A stretch of 64,000 nucleotides of DNA. Origin: Thomasclavelia ramosa DSM 1402 (GTDB lineage: Bacteria > Bacillota_I > Bacilli_A > Erysipelotrichales > Coprobacillaceae). This document shows, piece after piece, positions 1 to 64,000 of this stretch. The stretch lies in the NCBI RefSeq assembly GCF_014131695.1, contig NZ_CP036346.1:620001-684000 (forward strand), in the 5' to 3' direction. The position numbers were made by a program, and so were the translations under genes. Numbering within the stretch: the stretch's first letter is position 1; the number at the start of each line of letters is the position of its first letter. Under the pieces are notes generated by a model. It was given only the letters and a program-made list of their open reading frames with translations, did no database searches and was not told the DNA's origin.

Positions 1-1997
1 TTCATCAACATACTGGTAACTGGCCTGGTAAAACAGTTACTAATGCTCAAGGCTATTGTCGAGGAAAAGAAAATTCATATGTTTTAGTAGATATTCCTGG
101 GACATATTCATTATTAGCACATTCAGCGGAAGAAGAAGTAGCACGTAATTTTATTTGCTTTGAGCATCCAGATGTAATTGTTGTTGTATGTGATGCAACT
201 TGTTTAGAACGTAACTTAAATTTAGTAATTCAGACAATTGAAATTCATACAAATGTAATAGTTTGTGTTAATTTGTTAGATGAAGCTAAGAAAAAAGGAA
301 TTGATATTGATCTTGAGCAATTATCATCTTGCTTGGGAGTTCCTGTAATTGGGATTACTGCCAGAAAAAAGACAGATTTGCATAAAGTTATTGATTCTTT
401 AGATCAAGCAATCGATAGACCAGTTAATTACAAATCCTTAAAAATAGCTTATAGTGATATTTTATTACAAGCAATAAGAATTGTTGAGGAAGTATTGCAA
501 AAGAAAGTAACTACTTCTTTAAGTTATCAGTGGCTTAGCTTAAGATTGATTGAAAACGATCCTTCCTTAATGATTGAAATGTCAAATCAATTAGGACTGG
601 ACTACGATGATCAAGAGCTTAAAGAAGCTATCGACCAAGCAAATGAATTATTAGCACAACATGATATAAATAAGGATAATTTACAAGACAAGATTGTTGT
701 TTCATTTATTCACAGTGCTCATTTGATTTGTCAAAAAGTGGTTCACTATCAAAAGCAAGATTATAATCAAAGGGATCGTCAGATAGACAAGATTTTAACA
801 AATCGCTGGACGGGGTATCCAATCATGATTTTATTACTTGCTTTAATATTTTGGATAACTATAACAGGGGCAAACTATCCATCGCAGTGGTTATCGGATT
901 TCTTATTTGGATTAGAAGTACCTTTTAATCAGTTCTTTCATTTTATTGGGACGCCGCTATGGCTTAGTGATATGCTTGTATCTGGGGTATATAGGGTGTT
1001 AGCTTGGGTTGTAAGTGTTATGCTGCCACCAATGGCAATCTTTTTTCCATTGTTTACTTTGATGGAAGATTTAGGCTATTTACCAAGAATTGCTTTTAAT
1101 CTTGATCATGCATTTAAAAAATGCAGCGCTTGTGGTAAACAAGCTTTAACGATGTGTATGGGATTTGGATGTAATGCTGCTGGAATAGTAGGATGTCGGA
1201 TTATTGATTCACCACGAGAGAGATTAATTGCAATGATTACTAATAATTTTGTGCCATGTAATGGTCGTTTTCCAACCTTGATAGCAATCTTAACAATGTT
1301 CTTTATTGGAACCGAAGCAACTATGCAAAATTCTCTATTATCAGCAATATTTTTAACAATGTTAATTGTTTTAGGAATAACTATGACTTTGATTATTTCA
1401 AAGTTATTATCTAAAACTATATTAAAGGGAGTCCCATCTTCATTTACTTTAGAATTACCACCATATCGTAAACCTCAAGTTGGCAAAGTGATTGTTAGAT
1501 CAATTTTTGACCGAACATTATTTGTTTTATCTCGAGCTGTGGCAGTAGCTGCTCCTGCTGGTCTTATTATTTGGTTAATGGCAAACATTAGTGTTGATGG
1601 TATGACAATTTTAAATATTACTTCTAATTTTCTGGATCCCTTTGCTAAATGCATTGGTCTAGATGGCGTTATTTTGTTAGCATTTATTTTAGGGTTTCCC
1701 GCTAACGAAATAGTAATTCCTATCATGATTATGGCATACCTCGCTAGTGGTAGTTTGATTGAAATGGATAATTTAGTAATGTTAAAAAGTTTATTAGTAG
1801 AAAATGGCTGGACGTGGATCACTGCAATTAATGTAATGTTATTTTCATTAATGCACTGGCCTTGTTCGACAACACTTTTAACAATAAAAAAAGAAGCTAA
1901 TAGTTGGAAATGGGCGATTGTATCTTTCTTAGTTCCAGCTGTAACCGGAATCATAATTTGTTCTATCTTCACTATGTGTGCTAATCTGTTTATCTAA
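1..1997 (+). CDS. feoB: Ferrous iron transport protein B (5'-truncated by window edge)
   Basis: GTP-driven Fe(II) importer of the inner membrane. The frame is open from base 3, so the gene enters from the left; about 664 residues are present and the G1/P-loop lies outside. The visible GTPase part has the FeoB switch-I signature GNWPGKT, G3 DIPGTYSL, a G4-like NLLDE and a G5-like TARK. The membrane half starts near base 820 and carries the two Gate motifs with the conserved cysteine (GFGCNAAGIVG) and the later FPANEIVIPI, plus MEDLGYLPR typical of the family. The first internal ATG (base 273) is not the start. No feoA is visible downstream. The gene ends 140 bases before the next one. The family assignment is very secure. 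Confidence 0.96.
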   Translation, partial: HQHTGNWPGKTVTNAQGYCRGKENSYVLVDIPGTYSLLAHSAEEEVARNFICFEHPDVIVVVCDATCLERNLNLVIQTIEIHTNVIVCVNLLDEAKKKGIDIDLEQLSSCLGVPVIGITARKKTDLHKVIDSLDQAIDRPVNYKSLKIAYSDILLQAIRIVEEVLQKKVTTSLSYQWLSLRLIENDPSLMIEMSNQLGLDYDDQELKEAIDQANELLAQHDINKDNLQDKIVVSFIHSAHLICQKVVHYQKQDYNQRDRQIDKILTNRWTGYPIMILLLALIFWITITGANYPSQWLSDFLFGLEVPFNQFFHFIGTPLWLSDMLVSGVYRVLAWVVSVMLPPMAIFFPLFTLMEDLGYLPRIAFNLDHAFKKCSACGKQALTMCMGFGCNAAGIVGCRIIDSPRERLIAMITNNFVPCNGRFPTLIAILTMFFIGTEATMQNSLLSAIFLTMLIVLGITMTLIISKLLSKTILKGVPSSFTLELPPYRKPQVGKVIVRSIFDRTLFVLSRAVAVAAPAGLIIWLMANISVDGMTILNITSNFLDPFAKCIGLDGVILLAFILGFPANEIVIPIMIMAYLASGSLIEMDNLVMLKSLLVENGWTWITAINVMLFSLMHWPCSTTLLTIKKEANSWKWAIVSFLVPAVTGIIICSIFTMCANLFI

Positions 1998-2024
1998 ATG
2001 ATTTTTAATAATAATGAAATTGAA

Positions 2025-2053
2025 CCTCTTAGTTGGATTTCCAACTAAGGGGG
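2025..2053. repeat. Inverted repeat after feoB
   Basis: CCTCTTAGTTGG and CCAACTAAGGGG form a 12-pair stem (one G-T) around a 4-base loop, 28 bases after the feoB stop. No T-run follows on either strand, so it is either a U-poor terminator, an RNA-stabilising hairpin or an operator for the following gene. Confidence 0.5.
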
Positions 2054-2139
2054 TGAACTATATAAAGATGATATATGGTTTTATTGAGATAAATAGCTAT
2101 AGATGATATGATATTAAAAGACAGGGGTGGAGAATATAA

Positions 2140-2760
2140 ATGACACGTCCAAATTTTAATGATATTCAAAGTTTTGATGAATTTAAACAGTATTATTGGT
2201 ATCGTGATGAACTAAAACAAATTTGTAAAGAACACGGAATTACTCATACAGGTACTAAAACGGAACTGAATGATAATATTAAAGCCTATTTTAATGGTGA
2301 AATAATTAAACCAGTAAAACGAATGAAAATAAGGAAGCAAGATGTGCCTTTAACCTTAGAAACAAAATTATTAGAATGTGGCTTTGTTCTTAATGGACGT
2401 TTTCGTGAATTCTTTGGCGAAATTACAAAAACACCTAATTTTAAGTTCACCGCAGATATGGCAACTGCATTGAGAAGGGTTCGAAGTGAGGGGAATGTTC
2501 ATTTCACGCTCAAGGATCTTTTAGATGTGTATTATGGAAAAAGTGATTATGCTAAATATGATAATTCAGCTTGTCAGTGGAATCAGTTTTTAAAAGATTT
2601 TTGTCGTGATGAAAATAATAAAATTTATTATAATAAATTGAAAGCTGCTTCGATATTGTGGAAGGTTATTAGAGATCAGCCAGGAAAGAAAGTATATTCA
2701 GCTTCATTATTAAAGAAACATCAAGCTTTGCTAAGACAATATAAAGGGGAAAATAAATGA
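2140..2760 (+). CDS. SAP-domain protein (DUF6434-like)
   Basis: 206 residues, soluble, no signal peptide. Residues about 10-55 (YRDELKQICKEHGITHTGTK) look like a SAP helix-extended-helix motif, a small DNA-binding fold. The rest (from about residue 70: ETKLLECGFVLNGRFREFF through CQWNQFLKDFCRD) resembles the domain that usually follows SAP in Bacillota proteins of this kind, which I recall as DUF6434. A strong site GGGGTGGAG precedes the ATG. The stop overlaps the ATG of the deformylase-like gene by four bases, so the two are translationally coupled. Molecular function is unknown. Confidence 0.7.
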   Translation: MTRPNFNDIQSFDEFKQYYWYRDELKQICKEHGITHTGTKTELNDNIKAYFNGEIIKPVKRMKIRKQDVPLTLETKLLECGFVLNGRFREFFGEITKTPNFKFTADMATALRRVRSEGNVHFTLKDLLDVYYGKSDYAKYDNSACQWNQFLKDFCRDENNKIYYNKLKAASILWKVIRDQPGKKVYSASLLKKHQALLRQYKGENK

Positions 2761-3170
2761 TAAGAGAAATAGTTAGTGATCAATTTAGACTAAGTCAAAA
2801 ATCACTTCCAGCTACTAAAGAGGATTTACCGGTTGTTCAAGATTTATTAGATACGATTATAGCTCATGCTACAGGTTGTGTAGGAATGGCAGCTAATATG
2901 ATTGGTATCAATAAAAATATTATCATTGTAAACGATGATGGTAATTATTTAGTAATGTTAAATCCAGAAATTATAAAAACTATGGGACGTTTATATGAAA
3001 CAGAAGAAGGATGTCTATCACATATTGGAGTGAAAAAGACAAAGCGATACGAAAAGATAAAAGTAGCATATTATGATGTTGATTTCAAAAAGAAAATAAA
3101 AACTTTTAGTAATTATACAGCTCAGATCATTCAACATGAAATAGATCATTGTAATGGAATTTTAATTTAA
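2757..3170 (+). CDS. def: Peptide deformylase-like protein (short subfamily)
   Basis: Metal-dependent hydrolase fold that removes formyl from nascent N-termini. 137 residues, at the short end for the family. Motif 2 EEGCLSH supplies the metal-binding Cys and motif 3 QHEIDH supplies the two His and the catalytic Glu. Motif 1 reads CVGMAANM instead of GxGLAAxQ, so the substrate- and oxyanion-contacting Gln is Met. From memory this variant recurs in a short Bacillota subfamily usually annotated as def, so it is a lineage trait rather than a new mutation. It is coupled to the SAP gene by an ATGA overlap. It may be an accessory rather than the housekeeping deformylase. Confidence 0.85.
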   Translation: MIREIVSDQFRLSQKSLPATKEDLPVVQDLLDTIIAHATGCVGMAANMIGINKNIIIVNDDGNYLVMLNPEIIKTMGRLYETEEGCLSHIGVKKTKRYEKIKVAYYDVDFKKKIKTFSNYTAQIIQHEIDHCNGILI

Positions 3171-3236
3171 TTAAAGAAGTAAAAGGAATGATATAATTGC
3201 AGTTTACTATATAAATATTTAATGGTAATTTTAAAT

Positions 3237-3395
3237 ATGATTATGCGCCAAAATGATGATGGAAGGATTATTGTAATTCATTCAGTTGTAATGAAAGATA
3301 TTTCAGCATATTCTGTTATTGGAGAGAATTCGGCTCATTTTAGACAAGAATGTTTTGGTAATGAAATGATCGAATTGTTGGGATGGTTAAAATGA
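3237..3395 (+). pseudogene. 3' remnant of a hexapeptide-repeat (Vat/CatB-type) acetyltransferase
   Basis: A 52-codon open frame encodes VVMKDISAYSVIGENSAHF followed by NEMIELLGWLK. This matches the C-terminal signature of xenobiotic/streptogramin-type hexapeptide acyltransferases (VVTKDVPPYSIVGGNPAK ... EIIELLLELKWW). The left-handed beta-helix that should precede it is absent, so only the tail survives. There is no ribosome site. It is a decayed fragment; the call rests on one motif. Confidence 0.6.
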
Positions 3396-3500
3396 TAAGA
3401 TTATGAATAAGAAAAACTATGTGATCTCTCCCTTTATTACGTAAGGAAGATTTAGGTGAAGTAAAAAAGAGAGTTTATAAAATTATTAATGGTGAAATCG

Positions 3501-3956
3501 ATGGAAATTAGAAAATATCAGTCTTCGGATTTAAAAGTAATTTGTGAATTGTTTTATGAAACGATTAATACAATAAATAGATATGATTACAATAATGATC
3601 AAATCAAAGTATGGTCAAATCGGAGTAATTTTCTGCTGACTCAAGATGACTTTTTTAACTCTATGTATACTCTTGTAGCTGTTGAAAATGAAAAGGTTTT
3701 GGGTTATGGTAATATTGATAAGAGAGGTTATTTAGATCATTTATACGTACATAAAGATTATCAAGGAAAACAGATTGCAACAAAGCTATGTGATAAGTTA
3801 GAACAGTATTGTAAAGATGTAAAAAGTTTAACAGTTCATGCTTCCATAAGTGCTAAGCCTTTTTTTGAAAAAAGAGGATATAAAGTTATTAAAGAACAGT
3901 CAGTCAAAGTGGATAATGTTTATTTAACTAATTATTTGATGGAAAAGACTAGATAA
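3501..3956 (+). CDS. GNAT-family N-acetyltransferase (YafP-like)
   Basis: 151 residues from the ATG at 3501, chosen because GGTGA lies eight bases upstream; an earlier in-frame ATG at 3489 has no site. A single GNAT domain: acetyl-CoA loop around VHKDYQGKQIATKLC (Q/R-x-x-G-x-A type). The C-terminal HASISAKPFFEKRGYK closely resembles E. coli YafP (DASITAKPFFERYGF). Such proteins acetylate small amines or amino acids; the substrate here is unknown. It stands alone and ends 16 bases before a clear terminator. Confidence 0.85.
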   Translation: MEIRKYQSSDLKVICELFYETINTINRYDYNNDQIKVWSNRSNFLLTQDDFFNSMYTLVAVENEKVLGYGNIDKRGYLDHLYVHKDYQGKQIATKLCDKLEQYCKDVKSLTVHASISAKPFFEKRGYKVIKEQSVKVDNVYLTNYLMEKTR

Positions 3957-3972
3957 TTTGATTTAGCAGTTT

Positions 3973-3994
3973 AAGATGCCGTTAGGCATCTTTT
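3973..3994 (+). terminator. Rho-independent terminator
   Basis: AAGATGCC, loop GTTA, GGCATCTT then TTTT: an 8-bp perfect stem with a T-run, 16 bases after the acetyltransferase stop. Confidence 0.88.
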
Positions 3995-3996
3995 AA

Positions 3997-5058
3997 TTCG
4001 TGATAGATTATTGATTATGAGATAATATAATTAGATTGAGGATATGGATAGTGATTGTCTTTGTTTTAGAATTAACTAAGGATGGTAAAGTAATCAAGCA
4101 AGGTAATTTTACTTACAAAATTAGAATATCTTTGTTTTGTTATGATTAGCAATATATACTTATATCGATAAAGGAGTAATTTGAAAAATGAGAATTTGAG
4201 TCAAATGGTCTTTTTAAGATATATTTTTATGATGAAGAATCGTTAAGTGATAGAAATGATGAATCAGCTAATTAGGGTGTTATAATAAATTAAATTGTTT
4301 AAAGACTATTTTAATCAGGATTAAAAGGAAAGGGGGATTACTGAAGATTTTGGAATTTATTATCAACAAATTATAAGAATAGAGAAAAGTCGTGATGCAA
4401 TTGCATCATCAGCTAATTCTTTGGATCGGCTCAATATTGTTACAGAGCAAAAAGATTTTTATATTTCTTTACAAAATAATGATCTATTTATTAGTCAAAT
4501 TAGAAAATTTAAAAGAGAGTTACAGTATAAATAATTTTAATAAAGAAATTAAAATAGTAGAAAATCTTCAAAACAGTTATATATTTGAGGACAAGACTGG
4601 GATATGGAATAAAAATAGGTGAACTTTTATATTAGTGCTTATCATAGAAATTTAAATGATTTTATTGAAAACTATTTGTTGAAGGATGAAAATAAATCAA
4701 ACTGTTTAAACAAATACAAAAAGCTGGTTATCGCTATTGTGGAATCCAGCATGGTAATTTTAATTATTATTTATTTTGCGGGGAGGGAACACATATCTTT
4801 TAGCTGTATACATTGTCATAATAAAGTTAGAAAATATGATTATTTAGTTTAATTTGTTAAATATCTAAATATTTTATAGCAGTAAGGTAAAAATGGATAA
4901 TTAAAGATTTTTAGCAAAACAATATTTTTGCAATCGACAGGCAAATACTGTGACTAAGTTTGGTTTTATCAAAGAAATTTATAAGAAGTTATTATATGAT
5001 GTTCTTGAAATTAACATGAAATAGGGCTATATTCATACATATAGATTGGGGGTATTCA
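3997..5058. other. Gene-poor decayed stretch
   Basis: About 1 kb without a convincing intact gene. Two short open frames exist (4392-4622 and 4619-4852; the second has one hydrophobic segment), but neither has a proper ribosome site and they overlap better-looking reading in other frames. The 4325-4534 frame preserves a recognisable PH-type motif, and about 4698-4810 in another frame reads like a protein fragment (AGYRYCGIQHGNFNYY). I read the region as multiply frameshifted remains. Confidence 0.55.
4325..4534 (+). pseudogene. Remnant of a bacterial PH-like (bPH_6/DUF1200) protein
   Basis: A 69-codon frame without a start reads IYYQQIIRIEKSRDAIASS then ANSLDRLNIV and ISLQNNDLFISQI. This follows the consensus of the bPH_6 family (I-x-S-I-x-x-S-x-x-P-x-S-S-P-A-L-S-L-D-R-L ... 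ISPKDKE-F), including the invariant SLDRL. The N-terminal membrane segments these proteins normally have are not found intact upstream. Best read as a decayed membrane-anchored PH-domain gene. Confidence 0.5.
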
Positions 5059-5733
5059 ATGAAACGAACAAAATTAGATGATCGAGTATTACCCGAGTAT
5101 ACTCGAGGTGAAGAAATTTTTAATATGGTTACTCATATTGTAGGTGGAGTTTTTGGAATTGCCGTATTAGTACTTTGTATTGTTTTTGGAGTATTGCGCC
5201 ATAACAATTATGGTATAGCTTCAGGAATTATTTATGGAATATCAATGATCTTGCTATATACAATGAGTAGTATTTATCATGGGCTTTCCCCAAATACTAA
5301 GAGTAAAAAAGTGTTTCAAATTATGGATCACTGTTCAATTTTTGTATTGATTGCTGGTACTTATACACCTATTGTGTTGTGTTCGATAAGACCAGTAGAT
5401 TCATTTTGGGCTTGGATGATCTTTGCTGTTGTTTGGGGCTGTACGGTTCTAGGAATCATTTTAAATGCAATTGATATTGAAAGTAATGAAAAGTTTTCAA
5501 TGATTTGTTATTTAGCGATGGGCTGGTGTATTATCTTTAAATTCAATCTATTGCCGGAAGCTATTGGATATAATGGAATTTGGTTACTTGTGGCTGGTGG
5601 TGTAGCTTATACGATTGGTACCGTTTTTTATGGTTTGCAAAATAAGTATCGCTATATGCATAGTATTTGGCATTTATGGATCTTATTAGGAAGTGTGTTA
5701 CATTTCTTATGTATAATTTTATATGTTATTTAA
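5059..5733 (+). CDS. Hemolysin III family (PAQR-type) integral membrane protein
   Basis: 224 residues with seven predicted membrane helices. Family marks are the N-terminal EEIFNMVTHIVGG, SSIYHGLSP after helix two, MDHCSIFVLIAGTYTPI, and the C-terminal HSIWHLWILLGSVLHF; the His, Asp and Ser in these motifs form the metal site in PAQR-like proteins. The family includes B. cereus hemolysin III and E. coli YqfA, and its real role is probably membrane homeostasis or lipid hydrolysis rather than lysis. GGGGG precedes the ATG. It is monocistronic, with a terminator right after the stop. Confidence 0.92.
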   Translation: MKRTKLDDRVLPEYTRGEEIFNMVTHIVGGVFGIAVLVLCIVFGVLRHNNYGIASGIIYGISMILLYTMSSIYHGLSPNTKSKKVFQIMDHCSIFVLIAGTYTPIVLCSIRPVDSFWAWMIFAVVWGCTVLGIILNAIDIESNEKFSMICYLAMGWCIIFKFNLLPEAIGYNGIWLLVAGGVAYTIGTVFYGLQNKYRYMHSIWHLWILLGSVLHFLCIILYVI

Positions 5734-5734
5734 A

Positions 5735-5764
5735 AGGTATCATTTTAAAAATGATGCTTTTTTT
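5735..5764 (+). terminator. Rho-independent terminator
   Basis: AGGTATCATTTT pairs with AAAATGATGCTT, followed by seven T, starting two bases after the hemolysin-III gene stop. Confidence 0.85.
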
Positions 5765-5832
5765 ACGATAATATAGAGAAAATGGGGCTAAAGAGTATCA
5801 TAATAGTGTGGTATTAATAATTCAATGAGGAG

Positions 5833-6720
5833 ATGATAGGTATAAATCTATTTTATCCATCAATTATTAAGTTTGCTCGTTTTAAAATGCAACCAAAAAG
5901 TAATGATATTTTTACTATTCTCGAAAATGTCCACTAAGTAGTTGATATTCCTTATCAAGATGACAGGAATCATAATCATTTACTAGATATTTATTATCCT
6001 TAATCCACGACTAAGCCATTGTCTATGATCATTGATGTTCACGGTGATGCCTGGATTTATGGTGATAAAGGAGTAAATAAAAATTTGCAGTTATGCTAGC
6101 TGCTAAAAATTTTACTGTTGTGAATATAAATTATACTCTAATACCACAAGCCTCGTTGAAGCAGTAAGTTCAGGAAATTATTATGACTTTAAAGTTTGTT
6201 GCTAAAACAAAGAATAAATATTTTTGGAATATTGATCAAATTATTTTTACTGAGTGATTCAGCTGGTGGGCATTTAGCAGGATTGGTTTATGCAATCATA
6301 AAACAGCCTGAGCTCTGTAAAGTATATAATGTTCAGCCACCAGAAATTATGATTAGAGAGTTTTGTTACATGGTGGAGATGATTTAATAAGTTTTGACTA
6401 ACAGTAAAAATTTTGTTTATCAGTAGGTTAGTGTTATGGTTCAGGGAGTTAACAATGAAGATTCAGACATATATCGAAAAGCTTGCCTTATTGATGTAAT
6501 TGATAGTTACCGCCACTTTCAACACGTATTATTAGTAGTGAGATAACTTACATTTTTAGTCAATAAAGGCTAAAAATGTATTGAAGGCTTATAACTGGTA
6601 TGTTTGAACCGTGTGTTGCTCTAAGGAAAACATTTAGGACATGTTTTTGAAGTTCTGTATCCTGAATATCTTGAAACTCAGTCAACGATTGAACGAATTA
6701 AATATTTTATTAATAACTAA
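5833..6720 (+). pseudogene. Alpha/beta-hydrolase (esterase/lipase), multiply inactivated
   Basis: Reading through several frames recovers one ordinary esterase: start MIGINLFYPSIIKFARFKM, a TAA at about 5935, then DIPYQDDRNHNHLLDIYYP, another TAA, IDVHGDAWIYGDKG (the oxyanion region, normally HGGGW-YGDK), frame changes, the nucleophile elbow SDSAGGHLAGL near 6257, and a C-terminal end GHVFEVLYPEYLE with the catalytic-His region. At least two nonsense codons and three frameshifts are visible, so it cannot be translated as one chain. Even the oxyanion glycines are mutated (GG to DA), which argues for old loss. Confidence 0.82.
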
Positions 6721-6859
6721 TTATAATGAAGGTTTTTAAGTAGTTATTGGCCTTGCATTTTAGTTTAGAAAATGGACAGCGATGATATAGGTGGTTTATC
6801 TTTTTTTCTTATTAAAAATGAGCTAAACTATTATTAACTATAAATAGGAGGGGAAAGTG

Positions 6860-7711
6860 ATGAAAAAAGAAGTTGGATTATTACATTTGGCTGTTATGTT
6901 ATTTGGCTTAGCCGGAGTAATTGGAAAATTTGTCACACTACCAGCTATTTTGATTACCTTTGGACGAGTATCTTTTTCTTCAATTTTTCTATTAATAATA
7001 ATTTTAATAAAAAAAGAGAAAGTTAGATTGAGTAATAAAAAAGATTATATTCTAATCATCGCTGCTGGTATTGTTATGGCACTTCACTGGTTCACTTTTT
7101 TACAAGCAATTCAATTATCAACTGTTGCAATTGGAACAATTACTTTTTCAACTTTTCCACTTTTTGTGACTTTTTTAGAACCGCTAGTATATCATGAAGA
7201 GCTTAGAATAAAAAATATAATGATTGCGCTAACAATGTTTGCTGGGGTAATAATTACAATTCCAGAGTTCTCACTTAACAATCAAATAACACTGGGAATC
7301 TTTATTGGATTAATCGGATCTTTAAGTTATGCGGTGTTATGCTTGATGAATCGCTATTTTGCAGGTAAATATACAGGGAGAACGATTTGCTTATATGAAC
7401 AAGGAATTGCTGCGATTATATTATTACCGTCATTGCTGATAGTTAAAGCTTCAATAACAAAACTTGATTTATTTGCGCTTATTTTTCTAGGAGTTATATG
7501 TACGGCTGTTGCTCATAGCATTTATGTCAGTAGTTTAAAGAAAGTAAAGGTGCAAACTGCAGGGATAATATCGGGAATGGAGAGTGTGTATAGCATTATT
7601 TTTGCGATATTTTTGTTACATGAGATTCCTGGAGTAAAGGAACTGCTTGGAGGAGTGATTATTTTGGGGGTGGCTTTTTATGCCACTGTTACTAATAATA
7701 AAAAGTTTTAG
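6860..7711 (+). CDS. EamA/DMT-family transporter
   Basis: 283 residues in ten hydrophobic helices, the classic two five-helix EamA repeats (first about 1-135, second about 145-280). Second-repeat signature CTAVAHSIYVSSLKKVKVQTAGIISGMESVYSIIF is typical of drug/metabolite exporters of the DMT superfamily; substrate unknown. Start chosen at the ATG at 6860 because AGGAGGGG ends six bases before it; the GTG at 6857 is too close. It stands alone and reads toward a large hairpin element. Confidence 0.88.
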   Translation: MKKEVGLLHLAVMLFGLAGVIGKFVTLPAILITFGRVSFSSIFLLIIILIKKEKVRLSNKKDYILIIAAGIVMALHWFTFLQAIQLSTVAIGTITFSTFPLFVTFLEPLVYHEELRIKNIMIALTMFAGVIITIPEFSLNNQITLGIFIGLIGSLSYAVLCLMNRYFAGKYTGRTICLYEQGIAAIILLPSLLIVKASITKLDLFALIFLGVICTAVAHSIYVSSLKKVKVQTAGIISGMESVYSIIFAIFLLHEIPGVKELLGGVIILGVAFYATVTNNKKF

Positions 7712-7721
7712 TTCTAATTTG

Positions 7722-7820
7722 AAATGAACTTCCATTATTTGGACACCCAATGATGTGTACCCTCTTTACTGAACAAATCAGTAAGGAGGGTACACATTAC
7801 AAGTAATGGAGGTTCATTTT
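7722..7820. repeat. 99-bp nested inverted repeat (possible IS-derived mini-element)
   Basis: Outer arms AAATGAACTTCCATTATTTG and CAAGTAATGGAGGTTCATTT are inverted copies with three mismatches. Inside them GTGTACCCTCTTTACTGA (7755-7772) pairs with TCAGTAAGGAGGGTACAC (7778-7795) over 18 positions with one G-T. The left arm continues into TGGACACCC, reminiscent of IS3/IS150-type ends. No transposase is present. It lies between two convergent genes; it could be a non-autonomous element or a large bidirectional terminator, but there is no T-run. Confidence 0.6.
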
Positions 7821-7838
7821 ATTATGGCAAAGATTCTT

Positions 7839-8791
7839 TTATTTCCATTTTTGATATAACTGTTCAACAAGTTTAATTGTTTCAATAGTTTTTTCTTTAT
7901 TCATGATAGGACTTTCTAATCGACCATTATTAATACATTGATGAATATGTTCAATTTCATAAACAAATTCACTTTGATAAGGAAAATCATAATGACTATG
8001 ACTGCCATCATCGAGATAAAGATCTAACTGATTAGATTTCCAATAATTAGGAACAACGATATAACCTAGTTCTCCATAAAAAACAGCTTCATTTTTTAAT
8101 GCCACATTCATAGCGATTGTTGAAGAAGCAAGAATACTATTATTTATCTTCAATTGGAAATTACATATTTCATCTGCTCCAGTAGAGCACTTGATACATG
8201 TACCATCAATTGTTAAATTTGGATGATCAAAAAGATATTGGAGATATTCAATTGTATAAGTAGCACTTCCATAAAGAGCACCACCACCTAATGATAGATC
8301 ATACATCCAGTGATCGTAAGTAAAGCGACCTGGAAACCCAGCCTTAAATTCTAAGTATTTAATTTTTCCGATTATCTCACTATTGATTAATTCTTTAACT
8401 TTACTTGTTGTGGGAAGATAGAGAGCCTTTTGTGCTTCCATTAAAAAACAATTATTTTTTTAGCTAATGTGAATAATTCTTTAGCTTCTAAGACAGTTAA
8501 AGCAAAAGGTTTTTCTACAATAACATGTTTATGGTGTTTTAGAGCTTTTTTGCAGTTTTCATAGTGTTGACTGTTAACTGTAGGAATATAAACAATATCA
8601 ATATTATTTGCACAAAGCAATTCACCATAACTGCCATAATAATTTTCAATGTTTAATCGTTTTGCTGCTTTTTTGGCAGTTTCTAAATTTCTTGATGCAA
8701 TTGCTTGAACATAGCTATCTTGGCTTTCTCTAATCCCTGCAATAAAACGATCAATGATTGAAGCAGTGCTTAATATACCGTATCTGAACAT
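7839..8791 (-). pseudogene. Gfo/Idh/MocA oxidoreductase, split by a one-base frameshift
   Basis: NAD(P)-dependent sugar/inositol-type dehydrogenase fold. The upstream part (8441-8791) has the Rossmann domain (YGILSTASI, VEKPF with the catalytic-type EKP). The downstream part (7839-8441) has the alpha/beta C-terminal domain (LGGGALYGSATYTIEYLQYLF). The break is in an A7 run of the coding strand (T7 at 8455-8461): adding one A, or a -1 slip, gives AKKNNCFLMEAQKALYLP, exactly the family sequence. So it is a single-base loss, a homopolymer sequencing error, or slippage on A7. An intact relative lies at 42484-43455. No ribosome site better than a weak TTGG. Confidence 0.88.
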
Positions 8792-8893
8792 AATAAACCA
8801 ATTATAGTATAGGATTTTTTAGACAAAAGGACAAATTTGTTTATATTATTTTATTTTTTGAAGACTATAATATAAGTATAGAAGGTGATAGAG

Positions 8894-9484
8894 ATGTTAA
8901 GATTTAATGATGATTTTGATTTTCGAAGTGAATTTGTTGGAAAGTGGAATAAAAAGATTCACTCATTAAGAGTAGCAGGAATTATTGTTGCTATTTTAAT
9001 GATTATTTGTGCTATTCTATGCATGATTTATCCAGTAAAATCAGTTACTATAATTGGTACGATTGCAACCGGGTTAATTCTTATTTTAGGAATTTATCAG
9101 ATCATTGATTATATAGCGGCACCACCATTATTTCGTGGTCCAGGTGGCCTTGTAAGCGCTATTTGTAATTTATTAATTGGTCTTTTGTTGATATGTTCAC
9201 CAATTGAAATGACAATTAATACATTTGCTTTTATTTTTGGATTTATTTTAATGGTTTATGGGCTTAATAAGTTGAGTTTTGCTCATCAATTAAGCTTTTT
9301 TGGAATTGAAAGTTATGGTTGGGTTATATTTACGGGTATAATCAATGTTTTAGCAGCTTTAGCATTTATTATTGCGCCATTGATGTCAACCGTCGTATTA
9401 AATTATATTGTAGCTGCTTATTTACTTGTTGGTGGTATTGCTTTATTGGTCGAAGTAATTGCCATGCATGATTTAAAATTATAA
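8894..9484 (+). CDS. DUF308 (HdeD-like) integral membrane protein
   Basis: 196 residues with six hydrophobic helices in three hairpins after a charged N-terminus (FNDDFDFRSEFVGKWNKK). The helix pattern with short glycine-rich loops (GTIATGLILILGIYQI, FGFILMVYGLNKL, YIVAAYLLVGGIALLVE) is the DUF308/HdeD type. HdeD is linked to acid resistance in E. coli; no function is shown here. The ATG at 8894 is preferred over GTG 8885 because AGGTGATAG then spaces correctly. Followed by a terminator. Confidence 0.8.
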   Translation: MLRFNDDFDFRSEFVGKWNKKIHSLRVAGIIVAILMIICAILCMIYPVKSVTIIGTIATGLILILGIYQIIDYIAAPPLFRGPGGLVSAICNLLIGLLLICSPIEMTINTFAFIFGFILMVYGLNKLSFAHQLSFFGIESYGWVIFTGIINVLAALAFIIAPLMSTVVLNYIVAAYLLVGGIALLVEVIAMHDLKL

Positions 9485-9498
9485 TTTTTAGATATTTA

Positions 9499-9543
9499 AA
9501 AAGCATTTCGGTAATCGGATTATAAATTATCGAGATGTTTTTT
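9499..9543 (+). terminator. Rho-independent terminator
   Basis: AAGCATTTCGGTAAT pairs with ATTATCGAGATGTTT (G-T pairs included) around a 10-base loop, followed by a T-rich tail; 15 bases past the DUF308 stop. Confidence 0.75.
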
Positions 9544-9634
9544 GTTTGCTTGTTTTTAAGAAGGTGCTAAAATTAAATAAAGAAATGATAATGGAAGCTG
9601 CTGTTTTATGTTTTAGTGAAAGGAGTGATGGTGA

Positions 9635-10501
9635 GTGTTTGATTTTTTTAAAAAGAAAAAAGATTCAGTCGAAGAGTCAGGAAAACTAGAAATGAATAAA
9701 GAAATGTTTTTAAGTACGATGAAGGTGATTACAGACTATACTCAAAGAGATGTTATTAAAATTGAATTAAGTAATGATGAGTGTAGTATTTTTGATAGTA
9801 AATTTGGGGGATTACCATACTTAGGAGTAGATGACGAAGTACCATTAAGTACAGATAATAAACAATTACGATTGCTGGGGCAAATTAATTTTGCTGATTT
9901 ACCGATGAATAGTTATCAATTAGAAGCAGGGTTATTGCAATTTTGGGCTATGGATAATGATCTTTATGGTTTAGATTTTGAGAATATGATATCGCAAGCA
10001 GAAAGTCGGGTTATTTATTATTCAAGTATTGATAAAACTGTATCTGAAAGTCAGATACTTAATAAATATCATCCTGAAGGTGAGGGTTATTTTCCAATAG
10101 TTGATAACTTTAAGCTGCATTTTATTGGTGGCGAAGAAGGAATAAGTATTGGTGATTATCATTTTGATGGTTTATTTACACAAGAATGGAATAACTTATA
10201 CCCAAATAATTTAATTTCATCATATTATGATTTACCGGATGAAATTTTGTATGAGGATGAATTTAATGAATTTAGCGGTTTTGGGCATAAAATGTTTGGA
10301 TATCCTGCATTTACTCAAGAAGACCCCCGCAGTAGTGAAAAGTACGATGATTATATTTTATTACTACAAATTGATAGTGTAGGTATTGGTGATAAAGAGA
10401 TTATGTGGGGGGATAGTGGTATTTGTAATTTCTTTATAACAAAAAAAGACTTAGAGAATAAGAATTTCTCAAAAGTCTTGTATAATTGGGATTGTTATTA
10501 A
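9635..10501 (+). CDS. DUF1963 (YwqG-like) protein
   Basis: 288 residues, acidic, soluble. Opens with a lysine cluster (FFKKKKD). Family marks: GGLPYLGVDDEVP, LRLLGQINFADLP, the central LLQFWAMDNDLYGLD, GYPAFTQEDPR, and the end LLLQIDS ... WGDSGICNFFI. These match the YwqG/DUF1963 family, whose function is not known to me. Start is GTG at 9635 with AGGAG nine bases upstream. It converges with the SRPBCC gene; the stops overlap by four bases. Confidence 0.82.
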   Translation: MFDFFKKKKDSVEESGKLEMNKEMFLSTMKVITDYTQRDVIKIELSNDECSIFDSKFGGLPYLGVDDEVPLSTDNKQLRLLGQINFADLPMNSYQLEAGLLQFWAMDNDLYGLDFENMISQAESRVIYYSSIDKTVSESQILNKYHPEGEGYFPIVDNFKLHFIGGEEGISIGDYHFDGLFTQEWNNLYPNNLISSYYDLPDEILYEDEFNEFSGFGHKMFGYPAFTQEDPRSSEKYDDYILLLQIDSVGIGDKEIMWGDSGICNFFITKKDLENKNFSKVLYNWDCY

Positions 10502-10911
10502 AATCGATGTTCTATTGCTTCTAAGACAGCTGTTAAATCACGAATATAAGCAGCTTGCTGTTTTTTTAAATATCTTTTGACAAAGGGTTTCATGAAGAAT
10601 TTTTTAGGTGTGATATTTTCTGTAAAATCAATTGAAGTAATACCATTGTGAGATGAAAATAATCCTATCCAGTGACCTTTCATATTACTGTTTTCCATAC
10701 TGAATTCATAACGCTGGTAGGGTCTAAAACAGGTAATCGTAAAAGTTGTTGGATAACCATTTTTAGTGTATTCGATAAATTGCTCTTGTGATTTGATAAT
10801 TTCCAGTTTTGAAAGATCACTGCGCCAAGTATAATTATCTAGGGAAGTAACAATATTCCAAATAGTTTTTATATCGTTAGGAAAAGAGGCCTTAATATTT
10901 GTAATTACCAT
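10498..10911 (-). CDS. SRPBCC (START/Bet v1-like) ligand-binding protein
   Basis: 137 residues. Starts VITNIKASFPNDIKTIWNIVTSLDNYTWRSD, the typical beta-alpha-alpha opening of the SRPBCC helix-grip fold, and ends with the long C-terminal helix (KRYLKKQQAAYIRDLTAVLEAI). Such proteins bind hydrophobic ligands in a deep cavity. It lies 11 bases downstream of the AraC/GyrI regulator on the same strand, so the two are probably co-transcribed; a shared small-molecule ligand is plausible but not shown. Confidence 0.82.
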   Translation of the reverse strand: MVITNIKASFPNDIKTIWNIVTSLDNYTWRSDLSKLEIIKSQEQFIEYTKNGYPTTFTITCFRPYQRYEFSMENSNMKGHWIGLFSSHNGITSIDFTENITPKKFFMKPFVKRYLKKQQAAYIRDLTAVLEAIEHRF

Positions 10912-10922
10912 AACATAACTCC

Positions 10923-11765
10923 TTATTTTTTTATAATTGGTAACCAGTATTCGTAAATGGCATCATTTGGATCGGCTTTTAGATAAACTTCTATATCTGG
11001 GATATTAGCATATTCATATCCGGAAGTAGGCAACCACTCTGTAATAACACGACGCTGAAGCTCTTGAAGAGTTCTATTTGTTCCGTGACCAGAAAAGATG
11101 GCCCAGGTAGCGCTGCCGATATGATATTCTTCAAAATTTTGATTATGATTAGTTGAACTAACAGCAATGAAATAACGCCAGTCTTCGTGTTGATGAATAT
11201 TGACTCCTAATAATCCTAGCGGAGTCTGATTATTAAGTCGATAAAGTTGGTTAAGGGTTCCATCATTTAATGCTTTGTCCCATTGCTTAGGGATTTGGAC
11301 AAAGTTTTCTAGTAATTCTTTACTTAAAAGAGAGCTGATTCCTAGGATTTTAAAGCTATCCTTTTTTTCAATTCTAAAACTTAATTCATCAAGACCTTGA
11401 ATTGAAAAGGTAAATTTTAGAGCTGGGAATGACTTGATTTGAACATTTTTCTTTCTAACAAGTGAGGGTGCAATTCCATGAACTGCTTGGAAAGCACGGT
11501 TGAATGCGGTTGGTGATTCATATCCATATTTTAAAGCTATATCAATGATTTTGTCTTCTCCTGTTTGTAAATCAACTGCAGCTAAAGAAATACATCGTTT
11601 GCGAATATATTCTGATAATGAGATATTAGTCATGTAAAGGAAAGTTTTTTGAAAGTGATAACTAGGGCAGCCAGCTATTTTAGCGAGCTGCTCATAATCA
11701 ATTTTTTCTGTTAAATGATTTTCGATATATTCAATTGTTGTATTTAGCCGTTCAATCCATTCCAT
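10923..11765 (-). CDS. AraC-family regulator with GyrI-like effector domain
   Basis: 280 residues. Residues about 8-105 are the double helix-turn-helix of AraC/XylS (YEQLAKIAGCPSYHFQKTF; IDIALKYGYESPTAFNRAF). Residues about 120-280 are a GyrI-like small-molecule-binding domain, ending YEYWLPIIKK as in SbmC/BmrR-type modules. Proteins of this layout sense drugs or metabolites. It is the promoter-proximal gene of a two-gene operon with the SRPBCC protein. The gap to the divergent cupin gene (11766-12027) contains a GATAGTAAACTATC palindrome at about 11921. Confidence 0.9.
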   Translation of the reverse strand: MEWIERLNTTIEYIENHLTEKIDYEQLAKIAGCPSYHFQKTFLYMTNISLSEYIRKRCISLAAVDLQTGEDKIIDIALKYGYESPTAFNRAFQAVHGIAPSLVRKKNVQIKSFPALKFTFSIQGLDELSFRIEKKDSFKILGISSLLSKELLENFVQIPKQWDKALNDGTLNQLYRLNNQTPLGLLGVNIHQHEDWRYFIAVSSTNHNQNFEEYHIGSATWAIFSGHGTNRTLQELQRRVITEWLPTSGYEYANIPDIEVYLKADPNDAIYEYWLPIIKK

Positions 11766-12027
11766 TTATATTACCCTCTTTATTATAACTTCTTATTAAT
11801 GATCAATCCTCGCTTTTTATATAAATAAAAAACGAGATTACACTTTTTTATTTTATCTTGACTTAGAGCTAACCACAAGATTTATTCAGGATTTAAATGA
11901 TTTAGATTATCTTAATAAGATAGTAAACTATCATTTTAAAGTGAAGCAGTATCGTTAATCGCTTTATTTAACTTTTATGCTATAATATAAACATATCTTG
12001 GGAATAAATATTGATAGGAGGTAAGAT

Positions 12028-12375
12028 ATGAGCGATATATTTATTAAAAATATTCCCCATGAACAAATAACTACATTAGCATCGCAAGTGGAAGTTCAAG
12101 CGGGACAAGTAGTTAGTAAGACACTAGCACAAAATGATGCTTTAAGTATTACTATTTTTTCTTTTGATAAAGGTGAAGAAATTGGAACGCATGGCTCTAG
12201 CGGAGATGCGATGGTAACCGTGCTAGAGGGTGTTGGAAAGTTTACAGTTGATGGTCAAGAATATGTCTTAAAGCGTGGTGAAACATTAGTTATGCCGGCT
12301 AATAAACCGCATTCTGTATATGGTCAAGAAGCATTTAAAATGTTATTGGTTGTGGTTTTTCCACAAATAAAATAG
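12028..12375 (+). CDS. Small cupin-domain protein
   Basis: 115 residues, one double-stranded beta-helix. Motif 1 is GEEIGTHGSSGDAMVTVLEG: the first His is kept but the usual second His and Glu are not (HGS, DAM). Motif 2 GETLVMPANKPHSV keeps its His. Metal binding may therefore be weak or differ from the classical three-His/one-Glu set. A strong AGGAGG precedes the ATG, and TATAAT lies at 11982-11987. It is followed 21 bases later by the phosphatase gene, probably one transcript. Confidence 0.88.
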   Translation: MSDIFIKNIPHEQITTLASQVEVQAGQVVSKTLAQNDALSITIFSFDKGEEIGTHGSSGDAMVTVLEGVGKFTVDGQEYVLKRGETLVMPANKPHSVYGQEAFKMLLVVVFPQIK

Positions 12376-12396
12376 TAAAAATAGGAGACTGATCGG

Positions 12397-12981
12397 GTGA
12401 AGAAGACTCTATATTTAATGCGTCACGGGCAAACGCTATTTAATGCTCGTAAAAAAATTCAAGGGTGGTGTGATGCCCCTTTGACAGAGTTAGGAATTAA
12501 ACAAGCTAAGATAGCAGGAAAATATTTTAAAGACAATAACATCGTTTTTGATCATGCTTATAGTTCAACTTCTGAGCGGGCGTGTGATACTTTAGAGTTA
12601 GTCTGTGATTTACCTTATCACCGAGTCAAAGGACTAAAGGAATGGAATTTTGGAATATATGAAGGTGAAAGTGAAGATTTAAATCCGCCGCTGCCATATG
12701 GTGATTTTTTTGTCAATTATGGCGGTGAAGGAGAATTACAGATGCGCCAAAGAATTGCTGATACATTATTAGAAATTATGCAGAAGGAAGATCATAAAGT
12801 TGTGCTTGCAGTTTCTCATGGTGGGGCATGTCGTGGTTTTATGAGATATTGGCAGGAAACTAGTCAAGTTGACCAAAAAGGCGGCTTGAAGAATTGTTGT
12901 ATTTTAAAATTTGAATTTGAAGATAATGAGTTCAGATTATTAGAAATTATTAATCATAATTTTGATGAAACGAAAGGTTAA
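12397..12981 (+). CDS. Histidine phosphatase family protein (PGM-like)
   Basis: 194 residues; the N-terminal LMRHGQT holds the phosphohistidine and AVSHGGACRG near residue 148 the second catalytic His, with an ArgHis pair and the LKEWNFGIYEGE acid region between. Members are small-molecule or phosphoprotein phosphatases as well as cofactor-dependent mutases; the short length and local sequence suggest a phosphatase. Start is GTG with AGGAGA eight bases upstream. The stop codon lies inside the terminator stem. Confidence 0.9.
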   Translation: MKKTLYLMRHGQTLFNARKKIQGWCDAPLTELGIKQAKIAGKYFKDNNIVFDHAYSSTSERACDTLELVCDLPYHRVKGLKEWNFGIYEGESEDLNPPLPYGDFFVNYGGEGELQMRQRIADTLLEIMQKEDHKVVLAVSHGGACRGFMRYWQETSQVDQKGGLKNCCILKFEFEDNEFRLLEIINHNFDETKG

Positions 12982-12996
12982 AACCTTTCGTTTTTT
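12970..12996 (+). terminator. Rho-independent terminator overlapping the stop codon
   Basis: ACGAAAGGTT and AACCTTTCGT form a 10-bp stem followed by TTTTTT; the TAA of the phosphatase gene sits in the loop. Confidence 0.9.
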
Positions 12997-12998
12997 AC

Positions 12999-13029
12999 TT
13001 GACTTAAAGTTTACTCAAGGGAGTATAAT
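12999..13029 (+). promoter_or_regulatory. MerR-type promoter with 19-bp spacer
   Basis: -35 TTGACT (12999-13004) and -10 TATAAT (13024-13029) are 19 bp apart, the over-long spacing used by MerR-family activators. The spacer carries the dyad-like CTTAAAGTTTACTCAAG (13003-13019), which agrees at 14 of 18 positions with the CTTAGAGTTAACTCTAAG-type box of AdhR/NmlR regulators as I remember it. It serves the aldo/keto reductase gene. No merR gene is in the window. Confidence 0.6.
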
Positions 13030-13064
13030 AAAAATAGGAAATGTCGAATTGTAGGAGGATGAAA

Positions 13065-14075
13065 ATGGAAACAGTAAGATTGGGGAGAACAAATATTGTT
13101 GTTAATCGAAATGGTTTTGGGGCTTTACCTGTTCAACGAGTAAATATGGAAGAAGCAAAAGTTATTTTAAAGAAAGCATATGATAATGGAATTACTTTTT
13201 TTGATTCTGCTCGGGCTTATAGTGATAGTGAAGAAAAGATTGGTGAGGCTCTTAGTGAGGTACGCCAAAAAATTTATATTTCAACAAAAACGATGGCAAC
13301 GACAGTAACGGATTTTTGGAAGGATTTAGAAACAAGTTTATCGTTATTAAAGACAGATTACATTGATATTTATCAATTTCATAATCCGTCGTTTTGTCCT
13401 AAGCCAGGGGATGGATCAGGTTTATATGAAGCTATGCTAGAGGCTAAGAAACAAGGAAAAATTAGATATATTGGTTTAACCAATCATCGTTTACATGTAG
13501 CAAGAGAAGCTGTTGAGTGTGGTTTATATGATACTTTACAATTTCCTTTTAGTTATTTGGCTTCAAAAAAGGAAGAGGAACTAGTTGATTTATGTAAAGA
13601 AAAAGATGTTGGTTTTATTTGTATGAAGGCTTTGTCAGGTGGTTTAATAGACCGTTCTGATGCGGCATATGCGTATTTAGCGCAGTTTGATAATACATTG
13701 CCGATTTGGGGAATTCAAAAAGAATCAGAGTTAGATGAATTTATTGAGTATAATGATAATCCACCAATTATGAGTGAAGAAATCAAAGCGATAATTGCTC
13801 ATGATCAAAAAGAGTTATCTGGTGAATTTTGTCGGGGTTGCGGATATTGTATGCCATGTCCAATGGGAATAGAAATTAATCAGTGTGCTCGAATGTCTTT
13901 GATGTTACGACGAGCTCCTAGTGCAGGCTGGTTGTCAGAACATTGGCAAGAAGAAATGAAAAAAATAGAAAATTGTATTAATTGTGGCAAATGTATGTCG
14001 CATTGTCCGTATGGATTAAATACACCTGAATTGTTGAAAAAAAATTATGAAGATTATAAAACATTTTTTAAATAA
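13065..14075 (+). CDS. Aldo/keto reductase with C-terminal 2[4Fe-4S] ferredoxin domain
   Basis: 336 residues. The N-terminal TIM barrel has the AKR tetrad: Asp and Tyr in FFDSARAYSDSE, Lys in ISTKTM, His in YQFHNP. The C-terminal third has two cysteine clusters, CRGCGYCMPCPMGI and CINCGKCMSHCPYGL, for iron-sulfur centres. This is the large fused AKR type of anaerobes, which may take electrons from ferredoxin-like carriers. The ATG at 13065 is chosen: AGGAGG (13053-13058) is six bases away, whereas the ATG at 13041 lies almost at the predicted transcript start. Probably aldehyde/electrophile induced through the MerR-type promoter. Confidence 0.93.
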   Translation: METVRLGRTNIVVNRNGFGALPVQRVNMEEAKVILKKAYDNGITFFDSARAYSDSEEKIGEALSEVRQKIYISTKTMATTVTDFWKDLETSLSLLKTDYIDIYQFHNPSFCPKPGDGSGLYEAMLEAKKQGKIRYIGLTNHRLHVAREAVECGLYDTLQFPFSYLASKKEEELVDLCKEKDVGFICMKALSGGLIDRSDAAYAYLAQFDNTLPIWGIQKESELDEFIEYNDNPPIMSEEIKAIIAHDQKELSGEFCRGCGYCMPCPMGIEINQCARMSLMLRRAPSAGWLSEHWQEEMKKIENCINCGKCMSHCPYGLNTPELLKKNYEDYKTFFK

Positions 14076-14086
14076 TTAGATATACG

Positions 14087-14113
14087 ATTCCTAGTTAAAA
14101 CTAGGAATTTTTT
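14087..14113 (+). terminator. Rho-independent terminator
   Basis: ATTCCTAGTT and AACTAGGAAT form a 10-bp stem with loop AA, followed by a T-run, 12 bases after the aldo/keto reductase stop. Confidence 0.9.
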
Positions 14114-14176
14114 AACCAATATTAGAACTATCTTATGTTATAATGAAATCAAAGTGCTTAAAGAAAGGAGAAATTA

Positions 14177-15694
14177 ATGCGTGAGATAGATCGTTTAGTC
14201 GAAGAAATCCGTCATTTACAGTTTGATGATATCGAGAAAATGTATCAAAAATGTTTGCAGTTAAAAGAAATAGCACTAGAACAAAAAGATGATTACATAT
14301 TATGTTTAGCTAGTAATTACATAATCGATTACTATTATTCTTGTAAATCGCAACAAGAAACAGTTAAATTAGCGAATGAGATGTTGGCTCTAAATGAAGA
14401 AAAAGGGTATCCAGATTTATTGATGCAGGCTTACAACCTATATGCTATTGCAGTATGTAATAATGATTATTCTCTTGCTACTGGTTTTTATCTCAAAGGA
14501 TTGAAGTTAGCTGAGCAGTTAAATGACTATATAATGAAAGCAAAATTTAACTGTAATTTAGGAGATGTTTTTGTTAATTTAGGTCAATTTGATTTAGCGT
14601 TACCTTATTTTTTAGAATCGCTTGAACAGATCAAAAAGATTTCTCCTAAACTGCCGGAATATAAAATAAAACGTTTTGTGTTATGTTATCTTATTATAAT
14701 TTATTGTGAAAAAAGAAGATTGGATCAAGCAATTGCTCTAATGGAAGAAAATAAGGATTTATTTAATGATACTTCATTTGATCCGATTGATCGGTTATGG
14801 CAAGCATTAAAAGCATTAATTTGCTATGGGCATGGTGATGTAGCAAAAGCTTTAGAGTTTATTGATAATATATTAGGGAATGAGATTCATGGTTTTCGTG
14901 CAAATGAAGCAATTTATTTTATTCATCATATTTTATTGTATATTACTTTTGCAATCAAGGATAAGGAGCGGACAAAATGTCTTTATCTTTTATTAAAGGA
15001 GAATGATTTTGGTAAAACTGGAATGCGTTATCAAATTGAAATGTTAGAAATGAAGATAAAGTATTGTATTGTTTTTGAAGAAAAAGAACAGTTGCCTAAA
15101 TTATATGAACAATATTATTATTTGATGCATGAAAATCAAAAAGAAAGTATTGATTTTTGTTTAAATAGTGTTTTATATAAAATTGAACTATTTAAAGCAA
15201 TGGAAGAAAAAAAAGATATCGTTAAGGAGTCTAGACTAGATGATTTAACTAAGATTTATAACCGACGATATTTTCATTATAAATATAGTGAGTTTAAAAA
15301 TAAAAGTCGACTATTAGGAATTATTATTTTTGATTTGGATCATTTTAAAGAATACAATGATAGTTTAGGTCATTTAACTGGTGATCAAATATTAAAGGAT
15401 TTTGCTGATAGTTTACAACAAGATGATGATAGAATAATTTCTTGTCGTTTTGGCGGTGATGAATTTATTTGTATTTGTGTAGATTGTAATGAGCAAATGA
15501 TAATTAGTTTTATTGAACAAGTTTATAGTAAATTTGAGTTATATGGGTATGATAAAATCACTATTTCATCTGGATATTATAATTCTTTTAGTAATTGTTT
15601 ATCTAAAGAGGAATTAATTAATAATGCAGATTATTATTTATATTATGTTAAAGAGAATGGAAAGAATGGATACTATGGCTTTTCAATTGAGTGA
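14177..15694 (+). CDS. TPR-GGDEF protein (putative diguanylate cyclase)
   Basis: 505 residues, no membrane segments or signal peptide. Residues about 1-340 are tetratricopeptide-like helical repeats (AYNLYAIAVCNNDYSLATGF, KFNCNLGDVFVNLGQFDLAL). Residues about 355-505 are a GGDEF domain: DDLTKIYNRRYF, FDLDHFKEYNDSLGHLTGD (metal/substrate motif) and RFGGDEF near residue 424, all intact, so c-di-GMP synthesis is plausible. The usual upstream RxxD inhibitory site is not evident. A cytosolic TPR sensor for an unknown protein partner. No EAL, HD-GYP or PilZ protein is visible nearby. Confidence 0.9.
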   Translation: MREIDRLVEEIRHLQFDDIEKMYQKCLQLKEIALEQKDDYILCLASNYIIDYYYSCKSQQETVKLANEMLALNEEKGYPDLLMQAYNLYAIAVCNNDYSLATGFYLKGLKLAEQLNDYIMKAKFNCNLGDVFVNLGQFDLALPYFLESLEQIKKISPKLPEYKIKRFVLCYLIIIYCEKRRLDQAIALMEENKDLFNDTSFDPIDRLWQALKALICYGHGDVAKALEFIDNILGNEIHGFRANEAIYFIHHILLYITFAIKDKERTKCLYLLLKENDFGKTGMRYQIEMLEMKIKYCIVFEEKEQLPKLYEQYYYLMHENQKESIDFCLNSVLYKIELFKAMEEKKDIVKESRLDDLTKIYNRRYFHYKYSEFKNKSRLLGIIIFDLDHFKEYNDSLGHLTGDQILKDFADSLQQDDDRIISCRFGGDEFICICVDCNEQMIISFIEQVYSKFELYGYDKITISSGYYNSFSNCLSKEELINNADYYLYYVKENGKNGYYGFSIE

Positions 15695-15704
15695 TTGTTT
15701 AGAC

Positions 15705-15763
15705 TCGACAGTTAGTAATTTTAATGTATAATATAGTTGAATTAGGAAGATGATAATCTTCCT
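15705..15763 (+). promoter_or_regulatory. Promoter and leader hairpin of the ABC-F gene
   Basis: TCGACA (15705-15710) and TATAAT (15727-15732), 16 bp apart, form a good housekeeping promoter. Transcription would start near 15739, just before the hairpin AGGAAGAT-GATA-ATCTTCCT (15744-15763), which is followed by TTTAATATT and then the gene at 15789. The hairpin could be an attenuator or the terminator of the upstream GGDEF gene; the weak T-run leaves this open. Confidence 0.45.
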
Positions 15764-15788
15764 TTAATATTGCAAGTTGAGGTAGAAA

Positions 15789-17342
15789 ATGAGTATATTA
15801 AGTGTGGAAAATGTCAGTCATGATTTTGGTGGAAGAACTATTTTAGAAAATGCAAGTTTTAGATTATTAAATGGCGAACATATCGGTTTAGTAGGTGCTA
15901 ATGGTGAGGGGAAATCTACTTTTTTAAATATTATTACTGGTAAGATTGCTCCGGATTCAGGAAAGATTGAATGGTGTAAAAGAATTTCAACAGGTTATTT
16001 AGACCAACACACAGCTTTACACCCAGGAAAAACTATATATGAAACATTACAAGATGCTTTTAAATATTATTATGATCTAGAAGCGGAGATGTTATCGATG
16101 TATGAACAAATGGCTGATTGTGATGATGAAACGATGAATCAGTTGATGGAAGAAGTTGGTGAAATTCAAGAAATTTTAGATCATGGCGGGTTTTATACAA
16201 TTGATGTTAAAATCAAAGAAGTTGCAGGTGGTCTAGGGTTGAATGATATTGGTTTAGATAAACCGGTTGATGCGCTATCTGGTGGGCAACGTTCAAAAGT
16301 TTTACTAACTAAATTATTATTAGAGAATCCAATGATTTTAATTCTTGATGAACCAACTAACTATTTAGATGAGCAGCATATCAATTGGTTAATCAATTTT
16401 TTAAAGAATTATGATAATGCTTTTATTTTAGTCAGTCATGATGTTAGTTTTTTAAATCAAGTTATTAATATTATTTATCATTTAGAAGATGGTGTATTGA
16501 CTCGTTATAAAGGTGATTATGACTACTATTTACAACAAGTTGAATTGAAAAAACGTCAGTTAGCTGCTGATTATCAAAAGCAGCAAAAAGAAATTGCTGA
16601 TCTTGAAGATTTTATCGCACGTAATAAAGCACGGGTAGCTACTCGTAATATGGCTAGTTCACGACAAAAGAAATTAGATAAGATGAATCTTATTTCTAAA
16701 CCAAAGGAAAAAATAAAACCGACTTTTTCTTTTATAGAAGCTAGAACACCAGGTAAAGTATTATTTGATTGTAAGGATTTAGTGATTGGATATGATAGTC
16801 CTTTAACGAAAGAAATGAATCTTGTTTTTGAAAGAAATAAGAAAGTTGCTATTAAAGGTGTCAATGGTTTGGGAAAGACAACTCTACTAAAGACGCTGAT
16901 TGGGATGCAAAAACCTTATAGTGGAACAGTAGAAAAAGATCCATTTGTTGAAATTGGTTTTTTTAAACAAGAAGAATCTGCAGTTTCCCAAACTGCATTA
17001 GACTATTTGTGGGAGGAATTTCCAGATCGAAACAATGGTGAGATTAGAGCTATGTTAGCTAAGTGTGGTTTAACAACTGATCATATTGAATCTTTAATGA
17101 AAGTTTTATCGGGTGGAGAAAATGCCAAAGTTAGATTATGTAAGATTATGAATCGTGAAGCTAATGTTTTGGTGTTAGATGAACCGACAAATCATTTGGA
17201 CGTTGATGCTAAAGATTCTTTACAAAGCGCAATCAAGGCTTTTAAAGGAGCTGTTATTTTAGTTAGTCATGAACCGGAATTTTATTTACCAATTGTTGAT
17301 GAAGTAATTAATTTAGAAGAATGCTCAACTAAGATTATTTAG
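15789..17342 (+). CDS. ABC-F family ATPase
   Basis: 517 residues with two ABC domains and no membrane part. Domain 1: Walker A GANGEGKST (residues 36-44), signature LSGGQRSK, Walker B LILDEPTNYLD. Domain 2: Walker A GVNGLGKTT (about 357-365), signature LSGGENAK, LVLDEPTNHLD. The charged helical linker between them (VELKKRQLAADYQKQQKEI ... RNMASSRQKKLDKM) is the P-site tRNA interaction motif region. ABC-F proteins act on ribosomes as translation factors or antibiotic protectors; sequence style suggests the YbiT/YkpA side rather than a specialised resistance protein, but I cannot separate these by eye. Confidence 0.93.
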   Translation: MSILSVENVSHDFGGRTILENASFRLLNGEHIGLVGANGEGKSTFLNIITGKIAPDSGKIEWCKRISTGYLDQHTALHPGKTIYETLQDAFKYYYDLEAEMLSMYEQMADCDDETMNQLMEEVGEIQEILDHGGFYTIDVKIKEVAGGLGLNDIGLDKPVDALSGGQRSKVLLTKLLLENPMILILDEPTNYLDEQHINWLINFLKNYDNAFILVSHDVSFLNQVINIIYHLEDGVLTRYKGDYDYYLQQVELKKRQLAADYQKQQKEIADLEDFIARNKARVATRNMASSRQKKLDKMNLISKPKEKIKPTFSFIEARTPGKVLFDCKDLVIGYDSPLTKEMNLVFERNKKVAIKGVNGLGKTTLLKTLIGMQKPYSGTVEKDPFVEIGFFKQEESAVSQTALDYLWEEFPDRNNGEIRAMLAKCGLTTDHIESLMKVLSGGENAKVRLCKIMNREANVLVLDEPTNHLDVDAKDSLQSAIKAFKGAVILVSHEPEFYLPIVDEVINLEECSTKII

Positions 17343-17369
17343 AAATGTTCTTTATTTAGAACATTTTTT
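17343..17369 (+). terminator. Rho-independent terminator
   Basis: AAATGTTCT and AGAACATTT pair around a 6-base loop and run into further T; directly after the ABC-F stop. Confidence 0.88.
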
Positions 17370-17426
17370 GTTTTAAATATTTTCACATTTTAAGGGTTGT
17401 TGACATATATTATAGTGGTGAAATAT

Positions 17427-18506
17427 ATGATAACTATTAGTGTGTGTATGATCGTAAAAGATGAGGAAATGGTATTAGAGAGAGCTTTAAAATCGGTTGA
17501 AAGGATTGCAGATGAAATAATCATTGTGGATACCGGATCGACTGATCGAACTAAAAAGATAGCATTGAAATATACTGATAAAGTATATGATTTTGTATGG
17601 TGTGATGATTTTGCTAAAGCAAGGAATTATTCATTTTCAAAGGCAACTATGGATTACTGCATGTGGTTAGACGCGGATGATATTATTTCAGATAGCGATC
17701 AAGAAGGTTTGATTAATCTTAAAAAAACTTTATCAAAAGATACTTCTGTAGTTATGATGAAATATAATGCAGAATTTGATCAGAATAATAAGCCGACATT
17801 TACGTATTATCGTGAAAGATTATTAAGAAGAAAGGATAATTTTTATTGGGAAGGATTTATACATGAAGTAATAAGTCCTAGAGGTAAGGTGCTTTATAGT
17901 GATCTTGCAATTACACATAGTAAGGTGAAAAATAGTGATGTTAATCGTAATTTAAGAATATTTAGAGAAAAATTGAATGAAGGGGTAATGTTTAGTCCAC
18001 GAGAAATTTTCTATTATGCTCGGGAGCTGTTTTATCATCAATTGTATCAAGAAGCAGTAGCTGAATTTAAAAGATTTTTAAATACCAAGAAGGGATGGAA
18101 AGAAAATAACATTTCTGCCTGTCAATTTTTAGGCTATTGTTTTTACAATCTTGGTGATATGCAAGAAGCAATAACCTGGCTTTTAAATAGTCTTTGCTAT
18201 GATTTGCCAAGAGCAGAGATATGCTGTGATTTAGGTAAGTATTTCTTTGAATTGAAGCAGTATGAGCAATCTATCTATTGGAGTGCAGTAGCATTATCGT
18301 GTGAGCGTGATGATACATCTGGAGCATTTATATCTCCAGATTGTTATGATTATATTCCCTATATGCAATTATGTTTATGTTATGATAAGCTAAGTAATTA
18401 TAAAACAGCAAAATATTACAATGAATTGGCAGGAAAATGTAAACCAAATGATCCATCATATTTGCATAATAAATTGTATTTTAATCGTATTGAAAATGAT
18501 GAATAG
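17427..18506 (+). CDS. Family 2 glycosyltransferase with TPR-like C-terminus
   Basis: 359 residues from the ATG at 17427, where GGTGA is six bases upstream; the TTG upstream has no site. N-terminal GT-A fold: SVCMIVKDEEMVLERALKS, IVDTGSTDRT (nucleotide-sugar binding) and WLDADD with the metal-binding DxD near residue 82. YWEGFIHEVI is a GT2 acceptor-site motif. From about residue 190 come helical TPR-like repeats (ACQFLGYCFYNLGDMQEAI), a layout seen in protein O-glycosyltransferases. It lies directly upstream of the Thr-rich collagen-like gene in the same direction, so that protein is the natural candidate acceptor (inference). Confidence 0.9.
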   Translation: MITISVCMIVKDEEMVLERALKSVERIADEIIIVDTGSTDRTKKIALKYTDKVYDFVWCDDFAKARNYSFSKATMDYCMWLDADDIISDSDQEGLINLKKTLSKDTSVVMMKYNAEFDQNNKPTFTYYRERLLRRKDNFYWEGFIHEVISPRGKVLYSDLAITHSKVKNSDVNRNLRIFREKLNEGVMFSPREIFYYARELFYHQLYQEAVAEFKRFLNTKKGWKENNISACQFLGYCFYNLGDMQEAITWLLNSLCYDLPRAEICCDLGKYFFELKQYEQSIYWSAVALSCERDDTSGAFISPDCYDYIPYMQLCLCYDKLSNYKTAKYYNELAGKCKPNDPSYLHNKLYFNRIENDE

Positions 18507-18522
18507 AAGTAAAAAAAGATTT

Positions 18523-18562
18523 AAAAGGGACTAATCCTTAATAAAGGAGTAAGTCCTTTTAT
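18523..18562 (+). terminator. Rho-independent terminator
   Basis: AAAAGGGACTAATCCTT and AAGGAGTAAGTCCTTTT form a 17-position stem with mismatches around AATA, ending in the T-rich side. It separates the glycosyltransferase transcript from the collagen-like gene. Confidence 0.75.
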
Positions 18563-18717
18563 TATAATATGATAAACTATTATTTTTTATAAGGCGTTAA
18601 GGGTATACGATTTACATATGTATCTAGTAACTTTTTTATTTAGATAATTACTTTAGAAGTTTAATGAAAAAATTAGTCTTTTATTTTTTATGAGATTATT
18701 GACACAGTAGTTATTAA

Positions 18718-20499
<1,782 letters not shown>

Positions 20500-21035
20500 C
20501 TAAAAAAGGAGTCTCTAATAACTTATAATAAAAAATATAGTTTTTGTGAAATGTAATATTTATGATTATAGGTATCTCGCAGTTAAAAAGTTCTTATTAA
20601 AATGAAGTGCACCCCAAAGTTTGATATATACTTGGAATCTTGGACATGTATATTCAAATGAAAGGGGTGCATCTTAATATGTAAAAATTATTTAAATAAT
20701 TCGTTTATAAAAATATTTTTAAAATCATAAAAAGTGTTTTATAGATAAGAATATAAGACTATGTCAAGTATTATACTATTTAAATAATTACAATCAAATT
20801 AAAGGGAGTAGTTTCTATTCAATTCAGAAATTACTCCTTAATTTATATTAGTATTTAATTTATTGCAGAAATCTTTTATTTCTGCAATTGATAAGTTTGA
20901 TTACACAAAGTGTTAGATAGCCGCAAAAAGTATTTTTATTTTGAATTATTAGTAATATTGGGAGTTCTCTTATAATCTAATTTTATAACAAAATATTAAA
21001 TAATAGTTTTTTATTATATTATTGAGATATAAGAA
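20500..21035. other. Non-coding interval with three separate hairpins
   Basis: No gene seen in 536 bases. It holds the mini-element at 20603-20675 and two further strong stems: GGAGTAGTTTCT/AGAAATTACTCC (20805-20837) and ATTGCAGAAAT/ATTTCTGCAAT (20862-20888, perfect 11 bp). Neither is followed by a long T-run. They may end or stabilise transcripts arriving from either side, or encode a small structured RNA. Confidence 0.6.
20603..20675. mobile_element. Mini inverted-repeat element with IS150-like ends
   Basis: Left end TGAAGTGCACCCCAAAG and right end, inverted, AAGATGCACCCCTTTC share TGCACCCC (with flanks). The inner sequence TTTGATATATAC is also roughly inverted to TTTGAATATACAT. About 73 bp in total with no coding capacity. 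The ends resemble IS3-family (IS150 group) termini, so this looks like two IS ends left after internal deletion, or a small MITE. Target-site duplication is not clear. Confidence 0.55.
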
Positions 21036-21673
21036 TTATTTTCTAGTTTTAGTATTTACATATTTTTGTGCAATTTCTTTGATTGTTTCAAATTGACCTT
21101 TAGCTGCCAGTTTGTTTAACTCTCCTCCAATGCCAATAGCATCAATACCAGCATTAAACCACTCAGCTGCATTATTTAGGTTAACACCACCAGTTACCAT
21201 TAAGGAAACATACGGTAAGGGCCCTTTGATTGCGTTAATATAGTTAGGACCAAAAGCACTTCCTGGAAATAATTTGATAATTTCACAGCCATATTCCATA
21301 GCAGTAATGATTTCTTTAATGGTCATACAGCCAGGAATATAAGGAATACCATAGCGATTACAAATTATAGCAGTTTCTTGATTAAAAGCTGGTGATACTA
21401 TATATTTAGCTCCAGCCATAATAGCGTTTTTTGCAGTTGGTGCATCTAAAACAGTTCCAGCACCAATTAAAACAGTATTATTATTTTGATAATCACCTGA
21501 TAATTGTTTAATAATCATGTCAGCATTATTGTTAGTATAAGCAATCTCAATAGCTTTTAAATTTCCTTTAATACAAGCGGTGGCTGTTTGGTGACCTTCT
21601 TCATAACTTGTTCCTCTAATTACTGCAACTACACCTTGTTTTTTAATTCAATAATTGTATTTGATTTAGTCAT
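21036..21673 (-). pseudogene. KDPG/KHG aldolase, frameshifted near the N-terminus
   Basis: Class I aldolase cleaving 2-keto-3-deoxy-6-phosphogluconate (or 4-hydroxy-2-oxoglutarate). The body reads GVVAVIRGTSYEEG, IEIAYTNN, GAGTVLDAPTAKNAI, AKYIVSPAFN, IPYIPGCMTIKEI and the Schiff-base lysine in EIIKLFPG. The true start is the ATG at 21673 with AGGAGA upstream. Codons MTKSNTIIEL are followed by an A6 run that needs A7; as written it hits TAG a few codons later, and only a start-less remainder (21036-21518 from an internal ATG) is open. A single missing A in a homopolymer is the only lesion, so it may be intact in reality. Confidence 0.88.
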
Positions 21674-21764
21674 AATTTTCTCCTATCTTGATATTTCCTG
21701 TTTTGATTTTAATAAATTATTTATTCATTAAAATCAATTTATAAAGTAATAATATTTCTAGCTA

Positions 21765-21797
21765 GTTAGTAACATCGACTTATTACTAACTTTTTTT
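21765..21797 (+). terminator. Terminator-like hairpin upstream of the recombinase
   Basis: GTTAGTAA and TTACTAAC form an 8-bp stem around a 10-base loop, followed by seven T. No + strand gene lies immediately upstream, so it may act as a leader attenuator of the recombinase or end read-through transcription; a recombination site is also possible. Confidence 0.5.
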
Positions 21798-21887
21798 ACA
21801 TTCAGTAATATAGATTTATCATAACTTGTTAATAATATTTATGCAGATATTTTTATAATACTGCATAAATTTAGGAGGTTTTAGTTT

Positions 21888-22481
21888 ATGACAAATATTT
21901 ATGGTTATGCAAGAGTTTCTTCAAAAGACCAAAATGAAGCAAGGCAAATTATTGCTTTATCACAATTTCCAGTAAAAAAGGAAAATATTTATATTGATAA
22001 GTTTAGCGGTAAGGATTTTGATAGACCCAAGTACAGTGAATTAATTAAAATATTGAAAGAGCAAGATATTTTAGTGATTAAAGAGATTGACCGTCTAGGT
22101 AGAAACTACGAAGAAATCTTAGAGCAATGGCGAGTCATTACAAAAGAAATAAAAGCAGATATCGTTGTTTTAGATATGCCACTACTAGATACTAGAACAA
22201 GAAAAGAAAATCTTACAGGGACATTTATTGCAGATCTAGTACTTCAAATTCTTTCATATGTAGCCGAAACCGAGCGACAAAGTATCAAGCAAAGACAGCG
22301 TGAAGGAATCGAGGCTGCTAAAAAAAGAGGTGTAAAATTTGGTAGACCGTGCATTCCTGTTCCAGAAGAGTTTTATGATTTAAAGGAAAAATGGTTAAAT
22401 AAAAAAATCACCTCAAGGGAAGCAGCCACTACTATTAATGTTTCTCAAGATACATTTTTAAGATGGGTTCATTTGAAGTGA
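21888..22481 (+). CDS. Serine recombinase (resolvase/invertase family)
   Basis: 197 residues. N-terminal catalytic domain with YGYARVSSKDQN (nucleophile Ser11 in RVS), EIDRLGRNYEEI (the DRLxR motif), and the E-helix region VAETERQSIKQRQREGI. C-terminal helix-turn-helix ITSREAATTINVSQDTFLRW for DNA binding. The size matches small resolvases/invertases rather than large integrases. AGGAGG precedes the ATG. With the broken AP2 gene just downstream it marks a remnant of mobile DNA. No pair of recombination sites was recognised. Confidence 0.92.
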   Translation: MTNIYGYARVSSKDQNEARQIIALSQFPVKKENIYIDKFSGKDFDRPKYSELIKILKEQDILVIKEIDRLGRNYEEILEQWRVITKEIKADIVVLDMPLLDTRTRKENLTGTFIADLVLQILSYVAETERQSIKQRQREGIEAAKKRGVKFGRPCIPVPEEFYDLKEKWLNKKITSREAATTINVSQDTFLRWVHLK

Positions 22482-22804
22482 TGATTATTATGAAAATAGT
22501 AGACTTATTCATTCGAAAAGATAAAGCTTTATTTTTAACGAAAAAACTATAAAAACACACAAATTTCTTTCTACTATGATTAATTTTGATGTACTATCTG
22601 TCAATTTTCATTATACATTTGTTGAACGATAAAGTCTACTTTATGCGGACGAATTTGTACTATGTGCAAGACAAATATAAACACAATTTTACATTATTAG
22701 TACTAGAATTATTGAGGAGGGATGAACGAATAAATGAGGACACAGTTATGTTGTTCAATTATAAATTTGTTTATCTGCTTCTAAGCTTAAAGTAAATTCA
22801 ATTA
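22482..22804. other. Interval between recombinase and AP2 remnant
   Basis: A 69-codon open frame (22586-22795) has no ribosome site and no recognisable sequence; a good AGGAGG at about 22717 leads only to a 16-codon peptide. I see no gene here. Confidence 0.5.
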
Positions 22805-23476
22805 ATGAAAAAGACTAAAAGTCTAGTTGGCAGAAAATACGGTAAATTACTCGTCTTGGCTGAAACAAATAAATTAGAAGCTCGATATAAAGTATGGGAA
22901 TGTAGATGTGAGTGTGGAGAAATAACATTTGTTAATACAAAAAAACTGAAACGAGGGACAATCACTAATTGTAGCTGTATTCCTAAAAACAAGGCTAAAA
23001 AAGGACAGAAGTTTGGCGACTTATGGCAATTTCTCCAACAGAAAAAAGAACACAGAAGTTAGTGAAACTGGGCTAATGCACGGGCAGTATGTCGGTTGTG
23101 GGTGTAGAAAAAAGAGATTACTGAAAGTGTTTATAATAATCTTCATTTGGTTGATGGTACATGTATAGAGTTTATTAACTCACAAAAATTAAAAAGAAAT
23201 AATACTAGTGGAGCATGCGGTATTTATAAACTGAAAAATAATAAATATCGAGCTAGTATTGGTTTTAAAGGTAAACGTTTTGATTTAGGAACATATTCAA
23301 ATTTCGAATCGGCTCTAGAGACTCGAAGAGAAGCTGAAGAGCTGGTTTATCAAACTTTTATTATTGCTTATGAACAGTGGAATTTAAAGGCTGCTGATTT
23401 AGTCTGGTTCCAGAAAAATCCGTTTATTTTTGAAGTTAATAAGGTCAATGGGAAATTACAAATCAAGCGGAGTTAG
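22805..23476 (+). pseudogene. AP2-domain mobile-element protein, frameshifted
   Basis: Two pieces of one gene. The first (22805-23062) has the zinc-ribbon-like N-terminus of bacterial AP2/homing-type proteins: LVGRKYGKLLVLAE, WECRCECGE, GTITNCSC, then a second KKGQKFG repeat. The second (23147-23476) has an AP2 DNA-binding domain: LKRNNTSGACGIYKLKNNKY then RASIGFKGKRFDLGTY. Between them the frame changes more than once; alternative frames supply RLMAISPTEKRTQK, LMHGQYVGCGCRKK and EITESVYNNLHLVDGT. The 5' end is also uncertain because no good ribosome site precedes it. Such genes travel with phages and integrative elements. Confidence 0.82.
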
Positions 23477-23521
23477 GATAAAGAGAAGAAATAGATATAT
23501 GACTTGAAAGGATGGTTAATT

Positions 23522-23743
23522 ATGCAAAAAGATATTTTTGAAGATGCTGTAAAACTTATGCGGTGTTACTTTATTTCAGATTTACGGATTTTGAAGAAAG
23601 AAGTATATGAAATGCTGTATATTGTGGATTTTAAACAATATGATATACCGAATTTGCAGCAATTTTTTGCTTATGTTTTTGATCGAGAGATTTCAAGTTA
23701 TGAAGATATAGAAGAATTTTTATGGAATGAATCAACTTTATAA
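23522..23743 (+). CDS. Small hypothetical protein
   Basis: 73 residues from the ATG at 23522 (AAAGGATGG lies upstream; the earlier in-frame start at 23504 lacks a site). Acidic and helical (YEMLYIVDFKQYDIPNLQQF, YEDIEEFLWNE); no motif I recognise. Its last base abuts a perfect terminator, so it is likely expressed. Its place right after the AP2 remnant suggests it belongs to the same accessory block. Confidence 0.6.
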   Translation: MQKDIFEDAVKLMRCYFISDLRILKKEVYEMLYIVDFKQYDIPNLQQFFAYVFDREISSYEDIEEFLWNESTL

Positions 23744-23784
23744 ATAATAAACCATCTCTTGATTCTAAGAGATGGTTTATTATT
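23743..23784. terminator. Bidirectional terminator
   Basis: AATAATAAACCATCTCTT and AAGAGATGGTTTATTATT form a perfect 18-bp stem with loop GATTCT between two convergent genes; it overlaps both stop codons. Confidence 0.9.
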
Positions 23785-25127
23785 TAGTGATTATTTTTTT
23801 GATAGTAATATAATGAGTATAGAAAAAGTAAAATACAAAATATAATATAGAAAATAAATAGTTTATTTTGAATACCTCCAGATAGGATAATCAATGAGCC
23901 GATAGTTGCTAAAATCGGGCAAACTAAACCTTTAAATTTACTCTTAATTTCCTTATCAAGATACATTTTAAATACCCTTATATATAATAAAGTATAGAAG
24001 ATATAGGATATTCCGATAGCTCCCTCAGATACATCACTATTATATAATAGGTTGTATTTAGTACATAAATAATGGACGAACATCCAAATCGTACAAATAA
24101 TCAAGCTACAGATAGCTGAATTTAAGGGCATTTGAAAACGTTTATCGATTTTACGCAAATGTTTAGAAAAGGGAAACATATTTTTACGTAAAGATAATGA
24201 ATATGGCATGCGAATATAGCCAATGACTAAACCATTAACAGTTCCAATAACCGAAATAACTATAAAAATGATAATCATTTTACTAAAGGCTGGACCAAAT
24301 AAATTTTGTGCTGCCAAACTGACATGACGATCTCCCAAAGTCATAACTACTTCAGGTGTAACATAACATGAGATACCAATAAAGTATAAAACATAGATAC
24401 TTAAAACGATTAATGGGCCTAGCATTAATGCTTTAGGCATATTTTTCTTAGCATCTTTTAGTTCATGAGATATAGAAGTTGTTACGATCCAGCCATCAAA
24501 TGAATAGGCAATGGGACCAAGGGCAGAAATCCACCCAGTACCACTTAGTGTATTGATACTAGTATTTGCTAAACCATTAATAGGATCACCAAAAATAATT
24601 CCCAATATTCCTAAAATAAATAAGGGGAGCAGTTTTATTAGGGTTGTACTATTTTGGATAAAAGCACCAAATTTTGGTAAAAGAATATTGTAAACAAAAC
24701 AAAGTAGTAAAAAGATATAACCAATTAAAATTTCAAATTCTAAACTGGCTTGTAAATTAAATAATATGTTTATATAAACTCCAATGACCCAAGCTACAAC
24801 AGAAGTAATTGTAGGATAGTAAACAAAGGTTTGAAACCAGCCCATAGCACATGCAACTTTACGAGTTAAAAACATTTCAGCATATGAGATTAGCCCTCCA
24901 ACTTTATCAGTGCGAGATGCTAATTCACCGATTGTAAGACAACCAAAAATGATTGAAATTGCGGCTAAGATAAATGATAGCACGCCTAGTGCAATACTGC
25001 CGTTTGTAGCAATTAAAACATTATCACTTTTAAAGAATATACCCGAGCCAATACAAATTCCAACAATCATTGTAATGGCTGTAAATAATCCATATTTTTT
25101 TGTTACATCATTATTATTGTTATTCAT
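23784..25127 (-). CDS. APC-family amino acid permease
   Basis: 447 residues, about 12 membrane helices. TM1 has the substrate-binding break IVGICIGSGIFFKSD (GSGIF), and TM6 has ALGPIAYSFDGWI, both typical of the LAT/SteT-like branch (amino acid exchangers). The hydrophilic Asn-rich start (MNNNNND) is unusual but short. GGAG precedes the ATG by a normal distance. Substrate cannot be set by eye; a Ser/Thr or neutral amino acid exchanger is the best guess. Monocistronic. Confidence 0.9.
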   Translation of the reverse strand: MNNNNNDVTKKYGLFTAITMIVGICIGSGIFFKSDNVLIATNGSIALGVLSFILAAISIIFGCLTIGELASRTDKVGGLISYAEMFLTRKVACAMGWFQTFVYYPTITSVVAWVIGVYINILFNLQASLEFEILIGYIFLLLCFVYNILLPKFGAFIQNSTTLIKLLPLFILGILGIIFGDPINGLANTSINTLSGTGWISALGPIAYSFDGWIVTTSISHELKDAKKNMPKALMLGPLIVLSIYVLYFIGISCYVTPEVVMTLGDRHVSLAAQNLFGPAFSKMIIIFIVISVIGTVNGLVIGYIRMPYSLSLRKNMFPFSKHLRKIDKRFQMPLNSAICSLIICTIWMFVHYLCTKYNLLYNSDVSEGAIGISYIFYTLLYIRVFKMYLDKEIKSKFKGLVCPILATIGSLIILSGGIQNKLFIFYIIFCILLFLYSLYYYQKNNH

Positions 25128-25282
25128 TTTAAATCTCCTCTAACATCTTGAAACATTGTACTAAAAACTAAACAATATTAAAAGTAATATAATTTATTAT
25201 TTTAGCTGCTGGAAAAAATATTTAAAAAGTTAAATATGATGAATGAGAAATTTTAACTGGGATAGTTTTTTTGTGTAATATT

Positions 25283-25300
25283 TGCTTATTCTTATAAGCA
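25283..25300 (+). promoter_or_regulatory. Palindrome upstream of tag
   Basis: TGCTTAT-TCTT-ATAAGCA, perfect 7-bp arms, 26 bases before the glycosylase gene. Possible operator; it does not match the LexA box I know for Bacillota (GAAC-N4-GTTC). Confidence 0.4.
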
Positions 25301-25325
25301 TGATAAAATAGTTAAAAAGGAGAGA

Positions 25326-25883
25326 ATGATGATGGTAAAAAGGTGTTCATGGGTAGATGAAAAGTCAGAAATTTATAAAAATTATCATGATCATGAATGG
25401 GGTGTACCGGTTTATGATGATGAAAAATTATATGAGATGTTCTTATTAGAAACATTTCAAGCAGGATTATCATGGATAACTATTTTAAAAAAACGAGAAG
25501 CTTTTAGAGTGGCATTTGATAATTTCGATGTAATTAAAATAGCTAACTATGATGATAAAAAAGTAATGGAGTTATTAGCAAATGAAAAAATAATAAGAAG
25601 TAAACGAAAAATTGGTGCAGCAATTAATAATGCTAAAATTTTTATAAGTATTCAAACTGAATTTGGTAGTTTTTCTGACTATCTTTGGGGTTTTAGTAAC
25701 CATCAAATTATTAAAAATAAGGATAATAATTTTAAAACAACAACGAAGTTATCTGATGATATTTCGATGGATTTAAAAAAAAGAGGAATGAGTTTTGTAG
25801 GCTCAATAACTATTTATTCATATTTACAAGCAATAGGTATTGTTGATGATCATGAATTAGAATGTTTTTGTTATAAGCATTAA
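25326..25883 (+). CDS. tag: DNA-3-methyladenine glycosylase I
   Basis: Base-excision enzyme removing 3-methyladenine. 185 residues. Family marks: RCSWV with the N-terminal zinc Cys, YHDHEWGVPVYDD with the zinc His, LLETFQAGLSWITIL with the catalytic-site Glu, GMSFVGSITIYSYLQAIG, and the C-terminal DDHELECFCY with the last zinc His and Cys. Three ATG codons in a row open the frame; AAGGAGAG best fits the second or third (25329 or 25332). First of a run of same-strand genes that includes another DNA-repair protein (SRAP) two genes on. Confidence 0.95.
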   Translation: MMMVKRCSWVDEKSEIYKNYHDHEWGVPVYDDEKLYEMFLLETFQAGLSWITILKKREAFRVAFDNFDVIKIANYDDKKVMELLANEKIIRSKRKIGAAINNAKIFISIQTEFGSFSDYLWGFSNHQIIKNKDNNFKTTTKLSDDISMDLKKRGMSFVGSITIYSYLQAIGIVDDHELECFCYKH

Positions 25884-25935
25884 ATGGAGCTGGTTTTATG
25901 GGGTAAGTATTGTAAATGAAAAGAAATTAACTGTC

Positions 25936-26664
25936 ATGGATTTTACTGGTATTTATGAGTTAGAAAGTTTTTATAAGCATAAAAATATTAATTGGATTGA
26001 TTGTTTAGATATTAAGGGGACACGTGGTTATTGCAGTGAGGAGGCAAAAGCGAAGATCATTAAAAGAATAGGTGATTATCTGCCTGCAGGAATACATTTT
26101 ATTGATTCAGGTAATTTTCATTATGTAAGTGAATTTTGGATAAGGAAGATAAATTATGATTTTATTTTAATAGTCTTTGATCATCATAGTGATATGATTA
26201 AACCGATGTTTGGGGATATTTTAAGCTGTGGATCATGGATCTTAAATGCTTTAAAAAATAATCAATATTTAAAACAGATCATTTTGATTGGAATTGCACA
26301 AGAACAAGTTGATTTAATCGATCCTAAGTATAGGGAGCGCGTTATTTATTTGTGTGATAATAATCTTGGTGATTTAAAAGTTTGGAAGATAATTGATGAA
26401 CTTTTGAAACAATATCCTGTTTATTTTTCAATTGATAAAGATGTTTTAAGTGAACAAGTAGTCACGACTGATTGGCAGCAGGGGCAGATGCGGTTAATTG
26501 AATTTAAATTAATTTTAGCAGATTTAATTAAACGTGGCGATGTTATTGGGATTGATATATGTGGTGAATGTTGTAATGAAGTTGCCATGTTAAGTGAGAT
26601 AAAAAATGATGATTCATTAAATGCGCAAATCTTAGAGTTTTTAAAATGTGAATTGGTAAAATAG
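25936..26664 (+). CDS. Arginase/agmatinase-fold protein (N-terminus possibly frameshifted)
   Basis: 242 residues from the ATG at 25936. Binuclear-metal ureohydrolase motifs are present in divergent form: DSGNFHYVS (GDHS position), FDHHSD (DAHxD), SIDKDVL (SxDxDxxDP) and GIDICGE. Substrate unknown. The ATG at 25936 has no ribosome site. Just upstream, GGAG is followed by ATG GGG TAA at 25898; one more G in that run would give ATG GGG GTA AGT ATT GTA and read straight into this frame (VSIVNEKKLTVMDF). So the real start is probably 25898 with a base missing. Confidence 0.75.
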   Translation: MDFTGIYELESFYKHKNINWIDCLDIKGTRGYCSEEAKAKIIKRIGDYLPAGIHFIDSGNFHYVSEFWIRKINYDFILIVFDHHSDMIKPMFGDILSCGSWILNALKNNQYLKQIILIGIAQEQVDLIDPKYRERVIYLCDNNLGDLKVWKIIDELLKQYPVYFSIDKDVLSEQVVTTDWQQGQMRLIEFKLILADLIKRGDVIGIDICGECCNEVAMLSEIKNDDSLNAQILEFLKCELVK

Positions 26665-26673
26665 GAGATTATT

Positions 26674-27246
26674 ATGTGTGGCAGATATTTTTTAGAATTA
26701 AAAGCCTTGATGGAATTGGAAGAAAGAATTGACTATACATTTGAACGTGATTTATTAATTGCTAAAGATTATTATCCAAGTAATATTGTACCAATCATTA
26801 TTGATCGAGATAATAAATTAGAATTAAAAAAGGCAAAATGGGGCTTTAGTACTTTTGATAATAAATTAATTATTAATGCGCGAAGTGAAACTTTATTGGA
26901 AAAACCATTCTTTAAAAAAGAAGTGATTACTCATCGTTGCCTTATTCCAGCTAGTGGCTTCTATGAATGGGACGGTCATAAACATAAGTTCACTTTTGAA
27001 AACGAAAAACGATCGTTATTGTTAATGACAGGAATTTATCGAAATGTTAACGGGCAAACAGAAGTGACTATTGTTACAACAAAAGCAAATAAAAGTATGT
27101 GTGAGATTCATGATCGAATGCCATTGATTTTAGAGGAGCATTTAAATCATGACTGGTTAGAAAATCGTCATATTGAAGCACTTTTAAGGACAGTACCACA
27201 GTCTTTGACGATTACTTCAGGTTTTTTGCAAAGTAGTTTATTTTAG
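26674..27246 (+). CDS. SOS response-associated peptidase (SRAP/YedK, HMCES family)
   Basis: 190 residues. The family's catalytic residues are all visible: Cys2 after Met removal (MCGRYF), Asn in INARSET, Glu in ASGFYEWDG and His in EIHDRMPLIL. SRAP proteins form a thiazolidine crosslink between Cys2 and abasic sites in single-stranded DNA, shielding them. AGGAG lies nine bases upstream. It follows the arginase-fold gene by nine bases and so shares its transcript. Confidence 0.95.
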   Translation: MCGRYFLELKALMELEERIDYTFERDLLIAKDYYPSNIVPIIIDRDNKLELKKAKWGFSTFDNKLIINARSETLLEKPFFKKEVITHRCLIPASGFYEWDGHKHKFTFENEKRSLLLMTGIYRNVNGQTEVTIVTTKANKSMCEIHDRMPLILEEHLNHDWLENRHIEALLRTVPQSLTITSGFLQSSLF

Positions 27247-27336
27247 GCATATGATTTGTTATTTTGATATTAGAACAGTATACTTATGGTGTGCCTAATA
27301 CAATATTATAGAGTATAAGTTTGATTATTATTAGAG

Positions 27337-27376
27337 CTATAGCTATGAAGTTGTACACGACTAGCTATAGTTTTTT
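27337..27376 (+). terminator. Rho-independent terminator
   Basis: CTATAGCTA (27337-27345) pairs with TAGCTATAG (27362-27370), enclosing a partly self-pairing loop, then TTTTTT. It lies about 90 bases after the SRAP stop. Confidence 0.8.
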
Positions 27377-27388
27377 AGTTTCGTTAAA

Positions 27389-27401
27389 GTAACTAGGTTA
27401 C
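27389..27401. promoter_or_regulatory. Palindromic operator candidate GTAACTAGGTTAC
   Basis: Arms GTAAC/GTTAC around TAG, 67 bases upstream of the split-barrel/ferredoxin gene. A near-identical site (GTAACTAGGTCAC) lies 73 bases upstream of the CoA-disulfide reductase gene at 58688. The shape resembles HxlR/MarR-type winged-helix operators. Confidence 0.5.
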
Positions 27402-27467
27402 AAAAAAGTGCCTTCTTTCATATAAAAATCAACTAGTGTATATTAAAGACGAGCGGAGGTAAGAGTG

Positions 27468-28076
27468 ATGAAAGTTAATGATTATTTAAATGAACTTAGA
27501 AAAATAAAAGATGTAGCAATGGCAACTGTAGACAGTGACGGCTATCCACAAATTAGAATCATCGATGTAATGGCTGTGGAAAATAATAATTTGTATTTTT
27601 TGACTGCTCGGGGGAAAAACTTTTATCAAGAATTACTTGATAAAAATTTCGTTTCATTAGTTGCGCTAACAAAAGATTATGCATCGATTCGTTTAAAAGG
27701 AAAAGTTAAAAAAGTCAGTAATCAAAAAGAATGGTTAGAAAAAATATTTATTGATAATCCGAGTATGAATGAGGTTTATCCAGGTGATAGTCGTAATATT
27801 TTAGAAGTATTTTGTATTTTTGATGGTGAAATTGAAATATTTGATTTATCAAAAGTACCAATTGAACGTTCACAATATGATCTTTGTGATAATCGAATTT
27901 TTAATAAAGGATATCTGATTAGTAATAGGTGTATTGCTTGTGATCGCTGTAAGCGTGAATGCCCACAACAATGTATTAAAAGTGGAAGCAAGTATAAAAT
28001 AATGCAAGATCATTGTTTACATTGTGGTTTATGTTATGAAAACTGTCCGGTGCGGGCAATTGAGAAAGCAGGTTAG
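27468..28076 (+). CDS. Flavin split-barrel / 2[4Fe-4S] ferredoxin fusion
   Basis: 202 residues. Residues about 1-130 form a pyridoxamine-phosphate-oxidase-like FMN split barrel (MATVDSDGYPQIRIIDVMAV, LTARGKNFYQEL, SLVALTKDYASIRLKGKV). The C-terminal 60 residues have two ferredoxin clusters: CIACDRCKRECP and CLHCGLCYENCP. It probably moves electrons between iron-sulfur carriers and a flavin or bound substrate; the substrate is unknown. The ATG at 27468 has GGAGGT seven bases upstream (GTG 27465 is too close). The stop is three bases before the ABC transporter gene. Confidence 0.9.
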   Translation: MKVNDYLNELRKIKDVAMATVDSDGYPQIRIIDVMAVENNNLYFLTARGKNFYQELLDKNFVSLVALTKDYASIRLKGKVKKVSNQKEWLEKIFIDNPSMNEVYPGDSRNILEVFCIFDGEIEIFDLSKVPIERSQYDLCDNRIFNKGYLISNRCIACDRCKRECPQQCIKSGSKYKIMQDHCLHCGLCYENCPVRAIEKAG

Positions 28077-28079
28077 ATT

Positions 28080-29621
28080 ATGTTAAGAGATATGCTATCT
28101 TTATTACAAGAAAAAGGGGATTTCTTTTTAAAATTATTAATTGAACATATGCAGATATCGCTAATTGCAATTATTATTGCGACTGTTATAGGCTTGATTT
28201 TAGGAGTAATAATCAGTGAATATAAAAAAAGTTCTAAAACAATTTTAGGAATTATTAATTTTATGTATACGATTCCCTCTATTTCACTATTAGGTTTTTT
28301 AATTCCTTTTTCTGGAATTGGTAATAGTACCGCAATCATTGCATTAAGTGTTTATGCATTATTACCAATGGTGAGAAATACATATACTGGAATTATTAAT
28401 ATTGATGATAATATTATTGAAGCTGCAACGGGGATGGGATCAACACGTTGGCAAATTTTATACAAAATCAAGTTACCGTTGGCACTTCCAGTAATTATGT
28501 CTGGTTTTAGAAATATGGTAACTATGACAATAGCATTAGCAGGGATTGCTTCTTTTATTGGTGCCGGTGGTTTAGGGGTAGCGATATATCGAGGAATTAC
28601 TACCAATAACACGGCAATGACTTTGACAGGTAGTTTATTGATTGCAATACTTGCATTAATTACAGATATAGTATTAGGCTTTATTGAAAAGTTATTTACC
28701 ATTCGAAAAGCTACTTTAAAATCTAAAAGAAAGTATGGCTTAGTAGTAATTGTGACAACTTGTGCAGTCTTGATCATATCAATGATTTCAGGCAATCTTA
28801 ATCAAACAGTAACTTTAAATATTGCTACTAAGCCTATGACGGAGCAATATATTATTGGAGCAATGTTGAAAGAAATGATTGAACAAGATACGGATATTGA
28901 AGTTAAGATTACTCAGGGAGTAGGAGGAGGAACTTCAAATATTCAACCAGGAATGGTTAGCGGTGAGTTTGATTTATATCCTGAGTATACGAGTACGGGT
29001 TGGAATACAGTTTTAAAACATGAAGGTTTTTATAATGAAACAATGTATGAACAGCTAGTTAAAGAATATCAAGAAAAATATCAATTTACCTGGACAGGGC
29101 TGTTAGGGTTTAGTGATGCATATGGTTTAGCAGTAAGAAAAGAGATTGCTGAGCAGTATAATTTAAAAACTTATTCAGATTTAGCAGGAATATCTAATCA
29201 ATTAGTTTTTGGAGCTGAATATGATTTTTATGAAATTCCTGAGGGTTATGATGCACTATGCCAAAAATATAATTTTACTTTTAAGAATACTATGGATTTA
29301 GACATTGGTTTAAAATATCAGGCAATAAATGAAGGTAAGGTTGATGTCATGGATGTCTTTACAACCGATGGTCAACTATCAACAGCAAATGTTGTTGTCC
29401 TTGAAGATGATCAACAATTCTTTTCAACTTCGATGGGGGCCTTAGTTGTGCGCAATGAAATTCTTGAACAATATCCAGAATTAAATAATGTTTTTGATAA
29501 ACTTACTGGTATTCTCAATGAAACAAAAATGGCACAATTGAACTATTTGGTTGAAACAAAAGGACAAGATGCTGAAGATGTGGCTCACGAATTTTTAGTT
29601 AGCATTAATTTAGTGAAATAG
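28080..29621 (+). CDS. Osmoprotectant ABC transporter permease/binding-protein fusion (OpuC/OpuF type)
   Basis: 513 residues. N-terminal permease (about 1-215, six helices) with the EAA loop EAATGMGSTRWQILYKIKLP. After a further membrane segment (LVVIVTTCAVLIISMISGN) comes an OpuAC-type glycine-betaine/choline-binding domain (about 240-513: LNIATKPMTEQYIIGAML, DLYPEYTSTGWN, VDVMDVFTTDGQL). The fused layout puts two binding domains on the dimeric permease. It is translationally close to both neighbours (3 and 9 bases). Substrate class is compatible solutes such as betaine, carnitine or choline; the exact one is not readable. Confidence 0.93.
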   Translation: MLRDMLSLLQEKGDFFLKLLIEHMQISLIAIIIATVIGLILGVIISEYKKSSKTILGIINFMYTIPSISLLGFLIPFSGIGNSTAIIALSVYALLPMVRNTYTGIINIDDNIIEAATGMGSTRWQILYKIKLPLALPVIMSGFRNMVTMTIALAGIASFIGAGGLGVAIYRGITTNNTAMTLTGSLLIAILALITDIVLGFIEKLFTIRKATLKSKRKYGLVVIVTTCAVLIISMISGNLNQTVTLNIATKPMTEQYIIGAMLKEMIEQDTDIEVKITQGVGGGTSNIQPGMVSGEFDLYPEYTSTGWNTVLKHEGFYNETMYEQLVKEYQEKYQFTWTGLLGFSDAYGLAVRKEIAEQYNLKTYSDLAGISNQLVFGAEYDFYEIPEGYDALCQKYNFTFKNTMDLDIGLKYQAINEGKVDVMDVFTTDGQLSTANVVVLEDDQQFFSTSMGALVVRNEILEQYPELNNVFDKLTGILNETKMAQLNYLVETKGQDAEDVAHEFLVSINLVK

Positions 29622-29630
29622 GAGGAACAT

Positions 29631-30374
29631 ATGGATACAGCTATTGAATTTAAACATGTAAAAAAGGTTTATGGTGAAAAAGTAATTATTGATGATTTTA
29701 ATCTAAAAATTACACCTGGTGAGTTTTTAACTGTAGTTGGTAGTTCAGGGTGTGGAAAAACCACTATTCTAAAAATGATCAATGGTTTAATAATTCCTGA
29801 TGAAGGACAAGTTCTTGTACATGATCAATGTACACAGGCAGTTGATTTAATTGAATTAAGAAGAGGAATTGGTTATGCAATTCAAGGAAGTGTCTTATTT
29901 CCGCACATGACAGTAGCTCAAAATATTGCTTATGTGCCTAACTTATTAAATAAAAATGATAAAAAAAGAACTTATGAAGCACTATCAAAATGGATGAAAA
30001 TAGTAGGGTTAGATGAAGAGTTAATTCATCGATATCCTAGTGAATTAAGTGGTGGGCAGCAGCAACGAGTAGGGATTGCTAGAGCACTAGCTGCTTCCCC
30101 AGATATTCTTTTAATGGATGAACCATTTGGTGCTGTTGATGAAATCACACGGTCTACTTTACAAGATGAGATTTTAAGAATTCATCATCAAGAAAATATC
30201 ACGATTATTTTTGTAACACATGATATTAATGAAGCTTTGAAATTAGGTAGTCGGGTTATGGTAATGGATCAAGGTAAAGTCGTACAATTAGCATCACCAA
30301 GAGAAATTTTAGAACATCCTAAAACAGAATTTGTTAGAAGATTAGTTCAGCGTAAAGACGATTTTCTTCAATAA
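29631..30374 (+). CDS. Osmoprotectant ABC transporter ATP-binding protein
   Basis: 247 residues. Walker A GSSGCGKTT, signature LSGGQQQR, Walker B ILLMDEPFGAVD, and the switch His in VTHDINEA. The family resembles OpuCA/ProV-type subunits, but the C-terminal CBS domains of OpuCA are absent, so ionic-strength sensing through CBS is unlikely. GGAGGAAC precedes the ATG. Last gene of the unit that begins with the split-barrel/ferredoxin gene. Confidence 0.95.
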   Translation: MDTAIEFKHVKKVYGEKVIIDDFNLKITPGEFLTVVGSSGCGKTTILKMINGLIIPDEGQVLVHDQCTQAVDLIELRRGIGYAIQGSVLFPHMTVAQNIAYVPNLLNKNDKKRTYEALSKWMKIVGLDEELIHRYPSELSGGQQQRVGIARALAASPDILLMDEPFGAVDEITRSTLQDEILRIHHQENITIIFVTHDINEALKLGSRVMVMDQGKVVQLASPREILEHPKTEFVRRLVQRKDDFLQ

Positions 30375-30396
30375 CAGCCTTTTGGGCTGTTTTATT
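30373..30396 (+). terminator. Rho-independent terminator
   Basis: AACAGCC, loop TTTTG, GGCTGTT then TTATTTT; starts at the stop codon of the ATPase gene. Confidence 0.88.
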
Positions 30397-30507
30397 TTAC
30401 TAAATCGATAAAAAAGTAAAACAATCGATTATAATGAAAGTATAAAAAATAATTATTAATGCACCCGTTGAACATTTTTAATCGTATTCATAGTGGAAGG
30501 GATCGTT

Positions 30508-30975
30508 ATGGAAAAAGAAAGATATGAAGAAGTTGTATATCAGTATAGTGACATGGTTACTAGAATTGCTGTTATGAATGTTAAAAATTATGATGATGCT
30601 AAGGATTGCTATCAAAATGTATTTATGAAATTATACTGTTACAACAAGAAATTTGAAAGTGAGGAACATTTAAAAGCTTGGTTGATTAGGGTAACTATCA
30701 ATGAATGTAAAGATTATCAAAAACAATTTTGGAAAAGGGAAATTGATATTGATAAGTTGATTTTAGGTCAAGAAGATCAGCGTTTAATTATTCTACCAAT
30801 TGTAATGAATATGCCAAGTAAATATCGTAATGTTTTATACTTGTATTATTATGAAGGATATTCAACTAATGAAATTGCATCTATTTTAAAAGAAAATCAC
30901 AATACGATAAAATCACGATTAATTAGGGGAAGAAAATTGTTAAAGAAAAAGTTGGGAGATGATTTTTATGAATAA
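30508..30975 (+). CDS. ECF-type RNA polymerase sigma factor
   Basis: 155 residues from the ATG at 30508 (GGAAGGGA upstream; the GTG at 30493 lacks a site). Region 2 about residues 8-75 (YQYSDMVTRIAVMNV, DAKDCYQNVFMKLY, KAWLIRVTINECKD) and region 4 about 95-150 (VLYLYYYEGYSTNEIASIL, NTIKSRLIRGRKLLKKKL). No region 3. The next gene overlaps it by eight bases and encodes a single-pass membrane protein, the usual cognate anti-sigma arrangement. Confidence 0.95.
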   Translation: MEKERYEEVVYQYSDMVTRIAVMNVKNYDDAKDCYQNVFMKLYCYNKKFESEEHLKAWLIRVTINECKDYQKQFWKREIDIDKLILGQEDQRLIILPIVMNMPSKYRNVLYLYYYEGYSTNEIASILKENHNTIKSRLIRGRKLLKKKLGDDFYE

Positions 30976-32167
30976 ATTTAATGAATTTGACTTAATAAAA
31001 ACTCCTAGAAACTGGATCGATGAAGTGACTGCAACTAATTTTGAACCGACAAAAAGAGCGAAGGTGATTAGAATTAAGTATATATTTGCAATTGTTTTAA
31101 TTGTTATGACAATAGGAATTTCTTCATTGGGAATTACTTATGCATTTTCTGATTCATTTCGTACTTGGTTGAGTCAGCGATTTAGCAGTAATTTGAAAAT
31201 TAGTTCAGCTCTTGAATTTTCTTCAATCAACAAAAATACTCCCACATTAAAACTAGATTATGGGCATTGGCGTGCTGAAAATGAATTTTTTGGAATCATT
31301 GATGAGGATTATAATTTTCTTAAAGTTTTTACGTTAGAAAATGAACAAATAAGAGAATGTCCTATTAATGAGTATTACGGGAGTATAGCTGGTCATGAAT
31401 TCAGTTTTAAATATGCGGATTATCAAGAGCGAATAGTTGCATTTGATTTTAATGGATGTATATATAGTGTTTTGCCTAAAATTATTAATAATGATATTTA
31501 TGTTTGTGTCGATATTAATGATGGAGAGCAGCGTGCTTTAAATATTGCTAAGATTAATTTAGAAAGTAAGCAAATAAGTTTTATTACTAATGATAATATT
31601 TCAGTAAATCCAATTACTTCACCACAACAAACTAATATTTTAATTAATAAGAGTGATCAGGGGTGGGAAAATTATAATATTGAAACTGGAGAAACCAATC
31701 TCATTAAAAATATCGATCCATATATGCATAGTAATTGTATTACTTTTATTGATGAACAGACTGTTGTTACTTATGATGAAAATGGACATTCTTATTTAAT
31801 TAATATTTTAACAAATGAAGTTAGAACGTTAGATAAATATCCTTTGGAAGGAACGATTGTCAATATTGAATATAGTGATGAAACGATTAAGTTAACAAAT
31901 ATTATTACAGGCGCTGTTTCAAGAATTGATTATCATTTTTATGGTACTAATTATATGGGAACTTATTGTAGCATAGATTATCTTGTTTTATTTAATAATG
32001 AAAAACTTTATCTTTATGATATTGAAAGTAATCAGTTAGTTGATTTGGATCCACAAAAAGAATTAGATGAGCAATTAAAAGAAGTAATGATCATTGATCA
32101 AAAACATTTATTAATTACTACAGATAAAAGGGCATATATAGTTGCTAATGTAGGGAATAATGGATAA
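30968..32167 (+). CDS. Membrane-bound putative anti-sigma factor with large extracytoplasmic domain
   Basis: 399 residues from the ATG at 30968. A short cytoplasmic N-terminus (about 1-32, FDLIKTPRNWIDEV), one membrane helix (about 36-58), then about 340 residues outside. The outer part has repeating short strands with Asn/Asp turns (IAGHEFSFKYADY, ISFITNDNISVNPI, LINILTNEVRTLDKYP), like a beta-propeller; no named domain is recognised. The eight-base overlap with the sigma gene (ATGAATAA) couples their translation. The short cytoplasmic segment lacks a zinc ASD motif. Role inferred from context. Confidence 0.75.
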   Translation: MNKFNEFDLIKTPRNWIDEVTATNFEPTKRAKVIRIKYIFAIVLIVMTIGISSLGITYAFSDSFRTWLSQRFSSNLKISSALEFSSINKNTPTLKLDYGHWRAENEFFGIIDEDYNFLKVFTLENEQIRECPINEYYGSIAGHEFSFKYADYQERIVAFDFNGCIYSVLPKIINNDIYVCVDINDGEQRALNIAKINLESKQISFITNDNISVNPITSPQQTNILINKSDQGWENYNIETGETNLIKNIDPYMHSNCITFIDEQTVVTYDENGHSYLINILTNEVRTLDKYPLEGTIVNIEYSDETIKLTNIITGAVSRIDYHFYGTNYMGTYCSIDYLVLFNNEKLYLYDIESNQLVDLDPQKELDEQLKEVMIIDQKHLLITTDKRAYIVANVGNNG

Positions 32168-32196
32168 AATATAAGTTAGTGTAGTGGAGGACTTAT

Positions 32197-32838
32197 ATGA
32201 ATAAAAAATATATTTTGTTTGATTTAGATGGAACCTTAACTGATCCGATGAAGGGGATTACTAAATCAGTACGTTATGCTTTAAATTATTATGGAATCGA
32301 AGTTAATGACTTAAATGATTTGTTACCTTTTATTGGACCACCTTTAAGAGATTCTTTTCAAGAATTTTATGGTTTTGATGCTTTAAAAGCCGAAGAGGCA
32401 GTAGTTAAATATCGCGAATATTTTTCAACCAAGGGAATTTTTGATAATAAAGTATATCCGGGAATTGAAGTGTGTTTGCAAACTTTGAAAGATCAGGGAA
32501 AAGTATTGTTAGTTGCTACTTCAAAGCCAGAAAAATTTGCTAAAGAAATTATAGAACATTTTGGTTTAGCTAAGTATTTTGATTTTGTTGGCGGTAGTGA
32601 GTTTAATGGACGAGAAAAAAAGGCTGAAGTAATTGATTATGTTTTAACAGCAAATATGATTGATAAAGATGAAGCGATTATGGTTGGGGATCGAAAGCAT
32701 GATGTGATTGGAGCCCATGAAAATGATTTACCTTGTATCGGAGTGTTGTATGGTTATGGGACAAAAGAAGAATTGATGGCTTGTAATAGTGATTATTTAG
32801 TTGCGGACATTAATGCATTGCAAGAATTACTTGGATAA
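32197..32838 (+). CDS. HAD-superfamily phosphatase (phosphoglycolate phosphatase-like)
   Basis: 213 residues. Motif I FDLDGTLTDP with the nucleophilic Asp, a helical cap, motif II VATSKP, motif III lysine in FNGREKKAE, and motif IV MVGDRKHDV. Cap type C1 and overall length match Gph/PgmB-like enzymes; substrate unknown. GGAGG precedes the ATG. The stop shares its last base with the start of the next gene (TAATG), so the two are coupled. Confidence 0.92.
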   Translation: MNKKYILFDLDGTLTDPMKGITKSVRYALNYYGIEVNDLNDLLPFIGPPLRDSFQEFYGFDALKAEEAVVKYREYFSTKGIFDNKVYPGIEVCLQTLKDQGKVLLVATSKPEKFAKEIIEHFGLAKYFDFVGGSEFNGREKKAEVIDYVLTANMIDKDEAIMVGDRKHDVIGAHENDLPCIGVLYGYGTKEELMACNSDYLVADINALQELLG

Positions 32839-33401
32839 TGGAAGAAATTACTGTTTATTCTTTGGACTATTATCAAATGTCCAAAGAAATAAAAAGAGAA
32901 ATTGTACATCTTTTACATGTTGTTTGGCCTAGTGATGATTGTAATGATGCCCATAACGAAGAACTTACAGTGCAGTCATTCTATATCATGAAAGATAATC
33001 AGGTTGTTAGTTACGGAGCAGTTCTTCGGATGGAAACAACGATAGATAATGAAAAATATCAAATTGGTGGATTGAGTTGTATTGCTACCTTGCCAAATTA
33101 TCGTAGGCAGGGATTAAGTTCAAAAATAGTTCAAACAGCGACTAAATGGATTGAGGATAATTTAGATTTTGGAATTTTTACGTGTAAACGAGAGCTTGAA
33201 GATTTTTATGCTTGTAATGGCAAATGGCAGGTGGCAAATAATGTTGTTTTAATTGCTAATCGTGATAATAATGCTCTATCTAGTAATAAACTTGCAGTTA
33301 TTGTACTAATACGTCTTTTTTCAAATAAAGCTCAAGTTAATGGACAAAAAATTTTAAATGCGAGAATTTATCTGGATTTGCCTCAAGGTCAATTTATTTA
33401 A
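32838..33401 (+). CDS. GNAT-family acetyltransferase (AAC(2')-like)
   Basis: 187 residues. GNAT core with GLSCIATLPNYRRQGLSSK (acetyl-CoA pyrophosphate loop RRQGLS) and IFTCKRELEDFYACNGKW. The N-terminus (IVHLLHVVWPSD) and general order recall aminoglycoside 2'-N-acetyltransferase-like proteins, but the match is loose and no resistance is implied. Coupled to the HAD phosphatase by a one-base overlap. Followed by a bidirectional terminator. Confidence 0.82.
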   Translation: MEEITVYSLDYYQMSKEIKREIVHLLHVVWPSDDCNDAHNEELTVQSFYIMKDNQVVSYGAVLRMETTIDNEKYQIGGLSCIATLPNYRRQGLSSKIVQTATKWIEDNLDFGIFTCKRELEDFYACNGKWQVANNVVLIANRDNNALSSNKLAVIVLIRLFSNKAQVNGQKILNARIYLDLPQGQFI

Positions 33402-33404
33402 AGA

Positions 33405-33437
33405 AAGGGTTGAGTAATATTGCTCAACCCTTATTTT
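33405..33437. terminator. Bidirectional terminator
   Basis: AAGGGTTGAG and CTCAACCCTT form a 10-bp stem around TAATATTG, with ATTTTTAT on the + side, between convergent genes. Confidence 0.88.
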
Positions 33438-33439
33438 TA

Positions 33440-34606
33440 TTACTGATATGCTTGATCCAAGGCATTTTTTAAATCACTAATCAATAATTCACTATCTTCA
33501 AGTCCGATATACATGCGAAGTTGTCCTAAAGATAGACCACGTTCTTTTATCTCATTAATATTGTTTCCTTTATAAACTGACATTACTAAACTTTCAAAAC
33601 CACCCCAACTATAGGCTAAAGTAAAATGTTCTAATGAATCGATAAAACGTTTAATGATTTCTGGATTTGCATCTTTTAAGACAACCCCTAATAAACTACC
33701 ATATCCTTTAAGATATTTATGAGCAAGTTCGTTTTGTTGCTCTCCGTTACAAAGAGGATGATAAATTCGTTCGATTCGAGGATCCTCTTGTAGAAAATTA
33801 ATTACTTGTTGAAGTGTTTCTTGTTGTGATTTTAGACGAACCGGTAATGTTCTTAGACCACGAAGTGCTAACCATGCATTCATTGGTGACATCGTTGCGC
33901 CTAGTAAAACTTGTCCAAATTCAACTATTTCATCAATAATTTTTTTGCTGGAAATTACGACTCCACCGACTATATCACTATGTCCACCAATATATTTGGA
34001 ACATGAGTGAATAACAACATCAATTCCATGAACTAATGGATTTTGTAATAATGGTGTTGACCAAGTATTATCGATTATCGTGAAGATACCTTTATCTTTG
34101 CTAAATTTACTGATTAGTTCTAAATCTAACATCTCAAATTTTTGTGATGATGGACTTTCAAAATAGATGATACTGGTATTGTTTTTGACATAATCAAAGA
34201 TTTCTAAAGTATCACTGACATCAATTTTAGTACTTTCGATTCCAAATTTTGATAATTGTTTGATTAATTTAACTGATGAGCCATAGACTGTATTAACAAT
34301 GATAATGTGATCACCAGCTTTTGCTAAGGTTAAAATTGATGCTGAAATAGCGCCCATTCCTGAGGCGAACATTTGAGCTGCTTCACCTTTTTCTAAACGT
34401 GCTAATTTTGTTTCTAGTAAATTAAGTGTTGGATTCCCGTCCCGTGTGTATGTATAAGCAAATTCTTCTTTAGCATTCACTTTCACATAGTGGTCAAAAT
34501 TTTTAAATTTAAATGATGATGTTAAAACAATATCTGGACTAATTGGACTATAGTTGTCGAAATCTAACTCATCAACTTCTAAACATACATTTTCAATATC
34601 TTTCAT
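33440..34606 (-). CDS. PLP-dependent trans-sulfuration enzyme (Cys/Met metabolism family)
   Basis: 388 residues of the cystathionine gamma-synthase/lyase and methionine gamma-lyase family. YTRDGNPTLNLLE, MFASGMGAISAS (PLP phosphate site), IDNTWSTPLLQNPL (Asp contacting the pyridine N) and the Schiff-base lysine in HSCSKYIGGHSD. Catalytic preference within the family cannot be told by eye; the WSTPLLQNP region suggests a lyase. AGGAGAA precedes the ATG. Probably monocistronic; no SAM riboswitch or T-box was seen in the 100 bases upstream. Confidence 0.92.
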   Translation of the reverse strand: MKDIENVCLEVDELDFDNYSPISPDIVLTSSFKFKNFDHYVKVNAKEEFAYTYTRDGNPTLNLLETKLARLEKGEAAQMFASGMGAISASILTLAKAGDHIIIVNTVYGSSVKLIKQLSKFGIESTKIDVSDTLEIFDYVKNNTSIIYFESPSSQKFEMLDLELISKFSKDKGIFTIIDNTWSTPLLQNPLVHGIDVVIHSCSKYIGGHSDIVGGVVISSKKIIDEIVEFGQVLLGATMSPMNAWLALRGLRTLPVRLKSQQETLQQVINFLQEDPRIERIYHPLCNGEQQNELAHKYLKGYGSLLGVVLKDANPEIIKRFIDSLEHFTLAYSWGGFESLVMSVYKGNNINEIKERGLSLGQLRMYIGLEDSELLISDLKNALDQAYQ

Positions 34607-34674
34607 ATTCGTTCTCCTTACAGTTAAATCTTAACCGACAAAATGGCGAATGTCCATTTTTTTTCATATATGGC

Positions 34675-34707
34675 AAAAAAAGAATGTACATAAAATTGTA
34701 CATTCTT
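34675..34707 (-). terminator. Terminator of the alcohol dehydrogenase gene
   Basis: On the minus strand AAGAATGTAC and GTACATTCTT pair around an 8-base loop and run into TTTTTTT; the stem overlaps the stop codon. Confidence 0.88.
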
Positions 34708-35731
34708 ATTGCCATGGGTTAATAATATATTTACCTTTATTTCTTAATTCTGGTTTTGAAAGAATATCGGCTAATTTATCTAAACTGCAAATATCACAAA
34801 CCATTGAACTAACATCGATTTTTTTACTATTGATTAAGTCTAAAGCTCGTTGTTGAGTATATGGGTTGATGAAAGAAGCTTTAATTTCAATTTCCTTTTG
34901 GAAAATTTCAAATGGTTTGATAGCCACTTCATCATCAGGTTTAGTTAGCCCAAACATCATTACTACAGATTTATTACCAGCTAAGCTGATTGCTTGTTTA
35001 ATTGTTGCAGGTAGACCAGCACACTCGATAACAGTGTTGATACGATGAATTCCTTTATCAGCTAAAAGAGCTGGAATATTGTCATTGATTGGATCGACGG
35101 TTAAAGTAGCACCCATCTTAAGCCCCATTTCACGTTTAACAGCAACTGGCTCTGACAAGATAATTTCATGAGCACCAGCTAATTTTGCTAATTGAACCAT
35201 TAACAAACCAATCATGCCACCACCAATAACAAGAACTGTACTAGCCGGAGTAATGTTGCACATGTCAAGACCATGTAAGCAGCAGGCAACTGGCTCGGTC
35301 ATTGCCCCTTCTTCAAATGATGTTGTATCGGCTAGTTTATATACTTGAGACTCGTTGACTGCACAATATTGGGCAAAACCACCATCCCGTGTTGTTCCGA
35401 TGCCAATCATATCTTCACAAAAATGACCAATACCACTACGACAATAGTAACAAGTTCCGCATAGTTGATTAGGATCCACACAGACACGATCACCAACTTT
35501 TACATGTTTTACTTCATGTCCCACAGCTTCGACGATTCCAGCAAATTCATGTCCTAAAATAGTAGGAGGAGTAGTATTTGCTGCTCCTTTATCACCCTCA
35601 TAAATATGGACATCAGTACCACAAATTCCACAGGCCATAACTTTGATTAATACATCTTGATTACCTAATTGTGGCATTTCTACTTCTTCAACCTTAATAT
35701 CATGTTTTCCGTAAAATACTGCACTTTTCAT
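34706..35731 (-). CDS. Zinc-dependent medium-chain alcohol/polyol dehydrogenase
   Basis: 341 residues from the ATG at 35731, which has GGAGGAAG upstream (an earlier in-frame ATG at 35749 lies before that site). Catalytic zinc ligands in ACGICGTDVHIYEG and GHEFAGIVEAVG; structural zinc cysteines in QLCGTCYYCRSGIGHFC; Rossmann motif VLVIGGGMIGLL. Closest in style to sorbitol/threonine/butanediol dehydrogenases. Substrate unknown. A potential cofactor preference for NAD is suggested by the acidic residue after the second strand (ILSEP). Confidence 0.92.
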   Translation of the reverse strand: MKSAVFYGKHDIKVEEVEMPQLGNQDVLIKVMACGICGTDVHIYEGDKGAANTTPPTILGHEFAGIVEAVGHEVKHVKVGDRVCVDPNQLCGTCYYCRSGIGHFCEDMIGIGTTRDGGFAQYCAVNESQVYKLADTTSFEEGAMTEPVACCLHGLDMCNITPASTVLVIGGGMIGLLMVQLAKLAGAHEIILSEPVAVKREMGLKMGATLTVDPINDNIPALLADKGIHRINTVIECAGLPATIKQAISLAGNKSVVMMFGLTKPDDEVAIKPFEIFQKEIEIKASFINPYTQQRALDLINSKKIDVSSMVCDICSLDKLADILSKPELRNKGKYIINPWQ

Positions 35732-35871
35732 TTTTCTTCCTCCAGACATCTTATATAAAATAGTTTTATAAAAGTATTTAATGTAAGTATAAATGATGAT
35801 TAATATGATGTCAACGGTTTTAAAATATATTATTTTTTTGAGCTAACTCTTTGATGTAAAGTTGAAAACAA

Positions 35872-35899
35872 ATTAGAGACCTTGAAAAAGGTCTCTAAT
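35872..35899 (-). terminator. Terminator at the end of the preQ1 operon
   Basis: ATTAGAGACCTT and AAGGTCTCTAAT form a perfect 12-bp stem around GAAA, nine bases beyond the queF stop on the minus strand, followed there by a T-rich stretch. Confidence 0.82.
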
Positions 35900-35907
35900 A
35901 ATTATAT

Positions 35908-36384
35908 TTAACGATTATCAATTTTCTCAGGATATAAATCATGATTAGCTAAACGGTTGAAAGCAATGGTTTCCCACTTTGTTTCTGGTTTTCCATAATT
36001 ACAATATGGATCAATTGAAATACCTCCACGTGGTGTAAATTTTCCCCAAACTTCAATGTATTTAGGATCCATTAATTTAATCAGGTCTTTCATAATGATA
36101 TTCATACAATCCTCGTGAAAATCACCATGATTCCTAAAACTGAATAAATACAGTTTTAATGATTTACTCTCTACCATCTTTTGATTAGGAACATAACTAA
36201 TATAGATAGTAGCAAAATCAGGTTGTCCTGTAATGGGGCATAGACTAGTAAATTCAGGGCAATTAAATTTTACAAAATAATCATTTTCAGGATGTTTGTT
36301 ATCAAAAGTTTCTAATACTTCAGGGGCATAATCATCTTTATAAACAGTGTTTTGATTACCTAATAAGGTTAAATTTTTTGTCAT
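35908..36384 (-). CDS. queF: NADPH-dependent 7-cyano-7-deazaguanine reductase
   Basis: Reduces preQ0 to preQ1, the last free-base step of queuosine precursor synthesis. 158 residues, the short unimodular type. The catalytic Cys is in [14 protein letters not shown] and the family helix [20 protein letters not shown] contributes the substrate Glu/NADPH site. C-terminal [19 protein letters not shown] is characteristic. Last gene of queD-queE-folE-queC-queF; two bases after queC. Confidence 0.97.
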
Positions 36385-36386
36385 TT

Positions 36387-37070
36387 TTATTCTCCTAATA
36401 ATGGATCTTTGATTCCATTTTTCAAAAAAGCATTTTGGCGGTCAATACAAGTACCACATGTGCCGCAAGGGGTATCATTTCCTTCGTAACATGACCAAGT
36501 TAATTGATAAGGTACGCCTAATGAAAGACCGATTTTAACAATATCTGCTTTGGTCATTTCAACAAAAGGGGCTTTGATTTCCAATTGATGGCCACTGCCT
36601 TCATAAATAGCTTGGTTCATCGCATTATTAAAAACTTTACTACAATCAGGATATGCGCTTCCAGCTGCATCATCACTATGAGCACCATAATAAATAATAT
36701 TACAGCCTTTAGAAAGGGCAATGCTAGCAGCGCTAGATAAAAATAAACCATTTCTAAAAGGCACATAAGTAGAAACAGGATTGCCATCTGTTTTATTTAA
36801 TTGCTCATTGTACGATTCGTGGGGAATCTCATTATCTGAATGTTGTAGTAATGAGCAATTACTATAAGTGAAGATTTTTGCTAAATCTAAATACAAGTGT
36901 TCAACTTGATAAAATTGGGCAATTTTATTTGCGACTTCTATCTCTTTGGTATGTTTTTGACCATAACTAATTGAAAGAGCAACTACATTGTCCTTTCCGT
37001 GTTCTTGGATTGCCAGTGCTAATGCAGTGGTGGAATCAACTCCACCACTAAATAATACTAATACTTTCAT
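36387..37070 (-). CDS. queC: 7-cyano-7-deazaguanine synthase
   Basis: ATP-dependent conversion of CDG to preQ0. 227 residues. PP-loop [13 protein letters not shown] at the N-terminus; nucleotide-binding [10 protein letters not shown]; zinc-binding cysteines in [34 protein letters not shown] is the substrate loop. Eleven bases after folE, with an AGGAG site. Confidence 0.97.
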
Positions 37071-37081
37071 CTTACTACTCC

Positions 37082-37648
37082 TTAATGTAAATAAATTTGC
37101 AGCTTACTATCAGTTTTAAAACGACCGGTTAGAGTACTTGTGACAGTAGTGCTATTAACTTTTTTGATTCCACGAGATGACATACAGCTATGTTTACCTT
37201 CAATGATTACAGCGATATCTTTAGAGTTTGTTACTAGACTAATAATTTCAGCAATATCTGTTCCGATTCGTTCTTGAAGTTGTAGACGTCTCGCTGCCAT
37301 ATCAGCAATCCGTGCAATTTTACTAAGACCAATTACTTTACCACAAGGAATATAAGCAACCGTAACTTTCATGTCATACATTAAAGCGAGGTGATGCTCG
37401 CAATAACTAAAGATATCAATATCCTTGATTACAACAACCTCTTGATTATCGAAGTCTAAATCGTCAATAAATGTTTTATCAAACATCGTTGCAATTTCTA
37501 GATTACTATAGTTCATTCCAGCAAAAACTTCGCCATACATCTTCGCCACTCGTTTAGGCGTATCTTTTAATCCTTCGCGTTCTGGATCATCACCTAAGGC
37601 TTTAAGAATACCGTAGATGTGTTCCTCTATTTTTTTAGTATCAATCAT
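37082..37648 (-). CDS. folE: GTP cyclohydrolase I
   Basis: Opens GTP to dihydroneopterin triphosphate, the first step shared by folate and queuosine synthesis; its place here says it feeds QueD. 188 residues from the ATG at 37648, with GAGGTG inside the queE tail; the stop of queE is one base away. Zinc and catalytic residues: YCEHHLA (Cys, His, His), [23 protein letters not shown], and KHSCMSSRG (second Cys, catalytic region). Confidence 0.97.
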
Positions 37649-37649
37649 T

Positions 37650-38312
37650 TTAGACACCTCTTTGATTAACATCCCAAATGAATTTGTGCATTTGTAGTTG
37701 CATATTAATACCATTTAGATGATGTTTGACCATATAATCGACGATCATCCGTGGTTCAATCTTACCAAAGACTGGGCTAAAATAAACTTTGGTACGATTG
37801 ACAAGGTCATAAGTATCAATTATTTCTTTTGCTTTATTTAAATCACTGAGATTGCTAACTACAAATTTAACAACATCATTTTTAGTCAAATATTGATAGT
37901 TATTTAAGCACATTTCATTTTCCATTGTACTGCTAGGTACTTTATAATCTAAAGTAAAGATTGGTCGAGTTTCTTTAATAAAGGGTTTAATATCAATACT
38001 ACCATTAGTCTCAATTTCAACACTAAAACCATTTTTAAGCAGTAAATCAATTAAATAATCAATATTTTGTTGAAGTAATGGTTCACCACCAGTTAAAGTG
38101 ACATTAACGACTTTATTTGCTTTTAAATAATCTAGGATATTTTGAGCACTTAAAAGTTCATAATTGCTATTTGAATCATTAGCATACCTAGTATCACAAT
38201 AACTACAATTTAAATTGCAATAATGAAAACGAATAAAGGCGGCTAATTGACCTGCACGACTTCCTTCACCGTTAATACTAATAAATTTTTCAACAACCTT
38301 ATAATTATTCAT
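37650..38312 (-). CDS. queE: 7-carboxy-7-deazaguanine synthase (radical SAM)
   Basis: Radical ring contraction of 6-carboxy-tetrahydropterin to CDG. 220 residues. Radical SAM cluster [15 protein letters not shown] (CxxxCxxC), [19 protein letters not shown] at the N-terminus, SAM-binding [13 protein letters not shown], and ETNGSIDI. It overlaps queD by four bases (ATGA), so the first two genes are translationally coupled. Confidence 0.96.
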
Positions 38313-38731
38313 AATTTACCTCGATAACTTGCACAGTTATTTGGGGTTTCATATACATCAAGACAATCAACTAAATAATTTTTACTTAAAGCCTCGTAAA
38401 TATACTTAGCTAAATTTTCAGCAGTTGGACGAAATGGTAAGTTGATTATTTTGAAATTTTCATCGATCAGTGCTTGGTATAGTTTTTCTGATAAACTGCC
38501 TGTTTCAATAATTAAAGCATGATCAAAACTATCTGCGATAATTTTTAAATCTTTTTTTAAATCTCCAAAATCAGTTACCATTCCTTTATTTTGGGGATCT
38601 TCTAGCAGTTTTTCACTTTTGATAGTTGCAATGACTTTCCAGCGATGACCATGAATATTAGCACATTTACCATGATAACCAGCTAAAAAATGTGCACTAT
38701 CAAAACTTTGTTCCGTTTTTAAAAAATACAT
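38309..38731 (-). CDS. queD: 6-carboxy-5,6,7,8-tetrahydropterin synthase
   Basis: Converts dihydroneopterin triphosphate to 6-carboxytetrahydropterin. 140 residues from the ATG at 38731, directly behind AAGGAGGAAAG; the longer open frame to 38806 reads into the riboswitch terminator and is not used. Zinc histidines in FDSAHFLAGYHGKCANIHGH; catalytic-type Cys in GKCANIHGH; C-terminal YETPNNCASY with Glu and Cys. First gene of the riboswitch-controlled operon. Confidence 0.96.
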   Translation of the reverse strand: MYFLKTEQSFDSAHFLAGYHGKCANIHGHRWKVIATIKSEKLLEDPQNKGMVTDFGDLKKDLKIIADSFDHALIIETGSLSEKLYQALIDENFKIINLPFRPTAENLAKYIYEALSKNYLVDCLDVYETPNNCASYRGKL

Positions 38732-38754
38732 CTTTCCTCCTTCTATACCATCAA

Positions 38755-38787
38755 ATAAAAAAGCAGGCTCACTAAAAAGCCTGCTTA
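38755..38787 (-). terminator. Riboswitch expression-platform terminator
   Basis: On the minus strand AAGCAGGCT pairs with AGCCTGCTT around a short T-rich loop and runs into TTTTTT, between the aptamer and queD. It is a strong intrinsic terminator placed before the first gene of the operon, as expected for ligand-dependent termination. Confidence 0.9.
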
Positions 38788-38807
38788 AAAACAACATAAA
38801 AAGCATA

Positions 38808-38853
38808 GCCCTAGTTTTGTTTATAGACAGGATGGTACAAATGAACTGTCTAT
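38808..38853 (-). promoter_or_regulatory. PreQ1-I-like riboswitch aptamer
   Basis: The transcript has a P1 stem AGACAG (38851-38846) with CTGTCT (38830-38825). The loop starts GTTC as in the B. subtilis que aptamer and contains TACC. The stem is followed at once by the A-rich tail ATAAACAAAACTAGG, matching the conserved ATAAAAAACTAA that forms the pseudoknot and ligand pocket. Loop 1 is a few bases longer than in B. subtilis. Its position, between promoter and terminator of the queDE-folE-queCF operon, fits feedback by preQ1. Confidence 0.82.
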
Positions 38854-38857
38854 AGTA

Positions 38858-38885
38858 ATAGTATCTTAAATTGGAGGATTGTCAA
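38858..38885 (-). promoter_or_regulatory. Sigma-A promoter of the que operon
   Basis: Minus strand TTGACA (38885-38880), 16-bp spacer, TACTAT (38863-38858). The transcript start would fall close to 38851, right at the aptamer. Confidence 0.75.
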
Positions 38886-38922
38886 GAAAATTGAATAAAC
38901 TTAATAAAATGCGTAAAAATAT

Positions 38923-38950
38923 GTAAAGAAAAGTTAAGAATTTGTTAACA
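38923..38950 (+). promoter_or_regulatory. Candidate Pho box
   Basis: GTAAAG (38923), TTAAGA (38934) and TTAACA (38945) are spaced by exactly 11 bp, as in PhoP boxes built from TTWACA-like direct repeats with 5-bp gaps; a weaker CGTAAA lies another 11 bp upstream. TATGTT at 38972 could be the -10. It precedes the Na/Pi cotransporter gene by 56 bases. Based on pattern and context. Confidence 0.5.
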
Positions 38951-39005
38951 ATCTTTGCAGTATGTAAATTTTATGTTAAAGTAACCGTGTAACAGGGGGA
39001 ATAAG

Positions 39006-40658
39006 ATGGAACTTACAGATTTCTTTGCTATGTTTGGTGGTTTAGCGCTATTTTTATACGGGATGACGATGATGTCAAATGGTCTCGAATTAGCAGCTGG
39101 AAACAAAATGAAAACAATTTTAGAAAAACTTACGACGAATCGCTTTCTAGGCGTTGGAGTAGGAGCAGTTATTACTGCAGTAATCCAATCATCATCTGCA
39201 ACTACAGTCATGACTGTTGGGTTTGTTAATGCTGGGTTGATGAAATTGGAAAATGCGGTTTGGGTAATTATGGGTGCTAATATCGGTACTACAATTACAG
39301 GTCAATTGATCGCAATTGATATTACAGCTTTAGCACCAGTTATTGCATTTGTCGGTGTTGCTTTAATTGCTTTTTTCAAAAGTAAAAAACTTGATGCAAT
39401 TGGTGGTATTATTGCGGGACTCGGAATTCTCTTCATGGGAATGGAAATGATGTCTAGTGCGATGGTACCGCTTAGAAGTTCACCGGAATTTGTTAATCTT
39501 GTCACTACGTTTGAAAATCCATTAATCGGTATTTTAGTTGGTGCTGGATTCACAGCGATAATTCAAAGTTCTTCAGCTTCGGTTGGGATTTTGCAAGCTT
39601 TAGCGATGAGTGGCGTAATTACTTTACCATCAGCAATATATGTATTATTTGGTCAAAATATTGGTACATGTATTACTGCCGTTTTAGCTAGTATTGGAAC
39701 AGGGCGTAATGCAAAACGTACAACGATCATTCATCTTTCATTTAATATTATTGGAACGATCGTCTTTGTTTTTATTAGTATGTTAACACCGTTTGCATCA
39801 TTTATGCAGTCATTGACGCCAACAAATATTCCGGCACAAATTGCTAATGTACATACGGTATTCAATGTTGTTACAACATTATTATTGCTGCCATTCGGGG
39901 CGCAGTTAGTTAAATTGTCATATTTGGTTTTACCTGAAAAAGAAGGTTTTGAAGATAAATTATCTGTTAAGTTCTTGGATAATAGTATCTTTACCAATGA
40001 TTATCACATTGGAACTAGTGCAATCGCTAACACACAATTATTTAATGAAACACAAAATATGTTAAATATAGTTCAAAAAAATGTTCAAAGAGCTTTTGAT
40101 TTAATTATTAAGTATGATGAAAAGACACATGAAAAATTATTAAAAGATGAACAATATATTGATTATTTAAACAAAGAAATTATTCAGTTTACAACCAATG
40201 CTATTTCTAATGAATTTCCAATCGATGATTCTAAATCAATTGGCTTATTCTTAAAAACGGCTGGAGATTTAGAACGAGTTGGAGATCATGCGGTTAATAT
40301 TGCTGAACGTGCTGAGAAATTATATAGTGAAGATGAACATTTTTCAGATGAAGCGATGAGAGAAATTAAAATTATGAATGACCTGACAAGAAATATCTTA
40401 GAGGAATTAAATGTCTTAAATCGCGATGAACTTCATAACATTGTTGAAAAAGTTGATGTTATTGAAGATAGTATTGATATTACAACACATGAATTTTCAC
40501 TTAATCAGTTAAGACGTTTGCGAGATAAAAAATGTACGCCGGAACATAGTGCATTATATACAGAAACATTAATTGATTTTGAAAGAATTGGTGATCATGG
40601 TTTAAACATTGCCGTTGCTTTTGATGAAATAAAAGATGATTTAACAGAAATGGCTTAA
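39006..40658 (+). CDS. Na/Pi cotransporter family protein with PhoU domain
   Basis: 550 residues. Two inverted Na/Pi cotransporter repeats with the QSSSATT/QSSSAS signatures (VIQSSSATTVMTVGFVNAG and IIQSSSASVGILQALAMSG) across about eight helices up to about residue 310. The C-terminal half (about 335-545) is a PhoU-like helical bundle with the acidic metal motifs DLERVGDHAVNIAERA and DFERIGDHGLNIAVAF. Imports (or balances) inorganic phosphate with sodium. GGGGGA precedes the ATG. Likely phosphate-regulated through the upstream repeats. Confidence 0.93.
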   Translation: MELTDFFAMFGGLALFLYGMTMMSNGLELAAGNKMKTILEKLTTNRFLGVGVGAVITAVIQSSSATTVMTVGFVNAGLMKLENAVWVIMGANIGTTITGQLIAIDITALAPVIAFVGVALIAFFKSKKLDAIGGIIAGLGILFMGMEMMSSAMVPLRSSPEFVNLVTTFENPLIGILVGAGFTAIIQSSSASVGILQALAMSGVITLPSAIYVLFGQNIGTCITAVLASIGTGRNAKRTTIIHLSFNIIGTIVFVFISMLTPFASFMQSLTPTNIPAQIANVHTVFNVVTTLLLLPFGAQLVKLSYLVLPEKEGFEDKLSVKFLDNSIFTNDYHIGTSAIANTQLFNETQNMLNIVQKNVQRAFDLIIKYDEKTHEKLLKDEQYIDYLNKEIIQFTTNAISNEFPIDDSKSIGLFLKTAGDLERVGDHAVNIAERAEKLYSEDEHFSDEAMREIKIMNDLTRNILEELNVLNRDELHNIVEKVDVIEDSIDITTHEFSLNQLRRLRDKKCTPEHSALYTETLIDFERIGDHGLNIAVAFDEIKDDLTEMA

Positions 40659-40685
40659 CTAGCTGCTTATGCAGCTAGTTTTTTT
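40657..40685 (+). terminator. Rho-independent terminator
   Basis: AACTAGCTGC, loop TTAT, GCAGCTAGTT and more T; overlaps the stop codon of the Na/Pi transporter gene. Confidence 0.92.
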
Positions 40686-40720
40686 ATAAAAATAAAATCA
40701 TATTGAAAGGGTAGATGATC

Positions 40721-41447
40721 TTATTTATTTAATAATTTATTTAATAGACCGGCACGATTATTAATAAAGAGTTCTGTTATTTGATAACTCTCAGTATCTT
40801 GATAATCAATAGGTGTTATCTCTTTTGAGTCAAAATTAAGTATTTTTGCCTCAGGGATTCCTAATAGGATCGGTGAATGACTAGCAATAATAAACTGTGA
40901 GCCCTGCTTTGCTAATTCATAAATAGTAATTAATAAAGTTAGCTGGCGCTGGGGTGATAATGAGGCTTCAGGTTCGTCAAGAATATATAGACTATTCTGA
41001 TTAAAACGATTTTGAATCAATGTTAAAAAACTTTCACTATGTGATTGCTGGTGTAATGATTTACCACCATAATAGCGATAGGGATTAAAAACATTTTTTT
41101 CATATCATTCTAATTGTGTTGCGACATTATAAAAACTTTCTGCCCTTAAAAAGAAGCCTTCATCAGGACGACGATAACCACGATCAAGGATTATTGCATG
41201 ATGCAAAGATGAATGAGTATTGTTAGTGTGAAAATTAAAGTTCAAAGTTCCCCCCTCAGGGTTAAAGCCATATTTAATAGCGATTGCTTCTAATAAAGTG
41301 GATTTTCCTGTGCCGTTTTCTCCAACAAAAAAGGTAATCGGATTATCAAAAATCAAAGTATTTAATTGTAGCAATTGTATTTAGATAACTGTTTCGCTCG
41401 ATTAAATCATGATCAATAGTTATACGATTTATAAAATAGGTACTCAT
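40721..41447 (-). pseudogene. AAA ATPase (COG3910-like), interrupted by a stop and a frameshift
   Basis: The start is ATG 41447 behind GAGGTGATGAA: MSTYFINRITIDHDLIERN. The frame then shifts near 41370, and continues with the Walker A FFVGENGTGKSTLLEAIA and GFFLRAESFYNVAT. An in-frame TGA (41104-41102) interrupts it, and the same frame resumes with YGGKSLHQQSHSESFLTL (signature-like), Walker B LYILDEPEASLSPQRQ and IIASHSPILL. So one family protein of about 240 residues carries two separate lesions. Cellular role of this ATPase group is unknown. Confidence 0.87.
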
Positions 41448-41564
41448 TTCATCACCTCTAGTTTAATCATAATACAATTTATTGTGATAATCTATTTTTA
41501 ATTAATAGATAGTACATATTTTAATGATATAATAAAAGAATAAATAAAGGTGGGAGGATATATT

Positions 41565-42332
41565 ATGAAGATTGATCGGACATATGCAATTTATTTTTCA
41601 CCAACTTACACTTCCAAGAAGTCAGCTGTTAGTATTGCTCGTGGACTTGAGGGAGAGTTAAGTGAAATTGATTTAACACTAGAAGAAACGATTCCAGAGA
41701 TGACATTTAGTCGTCATGATATTGTAGTTTTTGGTTTTCCGGTTTACGGTGGAAGAATTCTTCACGAGGCTTTGGAACGGTTAAAATCATTTCGGGGTGA
41801 TCATACATCATGTGTAATTACTGTTACATATGGAAACCGTCATTATGATGATGCATTATTAGAATTATTTAATACTGTTAAGGAGCAAGGATTTATTCCT
41901 ATTGCTGGTGCAGCTTTAGTGGGTGAACATACTTATGGTCAAATTCAAGTGGGTCGTCCTAATCGTGATGACTTATATCGTGATGAATTGTTTGGTAGTT
42001 TGGTGCGGCTAAAAATTAAAGATGATAATTTTTCATTTGTTTCAGTACCAGGGAAATACCCATATAAAGAAGGAGGAACTGGGGGAAAATTTCGCCCAGA
42101 AACTAATGAACAGTGCAGCGGCTGTGGGGTTTGCGTCAATATGTGTCCTACAAATGCTATTGATATAGAAGATTGTAAGACAATTAATAATGATTGTATT
42201 GCTTGTTTTAGATGTATTCGTATTTGCCCAGTCCATGCTAAGAGTATGAATAACAATCAAGAATATCAAACATTTGCAGAAAGTTTTAGCAAGAAACTGG
42301 CAACACCTAGGGAAAATGAATACTTTATTTAA
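41565..42332 (+). CDS. EFR1-type flavodoxin-ferredoxin protein
   Basis: 255 residues from the ATG at 41565 (GGAGG nine bases upstream). Flavodoxin-like N-terminus (AIYFSPTYTSKKSA binds FMN phosphate; VFGFPVYGGRI) followed by a two-cluster ferredoxin: CSGCGVCVNMCPTNAI and CIACFRCIRICPVHA. EFR1 proteins are common in anaerobes and probably shuttle electrons between ferredoxin and flavin enzymes; partner unknown. Stands alone. Confidence 0.93.
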   Translation: MKIDRTYAIYFSPTYTSKKSAVSIARGLEGELSEIDLTLEETIPEMTFSRHDIVVFGFPVYGGRILHEALERLKSFRGDHTSCVITVTYGNRHYDDALLELFNTVKEQGFIPIAGAALVGEHTYGQIQVGRPNRDDLYRDELFGSLVRLKIKDDNFSFVSVPGKYPYKEGGTGGKFRPETNEQCSGCGVCVNMCPTNAIDIEDCKTINNDCIACFRCIRICPVHAKSMNNNQEYQTFAESFSKKLATPRENEYFI

Positions 42333-42483
42333 ATTTTTGAGTTTTTTATTAAGCTTTAAGAGATTTTAAAATGTCAGAAAGATAGGCTTTTATGAAACTG
42401 GTGAGAAAATTATTTTCTTGCTAGTTTTTCTATTTGTAATCTATGTATAATATATCTATGAAGATTAGACGGAGGAAATAATA

Positions 42484-43455
42484 ATGAAAAAATTAAATTG
42501 GGGAATTATTGGCAGTGGTGTAATTGCTAATGAAATGGCTCAGGCTTTGTTGGATGTAAATGGGGAGATATATGCGGTTGGACATCGTGATATGAATAAA
42601 GCAATTGATTTTGCAATGAAATATAAAATTAAAAATGCTTATGGAAGTGTTGAGGAATTATTAAATGATCCTGATGTTGATGTTGTTTATATTGCAACAC
42701 CCCATAATAGTCATTATGAAATCATGAAACAGGCTGTAGCAGTGAAAAAGCATGTTTTATGTGAAAAAGCAATTACTGTAAATGATCGTCAATTGGAAGA
42801 AATAGTTGCTTTAGCTAAGAAAAATAATGTTGTTGTACAAGAGGCTATGACAATTTTCCATATGCCGCTATACAAAAAATTAAAGGAAATGGTTGCTGCA
42901 GGAGTAATTGGAAATGTAAAAATGATTCAAGTCAATTTTGGCAGCTGTAAAGAATATGATGTTAATAATCGTTTCTTTTCAAAAGAATTAGCTGGTGGGG
43001 CATTATTAGATATTGGTGTTTATGCAACAAGTTTTGCCCGGTACTTTTTATCATCAAAACCTAATGTTGTAATTACAACTGCTGATTATTTTGAAACTGG
43101 GGTTGATGAACAATCAGGAATCATTATGAAAAATCAAGATGGTCAAATGGTTGTAATGGCTCTAACAATGCGTGCAAAACAACCGAAGCGTGGGGTCATA
43201 TCAGGAGAATTGGGGTATATAGAAATTAATAATTATCCGCGGAGTAATCAAGCAACGATAACTTATACTAAAGATGGTCATCAGGAAGTCATTGAATGTG
43301 GTGATGATAAACAGGGACTACAATACGAAGTTATTGATATGCAAGATTATATTATAAATAATCTTGGTGAATATGAATTACAGTTAACTCGGGATGTAAG
43401 TTCACTGCTAAGTCAAATTCGGACTCAATGGGGAATGATTTATCCATTTGAATAA
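42484..43455 (+). CDS. Gfo/Idh/MocA family oxidoreductase
   Basis: 323 residues, intact. Rossmann motif WGIIGSGVIANEM at the N-terminus, CEKAITV (catalytic-type Glu-Lys) near residue 93, then the alpha/beta domain with GGALLDIGVYATSFARYF holding the substrate Asp/Tyr. Acts on sugars, inositol or related diols with NAD(P); substrate unknown. GGAGG precedes the ATG and TATAAT lies about 35 bases upstream. It is a homologue of the frameshifted gene at 7839-8791 but clearly diverged. Confidence 0.93.
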   Translation: MKKLNWGIIGSGVIANEMAQALLDVNGEIYAVGHRDMNKAIDFAMKYKIKNAYGSVEELLNDPDVDVVYIATPHNSHYEIMKQAVAVKKHVLCEKAITVNDRQLEEIVALAKKNNVVVQEAMTIFHMPLYKKLKEMVAAGVIGNVKMIQVNFGSCKEYDVNNRFFSKELAGGALLDIGVYATSFARYFLSSKPNVVITTADYFETGVDEQSGIIMKNQDGQMVVMALTMRAKQPKRGVISGELGYIEINNYPRSNQATITYTKDGHQEVIECGDDKQGLQYEVIDMQDYIINNLGEYELQLTRDVSSLLSQIRTQWGMIYPFE

Positions 43456-43496
43456 TTTAACATTTAAGAGGGGATGATGATTAAGAATTATTATGC

Positions 43497-43956
43497 ATGA
43501 TTAGTGTACTGATTTTTGCTGATATTTTCATTGTTACATTTATTAGTGTGGCACTTCAACATCAAATGAAAGCTCTAAAAATATATCGACTTATAAAAAA
43601 CAATTGTTAGTTTTAGATAGCAGTGATAATTTTTGGAATGAGGAACGAATAAAAAAAAGTAGAAAACCGTTATTATGCGATTTAAATGTCATGGTCAAAT
43701 CAAGATCATGAAACATTAAAAGATTATTTGCCCCCACATTGTTAGAAAAATGGGAAACTAAGAAGGAACGTATAAAAAAGATTAAATTATTGGATATGGT
43801 TGTTGAACTATACGATAGAAAATGATAATGAGGATTGTTTGTGGGCTTATATTGAGGAGAAAATAGAGTAATTACGTGTGAAACAAAAGCTTTTGTAGAA
43901 TACTGGAAATTTATAAGAAATAGTAATAATATATGTTTAGATAAGTTTGAAAATTG
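43497..43956 (+). pseudogene. Decayed Tim44-like-domain gene
   Basis: No single frame is open, but consecutive frames give one coherent chain: a membrane segment (MISVLIFADIFIVTFISVAL), FWNEERIKK, VENRYYAI then a stop, MSWSNQDHETLKDYLPP, a frame change in a C5 run (43730s), LLEKWETKKERIKK, IKLLDMVVELYDR, ENDNEDCLWAYIEEK, and FVEYWKFIR. This order matches bacterial Tim44/TIM44-like lipoproteins and membrane proteins (YYAIQ-AW---D-E-L--YL). Several nonsense and frameshift lesions make it a true pseudogene. The rest of the 43456-44151 gap holds nothing recognisable. Confidence 0.6.
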
Positions 43957-44125
43957 ATTGGAAAGAATTGTTATGAAAAGTTCAAATCAAAATTTGAATA
44001 TAGTAATAGGGTGTTTGAAAAGGTGCTATTTAATTATAAAATTTATCAATTTTGTATAAGTAGTCTTGGGAAAACTGTGAGCAGGATAGTTTTATGATAT
44101 ATTATTTAAATTTTGAATAATAAAG

Positions 44126-44156
44126 AATAGACGTGTGAAATATTCGCACGTCTATT
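44126..44156. terminator. Terminator hairpin
   Basis: AATAGACGTG and CACGTCTATT form a 10-bp stem around an 11-base loop; it overlaps the stop of the minus-strand membrane gene. Confidence 0.75.
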
Positions 44157-44790
44157 TATATAGATTTGGTTTGATTATTTTGTTATGAATGATGCGTTCA
44201 ATATATTCGTATACAGTAATACTGCGATCGTTCATTGCTAAAACTAAATGGTAGGGATCTTTAAAGTTTTTTACATGACTTTTAAGAAGATTAGCTAACT
44301 CAATAATATGCTCATTATTTGAAGTTAAATCTGTTTTAATAACCATCTGTTCATTAATCTTAAAATAAATTGGATGAGCGACTTCACTTCCAAATGAGTG
44401 TATTCTAAATGTTTGATTATACCATCCAATTTCACATTTTTTAATATCCTTAAAGGCAATTTTATCTTGATACATTTCTTTATTAAAAAGCGTATTAATA
44501 ATTAATTTAAGGATATTAAAATAACTTGTTGATTTATAATAATATATATATTGATTATCATATCCGTGCTGGCGGTAAAATAACGCTCTTACAGTGAAGA
44601 TGAAGTAAGTGATAAAGAAAATTATTCCAATTGTAATGATGGCTGGAGCCCAATAAGGACTATTTAAATTTTTGGCCCAAGTACTTTTAGCTGCGAGTAA
44701 GACAATGATCAGCATGATACTCCATAAACCAGCTAATAATAATAAAGATAAGATTTTTTGTTTAGATGCTTTTGTAGATAGTGTTTTCAT
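44152..44790 (-). CDS. Membrane protein paired with LytTR regulator
   Basis: 212 residues of no family I recognise. Two membrane helices near the N-terminus (about 15-37 and 45-70), then a cytoplasmic C-terminal domain of about 140 residues with alternating strands and a final helix (DIKKCEIGWYNQTFRIHSF, HLVLAMNDRSITVYEYIERI), possibly PH-like. It overlaps the LytTR gene by four bases, so the pair is translationally coupled. Two-gene LytTR plus membrane-protein operons in Bacillota often encode a regulator and its inhibitor or effector (inference). Confidence 0.72.
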   Translation of the reverse strand: MKTLSTKASKQKILSLLLLAGLWSIMLIIVLLAAKSTWAKNLNSPYWAPAIITIGIIFFITYFIFTVRALFYRQHGYDNQYIYYYKSTSYFNILKLIINTLFNKEMYQDKIAFKDIKKCEIGWYNQTFRIHSFGSEVAHPIYFKINEQMVIKTDLTSNNEHIIELANLLKSHVKNFKDPYHLVLAMNDRSITVYEYIERIIHNKIIKPNLYK

Positions 44791-45494
44791 TTTTTTAGTT
44801 TCCTTTCTGTAAAAGAAATAGCATGTTTTTTTAACACTACAAGTAAATCTTGATATCTTCTTCTTGAAATAGCAATATCTTTATTTTCGTAGTTTTTCAT
44901 AATTACATTTTCACTGTTTAAAGTAATTAATCTAAAGATATTGATAATTGCTGAACGTGAGATTTTAAAAAAGGTTTTTGGAAGCATTTTTTGTAGATAT
45001 TCAAAGTTTTGAATAAAAATGCGATATGTTTTGTCTAATGTGTTTAGATATGTCATGCGATTTAAATATTCAAAATAAACAATATCATTTGTTTGGGTAT
45101 TGACGATGCCCTGATCACTTTTAAATAGTAGTAATTTTCGTTTATCAAGATAATCGATGATATCTTGAATTGCTGGAACAAATTTCGCTTTAATATCTTG
45201 ATAGCGCAGATAGCTGGAAATATTAATACCTACTGCATCGAAAATAGTTGAACCGTCTTTTGAGATAATTAGTACAAGCATATCATTATTATTTTCAATT
45301 AATGTTTTAGCATAATTGATTCCTTGATTATCAAAAGAATCTTCAATAATACAGAAATCCATTTTTTTTGTAAATAACATTTCCTTATCATGAATCTCAA
45401 TGATACGATATTCACTGTCAATATTTTTAATGATTAGTTCCTTTAATTGTTTGATCACACTATTATCAACAACCATTAATCCAATTTTTTTCAT
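44787..45494 (-). CDS. LytTR-family regulator with degenerate receiver domain
   Basis: 235 residues. The N-terminal 120 resemble a response-regulator receiver but lack its chemistry: the acidic pocket is reduced (LMVVDN), the phospho-Asp position reads Glu (DFCIIED), and the conserved Lys is Tyr (YLRYQDI). The C-terminal 100 residues are a LytTR DNA-binding domain (NDIVYFEYLNRMTYL, FFKISRSAIINIFRL, ISRRRYQDLL). Likely phosphorylation-independent. Direct repeats of LytTR type lie just upstream, so it probably regulates its own operon. AGGAGA precedes the ATG. Confidence 0.9.
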   Translation of the reverse strand: MKKIGLMVVDNSVIKQLKELIIKNIDSEYRIIEIHDKEMLFTKKMDFCIIEDSFDNQGINYAKTLIENNNDMLVLIISKDGSTIFDAVGINISSYLRYQDIKAKFVPAIQDIIDYLDKRKLLLFKSDQGIVNTQTNDIVYFEYLNRMTYLNTLDKTYRIFIQNFEYLQKMLPKTFFKISRSAIINIFRLITLNSENVIMKNYENKDIAISRRRYQDLLVVLKKHAISFTERKLKK

Positions 45495-45537
45495 TTAGAA
45501 ATCTCCTTTATTACTTGCAGTTATCTTTTACACCTTT

Positions 45538-45608
45538 ATTATAGGGGCTTACTTTTAGTATATTTTAATTATTGTATGAATGGTATAGTTTATTGTATGA
45601 ATGGTATA
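45538..45608 (-). promoter_or_regulatory. LytTR operator (two 21-bp-phased direct repeats) and promoter
   Basis: ATTGTATGAATGGTATA occurs twice, at 45571-45587 and 45592-45608, start-to-start 21 bp, two helical turns. On the minus strand each reads TATACCATTCATACAAT; ACCATTCAT fits the LytTR half-site style. On that strand a TATAAT -10 lies at 45543-45538 with a poor -35 (AAAATA, 45566-45561), so the repeats end about five bases upstream of the -35, the position of a class II activator. The divergent gene at 45717 could also respond. Confidence 0.78.
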
Positions 45609-45716
45609 AAAAATATCTTTTGGACAATAAAATTAGTGATTTCTCATTACTTTTCGCTTGTAAAGTAGTAAAATTAAAGTATAGATAATGACTAAGATTA
45701 GGAGGAGGTGCAGATC

Positions 45717-46304
45717 ATGCGCAAGAACATTATTACAATTAGCCGTGAATTTGGTAGTGGCGGTAGAACAATTGGTAAAGAGGTAGCAAAACGATTAAAC
45801 ATACCTTTTTATGATAAGGAATTAATTGAAAAAGTAGCTCGAGAGAGTGGATTAAATGTGAATTATATTGAAGAACATGGTGAATATGCACCATCTAGTA
45901 ATCCTTTTGCTTATGCTTTTTTAGGTCATTATATTGATGGGATGTCAATGAATGATTATATTTGGATGATGCAAAGAAAGATTATTTTAGAATTAGTGCA
46001 AGAAGGACCATGTGTAATCGTTGGGAGATGTGCAGATTATATTTTAAGAGATCGAGATGATTGTTTTAATGTCTTTATTTGTAGTGATCTTGATAAAAAA
46101 GTGGAACGGATCGTCAGATTATATGGGGAAACAGATGAGAAGCCTGAGAAACGTTTAGCTGATAAAGACAAAAAAAGACGAGCAAATTATAAATATTATA
46201 CTGATCAAGTTTGGGGGTTAGCGCAAAATTATCATTTATGTTTAAATAGTGGTGAAATTGGAATCGATAAATGTACTGAGTTGATTGTTGATTTAGTCAA
46301 ATAG
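45717..46304 (+). CDS. Cytidylate kinase-like family protein
   Basis: 195 residues from the ATG at 45717 (AGGAGGTG ten bases upstream). P-loop-like ISREFGSGGRTIGKEVAKRL followed by IPFYDKELIEKVA is the hallmark of the cytidylate-kinase-like family common in gut Firmicutes; the Walker lysine is replaced (GSGGRT). Later GPCVIVGRCADYIL and RRANYKYYTDQVWG are conserved in this family. Substrate unknown; it is not the housekeeping cmk. Divergent from the LytTR operon, sharing the upstream region with its operator. Confidence 0.88.
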   Translation: MRKNIITISREFGSGGRTIGKEVAKRLNIPFYDKELIEKVARESGLNVNYIEEHGEYAPSSNPFAYAFLGHYIDGMSMNDYIWMMQRKIILELVQEGPCVIVGRCADYILRDRDDCFNVFICSDLDKKVERIVRLYGETDEKPEKRLADKDKKRRANYKYYTDQVWGLAQNYHLCLNSGEIGIDKCTELIVDLVK

Positions 46305-46449
46305 TAGTTAAGATAAAGTAACTATTACTTTCTCTTTTTATGAATTGAAGGATTACATATGCTATACTGTATTGGAAAACATTATAATAAAAAGACGATT
46401 ATTTTATTATGTTAAGAACTAAAAGATAAAATAATATGAGGATAAGTAG

Positions 46450-47215
46450 ATGATAAAAGCAATTTTTTGATATTGATGGAACACTATTGGATCATGATAC
46501 ACACTTAATGCCATCTAGTACTTTTGAAGCATTAAAAAAATTACGGAAGAATGGAATTAGATTATTCGTTGCTACTGGGCGGCCACCTAATAATCTTAAA
46601 GTGATTCAAGATTGTTTCGAGTTTGATGGTTTTCTCACAAGTAATGGACAGTATTGTTTTAATCATGAAGTGGTTATTCATGAAAAATATATTGAAAGAG
46701 AAGATATTAGAAATTTATTACCATATATTAACAAAAATCAGATTCCCGTATTATTTGTAGAAATAAATGGTAATTATAGTAATATCCAAAATTATTGTCT
46801 TGATGAAGCTGCTAGATCACTGAATAAAGAGGGCTATCCCATTAAAGCTGTTAATGAAATAATTGAAAGTAAGATAATTCAATTAATGGCATATATAGAC
46901 GAGACTAAAGATAGTGAACGATTATCATATATGCCTAATTGTAAATCAGCACGCTGGACATCGCTCTTTGCGGATATCATCCCTATTGATGGCGGAGAAA
47001 ATAAGGGAATTGATCAAATGATAAAGCACTATCAAATTAATTTAGGTGAAGTAATGGCATTTGGCGATGGGAATAATGATATTGATATGTTAAAACATGT
47101 TGGAGTTGGTGTTGCTATGGGGAATGCTAATGATTTAGTTAAGGCAGCTAGTGATTTTGTTACTGACACGATTAATGATGATGGCATTTTTAAAGCATTA
47201 AAAAATTTGAATTAA
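46450..47215 (+). pseudogene. Cof-type HAD hydrolase, frameshifted at codon 6
   Basis: From ATG 46450 (GAGG upstream) the sequence reads MIKAIF and then TGA, because a T6 run is one base too long (or two too short). Removing one T gives MIKAIFDIDGTLLDHDT, the HAD motif I with the nucleophilic Asp. The rest is intact: FVATGRPPNN (motif II), and GGENKGID, MAFGDGNNDIDML (motifs III-IV). As written only a start-less part from about 46487 is open and it lacks the nucleophile. Either a recent mutation or a homopolymer error. Confidence 0.88.
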
Positions 47216-47230
47216 TTTGAAAGGGTGAAA

Positions 47231-47899
47231 ATGATGGAGCAAGAATTAACAAAATTCTTAACTTTTTGGGATCATTTAAATGAAAACGAAAAAGAGTTAT
47301 TAAAACAAAATGCCACTCTTCAAACTTATGCTAAAGGCATAACAATGCATCGTGGTAGTGATGATTGTTTAGGTGTGGTTTTAGTGAGAAAGGGTCAATT
47401 GCGGACATATATGTTATCACCAGATGGACGTGATATTACACTATATCGTTTATTTGCAGGTGATGTATGTATTCTTTCGGCATCATGTGTTTTAGAAACG
47501 ATTACATTTGATGTTTTTATTGATATTGAAGAAAATAGTGAAATCATTACAATCACGGCAACTTTATTTCAACAATTGGCGAAGCAAAATATTTATGTTG
47601 AAACATTTGGGTATAAAATGGCAACCAATCGTTTTTCTGATGTTATGTGGGCGATGCAGCAAATTTTATTTATGTCTGTTGATAAACGCTTAGCTATTTT
47701 TCTTAAGGAAGAAGCTGAAAAGAATAATTCTTTAGAGTTAAAAATTACTCATGAACAAATCGCTAAATATATGGCGACGGCTCGTGAAGTTGTAACTAGG
47801 ATGTTAAAATATTTTAGTCAAGAGGGTATTGTAAAAATATCACGAGGAAAAATAACAATAGTTGATAAACATAAATTAGATAAACTAACTATTGATTAA
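47231..47899 (+). CDS. Crp/Fnr-family transcription regulator
   Basis: 222 residues from the ATG at 47231 (AAGG six bases upstream). Cyclic-nucleotide-binding-like beta-roll (about 20-125: GVVLVRKGQLRTYMLSPDGR, ITLYRLFAGDVCIL) and C-terminal winged HTH (KITHEQIAKYMATAREVVTRMLKYF). There is no Fnr-type N-terminal cysteine cluster, though CILSASC has two Cys. Anaerobe-type regulators of this group respond to redox or metabolites. Ten or so bases after the HAD gene, probably co-transcribed. Confidence 0.92.
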   Translation: MMEQELTKFLTFWDHLNENEKELLKQNATLQTYAKGITMHRGSDDCLGVVLVRKGQLRTYMLSPDGRDITLYRLFAGDVCILSASCVLETITFDVFIDIEENSEIITITATLFQQLAKQNIYVETFGYKMATNRFSDVMWAMQQILFMSVDKRLAIFLKEEAEKNNSLELKITHEQIAKYMATAREVVTRMLKYFSQEGIVKISRGKITIVDKHKLDKLTID

Positions 47900-47904
47900 T
47901 TATG

Positions 47905-47931
47905 GAATAATCATTATGATTATTCTTTTTT
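47905..47931 (+). terminator. Rho-independent terminator
   Basis: GAATAATCA, loop TTA, TGATTATTC, then TTTTTT; five bases after the Crp/Fnr gene stop. Confidence 0.9.
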
Positions 47932-47950
47932 ATTCAAGTTAATTAATTTT

Positions 47951-47980
47951 TTTTCAAGTGATTATGAGTTGAAATTCAAG
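47951..47980 (+). promoter_or_regulatory. Operator candidate upstream of GH1 gene
   Basis: A 30-base block beginning TTTTCAAGTGATT and ending GTTGAAATTCAAG. The same block, differing at 3 of 30 bases, lies at 50545-50574 upstream of the PL8 gene. It contains direct TTCAAG copies and the palindrome TTGAAATTCAA. The LacI-type regulator encoded between the two is the obvious candidate to bind it. Confidence 0.7.
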
Positions 47981-48073
47981 CTGACATTAAAGATAATAAA
48001 TCTATATCAGTAATAGTAATTTGTTATATAAAAAATAGCTATACTGCTAGAAATAGAATGGGAGGAAGAAGTA

Positions 48074-49417
48074 ATGTTACGAAAAGATTTTTTATGGGGT
48101 GGGGCAGTTACAGCTCATCAAAGTGAAGGTGGATATACACTGGATGGTAAAGTACCAGCGGTTTGTGATTTAACAGTTACCGGTGAATATTCTGATTTTA
48201 AAGACGGAATCGATAGTTACCATCGTTATGAAGAGGATTTTGATTTATTTCAGGAAATGGGATTTAATGCTTATCGTTTTTCACTTGATTGGTCACGTTT
48301 AATGAGCGATGAAGGAGTATATAATGAAAAAGGATTTGTGTTTTATGAACATTTTATTGATGCACTGCTTAAAAGAGGAATTCAACCAATTCCAACTTTA
48401 TATCATTTTGAAATGCCAGCATTTTTATATGAGAAGTATAATGGATTTTATAGTCGCAAAGTAGTCGATATATTTGTAGAACTGTGCAAAAAGATTGTTG
48501 ATCGTTATCATGATAAAGTTGAAAATTGGATTATTTTTAATGAACAAAATGGAATTTTACAGAAAGGGCCAAAAATGTTTTTTGGGGCAGTTTGTCCGGA
48601 TGGAGTTGATACTCAAACGTTTGATAATCAAATTATGCATAATACTTTGATTGCTCATAGTCTTATTAATGAATATATTCATCAAAAAGGTGGTAAGGTT
48701 ATGGGAATGGCGACAGTGGTTCAAAGTTATCCAGAAACTTGTCATCCTCTTGATACACTTGAAAGTATGAAGGCTCAAAGTGAAGCTTATGTTTTTTTAG
48801 ATGTTTTTGCAAGAGGACATTATAATTCATATTATTTTGCAAATATGAAAAATGAAGGAACAATGCCTGAAATCTTAGATGGTGATTTAGAAATATTAAA
48901 GAAAGGGATTACGGATTCACTATCTATTAGTTATTATATGTCGACAATTTCACATTATGGTGAGGAGAGTCTAACAAATATTAATGATGTTGTAATTAAA
49001 AAGAATCCTTATTTGGAAATGTCAGAATTTGGCTGGACGATTGATCCAACTGGTCTTAGAATTACTTTAAGACAATTGTATGATCGTTATGAAATGCCAA
49101 TATATATAGTGGAAAATGGTTTTGGTTATAATGATCAAATAAATGCAGATGGCCAAATTATCGATGATTATCGTATTGATTATATGAGGAAACATCTTGA
49201 GGAAATGAAATTAGCGATTCAAGAAGGCGTTGATTGCCGTGGTTACTTGTCATGGGGACCGGTTGACATTTTAAGCAGCCGGGCACAAATGAAGAAAAGA
49301 TATGGTTTTATTTACGTCAATCGTGAAAATGATGATTTAAAAGATATGCGTAGAATTAGAAAAAAATCATTTGCCTGGTATCAACAAGTAATTGCATCAA
49401 ATGGAGAAGTACTATAA
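48074..49417 (+). CDS. Glycoside hydrolase family 1 enzyme
   Basis: 447 residues, cytoplasmic (no signal peptide). GH1 N-terminal signature FLWGGAVTAHQSEGGY; FSLDWSRLM; acid/base region NWIIFNEQN (Glu in NEQ, usually NEP); nucleophile in YIVENGFG; RGYLSWGPVDILS near the end. It should cleave beta-glycosides or 6-phospho-beta-glycosides; the loop usually holding the phosphate-binding SK-Y signature is not clearly present (MKKRYGFIYV), so an unphosphorylated substrate is possible. Shares an operator and presumably induction with the secreted lyase; 42 bases before the LacI gene. Confidence 0.93.
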   Translation: MLRKDFLWGGAVTAHQSEGGYTLDGKVPAVCDLTVTGEYSDFKDGIDSYHRYEEDFDLFQEMGFNAYRFSLDWSRLMSDEGVYNEKGFVFYEHFIDALLKRGIQPIPTLYHFEMPAFLYEKYNGFYSRKVVDIFVELCKKIVDRYHDKVENWIIFNEQNGILQKGPKMFFGAVCPDGVDTQTFDNQIMHNTLIAHSLINEYIHQKGGKVMGMATVVQSYPETCHPLDTLESMKAQSEAYVFLDVFARGHYNSYYFANMKNEGTMPEILDGDLEILKKGITDSLSISYYMSTISHYGEESLTNINDVVIKKNPYLEMSEFGWTIDPTGLRITLRQLYDRYEMPIYIVENGFGYNDQINADGQIIDDYRIDYMRKHLEEMKLAIQEGVDCRGYLSWGPVDILSSRAQMKKRYGFIYVNRENDDLKDMRRIRKKSFAWYQQVIASNGEVL

Positions 49418-49459
49418 TCGAGGAGCATGTGCTATACTATTTAATGAGGTGAAACAAAG

Positions 49460-50482
49460 ATGAAAGTGACGATGAAAGATATTGCTAATAAATTAGGAAT
49501 TTCAATTAATGCCGTTTCAATTGCACTAAATGATAAACCTGGTGTCAGCGATGAAATGCGTTTAGAAATTTTAAAAATGGCTGATAAAATGGGTTACATT
49601 AATCAAAAAAGACAATATCTATCAGTTTATTCTAAATCAAATATTTGTATTTTAATGCAAAGTTATTATGCAGATACAGGACACTTTTATTCGATTGTTT
49701 TACGGTCAATCGTTGAACAAGCAAAAGTATTTGGTTATTTTTCAATTTTAAATTATTTTGAAGAAGGGCACTTCGTAGTACCTGAATGTATTGAAGAAAG
49801 GAAAGTGGCTGGAATATTAGTTGTAGGCAAAATATCTGATAGTAACCTGCTGCTGCTTAAAAATATTGGTGTACCCGTTGTTCTAGTAGATTTTACATCA
49901 TTATGTACACCGTGTGATTGTGTTTTGACGCATAATAAACAAGGTAGTTATATGATGACTACGCATGTTATTAATAAAGGGTATCAACGGATTGGTTTTT
50001 TTGGAGATCTTGATTATTCCTTTAGTTTTGAGGATCGTTTTATTGGATTTAAACAGTCACTGTTAAAGAATAATATTGTTAGTTATTCAAAGGTTGATGA
50101 ATATATTCAAAAATATTCTTTTCTACAAGGAATTGAAGAATATGTTTTAACTAATCAAATTGATAAAATAATTGAAATTTTGAATACTAAAAAATTACCA
50201 GAGGTCTTAGTATGTGCAAATGATTCTAATGCATTTGCTGTGATTACTGCGTTAAAAGATATGGGCTTAAAAGTCCCCAAGGATATTAGTGTCGTTGGAT
50301 TTGACGATACACCGTTGTGTGTTAAATCAGTACCGCAGATCACAACAGTTCAAGTTCAAAAGGAACTGATGGGCGAGGTGGCGGTATCTAATCTAATTGA
50401 TCGGATTCATCGTAAAGATAATATTCCGATGACACAATTATTAAGTGTGAAAATAGTTGAACGAACGTCTTTAAAAATTTAA
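49460..50482 (+). CDS. LacI-family transcription regulator
   Basis: 340 residues. N-terminal HTH VTMKDIANKLGISINAVSIALNDKPGVS with hinge helix; periplasmic-binding-protein-like sugar domain (GILVVGKIS, VLVDFTSLCTPCDCV, CANDSNAFAVITALKDMG, SVVGFDDTPLC). GAGGTG precedes the ATG. It lies between GH1 and the PL8 gene, and the repeated 30-base block flanks its operon on one side and precedes the lyase on the other, which suggests it controls both. Confidence 0.95.
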   Translation: MKVTMKDIANKLGISINAVSIALNDKPGVSDEMRLEILKMADKMGYINQKRQYLSVYSKSNICILMQSYYADTGHFYSIVLRSIVEQAKVFGYFSILNYFEEGHFVVPECIEERKVAGILVVGKISDSNLLLLKNIGVPVVLVDFTSLCTPCDCVLTHNKQGSYMMTTHVINKGYQRIGFFGDLDYSFSFEDRFIGFKQSLLKNNIVSYSKVDEYIQKYSFLQGIEEYVLTNQIDKIIEILNTKKLPEVLVCANDSNAFAVITALKDMGLKVPKDISVVGFDDTPLCVKSVPQITTVQVQKELMGEVAVSNLIDRIHRKDNIPMTQLLSVKIVERTSLKI

Positions 50483-50491
50483 AGACGTTTT
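50465..50491 (+). terminator. Rho-independent terminator
   Basis: ACGTCTTTAAA and TTTAAAGACGT with loop AA, followed by TTT; the stem contains the end of the LacI gene. Confidence 0.85.
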
Positions 50492-50544
50492 CATCATTTA
50501 TAATTCAACCATATTCTACTGATTATAAAGGTTTATAAAAAACT

Positions 50545-50574
50545 TTTTCAAGTGATTTTTCGTTGAAATTCAAG
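50545..50574 (+). promoter_or_regulatory. Operator candidate upstream of the PL8 gene
   Basis: Second copy of the 30-base block (TTTTCAAGTGATT ... GTTGAAATTCAAG), 27 of 30 bases identical to 47951-47980, followed by a further GTGAT so that TTCAAGTGAT occurs twice 20 bases apart. It is 65 bases before the lyase start. Confidence 0.7.
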
Positions 50575-50639
50575 TGATAATAACTAAAAATAATAGATGT
50601 AGTAAGCGTTTTCAATATTATTTAAAAGGAGGATATTAT

Positions 50640-53600
50640 ATGATTAAAAAGGCATTGAGAATAATCCTGTCATTAGTTATGTCTTTTGGGCTTGTTTTAA
50701 GTTCCATGAATGTAACTTATGCAAGTGAGAGTGATTTTGCAACAATCAAAACGCGTTTAAAAGATTACTTTTTAACTTTAGACACGATTGATGATGGGTC
50801 AAAAGTAGAAACATGCTATGTTTCAAAAGCAAAAGATTATCTTGATTTGATTCAAGAAGATGGTGCTTTTGGGGATGTTGACTACAAAGCGACATCAAGT
50901 GCTGCTAATGGAACAGCATGGTCACCTTATTTAGCTCTTGATCGTCTACAAGCAATTACAGTTGCTTATCATAAAGAGGGAAACGCTCTTTATCATGACG
51001 AAGAAGTAATTAATAAGCTAAATAAAGCAATTGTTTATTGGGGAAAAATGAATCCATCTTCTTCTAACTGGTGGGAGAATCAAATTGGAGTTCAATTAAG
51101 ATTTTCTAGAATTGCTTTATTTATGGAAAGCATTGTAAGTAAAGATGCAATGGATATTATGCTTAATAAATTATTGGAAAAAACACCAGTTAAATATGGT
51201 ACAGGTCAAAATAATTTATGGTTTGATCAAAATTATGTTTATTACGCAATTATTACAGAAAATGGGACTAAACATACCAATTCTACAGGATTTAAGAAAT
51301 TAGATTTAAAAGAACTTGTAGATGATTATTTAAGTTATTGCTTAGTTGTTCAAACTGATGATAATACTGCTGAAGCAGTTCAGGTTGATAACAGTTTCTA
51401 TATGCATGGTAGGCAGTTCTATTCTAATGGATATGGAATGTCAATGTTTAGAGATATGAGTTTTTGGATTTATATGCTAAGAGAAACTAGTTATGCATTT
51501 GAACAAGATGTCATTGATTTAATGGCTGATTATATGATTGATGGGACAAGCTGGACAATCAGAGGAGATATTATGGAGCTTTACCTTGGATATCGGCCAT
51601 ATGATTATGATGTTGGCTATGATAACTATGCAGCAGAGTATATCGATCCACTTAAGAGAATGATTGAATCAGATCCTGATCGAGCTGATGAATATCAAGC
51701 AATCCTTGATAACATCCAAGGAAAAAATACAGTTAATGGAAAAAATGGTAATTATTATATGTGGCGTTCTGGTTATGCTTCTCACATGCGAGATGGGTAC
51801 GGAGTTAATATTAAAATGGACTCTAACCAAATCATCGGTGGTGAATGGCGTGGCAGCTGGTCAGGTTATGATAAAGACGGAGGACAATTAATTTATTGGA
51901 CATCATCAGCAGCTTCAACAATCACAGTTGACGGAGATGAATATACTAACGTTTATCCAACATATGATTGGGCTCATTGTCCAGGAACAACAACAGCAGC
52001 ACGAATCGTTCAAGATTATGCTAATGCAGGTCGTTTTACAAATGGAACTGAACATACAATTGGGGTATCCAATGGTAAATATGGAAATACTGCTTATGAT
52101 ATGAATAAAAAGGGGACTCAAGTAAAGAAAGGATATTTCTTCTTTGATGATGAATTTGTTGCTCTAGGTTCGGGGATCAATTCTACTGAGGGAGTCAATA
52201 TCCATACAACATTAAATCAATGCGAAGCTGAAGATGTAAATGTTGGTGGTCAAAGTGTGGCTGAGGGAACGAAAGAACAAATTTATAACACTAATTGGCT
52301 ATATAATGGAAAAGTTGGATATGTTTTCTTAGAAAATACGGATGTAGTTGTAAGTAATAGTGTTCAAACTAATAATCCGTCATTATGGGATGAAGCAAAA
52401 AAGAATGAAACTCCGGCTACTTTTACAGCCTATTTAGATCATGGATTAAAGCCAAGCAATGATAGCTATGCCTATATTGTCGTACCAAATACCACAGCAG
52501 GTGCAGTTAGTCAATATGCCGGTAATACACCAGTTACTGTAATTGCTAATAACGAAAAAGTTCAAGCGGTAAGACATGACGGTTTAAAACAAACTCAAAT
52601 TAATTTCTATCAAGCTGGTTCATTGGAATATAAAGATGGCTATATAATTACTGTTGATCAACCTTGCAGTATTATTATTGATGAATCAGAGGATACAAGA
52701 AAAATCTCTGTAGCAGTCAATGATACAGCAGCCAATCAAACTGTAAATGTAAATTTAAATTATGATAATCAAGAAACACAAACAACATTTGTTTCAGGAG
52801 CATTACCATATGCTGGACAAACAATGACGTTATCAGAAGGCTCAGATAATCGTTATCATACTAATTCTTCAATGATTGGACACGAAGTCGAAAAAGCTTT
52901 TGATGGTGATGAAAATACATATTGGCAAAGTGAAGAAACGCAAAATGAATGGATCAGTATGTTTACTGGCAATAATAAACATTTAGCATCTATGAATATT
53001 CTTTGGGGTGATAATTATGCTAGTGCTTATGATGTTATGGTTTCTCAAGATGGTAAAAATTATGAATTATTGAAATCTGTAAGTAATGGTGATGGTAAGA
53101 CAGACACGATTGAATTAAAAGGAGTCTACCCATATATTAAGATTATCATGAAAGATGGAAATGGAAATTGTTTTGAAATTAAGGAAATTACATTTAAAGC
53201 AAGTGATTCAATAGCGCTTAATAAATCTGTTGAAGCAAGCAGTACGTCAACAAATGACCCTGGAAATACTAAAGAATTAGTTGTAGATGGTAATACAAGT
53301 ACAAGATGGAGTTCATTACGAAATGAAGATGAGAACTGGATCATGGTTGATTTGGGACAATATTCAGAAATTAATGCTATGAGCATTCAATGGGAATCCG
53401 CTTGTTCTGATGATTATGATATTCAGGTCTCTAGTGACAAAAATAACTGGATAACGGTTAAAAATAGTATGGCAACTGGAAGTAGCTTATTGGATGAATA
53501 CAATTTTGATGAACCTGTATATGGGCGTTATGTTAGAGTTTCGTCACATAAATCAAGAACTTTAAAATATGGTATTAGTATTTATGAAATTTCTGTGTAT

Positions 53601-56153
53601 GGTTCTTATAAAGATGAGGATATTGCAGCTAATAAAAATGCATTTTCAAGTACAATAAAGGATTTGAACTTACCGACTCATGCAATTGATAATAAAGCCA
53701 ATACGTCTTGGATTTCGAGTGCAGCCGGTGATCAATGGATCTATGTAGAATTAAAAGGAATTTATAAAATTTCAAGTATGCAGGTTGATTGGGGAAATAA
53801 TTATGCACCTAATTATGAAATTCAGATTTCTGATGATGCACAAATGTGGCAAACAGTAAAAACTATAATTGATGGACAAGGTGGTAATGAGAACATTTCA
53901 GATTTAGGTAATCAAGAAGCACGATATGTTAGATTAAAATTAAATGGTTCTAGTGGCTCATCATACCAAATCATCCAGTGGTCAGTTTATGGCGAACTTG
54001 TTGAAGCAGAAAATTTAGAGAATATTGCTTTAAATAAAACAGCAACAGCTTCTTCAGTTTATAACAATGTTTATACTGCAAATAGAGCTATTGATGGAAG
54101 TTTTGAAAATAATGGTGGAAATGATCAATCAAGATGGGTTTCAAATAGAAATTCGAATGATGAATATATTCAAATAGATTTAGAAGCGAATTATGATTTA
54201 ACGGGTGTAAAACTTTATTGGGAAGGAAATGGTGCTAAAAAATATCAAATTCTTGTCTCTGAAGATGGAAAAACATGGCAAAAGGTTTATCTAGAAGAGA
54301 ATGGACAACCTGGAATTGCAAATATCCCATTTAATGAAACTGTTACTGCTCGGTATGTTAAAATGCTAGGTATAGAATGTGCTTCTAAATACGGATATTC
54401 ATTATGGGAATTTGAAGTGTATGGAAAATTACACCAAGAACCAGTGGTGCCTGAAGTAAATATTGCATTGAATAAAACCTCTAAGGCAAGTAGCGAGTTT
54501 ACTGACCCTAATGATGGTAATAAAACATATCAATCTTTATTAGCGTTTGATGGCAAAGGTACAAATGAAACAGTTGATGGAAAGCAATCACGCTGGGTAT
54601 CTTTAAGAACAAAAGATGATCCAACAGCAACATCACAATGGATCTATGTTGACTTAGAAGCTGATTACGATATTTCTAAAGTTGTTCTTAACTGGGAAGG
54701 AAATGGTGCTAAAGAATATAAAGTGCAAATTTCTAATGATGGTCAGAATTGGACAGATATATCACATATTACAGATGGTAAAGGTGGTATTGATGAACTG
54801 ACATATAAAAATACAACAGGCAGATACGTAAGAATGTTAGGAATCGAGCCTGGAGGAATTTATGGATATTCATTATGGGAATTTGAAGTTTACGGGGAAG
54901 CTGTATTAGAACCTGAAAATCCAAATGTAAATTTAGCTTTGAATAAATCTTCGAATGCGAGCTCAGAATATGTTGATTCGAAAGATGGAAATAAAACATA
55001 TGAATCTTCGCTAGCGTTTGATGGTAAAGGTACAAATGAAATAGTTGATGGAAAGCAATCACGCTGGGTATCTAATCGGAAATCTAATGATGAGTGGATA
55101 TATGTAGACTTACAAGATATTTATAATATTTCTAAAGTTATTTTGAATTGGGAAGGAAGCGGTGCAAAGAAATACAAAGTGCAAGTTTCTAATGATGGTC
55201 AAGTTTGGACAGATATATCAGATATTAATGATGGCGATGGAGGTCTTGATGAATTATCATATAAAGATGTAACAGGACGATATGTAAGGATGTTAGGGAT
55301 TGAAGTTGGAAGTGATTATGGGTATTCACTATGGGAATTTGAAGTTTATGGAACAACTTTAAAATCTAAGTTACAGGAAATTTATAAGAAATATAAAGAT
55401 TTAGATATTTCATCATACACCCCTAATAGTATTGCGCGATATCAAGAAGCATTAAATAATGCTGTTAAAGTTTATAACGATGATGATGTTACATCTGAAG
55501 ATATCTTAAAAGCAATTGATCAGTTGGAAGATAGTGTTAAAGGACTTACTAAGATTGTTGATAAAATGGAGTTGGAAGAAACAATCAATTCAGCAAGTAA
55601 ACAATTAGATACAGCTAAATATACCCCTCAATCAATTGAATTACTTACAGTCACTTTACAAAAAGCTAAAGAAGTTTTCAATGATGATAATGCTACGAAA
55701 CATGAAGTTGATGAAGCAATTAATAAATTAAATGAAGTAGTCGCAGCATTAGTTGAAAAAGCTGATAAAAATAATTTAATATCAATTTTTAATACTGCAT
55801 TGAAACTTGATAAAGAAAAATATACTTCTGAAAGTCTTACTAAAGTTGAAGCCTTGTTAGAGAAGGTAGAATCAATTATTGATGATGAAAATGCTGCACA
55901 GGCAGAAGTCGATGAGATGTATGACCAATTGCATCAAGCGTTAGATCAATTAGTGATAAAAGAAGATGTAAATACAAACGATAAAGTTGAAGGTGATGTA
56001 ACAGTTATTCCTACGCCAGAAAAAGAGATACCAAAAGATGATAGTACTTCAGCAGCTAAAACTGGTGATTCAGTATCTATTCAAATATTGGCGGGAACAT
56101 TATTGATCAGCATCTTAGGAATTGGAATTTTAAGAAAAAAGAAACAATCATAA
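50640..56153 (+). CDS. Secreted multidomain polysaccharide lyase family 8 protein with F5/8C and FIVAR repeats
   Basis: 1837 residues from the ATG at 50640, behind AAAGGAGGATATTAT. Signal peptide about 1-30 (LILSLVMSFGLVLSS-like core, cleavage near YASES). Residues about 40-700 are a PL8 hyaluronate/chondroitin-lyase-type module: SNWWENQIGVQLR, DNSFYMHGRQFYSNGYG (His/Tyr catalytic region), RGDIMELYLGY, HCPGTTTA. Then six F5/8-type C (discoidin) modules (about 730-855, 857-993, 995-1120, 1129-1264, 1274-1420, 1430-1572), three FIVAR-like helical repeats (about 1574-1775), and an end KTGD-hydrophobic-RKKKQS, a noncanonical sortase-type anchor. It should degrade glycosaminoglycan-like acidic polymers at the cell surface. 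Confidence 0.93.
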   Translation: MIKKALRIILSLVMSFGLVLSSMNVTYASESDFATIKTRLKDYFLTLDTIDDGSKVETCYVSKAKDYLDLIQEDGAFGDVDYKATSSAANGTAWSPYLALDRLQAITVAYHKEGNALYHDEEVINKLNKAIVYWGKMNPSSSNWWENQIGVQLRFSRIALFMESIVSKDAMDIMLNKLLEKTPVKYGTGQNNLWFDQNYVYYAIITENGTKHTNSTGFKKLDLKELVDDYLSYCLVVQTDDNTAEAVQVDNSFYMHGRQFYSNGYGMSMFRDMSFWIYMLRETSYAFEQDVIDLMADYMIDGTSWTIRGDIMELYLGYRPYDYDVGYDNYAAEYIDPLKRMIESDPDRADEYQAILDNIQGKNTVNGKNGNYYMWRSGYASHMRDGYGVNIKMDSNQIIGGEWRGSWSGYDKDGGQLIYWTSSAASTITVDGDEYTNVYPTYDWAHCPGTTTAARIVQDYANAGRFTNGTEHTIGVSNGKYGNTAYDMNKKGTQVKKGYFFFDDEFVALGSGINSTEGVNIHTTLNQCEAEDVNVGGQSVAEGTKEQIYNTNWLYNGKVGYVFLENTDVVVSNSVQTNNPSLWDEAKKNETPATFTAYLDHGLKPSNDSYAYIVVPNTTAGAVSQYAGNTPVTVIANNEKVQAVRHDGLKQTQINFYQAGSLEYKDGYIITVDQPCSIIIDESEDTRKISVAVNDTAANQTVNVNLNYDNQETQTTFVSGALPYAGQTMTLSEGSDNRYHTNSSMIGHEVEKAFDGDENTYWQSEETQNEWISMFTGNNKHLASMNILWGDNYASAYDVMVSQDGKNYELLKSVSNGDGKTDTIELKGVYPYIKIIMKDGNGNCFEIKEITFKASDSIALNKSVEASSTSTNDPGNTKELVVDGNTSTRWSSLRNEDENWIMVDLGQYSEINAMSIQWESACSDDYDIQVSSDKNNWITVKNSMATGSSLLDEYNFDEPVYGRYVRVSSHKSRTLKYGISIYEISVYGSYKDEDIAANKNAFSSTIKDLNLPTHAIDNKANTSWISSAAGDQWIYVELKGIYKISSMQVDWGNNYAPNYEIQISDDAQMWQTVKTIIDGQGGNENISDLGNQEARYVRLKLNGSSGSSYQIIQWSVYGELVEAENLENIALNKTATASSVYNNVYTANRAIDGSFENNGGNDQSRWVSNRNSNDEYIQIDLEANYDLTGVKLYWEGNGAKKYQILVSEDGKTWQKVYLEENGQPGIANIPFNETVTARYVKMLGIECASKYGYSLWEFEVYGKLHQEPVVPEVNIALNKTSKASSEFTDPNDGNKTYQSLLAFDGKGTNETVDGKQSRWVSLRTKDDPTATSQWIYVDLEADYDISKVVLNWEGNGAKEYKVQISNDGQNWTDISHITDGKGGIDELTYKNTTGRYVRMLGIEPGGIYGYSLWEFEVYGEAVLEPENPNVNLALNKSSNASSEYVDSKDGNKTYESSLAFDGKGTNEIVDGKQSRWVSNRKSNDEWIYVDLQDIYNISKVILNWEGSGAKKYKVQVSNDGQVWTDISDINDGDGGLDELSYKDVTGRYVRMLGIEVGSDYGYSLWEFEVYGTTLKSKLQEIYKKYKDLDISSYTPNSIARYQEALNNAVKVYNDDDVTSEDILKAIDQLEDSVKGLTKIVDKMELEETINSASKQLDTAKYTPQSIELLTVTLQKAKEVFNDDNATKHEVDEAINKLNEVVAALVEKADKNNLISIFNTALKLDKEKYTSESLTKVEALLEKVESIIDDENAAQAEVDEMYDQLHQALDQLVIKEDVNTNDKVEGDVTVIPTPEKEIPKDDSTSAAKTGDSVSIQILAGTLLISILGIGILRKKKQS
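54460..55355 (+). repeat. Recent tandem duplication of an F5/8C module
   Basis: The fifth and sixth discoidin modules are far more alike than the others. DNA runs such as ACAAATGAAA/ACAAATGAAA-TAGTTGATGG and GGAAAGCAATCACGCTGGG are shared nearly base for base (about 54541-54600 and 55015-55074), indicating duplication or gene conversion. Confidence 0.8.
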
Positions 56154-56188
56154 AAAGGAGACTTGGAATTAATTCCAAGCTCCTTTTG
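56153..56188. terminator. Bidirectional terminator
   Basis: AAAAGGAGACTTGGAATT pairs with AATTCCAAGCTCCTTTT (one bulge) between the convergent lyase and oxidoreductase genes, ending in a T-run on each strand. Confidence 0.9.
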
Positions 56189-58615
56189 TTATATAAATAG
56201 TGACATATCAGATTCTTCACCGTTAGCTAACATAGTAGCAACTCCCGATAATGTAACACCATCAATCAATTCTTCTTGTTTAATGCCCATTACATCCATA
56301 CTCATCGAACAGGCAATTAGTTCAACACCATTATCTTGAGCTAGTTTGATTAAATCTTCTAAACTGTCAATATTTTTATCTTTCATAATAGTACGGATCA
56401 TTTTAGCTCCCATACCACCCATATTCATTTTTGAAAGCGATAGTTTTTTTGAACCACGAGGCATCATCATTGCAAACATTTTTGAAATAAAATTTTTTTT
56501 GATTTTAACCTTTTCTGGTCGTCGAATGATATTTAGTCCCCAGAAGGTAAAGAACATTGTGACTTTTCGTCCCATAGCCGCTGCGCCATTAGCAATAATA
56601 AATGATGCAATTGCTTTATCTAAATCTCCAGAGAAAACAATCATATTTTTATTATTTTTATTTCCGTTTGAGATACTGTTCTGTCCTTTCTTTATTTTAG
56701 CACTGCTAATTCCTTTATTACAGCTAAGTTCTATTAGTTCATTACCAGTACGACGACAATAGCCATCTAGATCTGTAGCAAAAGCCGGGTCCGTAGTTTG
56801 AATTTCAATAATATCGCCATCTTTAGCAGTTTCTAGTGATGCTGATAATTTTACAATCGGACCTGGACACTGAAGACCGCAGGCATTAATTTTAATTGTT
56901 TCTGGATTTTCTATGGGACAAGCAGGATGCATTGTCTTGATTTTGGGTTCATCATGTTCTTGATTAAAAATTGTATTATATAAGCGATATCCTCCATTGA
57001 GATTATAAGTATCAAAACCATTTTGACTTAAAATCCGTGATGCTATATAGCCTCTAAGTCCAATCTGGCAGGTTACATAAATAGGTTTATTTAAATTAAG
57101 CTCATGAAGACGAGTTCGCAAGGAATCCAATGGAATATTAATGTAACCATCGATGTGACCATTTGCATATTCTAATTCAGTACGAGTATCTAATAGAATC
57201 ACACTGCCATCACGGGGCAGTGATGCAACATCATCCCAATTATATTGTTTGATCTTGTCAGTAAGAATATTTTCAATTACAAAACCAGCCATGTTAACAG
57301 GATCCTTTGCTGATCCATATGGTGGAGCATAGCAAAGTTCTAATTCAGTTAAATCAAAACCCGTCATTTTGGCACGAATAGCAGCTGCTAAAACATCCAT
57401 GCGCTTGTCAACCCCATCATAACCAACTATCTGAGCCCCTAAAATGGTTCCCGTTGATTTATCAAAAAGGACTTTTATTGACATATTGACCGCACCTGGA
57501 TAATAGCCGGCATGATTAGCTGAATATGTGTAGACTTTATCGTAATTGAGATTTAATTCCCTAGCAGTTTTTTCATTGATTCCGCTACTTGCAACAGTTA
57601 AGTCAAAGACTTTTAAAATTGATGAACCTTGTGTTCCTTGATAATGGCGATCAAAACCGCAAATATTATCAGCTGCAATTCGTCCTTGTTTATTAGCTGG
57701 GCCTGCTAGGGGTACATAACTTGCTTTATTAGTAACAAAATTTTTGATTTCAATAGCATCGCCTACAGCATATATATCTTTGATTGATGTTTCCATCTTA
57801 TCGTTGACGATGATTGCTCCGCGAGAATTAGTTGCAATTTCTGTATTTTTTACAATCTTAGTTTCAGGTACCACACCAATTGCCATAATTACCATATCTG
57901 TATCTACAGTTTGATTATTTAGAGTAACTGTCAGCTTGTTATCGGCTTCATTAATAGCTTGAAGTTCTGTTTCTAAAACTAAGTTAATTCCTTTGCTTAT
58001 AAGATGTTGATGAACTTCACAAGCCATCTCATAGTCAATCGGAGAAATGACTTGATTAGCCATTTCTACAATCGTTACATTTATTCCAGTTGAATGTAAA
58101 TTTTCTGCCATTTCAATACCAATAAATCCCCCACCTACAACAATTGCATGTTTTGGTTTATGGGTATCAACGTATTCTTTTATTGCATAAGTATCAGGGA
58201 TATTTCTAAGTGTAAAAACTTTATTTGAATTGATTCCAGGAATATTTGGCTTGATTGGTTTTGCTCCCATTGAAAGAAGTAATTTATCATAACTTTCCTG
58301 ATATTCTTTTTGTAATTGATGATTATATACAGTAACGGTTTTAGTTTCAGGAGTAATAGCAGTAACTTCGTTAAAGTTGCGAACATCGACATTAAAGCGT
58401 GCTTTAAAACTGTCAGGAGTTTGTAAGGTTAAAGCCTCTTGATCAGTGATTTCACCACCAATATAATAGGGTAAACCACAGTTAGCAAATGATATATATT
58501 CATCTTTTTCAAACATAATAATGTTGGCAGATTCATCTAAACGTCTTAGACGAGCAGCAGCTGAAGCGCCACCAGCGACTCCGCCTACGATAAGAATTTT
58601 TTGATTAGTATTCAT
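56189..58615 (-). CDS. CoA-disulfide reductase-like flavoprotein fused to rhodanese, TusA and DsrE domains
   Basis: 808 residues, cytoplasmic. Residues 1-450: FAD/NAD pyridine nucleotide-disulfide reductase with ILIVGGVAGGASAAARLRR and redox Cys46 in SFANCGLPYYIGG, as in CoA-disulfide/NADH persulfide reductases. About 462-550: rhodanese with active Cys in VTCQIGLRG. About 570-640: TusA-like INACGLQCPGPIVKL. About 655-808: DsrE/F-like (MIVFSGDLDKAIASFI, IACSMSMDVMGI). The chain holds four sulfur-carrier or persulfide sites, so it likely reduces or relays persulfides. A GTAACTAGGTCAC site lies 73 bases upstream. AGGAAAAAA precedes the ATG. Confidence 0.95.
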   Translation of the reverse strand: MNTNQKILIVGGVAGGASAAARLRRLDESANIIMFEKDEYISFANCGLPYYIGGEITDQEALTLQTPDSFKARFNVDVRNFNEVTAITPETKTVTVYNHQLQKEYQESYDKLLLSMGAKPIKPNIPGINSNKVFTLRNIPDTYAIKEYVDTHKPKHAIVVGGGFIGIEMAENLHSTGINVTIVEMANQVISPIDYEMACEVHQHLISKGINLVLETELQAINEADNKLTVTLNNQTVDTDMVIMAIGVVPETKIVKNTEIATNSRGAIIVNDKMETSIKDIYAVGDAIEIKNFVTNKASYVPLAGPANKQGRIAADNICGFDRHYQGTQGSSILKVFDLTVASSGINEKTARELNLNYDKVYTYSANHAGYYPGAVNMSIKVLFDKSTGTILGAQIVGYDGVDKRMDVLAAAIRAKMTGFDLTELELCYAPPYGSAKDPVNMAGFVIENILTDKIKQYNWDDVASLPRDGSVILLDTRTELEYANGHIDGYINIPLDSLRTRLHELNLNKPIYVTCQIGLRGYIASRILSQNGFDTYNLNGGYRLYNTIFNQEHDEPKIKTMHPACPIENPETIKINACGLQCPGPIVKLSASLETAKDGDIIEIQTTDPAFATDLDGYCRRTGNELIELSCNKGISSAKIKKGQNSISNGNKNNKNMIVFSGDLDKAIASFIIANGAAAMGRKVTMFFTFWGLNIIRRPEKVKIKKNFISKMFAMMMPRGSKKLSLSKMNMGGMGAKMIRTIMKDKNIDSLEDLIKLAQDNGVELIACSMSMDVMGIKQEELIDGVTLSGVATMLANGEESDMSLFI

Positions 58616-59255
58616 TTTTTTCCTCCATAATTATTAATCTATGATTCATTTTCAAGATTATTATAATTTTAATTTAAAATTAGTTCTGTAACTAGGTCAC
58701 ACAATTATAAGAATAGTGGTTTAGTAAGGAAAATTATTTAATAATGAGATATTCATGTATTTTGAATTATGTATACATTTATTATCTTCAATATTCAATG
58801 AAGTCAAGTATTGATTTATATTAGAAGTAAGATTGTTATCTTTCAATAATGTTAGGAAAGCTATACTAAAACTAAATATTTTGATAATTATCAAAGAAGT
58901 GATAAATATTTGTAATAAAAAATACAATTATTTTTATCTATTCAGAATAATTAATTAGAGTTTAGGATATGAATATCAGCGTTATTAATAAAGTAATTTA
59001 GAAGCTAGATAATTATCTATATTAAATTGATTGACTAATTTGTTGATGTAATGTAAAAAATGGATTGTTGATATTAAATTAGACAAGACCAAAACCATTC
59101 ATATTAGACACTTCTTAATGTCATATAGGCAGTTTTTTTTGATTTTGTTAAAATGTTCATTGGAAATAAAGATAATCTTTAGTTAGGCATTTTAGAACTA
59201 GCTGAATAAATAAGAAATCAAAGGTCATTATTAGATTTAGTAACCGGGTTTTGTC
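58616..59255. other. 640-base interval without a gene
   Basis: Very AT-rich. One 68-codon minus-strand frame (58721-58927) has no ribosome site or recognisable sequence. Apart from the palindrome at 58688 nothing is supported; fragments around 59150-59230 look like decayed coding sequence but match nothing I know. Confidence 0.5.
58688..58700. promoter_or_regulatory. Palindromic operator candidate GTAACTAGGTCAC
   Basis: Differs by one base from GTAACTAGGTTAC at 27389, and sits at a similar distance (73 versus 67 bases) upstream of a redox gene. Confidence 0.5.
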
Positions 59256-59783
59256 TTAATATACGAAATATCCAATAATTCCTGTGATAATCATTAGGGC
59301 AATCGGATTAGGTTTCTTTTTTTGTAACCATAATAAAGAAATTACAAAAATAATTATTGCTAAAAAGTTGATAGAGTTATTTTCAACAAAAGTTAGAATT
59401 AAAATTGTTGCACCAGCAGACATGATCAAACCAACTGATGTAGCTTTTAAAGTATTTAGAATATTTGTAATTATTTCTAGTTTTTGATATTTAGTAAAAA
59501 GAAGATAAAGGATAATTGAAATTGTTGCTCCAGCAAAAATACAACCAATTGTAGCAACGATAGCACCACTAATTCCAGCTAGTTGAATACCCACAAAAGT
59601 AGAGGTATTAACTGCTAAAGGGCCAGGTGTCATTTGCGAAATTGTGATAATGTCAGTAAATGTATTGGCACTGATCCAATGATAGTTATTGACGACCTGT
59701 TCTTGAATCAAAGGAATGATTGCATAGCCGCCACCAATACTGAATAATCCAATTTTAAAGAAAATTATAAATAAATTTAACAT
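59256..59783 (-). CDS. Chromate transporter family subunit (CHR domain, second half)
   Basis: 175 residues, about five to six helices. CHR signatures FSIGGGYAIIPLIQEQVV and ITISQMTPGPLAVNTSTFVG. Short-chain CHR proteins work as pairs of single-domain subunits; this is the downstream partner, overlapping the first by seven bases. The true substrate of Firmicute pairs is uncertain (chromate, sulfate or another anion). Confidence 0.92.
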   Translation of the reverse strand: MLNLFIIFFKIGLFSIGGGYAIIPLIQEQVVNNYHWISANTFTDIITISQMTPGPLAVNTSTFVGIQLAGISGAIVATIGCIFAGATISIILYLLFTKYQKLEIITNILNTLKATSVGLIMSAGATILILTFVENNSINFLAIIIFVISLLWLQKKKPNPIALMIITGIIGYFVY

Positions 59784-60346
59784 TGGCAGTACCTCCGGCG
59801 ATAGTATAGTTGAGCAGTGGCTACGATAATTGTAATTAAGATTATTACAACGATATTAACTTTAAAGATATAGCTGGCAATGAAAGTAATAGGAATCATC
59901 GCGGTTAATAATTTTGAATGTTGTTCATTAATAGCTCTTGTCATTCCTATTAGGATATCCACGATAATAGCAGCAATTCCGGCTTGCATTCCTTTTAAGA
60001 TAGCCATAATGATGTGATTTGTACTAAAAACTTGATACCATAATGAAACAACTGCCAAAATAGTAATTGGCGGAATAATCGCTCCAATGCAACTAACGAT
60101 AGTTCCAATGGTACCGGCAACTTTATAACCAGCTAATGCCGCAAGATTGATTGCGATTGCTCCAGGTGTTGTTTGGCTAATTGCCGACATGGTGATTAAG
60201 TCACTTTCATTGAAAATTTTTCTTTTTTCAACAAAATACTTACGAACCATTGATACAACCACATAACCACCTCCAAATGTAAAGCTGCTAATAAAAATAT
60301 TGATAAAGAACAACCATGTAAGGTCTTTTAGTTTATTTGCTTTCAT
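59777..60346 (-). CDS. Chromate transporter family subunit (CHR domain, first half)
   Basis: 189 residues. Signatures SFTFGGGYVVVSMVRKYFV and SAISQTTPGAIAINLAALAG, followed by helices. It forms with the downstream gene a two-gene short-chain CHR transporter. GGAGAA precedes the ATG. Divergently transcribed from a LysR regulator 104 bases away, the usual genetic arrangement of these pairs. Confidence 0.92.
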   Translation of the reverse strand: MKANKLKDLTWLFFINIFISSFTFGGGYVVVSMVRKYFVEKRKIFNESDLITMSAISQTTPGAIAINLAALAGYKVAGTIGTIVSCIGAIIPPITILAVVSLWYQVFSTNHIIMAILKGMQAGIAAIIVDILIGMTRAINEQHSKLLTAMIPITFIASYIFKVNIVVIILITIIVATAQLYYRRRYCQC

Positions 60347-60450
60347 TAATATTCTCCTTTATATATCAAGATTATATAAGTTGTATATACATTAGTAAAA
60401 TGATATAATTTAATGAAATACATTACTTTTATTCATGATAGGAGAAAGCT

Positions 60451-61317
60451 ATGAACCTTAGACATTTATTAATATTTAAAACAGTAGTTGATACAGGGAG
60501 TTTTACTAAAGCAGCAAAACAATTATTTATTACGCAATCTGGAGTATCGCATGCGATTAGGGAATTAGAACAACAAACAAATGTTGTCCTATTCGATCGT
60601 TTATCAAAGGCAATTATATTGACTCCTGCAGGGAAATTATTATTGGAAAAAGTTATTCCAATTTTATCACTATATCATGACTTAGAAAAACAAATAGATG
60701 TTTTGGAAATGAGTGCGCCTCTAAAAGTTGTTTCAAGTATTACTATTGCAACCTTTTGGTTACCAAAGATTCTAAAACAATTTGCAAGCAGCTATCCTAA
60801 TATTAAGGTTGAGGTGCAAGTGGTCAGTGCAAAAGAAGCATTGGCAGTTTTGGAATGTGGAGAAGCCGATCTTGCTTTGGTAGAGGGAGTAGTTCCACCA
60901 GGACCCTTTATTGTAATAGATTTTTCTTCTTATCAATTAAACGTTTTATGTGCACCAGATTATTTTGCGGATAATGAAATTACATTAAAAGAACTTTGTA
61001 CTCATGATCTTTTGCTTCGTGAAAAAGGGAGTGCAACTAGAGATATTATTGATAGTTGTTTATATTTGCGAGGATTGGCAGCATATCCTAAATGGACAAG
61101 TGTAAATTCAAAGGTCCTGATTGAAGCATGTAAGGCTGGATTTGGTTTTGCGGTTTTACCTACTCTTTTAGTTACTGAGGAGTTAAAGCATGGTACTTTA
61201 AAAACGGTGGAAACAGATGAATTGCTTTATAATAAAACAAAGCTTTTATATCATCAAGAAAAATATATAAGTGAACCATTGGCTAAATTAATTGATATTA
61301 TTGGAGAGGCTGAATAA
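60451..61317 (+). CDS. LysR-family transcription regulator
   Basis: 288 residues. N-terminal winged HTH (LLIFKTVVDTGSFTKAAKQL, ITQSGVSHAIRELEQQ) and a substrate-binding-like effector domain (SSITIATFWLPKILKQF, VLECGEADLALVEG, LIEACKAGFGFAVLP). AGGAGAAAG precedes the ATG. It is divergent from the CHR pair and probably regulates it and itself from the 60347-60450 intergenic region; effector unknown. Confidence 0.95.
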   Translation: MNLRHLLIFKTVVDTGSFTKAAKQLFITQSGVSHAIRELEQQTNVVLFDRLSKAIILTPAGKLLLEKVIPILSLYHDLEKQIDVLEMSAPLKVVSSITIATFWLPKILKQFASSYPNIKVEVQVVSAKEALAVLECGEADLALVEGVVPPGPFIVIDFSSYQLNVLCAPDYFADNEITLKELCTHDLLLREKGSATRDIIDSCLYLRGLAAYPKWTSVNSKVLIEACKAGFGFAVLPTLLVTEELKHGTLKTVETDELLYNKTKLLYHQEKYISEPLAKLIDIIGEAE

Positions 61318-61372
61318 AAGAGGCTATAAGGAATAAAGTTTTTTAAACTTTTAGGTGTTATAGCCTCTTTTA
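61316..61372 (+). terminator. Rho-independent terminator with long stem-loop
   Basis: AAAAGAGGCTATAA (61316-61329) pairs with TTATAGCCTCTTTT (61358-61371); an inner AAAGTT/AACTTT pair lies in the loop. It overlaps the LysR stop codon. Confidence 0.85.
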
Positions 61373-61540
61373 ATGTATTTAGAGTAGAAGTAGTAGTCTT
61401 TTTATGGTTGATGATTTTATCGATATTTTTATAATAAGTTAGAAATATTAATAAAAAACAGTAAAATATTTATTTTTTACTTTAAATCACTAATATTTAT
61501 CATTATAATAAAAAAGTATTTTGAAAGGATAAAGGGTAGG

Positions 61541-63169
61541 ATGTTTAAAGATTATGTATTAAGTTTGAAAAAAGAATTTGCAGGTTATAATGGTCAAAAG
61601 CTAGTAATGGATATTTTGGCAGGATTAACCGTAGCTGCGGTTGCGTTGCCGTTAGCTTTGGCTTTTGGGGTGAGTAGTGGTGCTGATGCTGGGGCTGGTT
61701 TGATTACAGCGATTATAGCAGGATTATTGATCGGTGGCTTATCTGGGGCATCGTATCAAATTTCTGGACCAACTGGAGCAATGTCAGCAATTTTAATTGG
61801 ATTGTCAACTACATATGGTTTACAGGGGGTGTTTGTTGCTAGTTTTATTTCTGGGGTAATGTTATTAATTGCTTCATTATTTAAGTTTGGTAAGATAGTA
61901 TCATTTATACCAGCTAGTGTAATTACTGGATTTACGAGTGGAATCGCAATAATTATTGCAACTGGACAAATTGATAATTTTTTTGGAGTTACTTCGAAAG
62001 GAAGCAATCCGATTGAAAAAATCTTATCTTATCGTATGTTAGGCTTTAATGTAAATTTAGAGGCACTGTTTTTTGGGATACTAGTAATAGCAATTATTAT
62101 TTTATGGCCTAAAAAATGGGGAAATATATTTCCGGCTTCATTAGCTGGAATTATTATTGCTTTGATTATTAATTTAGTATTTAAATTTAATGTAGCAGAG
62201 GTCGGGAGTATTCCATCTACATTATTGCCTAAAGCTCGTTTGTCATTGAATAGTTTAAATTTAACAGCAATAACAAATCTAATTATTCCTGCATTTAGTA
62301 TTGCTATGTTAGGAATGATTGAATCACTTTTATGCGGTGCTAGTGCTGGAAAAATGAAAAATGAAAAGTTAAATGCTGATCAAGAACTTTTTGCACAAGG
62401 GATTGGTAATATGGTTATTCCTTTTTTTGGAGGTGTTCCTGCTACAGCTGCTATTGCTAGAACGAGTGTTGCGATTAAAGCTGGCGGTCAAACGCGTTTA
62501 GTTAGTATTTTTCATGCAGCGGCTTTACTAATTTCAATGTTTGTTTTAGGTCCATTTATGTCAAGAATTCCTTTATCAGCTTTAGCCGGTGTGTTAATTA
62601 TGACCGCCTGGAAAATGAATGAATGGCATGAAATTAAACAATTTTTTTCGAAACGAATAAAAACAAGTATGACACAATTCTTAGTAACAATGTTAGCGAC
62701 CGTTGTATTTGACTTGACAGTTGCAATTGTAATTGGAGTGTTTATATCTATGATTTTATTTGTAATCAATAATTCTGATTTAGATATTGAAACAAGTGAT
62801 ATTGAACCACAACGACTTGATAAGGAGTTAAATTATGATCATCAAAGGACTAAAGTAATTTATATGGCTGGTCCATTGTTTTTTGGAAATCAAGAACAAA
62901 TAATTACAAAAGTTAATGAGATTTTAAATGAATGTAATAATATTATTTTTTCAATGCGTGGTGTACCTTCAATCGATGATTCAGGGATCCGGGAGTTTAT
63001 TGATGTAGTAGAATTATGTCGCCAAAATAATATTAATGTTTTATTTGCTGGAGTCCAAAAAAATGTAATGAAACAATTCAAGCGACATCATTTCGTAGAA
63101 TTAGCACAACCAAATAATTTTTGTTGGGATGTTATTAAAGCATTAGATAAAATTGAACAAAAAGGATAA
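61541..63169 (+). CDS. SulP-family anion permease with STAS domain
   Basis: 542 residues. Membrane part about 20-410 with the SulP signature DILAGLTVAAVALPLALAFG and SYQISGPTGAMSAIL; later GMIESLLCGASAG and GGVPATAAIARTSVAIKAGG. C-terminal STAS domain about 445-540 (VIYMAGPLFFGNQEQI, FSMRGVPSIDDSGIREF). Transports sulfate, bicarbonate, dicarboxylates or similar anions; not resolved by eye. Its setting beside the CHR pair and the persulfide enzyme suggests sulfur-related anions, weakly. Confidence 0.94.
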   Translation: MFKDYVLSLKKEFAGYNGQKLVMDILAGLTVAAVALPLALAFGVSSGADAGAGLITAIIAGLLIGGLSGASYQISGPTGAMSAILIGLSTTYGLQGVFVASFISGVMLLIASLFKFGKIVSFIPASVITGFTSGIAIIIATGQIDNFFGVTSKGSNPIEKILSYRMLGFNVNLEALFFGILVIAIIILWPKKWGNIFPASLAGIIIALIINLVFKFNVAEVGSIPSTLLPKARLSLNSLNLTAITNLIIPAFSIAMLGMIESLLCGASAGKMKNEKLNADQELFAQGIGNMVIPFFGGVPATAAIARTSVAIKAGGQTRLVSIFHAAALLISMFVLGPFMSRIPLSALAGVLIMTAWKMNEWHEIKQFFSKRIKTSMTQFLVTMLATVVFDLTVAIVIGVFISMILFVINNSDLDIETSDIEPQRLDKELNYDHQRTKVIYMAGPLFFGNQEQIITKVNEILNECNNIIFSMRGVPSIDDSGIREFIDVVELCRQNNINVLFAGVQKNVMKQFKRHHFVELAQPNNFCWDVIKALDKIEQKG

Positions 63170-63170
63170 A

Positions 63171-63198
63171 AAAACTTGGATTTAACCAAGTTTTTTTT
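63171..63198. terminator. Bidirectional terminator
   Basis: AAAACTTGG and CCAAGTTTT around ATTTAA, followed by four more T on the + strand; between convergent genes and overlapping the stop of the phosphotransferase gene. Confidence 0.92.
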
Positions 63199-64000
63199 CA
63201 TCTTTAATAATTTCATTGATTGTATATTGAGCATTTTCCGCACGTTCTGCTTCATCGCTATTATATGTGATCAGGGCCTTCCATAAAGCCCAGCCACAAG
63301 CACGATCAATCATCCCTTGATCTAGTTTTTTTAAGAATCGCTGTCGGCTTTCTTCTTCAAAAAAAGTCCAAGCCATTGCATAATCACAAGAAGGATCTCC
63401 AACACCTAAAACACCAAAATCAATTACTGCTGCTAATTTACCATTTTTAACAAGTAAATTGCCAGGGGCTATATCGCCATGAACCCAAACATTTAAATCA
63501 GATACTGATGCATTAAGGGCACGTTGCCAGATTTTCAGTAGCAGCTCAGTTGGTAAAACGGTTTTAAGATTTTCTAAAGCTTCGATTGTTTCATTGTGAT
63601 ATACTGCTAGATAACCACCACGATAATAGTTGTGAAGTCCTGCTTGAGGACCATTGGTTGTATCAATTTTCTGAAATTCTTTTAAGAATTTAGCTAGGTC
63701 ATCAGCAAATTCATTTAAATTATTAATGTTTTGCTTTGTTAAAGTATCACCTTCTATATATTTGTTGATTGACCAAGAAAATGGATATCCACAGCTTGGA
63801 TAACCTTTAGCTATTGGCGAAGAAATTGTCATGGTTAAATGTTTTTGGAGATAAGGTAGCCATGTAAGTTCTTTTTCAACTTGGGCTGCATAGCCTTTAC
63901 CACTAGGCAAACGGACAGTCATCTTTGATCCTAAATGAAATGTTCGATTATCATGTCCGCTTTTAGCGACTGGTTCAATTACTAAATCTTTCCATTGAGG
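63182..64000 (-). CDS. Aminoglycoside-phosphotransferase-like kinase (start beyond window)
   Basis: The frame is open to the window edge, giving 272 residues without the start. It begins in the nucleotide-binding lobe (VAKSGHDNRTFHLGSKMTVRLP) and contains the catalytic loop VWVHGDIAPGNLLV (HGD...N) and the metal Asp in AVIDFGVLGVGDPSCDYA. PFSWSINKYIEGD is typical of the APH/choline-kinase-like group often annotated as aminoglycoside phosphotransferase in Bacillota. Whether it modifies an antibiotic or a metabolite is not readable. An internal ATG at 63922 is not the start. Confidence 0.88.
   Translation of the reverse strand, partial: PQWKDLVIEPVAKSGHDNRTFHLGSKMTVRLPSGKGYAAQVEKELTWLPYLQKHLTMTISSPIAKGYPSCGYPFSWSINKYIEGDTLTKQNINNLNEFADDLAKFLKEFQKIDTTNGPQAGLHNYYRGGYLAVYHNETIEALENLKTVLPTELLLKIWQRALNASVSDLNVWVHGDIAPGNLLVKNGKLAAVIDFGVLGVGDPSCDYAMAWTFFEEESRQRFLKKLDQGMIDRACGWALWKALITYNSDEAERAENAQYTINEIIKDEKKLG

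Follow-up and report, generated by a model that had tools for sequence, protein, structure and literature searches.

Hyaluronan loci of Firmicutes combine a PL8 lyase with a GH88 enzyme and a PTS. As for regulation, a survey of 1303 LacI-family regulators, in which only palindromes were searched for, found operators that were palindromic, mostly even and with a central CG (PMC4052901). The known exception is CytR of Enterobacteria, another member of the LacI family, which accepts inverted or direct repeats of its half-site with relaxed spacing; the direct repeats described for it are separated by 1 bp, have a weak consensus and act together with CRP (PMC3454398). In its title, the study of Jorgensen et al. 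1998 (cited in PMC5263246) credits a flexible interdomain linker for the relaxed spacing of CytR.

The locus compared here with these systems lies in a 64,000-nucleotide stretch of the Thomasclavelia ramosa DSM 1402 genome (contig NZ_CP036346.1, positions 620,001 to 684,000), referred to below as the window. A reading made from the sequence alone had described a GH1 gene, a secreted PL8 lyase and a LacI regulator gene between them, and Pfam searches gave the same picture (Table 1). The LacI protein matched PF00356 (LacI HTH; 34.6 bits, cut-off 27) and PF13377 (Peripla_BP_3; 103.5 bits, cut-off 26.5). Lyase_8_N, Lyase_8 and Lyase_8_C each exceeded the cut-off in the PL8 protein, which also has six F5/8-type C domains and FIVAR repeats (Pfam) and a C-terminal membrane segment, as read from its C-terminus. 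Its translation probably starts at ATG 50640, which is preceded by AAAGGAGG, rather than at GTG 50574.

Table 1. Coordinates of the genes, promoter elements and repeats of the locus, numbered within the window.
Feature	Position	Strand	Remarks
Half-site H0 TTCAAGTTA, GH1 promoter	47933..47941	+	Third copy, 20 bp 5' of H1; read from sequence
Half-site H1 TTCAAGTGA, GH1 promoter	47953..47961	+	
-35 hexamer TTGAAA, GH1 promoter	47969..47974	+	Its TTGAA is also the inverted arm of H1
Half-site H2 TTCAAGCTG, GH1 promoter	47975..47983	+	22 bp after H1, within the -35/-10 spacer
-10 hexamer GATAAT, GH1 promoter	47992..47997	+	17-bp spacer; 10/12 promoter matches
GH1 gene	48074..49417	+	Pfam Glyco_hydro_1 (PF00232), 361.9 bits; 6-phospho-beta-glycosidase type
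LacI-family repressor gene	49460..50482	+	About 42 bp 3' of GH1; Pfam and alignment
Half-site H1 TTCAAGTGA, PL8 promoter	50547..50555	+	
-35 hexamer TTGAAA and inverted arm, PL8 promoter	50563..50568	+	
Half-site H2 TTCAAGTGA, PL8 promoter	50569..50577	+	22 bp after H1
Weak -10 hexamer AAAAAT, PL8 promoter	50586..50591	+	17-bp spacer
cre-like site TAGTAAGCGTTTTCAA, PL8 leader	50600..50615	+	12/13 consensus positions; CcpA-type role inferred
PL8-family lyase gene, secreted product	50640..56153	+	Lyase_8_N, Lyase_8, Lyase_8_C, F5_F8_type_C, FIVAR

Several other features of the window were noted. A gene for a Crp/Fnr-family regulator (47225-47899, plus strand) lies directly 5' of the GH1 promoter and is outside the conserved cluster in other genomes. 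An inverted sequence, ACGTCTTTAAA...TTTAAAGACGT, flanks the LacI stop codon (about 50463-50493) and is a possible transcription end; the terminator scan did not report it. On the minus strand, positions 56189-58615 encode an 808-aa CoA-disulfide-reductase-like flavoprotein fused to rhodanese, TusA and DsrE2 domains, and with the nearby chromate-transporter-like gene, LysR regulator and SulP transporter this looks like a sulfur-handling cluster. Overlapping long open frames on both strands and in several frames (578, 560, 399 and 350 aa) at 18763-20499 suggest repetitive or low-complexity coding sequence.

Two blocks, at 47950-47980 and 50544-50574, share 90% identity across 31 nt. When the GH1-side and PL8-side intergenic stretches (174 and 157 bp) were compared, the best 30-mer match had 27 of 30 identical bases, as against a maximum of 23 of 30 (mean 19.6) for 500 dinucleotide-shuffled pairs. 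The earlier statement that the blocks agree at 27 of 30 positions within unrelated surroundings was thereby borne out. Scanning the complete genome (3,247,604 bp) with up to three mismatches returned exactly these two blocks, and the reversed control returned none. A looser form of the repeat with two mismatches gave 51 matches versus 54 for the reversed control, as expected by chance, and a third exact repeat match, at 3,192,544, falls within a coding sequence and was likewise put down to chance. The exact 30-base block had no match in the GTDB contigs, from which the records of this genome may be absent; the relatives carry a looser form.

At both genes TTCAAGTRA is repeated directly with a period of 22 bp (two helical turns) around a sigma-70-type promoter, and the element is not a classical LacI palindrome. 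The 30-base operator proposed in the sequence-only reading was therefore right in that both blocks are real, but the unit is the 22-bp-period direct repeat around the -35, and the third copy on the GH1 side had been overlooked. To define the conserved positions, 26 GH1 and PL8 promoters were aligned; besides those of the window, they came from three Clostridium species and ten further Coprobacillaceae genomes. The conserved unit, TTCAAGT, recurs at positions 0 and 22, where its first six bases (TTCAAG) are nearly invariant; TTG at 16-18 is invariant (26/26), as are the hallmark -10 bases A40 and T44. H1 is located just 5' of the -35 TTGNNA and H2 in the 17-bp spacer between -35 and -10. A third half-site copy is present 20-21 bp further 5' in many GH1 promoters, that of the window included.

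Together with the -35, H1 makes up a partial inverted repeat of 21 bp, TTCAA-N11-TTGAA. In Coprobacillaceae and Clostridium its inverted arm is kept only as TTG, whereas the direct copy at +22 is kept over 7-9 bases. The conservation of this TTG in Coprobacillaceae needs no second arm, since the -35 alone suffices to explain it. The aligned element is without a central CG. A separate CG-centred palindrome, GTAAGCGNTTNCA, is found in the PL8 leader and has no counterpart before GH1.

The recognition helix of the LacI protein reads SINAVS. LacI relatives of 42% identity in Thermoanaerobacter and Thermoanaerobacterium have the same helix (S[IV]NAVS), and the upstream region there contains TTCAAGTAA-N12-TTCAAGTAA, a 21-bp period, together with an inverted CTTGA at the -35. 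It precedes a different operon, composed of an ABC transporter, a glycosidase with a GH42-type domain and GH130. Within 3-4 kb, the repeat was detected for 17 of 19 S[IV]NAVS LacI genes versus 0 of 58 with other helices, the counts being phylogenetically non-independent. The exceptions were L098, where the nearby repeat has a mismatch, and L100, where there is none. A paralogous LacI (36% identity, same helix) at L017 10272-16402 is divergent from a second PL8-like gene, and the two have their own TTCAAGTAA pair between them, with a 21-bp period. Caldicellulosiruptor-like LacI genes encoding an SKNAVS or SKVTVS helix served as a contrast and showed no repeat upstream. A CG-centred TGNNANCGNTNNCA palindrome was absent upstream of the LacI genes in both the S[IV]NAVS and the other-helix groups. 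In a literature search for TTCAAGTAA together with LacI, the ten matches listed were all unrelated.

Judged by these comparisons, the repeat tracks the LacI recognition helix rather than the enzymes: operon and class change, and the element stays. Because of this persistence, LacI is the simplest candidate for the repeat-binding protein. Additional inverted half-sites (TTACTTGAA) were observed 5' of the main repeat in the Thermoanaerobacterales loci L094-L099 and L195-L213; these are possibly auxiliary operators.

Fourteen genomes, the three Clostridium species among them, keep the repeat before GH1, PL8 or both. Ten of the related genomes searched have a LacI orthologue of 67-79% identity, and exactly the same set has GH1 at 81-88% identity. 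Among 60 genomes, exact paired repeats were confined to those with the LacI orthologue. A gapped pattern gave 35 exact matches in 18 genomes (reversed control, 7), and by manual count 30 of the 35 stand before GH1, PL8, PL8-like genes or the LacI operon. The repeat is also present at a PL8 paralogue on another contig of one genome of the family. In an Erysipelatoclostridium sp. An173-type genome, where GH1 is on another contig, the LacI and GH1 promoters retain only H1 and the TTG.

Clostridium yunnanense, C. zeae and C. folliculivorans (L082, L083 and L084) have the arrangement GH1-LacI-PL8, in which the repeat precedes each of the two enzyme genes, and their LacI proteins show about 80% identity. 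In the LacI tree, these three sequences group with that of the window inside Coprobacillaceae (support 87/93). This placement indicates that the cluster came to be common to Clostridium and Coprobacillaceae by transfer between classes. Two Massilimicrobiota genomes have GH1-LacI and no PL8, so GH1-LacI can exist without the lyase. When the LacI DNA-binding domain was searched for in 395 genomes of the class, no additional clade outside the family appeared.

The GH1 protein is, by sequence, of the 6-phospho-beta-glycosidase type. Its nearest solved structures are 6-phospho-beta-glucosidases, and 6WGD and BglA (2XHY) match over the whole length. Alignment with 6WGD placed FNEQ, VENG and SRAQMKKRYG in register, with both catalytic Glu residues and the S...K.Y phosphate-binding loop kept. 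The MKKRY loop is conserved in the orthologues, N replacing the first K in some. The protein scores under the NCBIfam cut-offs for the named 6-phospho-beta-glucosidase subfamilies. Unlike 6WGD and BglA, the GH1 of the window is tied to a PL8 lyase, and no PTS gene is adjacent or shares the operator.

For the PL8 protein, chondroitinase AC was the best solved match (1CB8/1HM2; E about 6e-60), covering the full catalytic domain, and equivalents of Asn175, His225, Tyr234 and Glu371 are conserved in all the PL8 proteins. Nevertheless, the two are distant in sequence: the chondroitinase AC model NF043001 gave 261 bits against a cut-off of 1000, and the Asn374 position is variable. In the GH1-LacI group, YLGYRPY stands in place of the R-x-x-x-R motif (GRxISR-type) that all PL8 proteins from GH88-bearing genomes keep. 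Relative to ...GR288GVSR292 of chondroitinase AC, Arg292 is not conserved, and an equivalent of Arg288 would at best be displaced by one position.

GH1 had been called an unusual partner for PL8, and the genome comparison extends this. No match to GH88 (PF07470) and no GH88/GH105-type gene was found in the genome of the window or in any of the 11 GH1-LacI genomes. Among the genomes searched, 15 have PL8, that of the window included; GH88 is absent in 9/9 of those with GH1-LacI and present in 6/6 of those without (Fisher p = 0.0002, kinship uncorrected), so that GH88 and GH1-LacI never occur together among these relatives. The expectation that further sites would precede a PTS or ABC transporter and GH88 failed in the GH1-LacI genomes searched, where there were none. 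As in the PL8-GH88-PTS hyaluronan loci, a secreted PL8 is combined with local regulation; in contrast to them, the genome is without GH88, the locus is without a PTS, and GH1 is present instead.

What the DNA shows directly is that the repeats exist, sit within the promoters, are conserved and occur together with the LacI helix. From this we infer that LacI is the binding protein, and we consider it highly likely that it represses, rather than activates, the GH1 and PL8 promoters via the TTCAAGTRA direct repeats, with the -35 as a partial inverted third arm. LacI would contact half-sites two helical turns apart, one 5' of the -35 and one within the -35/-10 spacer. Once bound, the repressor would lie across the promoter, and the half-site in the spacer would block RNA polymerase. 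Release is predicted to require a small sugar, perhaps a 6-phospho-glycoside cleaved by GH1. LacI, with no site of its own here, would be autoregulated via the GH1 transcript, and the cre-like site may place PL8 under CcpA-type catabolite repression as well. The proposal that GH1, LacI and PL8 form one regulon, made in the sequence-only reading, is well supported as a locally regulated unit by the presence of the repeat in 14 genomes and its association with the LacI helix.

CytR is the nearest known system, and the LacI of the window may be likened to a CytR-type flexible regulator with strong, widely spaced half-sites. Both are LacI-family proteins; CytR can use half-sites in direct orientation, and here candidate half-sites in that orientation are seen in the sequence with a 20-22-bp period. 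The hinge of the window's LacI, YINQKRQYLS, is also atypical: it deviates from the canonical YxPNxxARxL and in the alignment is one residue shorter than that of PurR. An AlphaFold model predicts a helix at residues 51-58 in the hinge with pLDDT <50, and it was left out of the structural argument. The systems differ in that the window has spacers of 12-13 bp, strong half-sites and no apparent CRP-like partner site; the protein itself is not a CytR orthologue (88.5 bits with the CytR model, cut-off 436). With LacI, PurR and CcpA it shares the protein family, an operator overlapping the promoter and a regulator adjoining its targets (PMC4052901).

The usual operator form stands against a LacI repressor: operators of the family are normally palindromes, mostly even, with a central CG (PMC4052901), as for LacI, PurR and CcpA, whereas this element consists of direct repeats without one. 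The likeness of the two blocks could itself be due to chance or recent duplication in an AT-rich genome with many T-runs. We regard this as negligibly probable, as the shuffled pairs peak at 23/30, the flanks are unrelated and the layout is kept in 26 promoters from two classes; the flanks and the layout together rule out duplication as the source. Direct repeats with a period of about 21-22 bp are typical of LytTR- and AraC-type activators. Such a regulator could bind the repeats, as their period would fit, and LacI could act elsewhere, for example at the CG-centred palindrome GTAAGCGNTTNCA available before PL8. This we consider improbable: no regulator besides LacI travels with the cluster, the repeat accompanies the LacI helix even where the operon and the class are others, the placing of one half-site between -35 and -10 suits a repressor, and GH1 has no counterpart of the palindrome. 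A reading with the same regulator and another contact geometry, and as such a variant of the preferred explanation, assumes that an ordinary LacI dimer sits on an odd pseudo-palindrome of 21 bp, TTCAAGTAA-N7-TTGAA, as the true operator, the direct copies being auxiliary or partly remnants. The inverted spacing is an equal 21 bp in both lineages and the palindrome is nearly perfect in Thermoanaerobacterium (TTCAAGTAAAAATTGCTTGAA); odd palindromes make up about 4% of LacI-family operators (PMC4052901), and the An173-type promoters with H1 and TTG alone would also fit. The reduction of the inverted arm to the -35 TTG in Coprobacillaceae and Clostridium, next to the longer conservation of the +22 copy, argues against it, and we hold it to be a real possibility that falls short of probable. 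A palindromic component is favoured by the Thermoanaerobacterium sites and the direct copies by the Coprobacillaceae sites.

As to the substrate, the genes could serve ordinary degradation of glycosaminoglycans (hyaluronan or chondroitin), if GH88 and a transporter were encoded at another place or had non-homologous substitutes. The PL8 fold, the conserved catalytic Asn, His, Tyr and Glu, the match to chondroitinase AC, the F5/8-type carbohydrate-binding domains and the FIVAR repeats are in keeping with such a pathway. Nevertheless, it appears unlikely in view of the missing GH88/GH105-type genes and of YLGYRPY in place of the motif of GH88-associated PL8 proteins. Moreover, the non-reducing sugar on which a 6-phospho-glycosidase acts is phosphorylated at position 6; an unsaturated uronate does not fit this, and the enzyme would not be expected to act on a disaccharide with a non-reducing unsaturated uronate. 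The assignment to an acidic or mucosal polysaccharide such as a glycosaminoglycan finds no support in the GH1 type and the PL8 subfamily. Because GH88 is absent, the Arg motif of PL8 is replaced and GH1 appears to be of the 6-phospho type, a glycosaminoglycan substrate is not supported.

We suggest, tentatively and with some doubt, that an S[IV]NAVS subgroup of LacI proteins with an atypical hinge may read direct repeats straddling the -35, and that a gut Firmicute PL8 pathway without GH88 may use a GH1 of the 6-phospho-glycosidase type after the lyase on an acidic glycan. A survey limited to palindromes, such as that of the 1303 regulators (PMC4052901), would have missed a direct-repeat subgroup. 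If binding is confirmed, three half-sites, a known helix and two lineages would make this a compact natural system for a LacI dimer on direct repeats. The mutual exclusion of GH88 and GH1-LacI-PL8 suggests that PL8 does not reliably indicate the use of glycosaminoglycans by gut Firmicutes, since one PL8 subfamily has an altered Arg motif and another enzyme as its partner.
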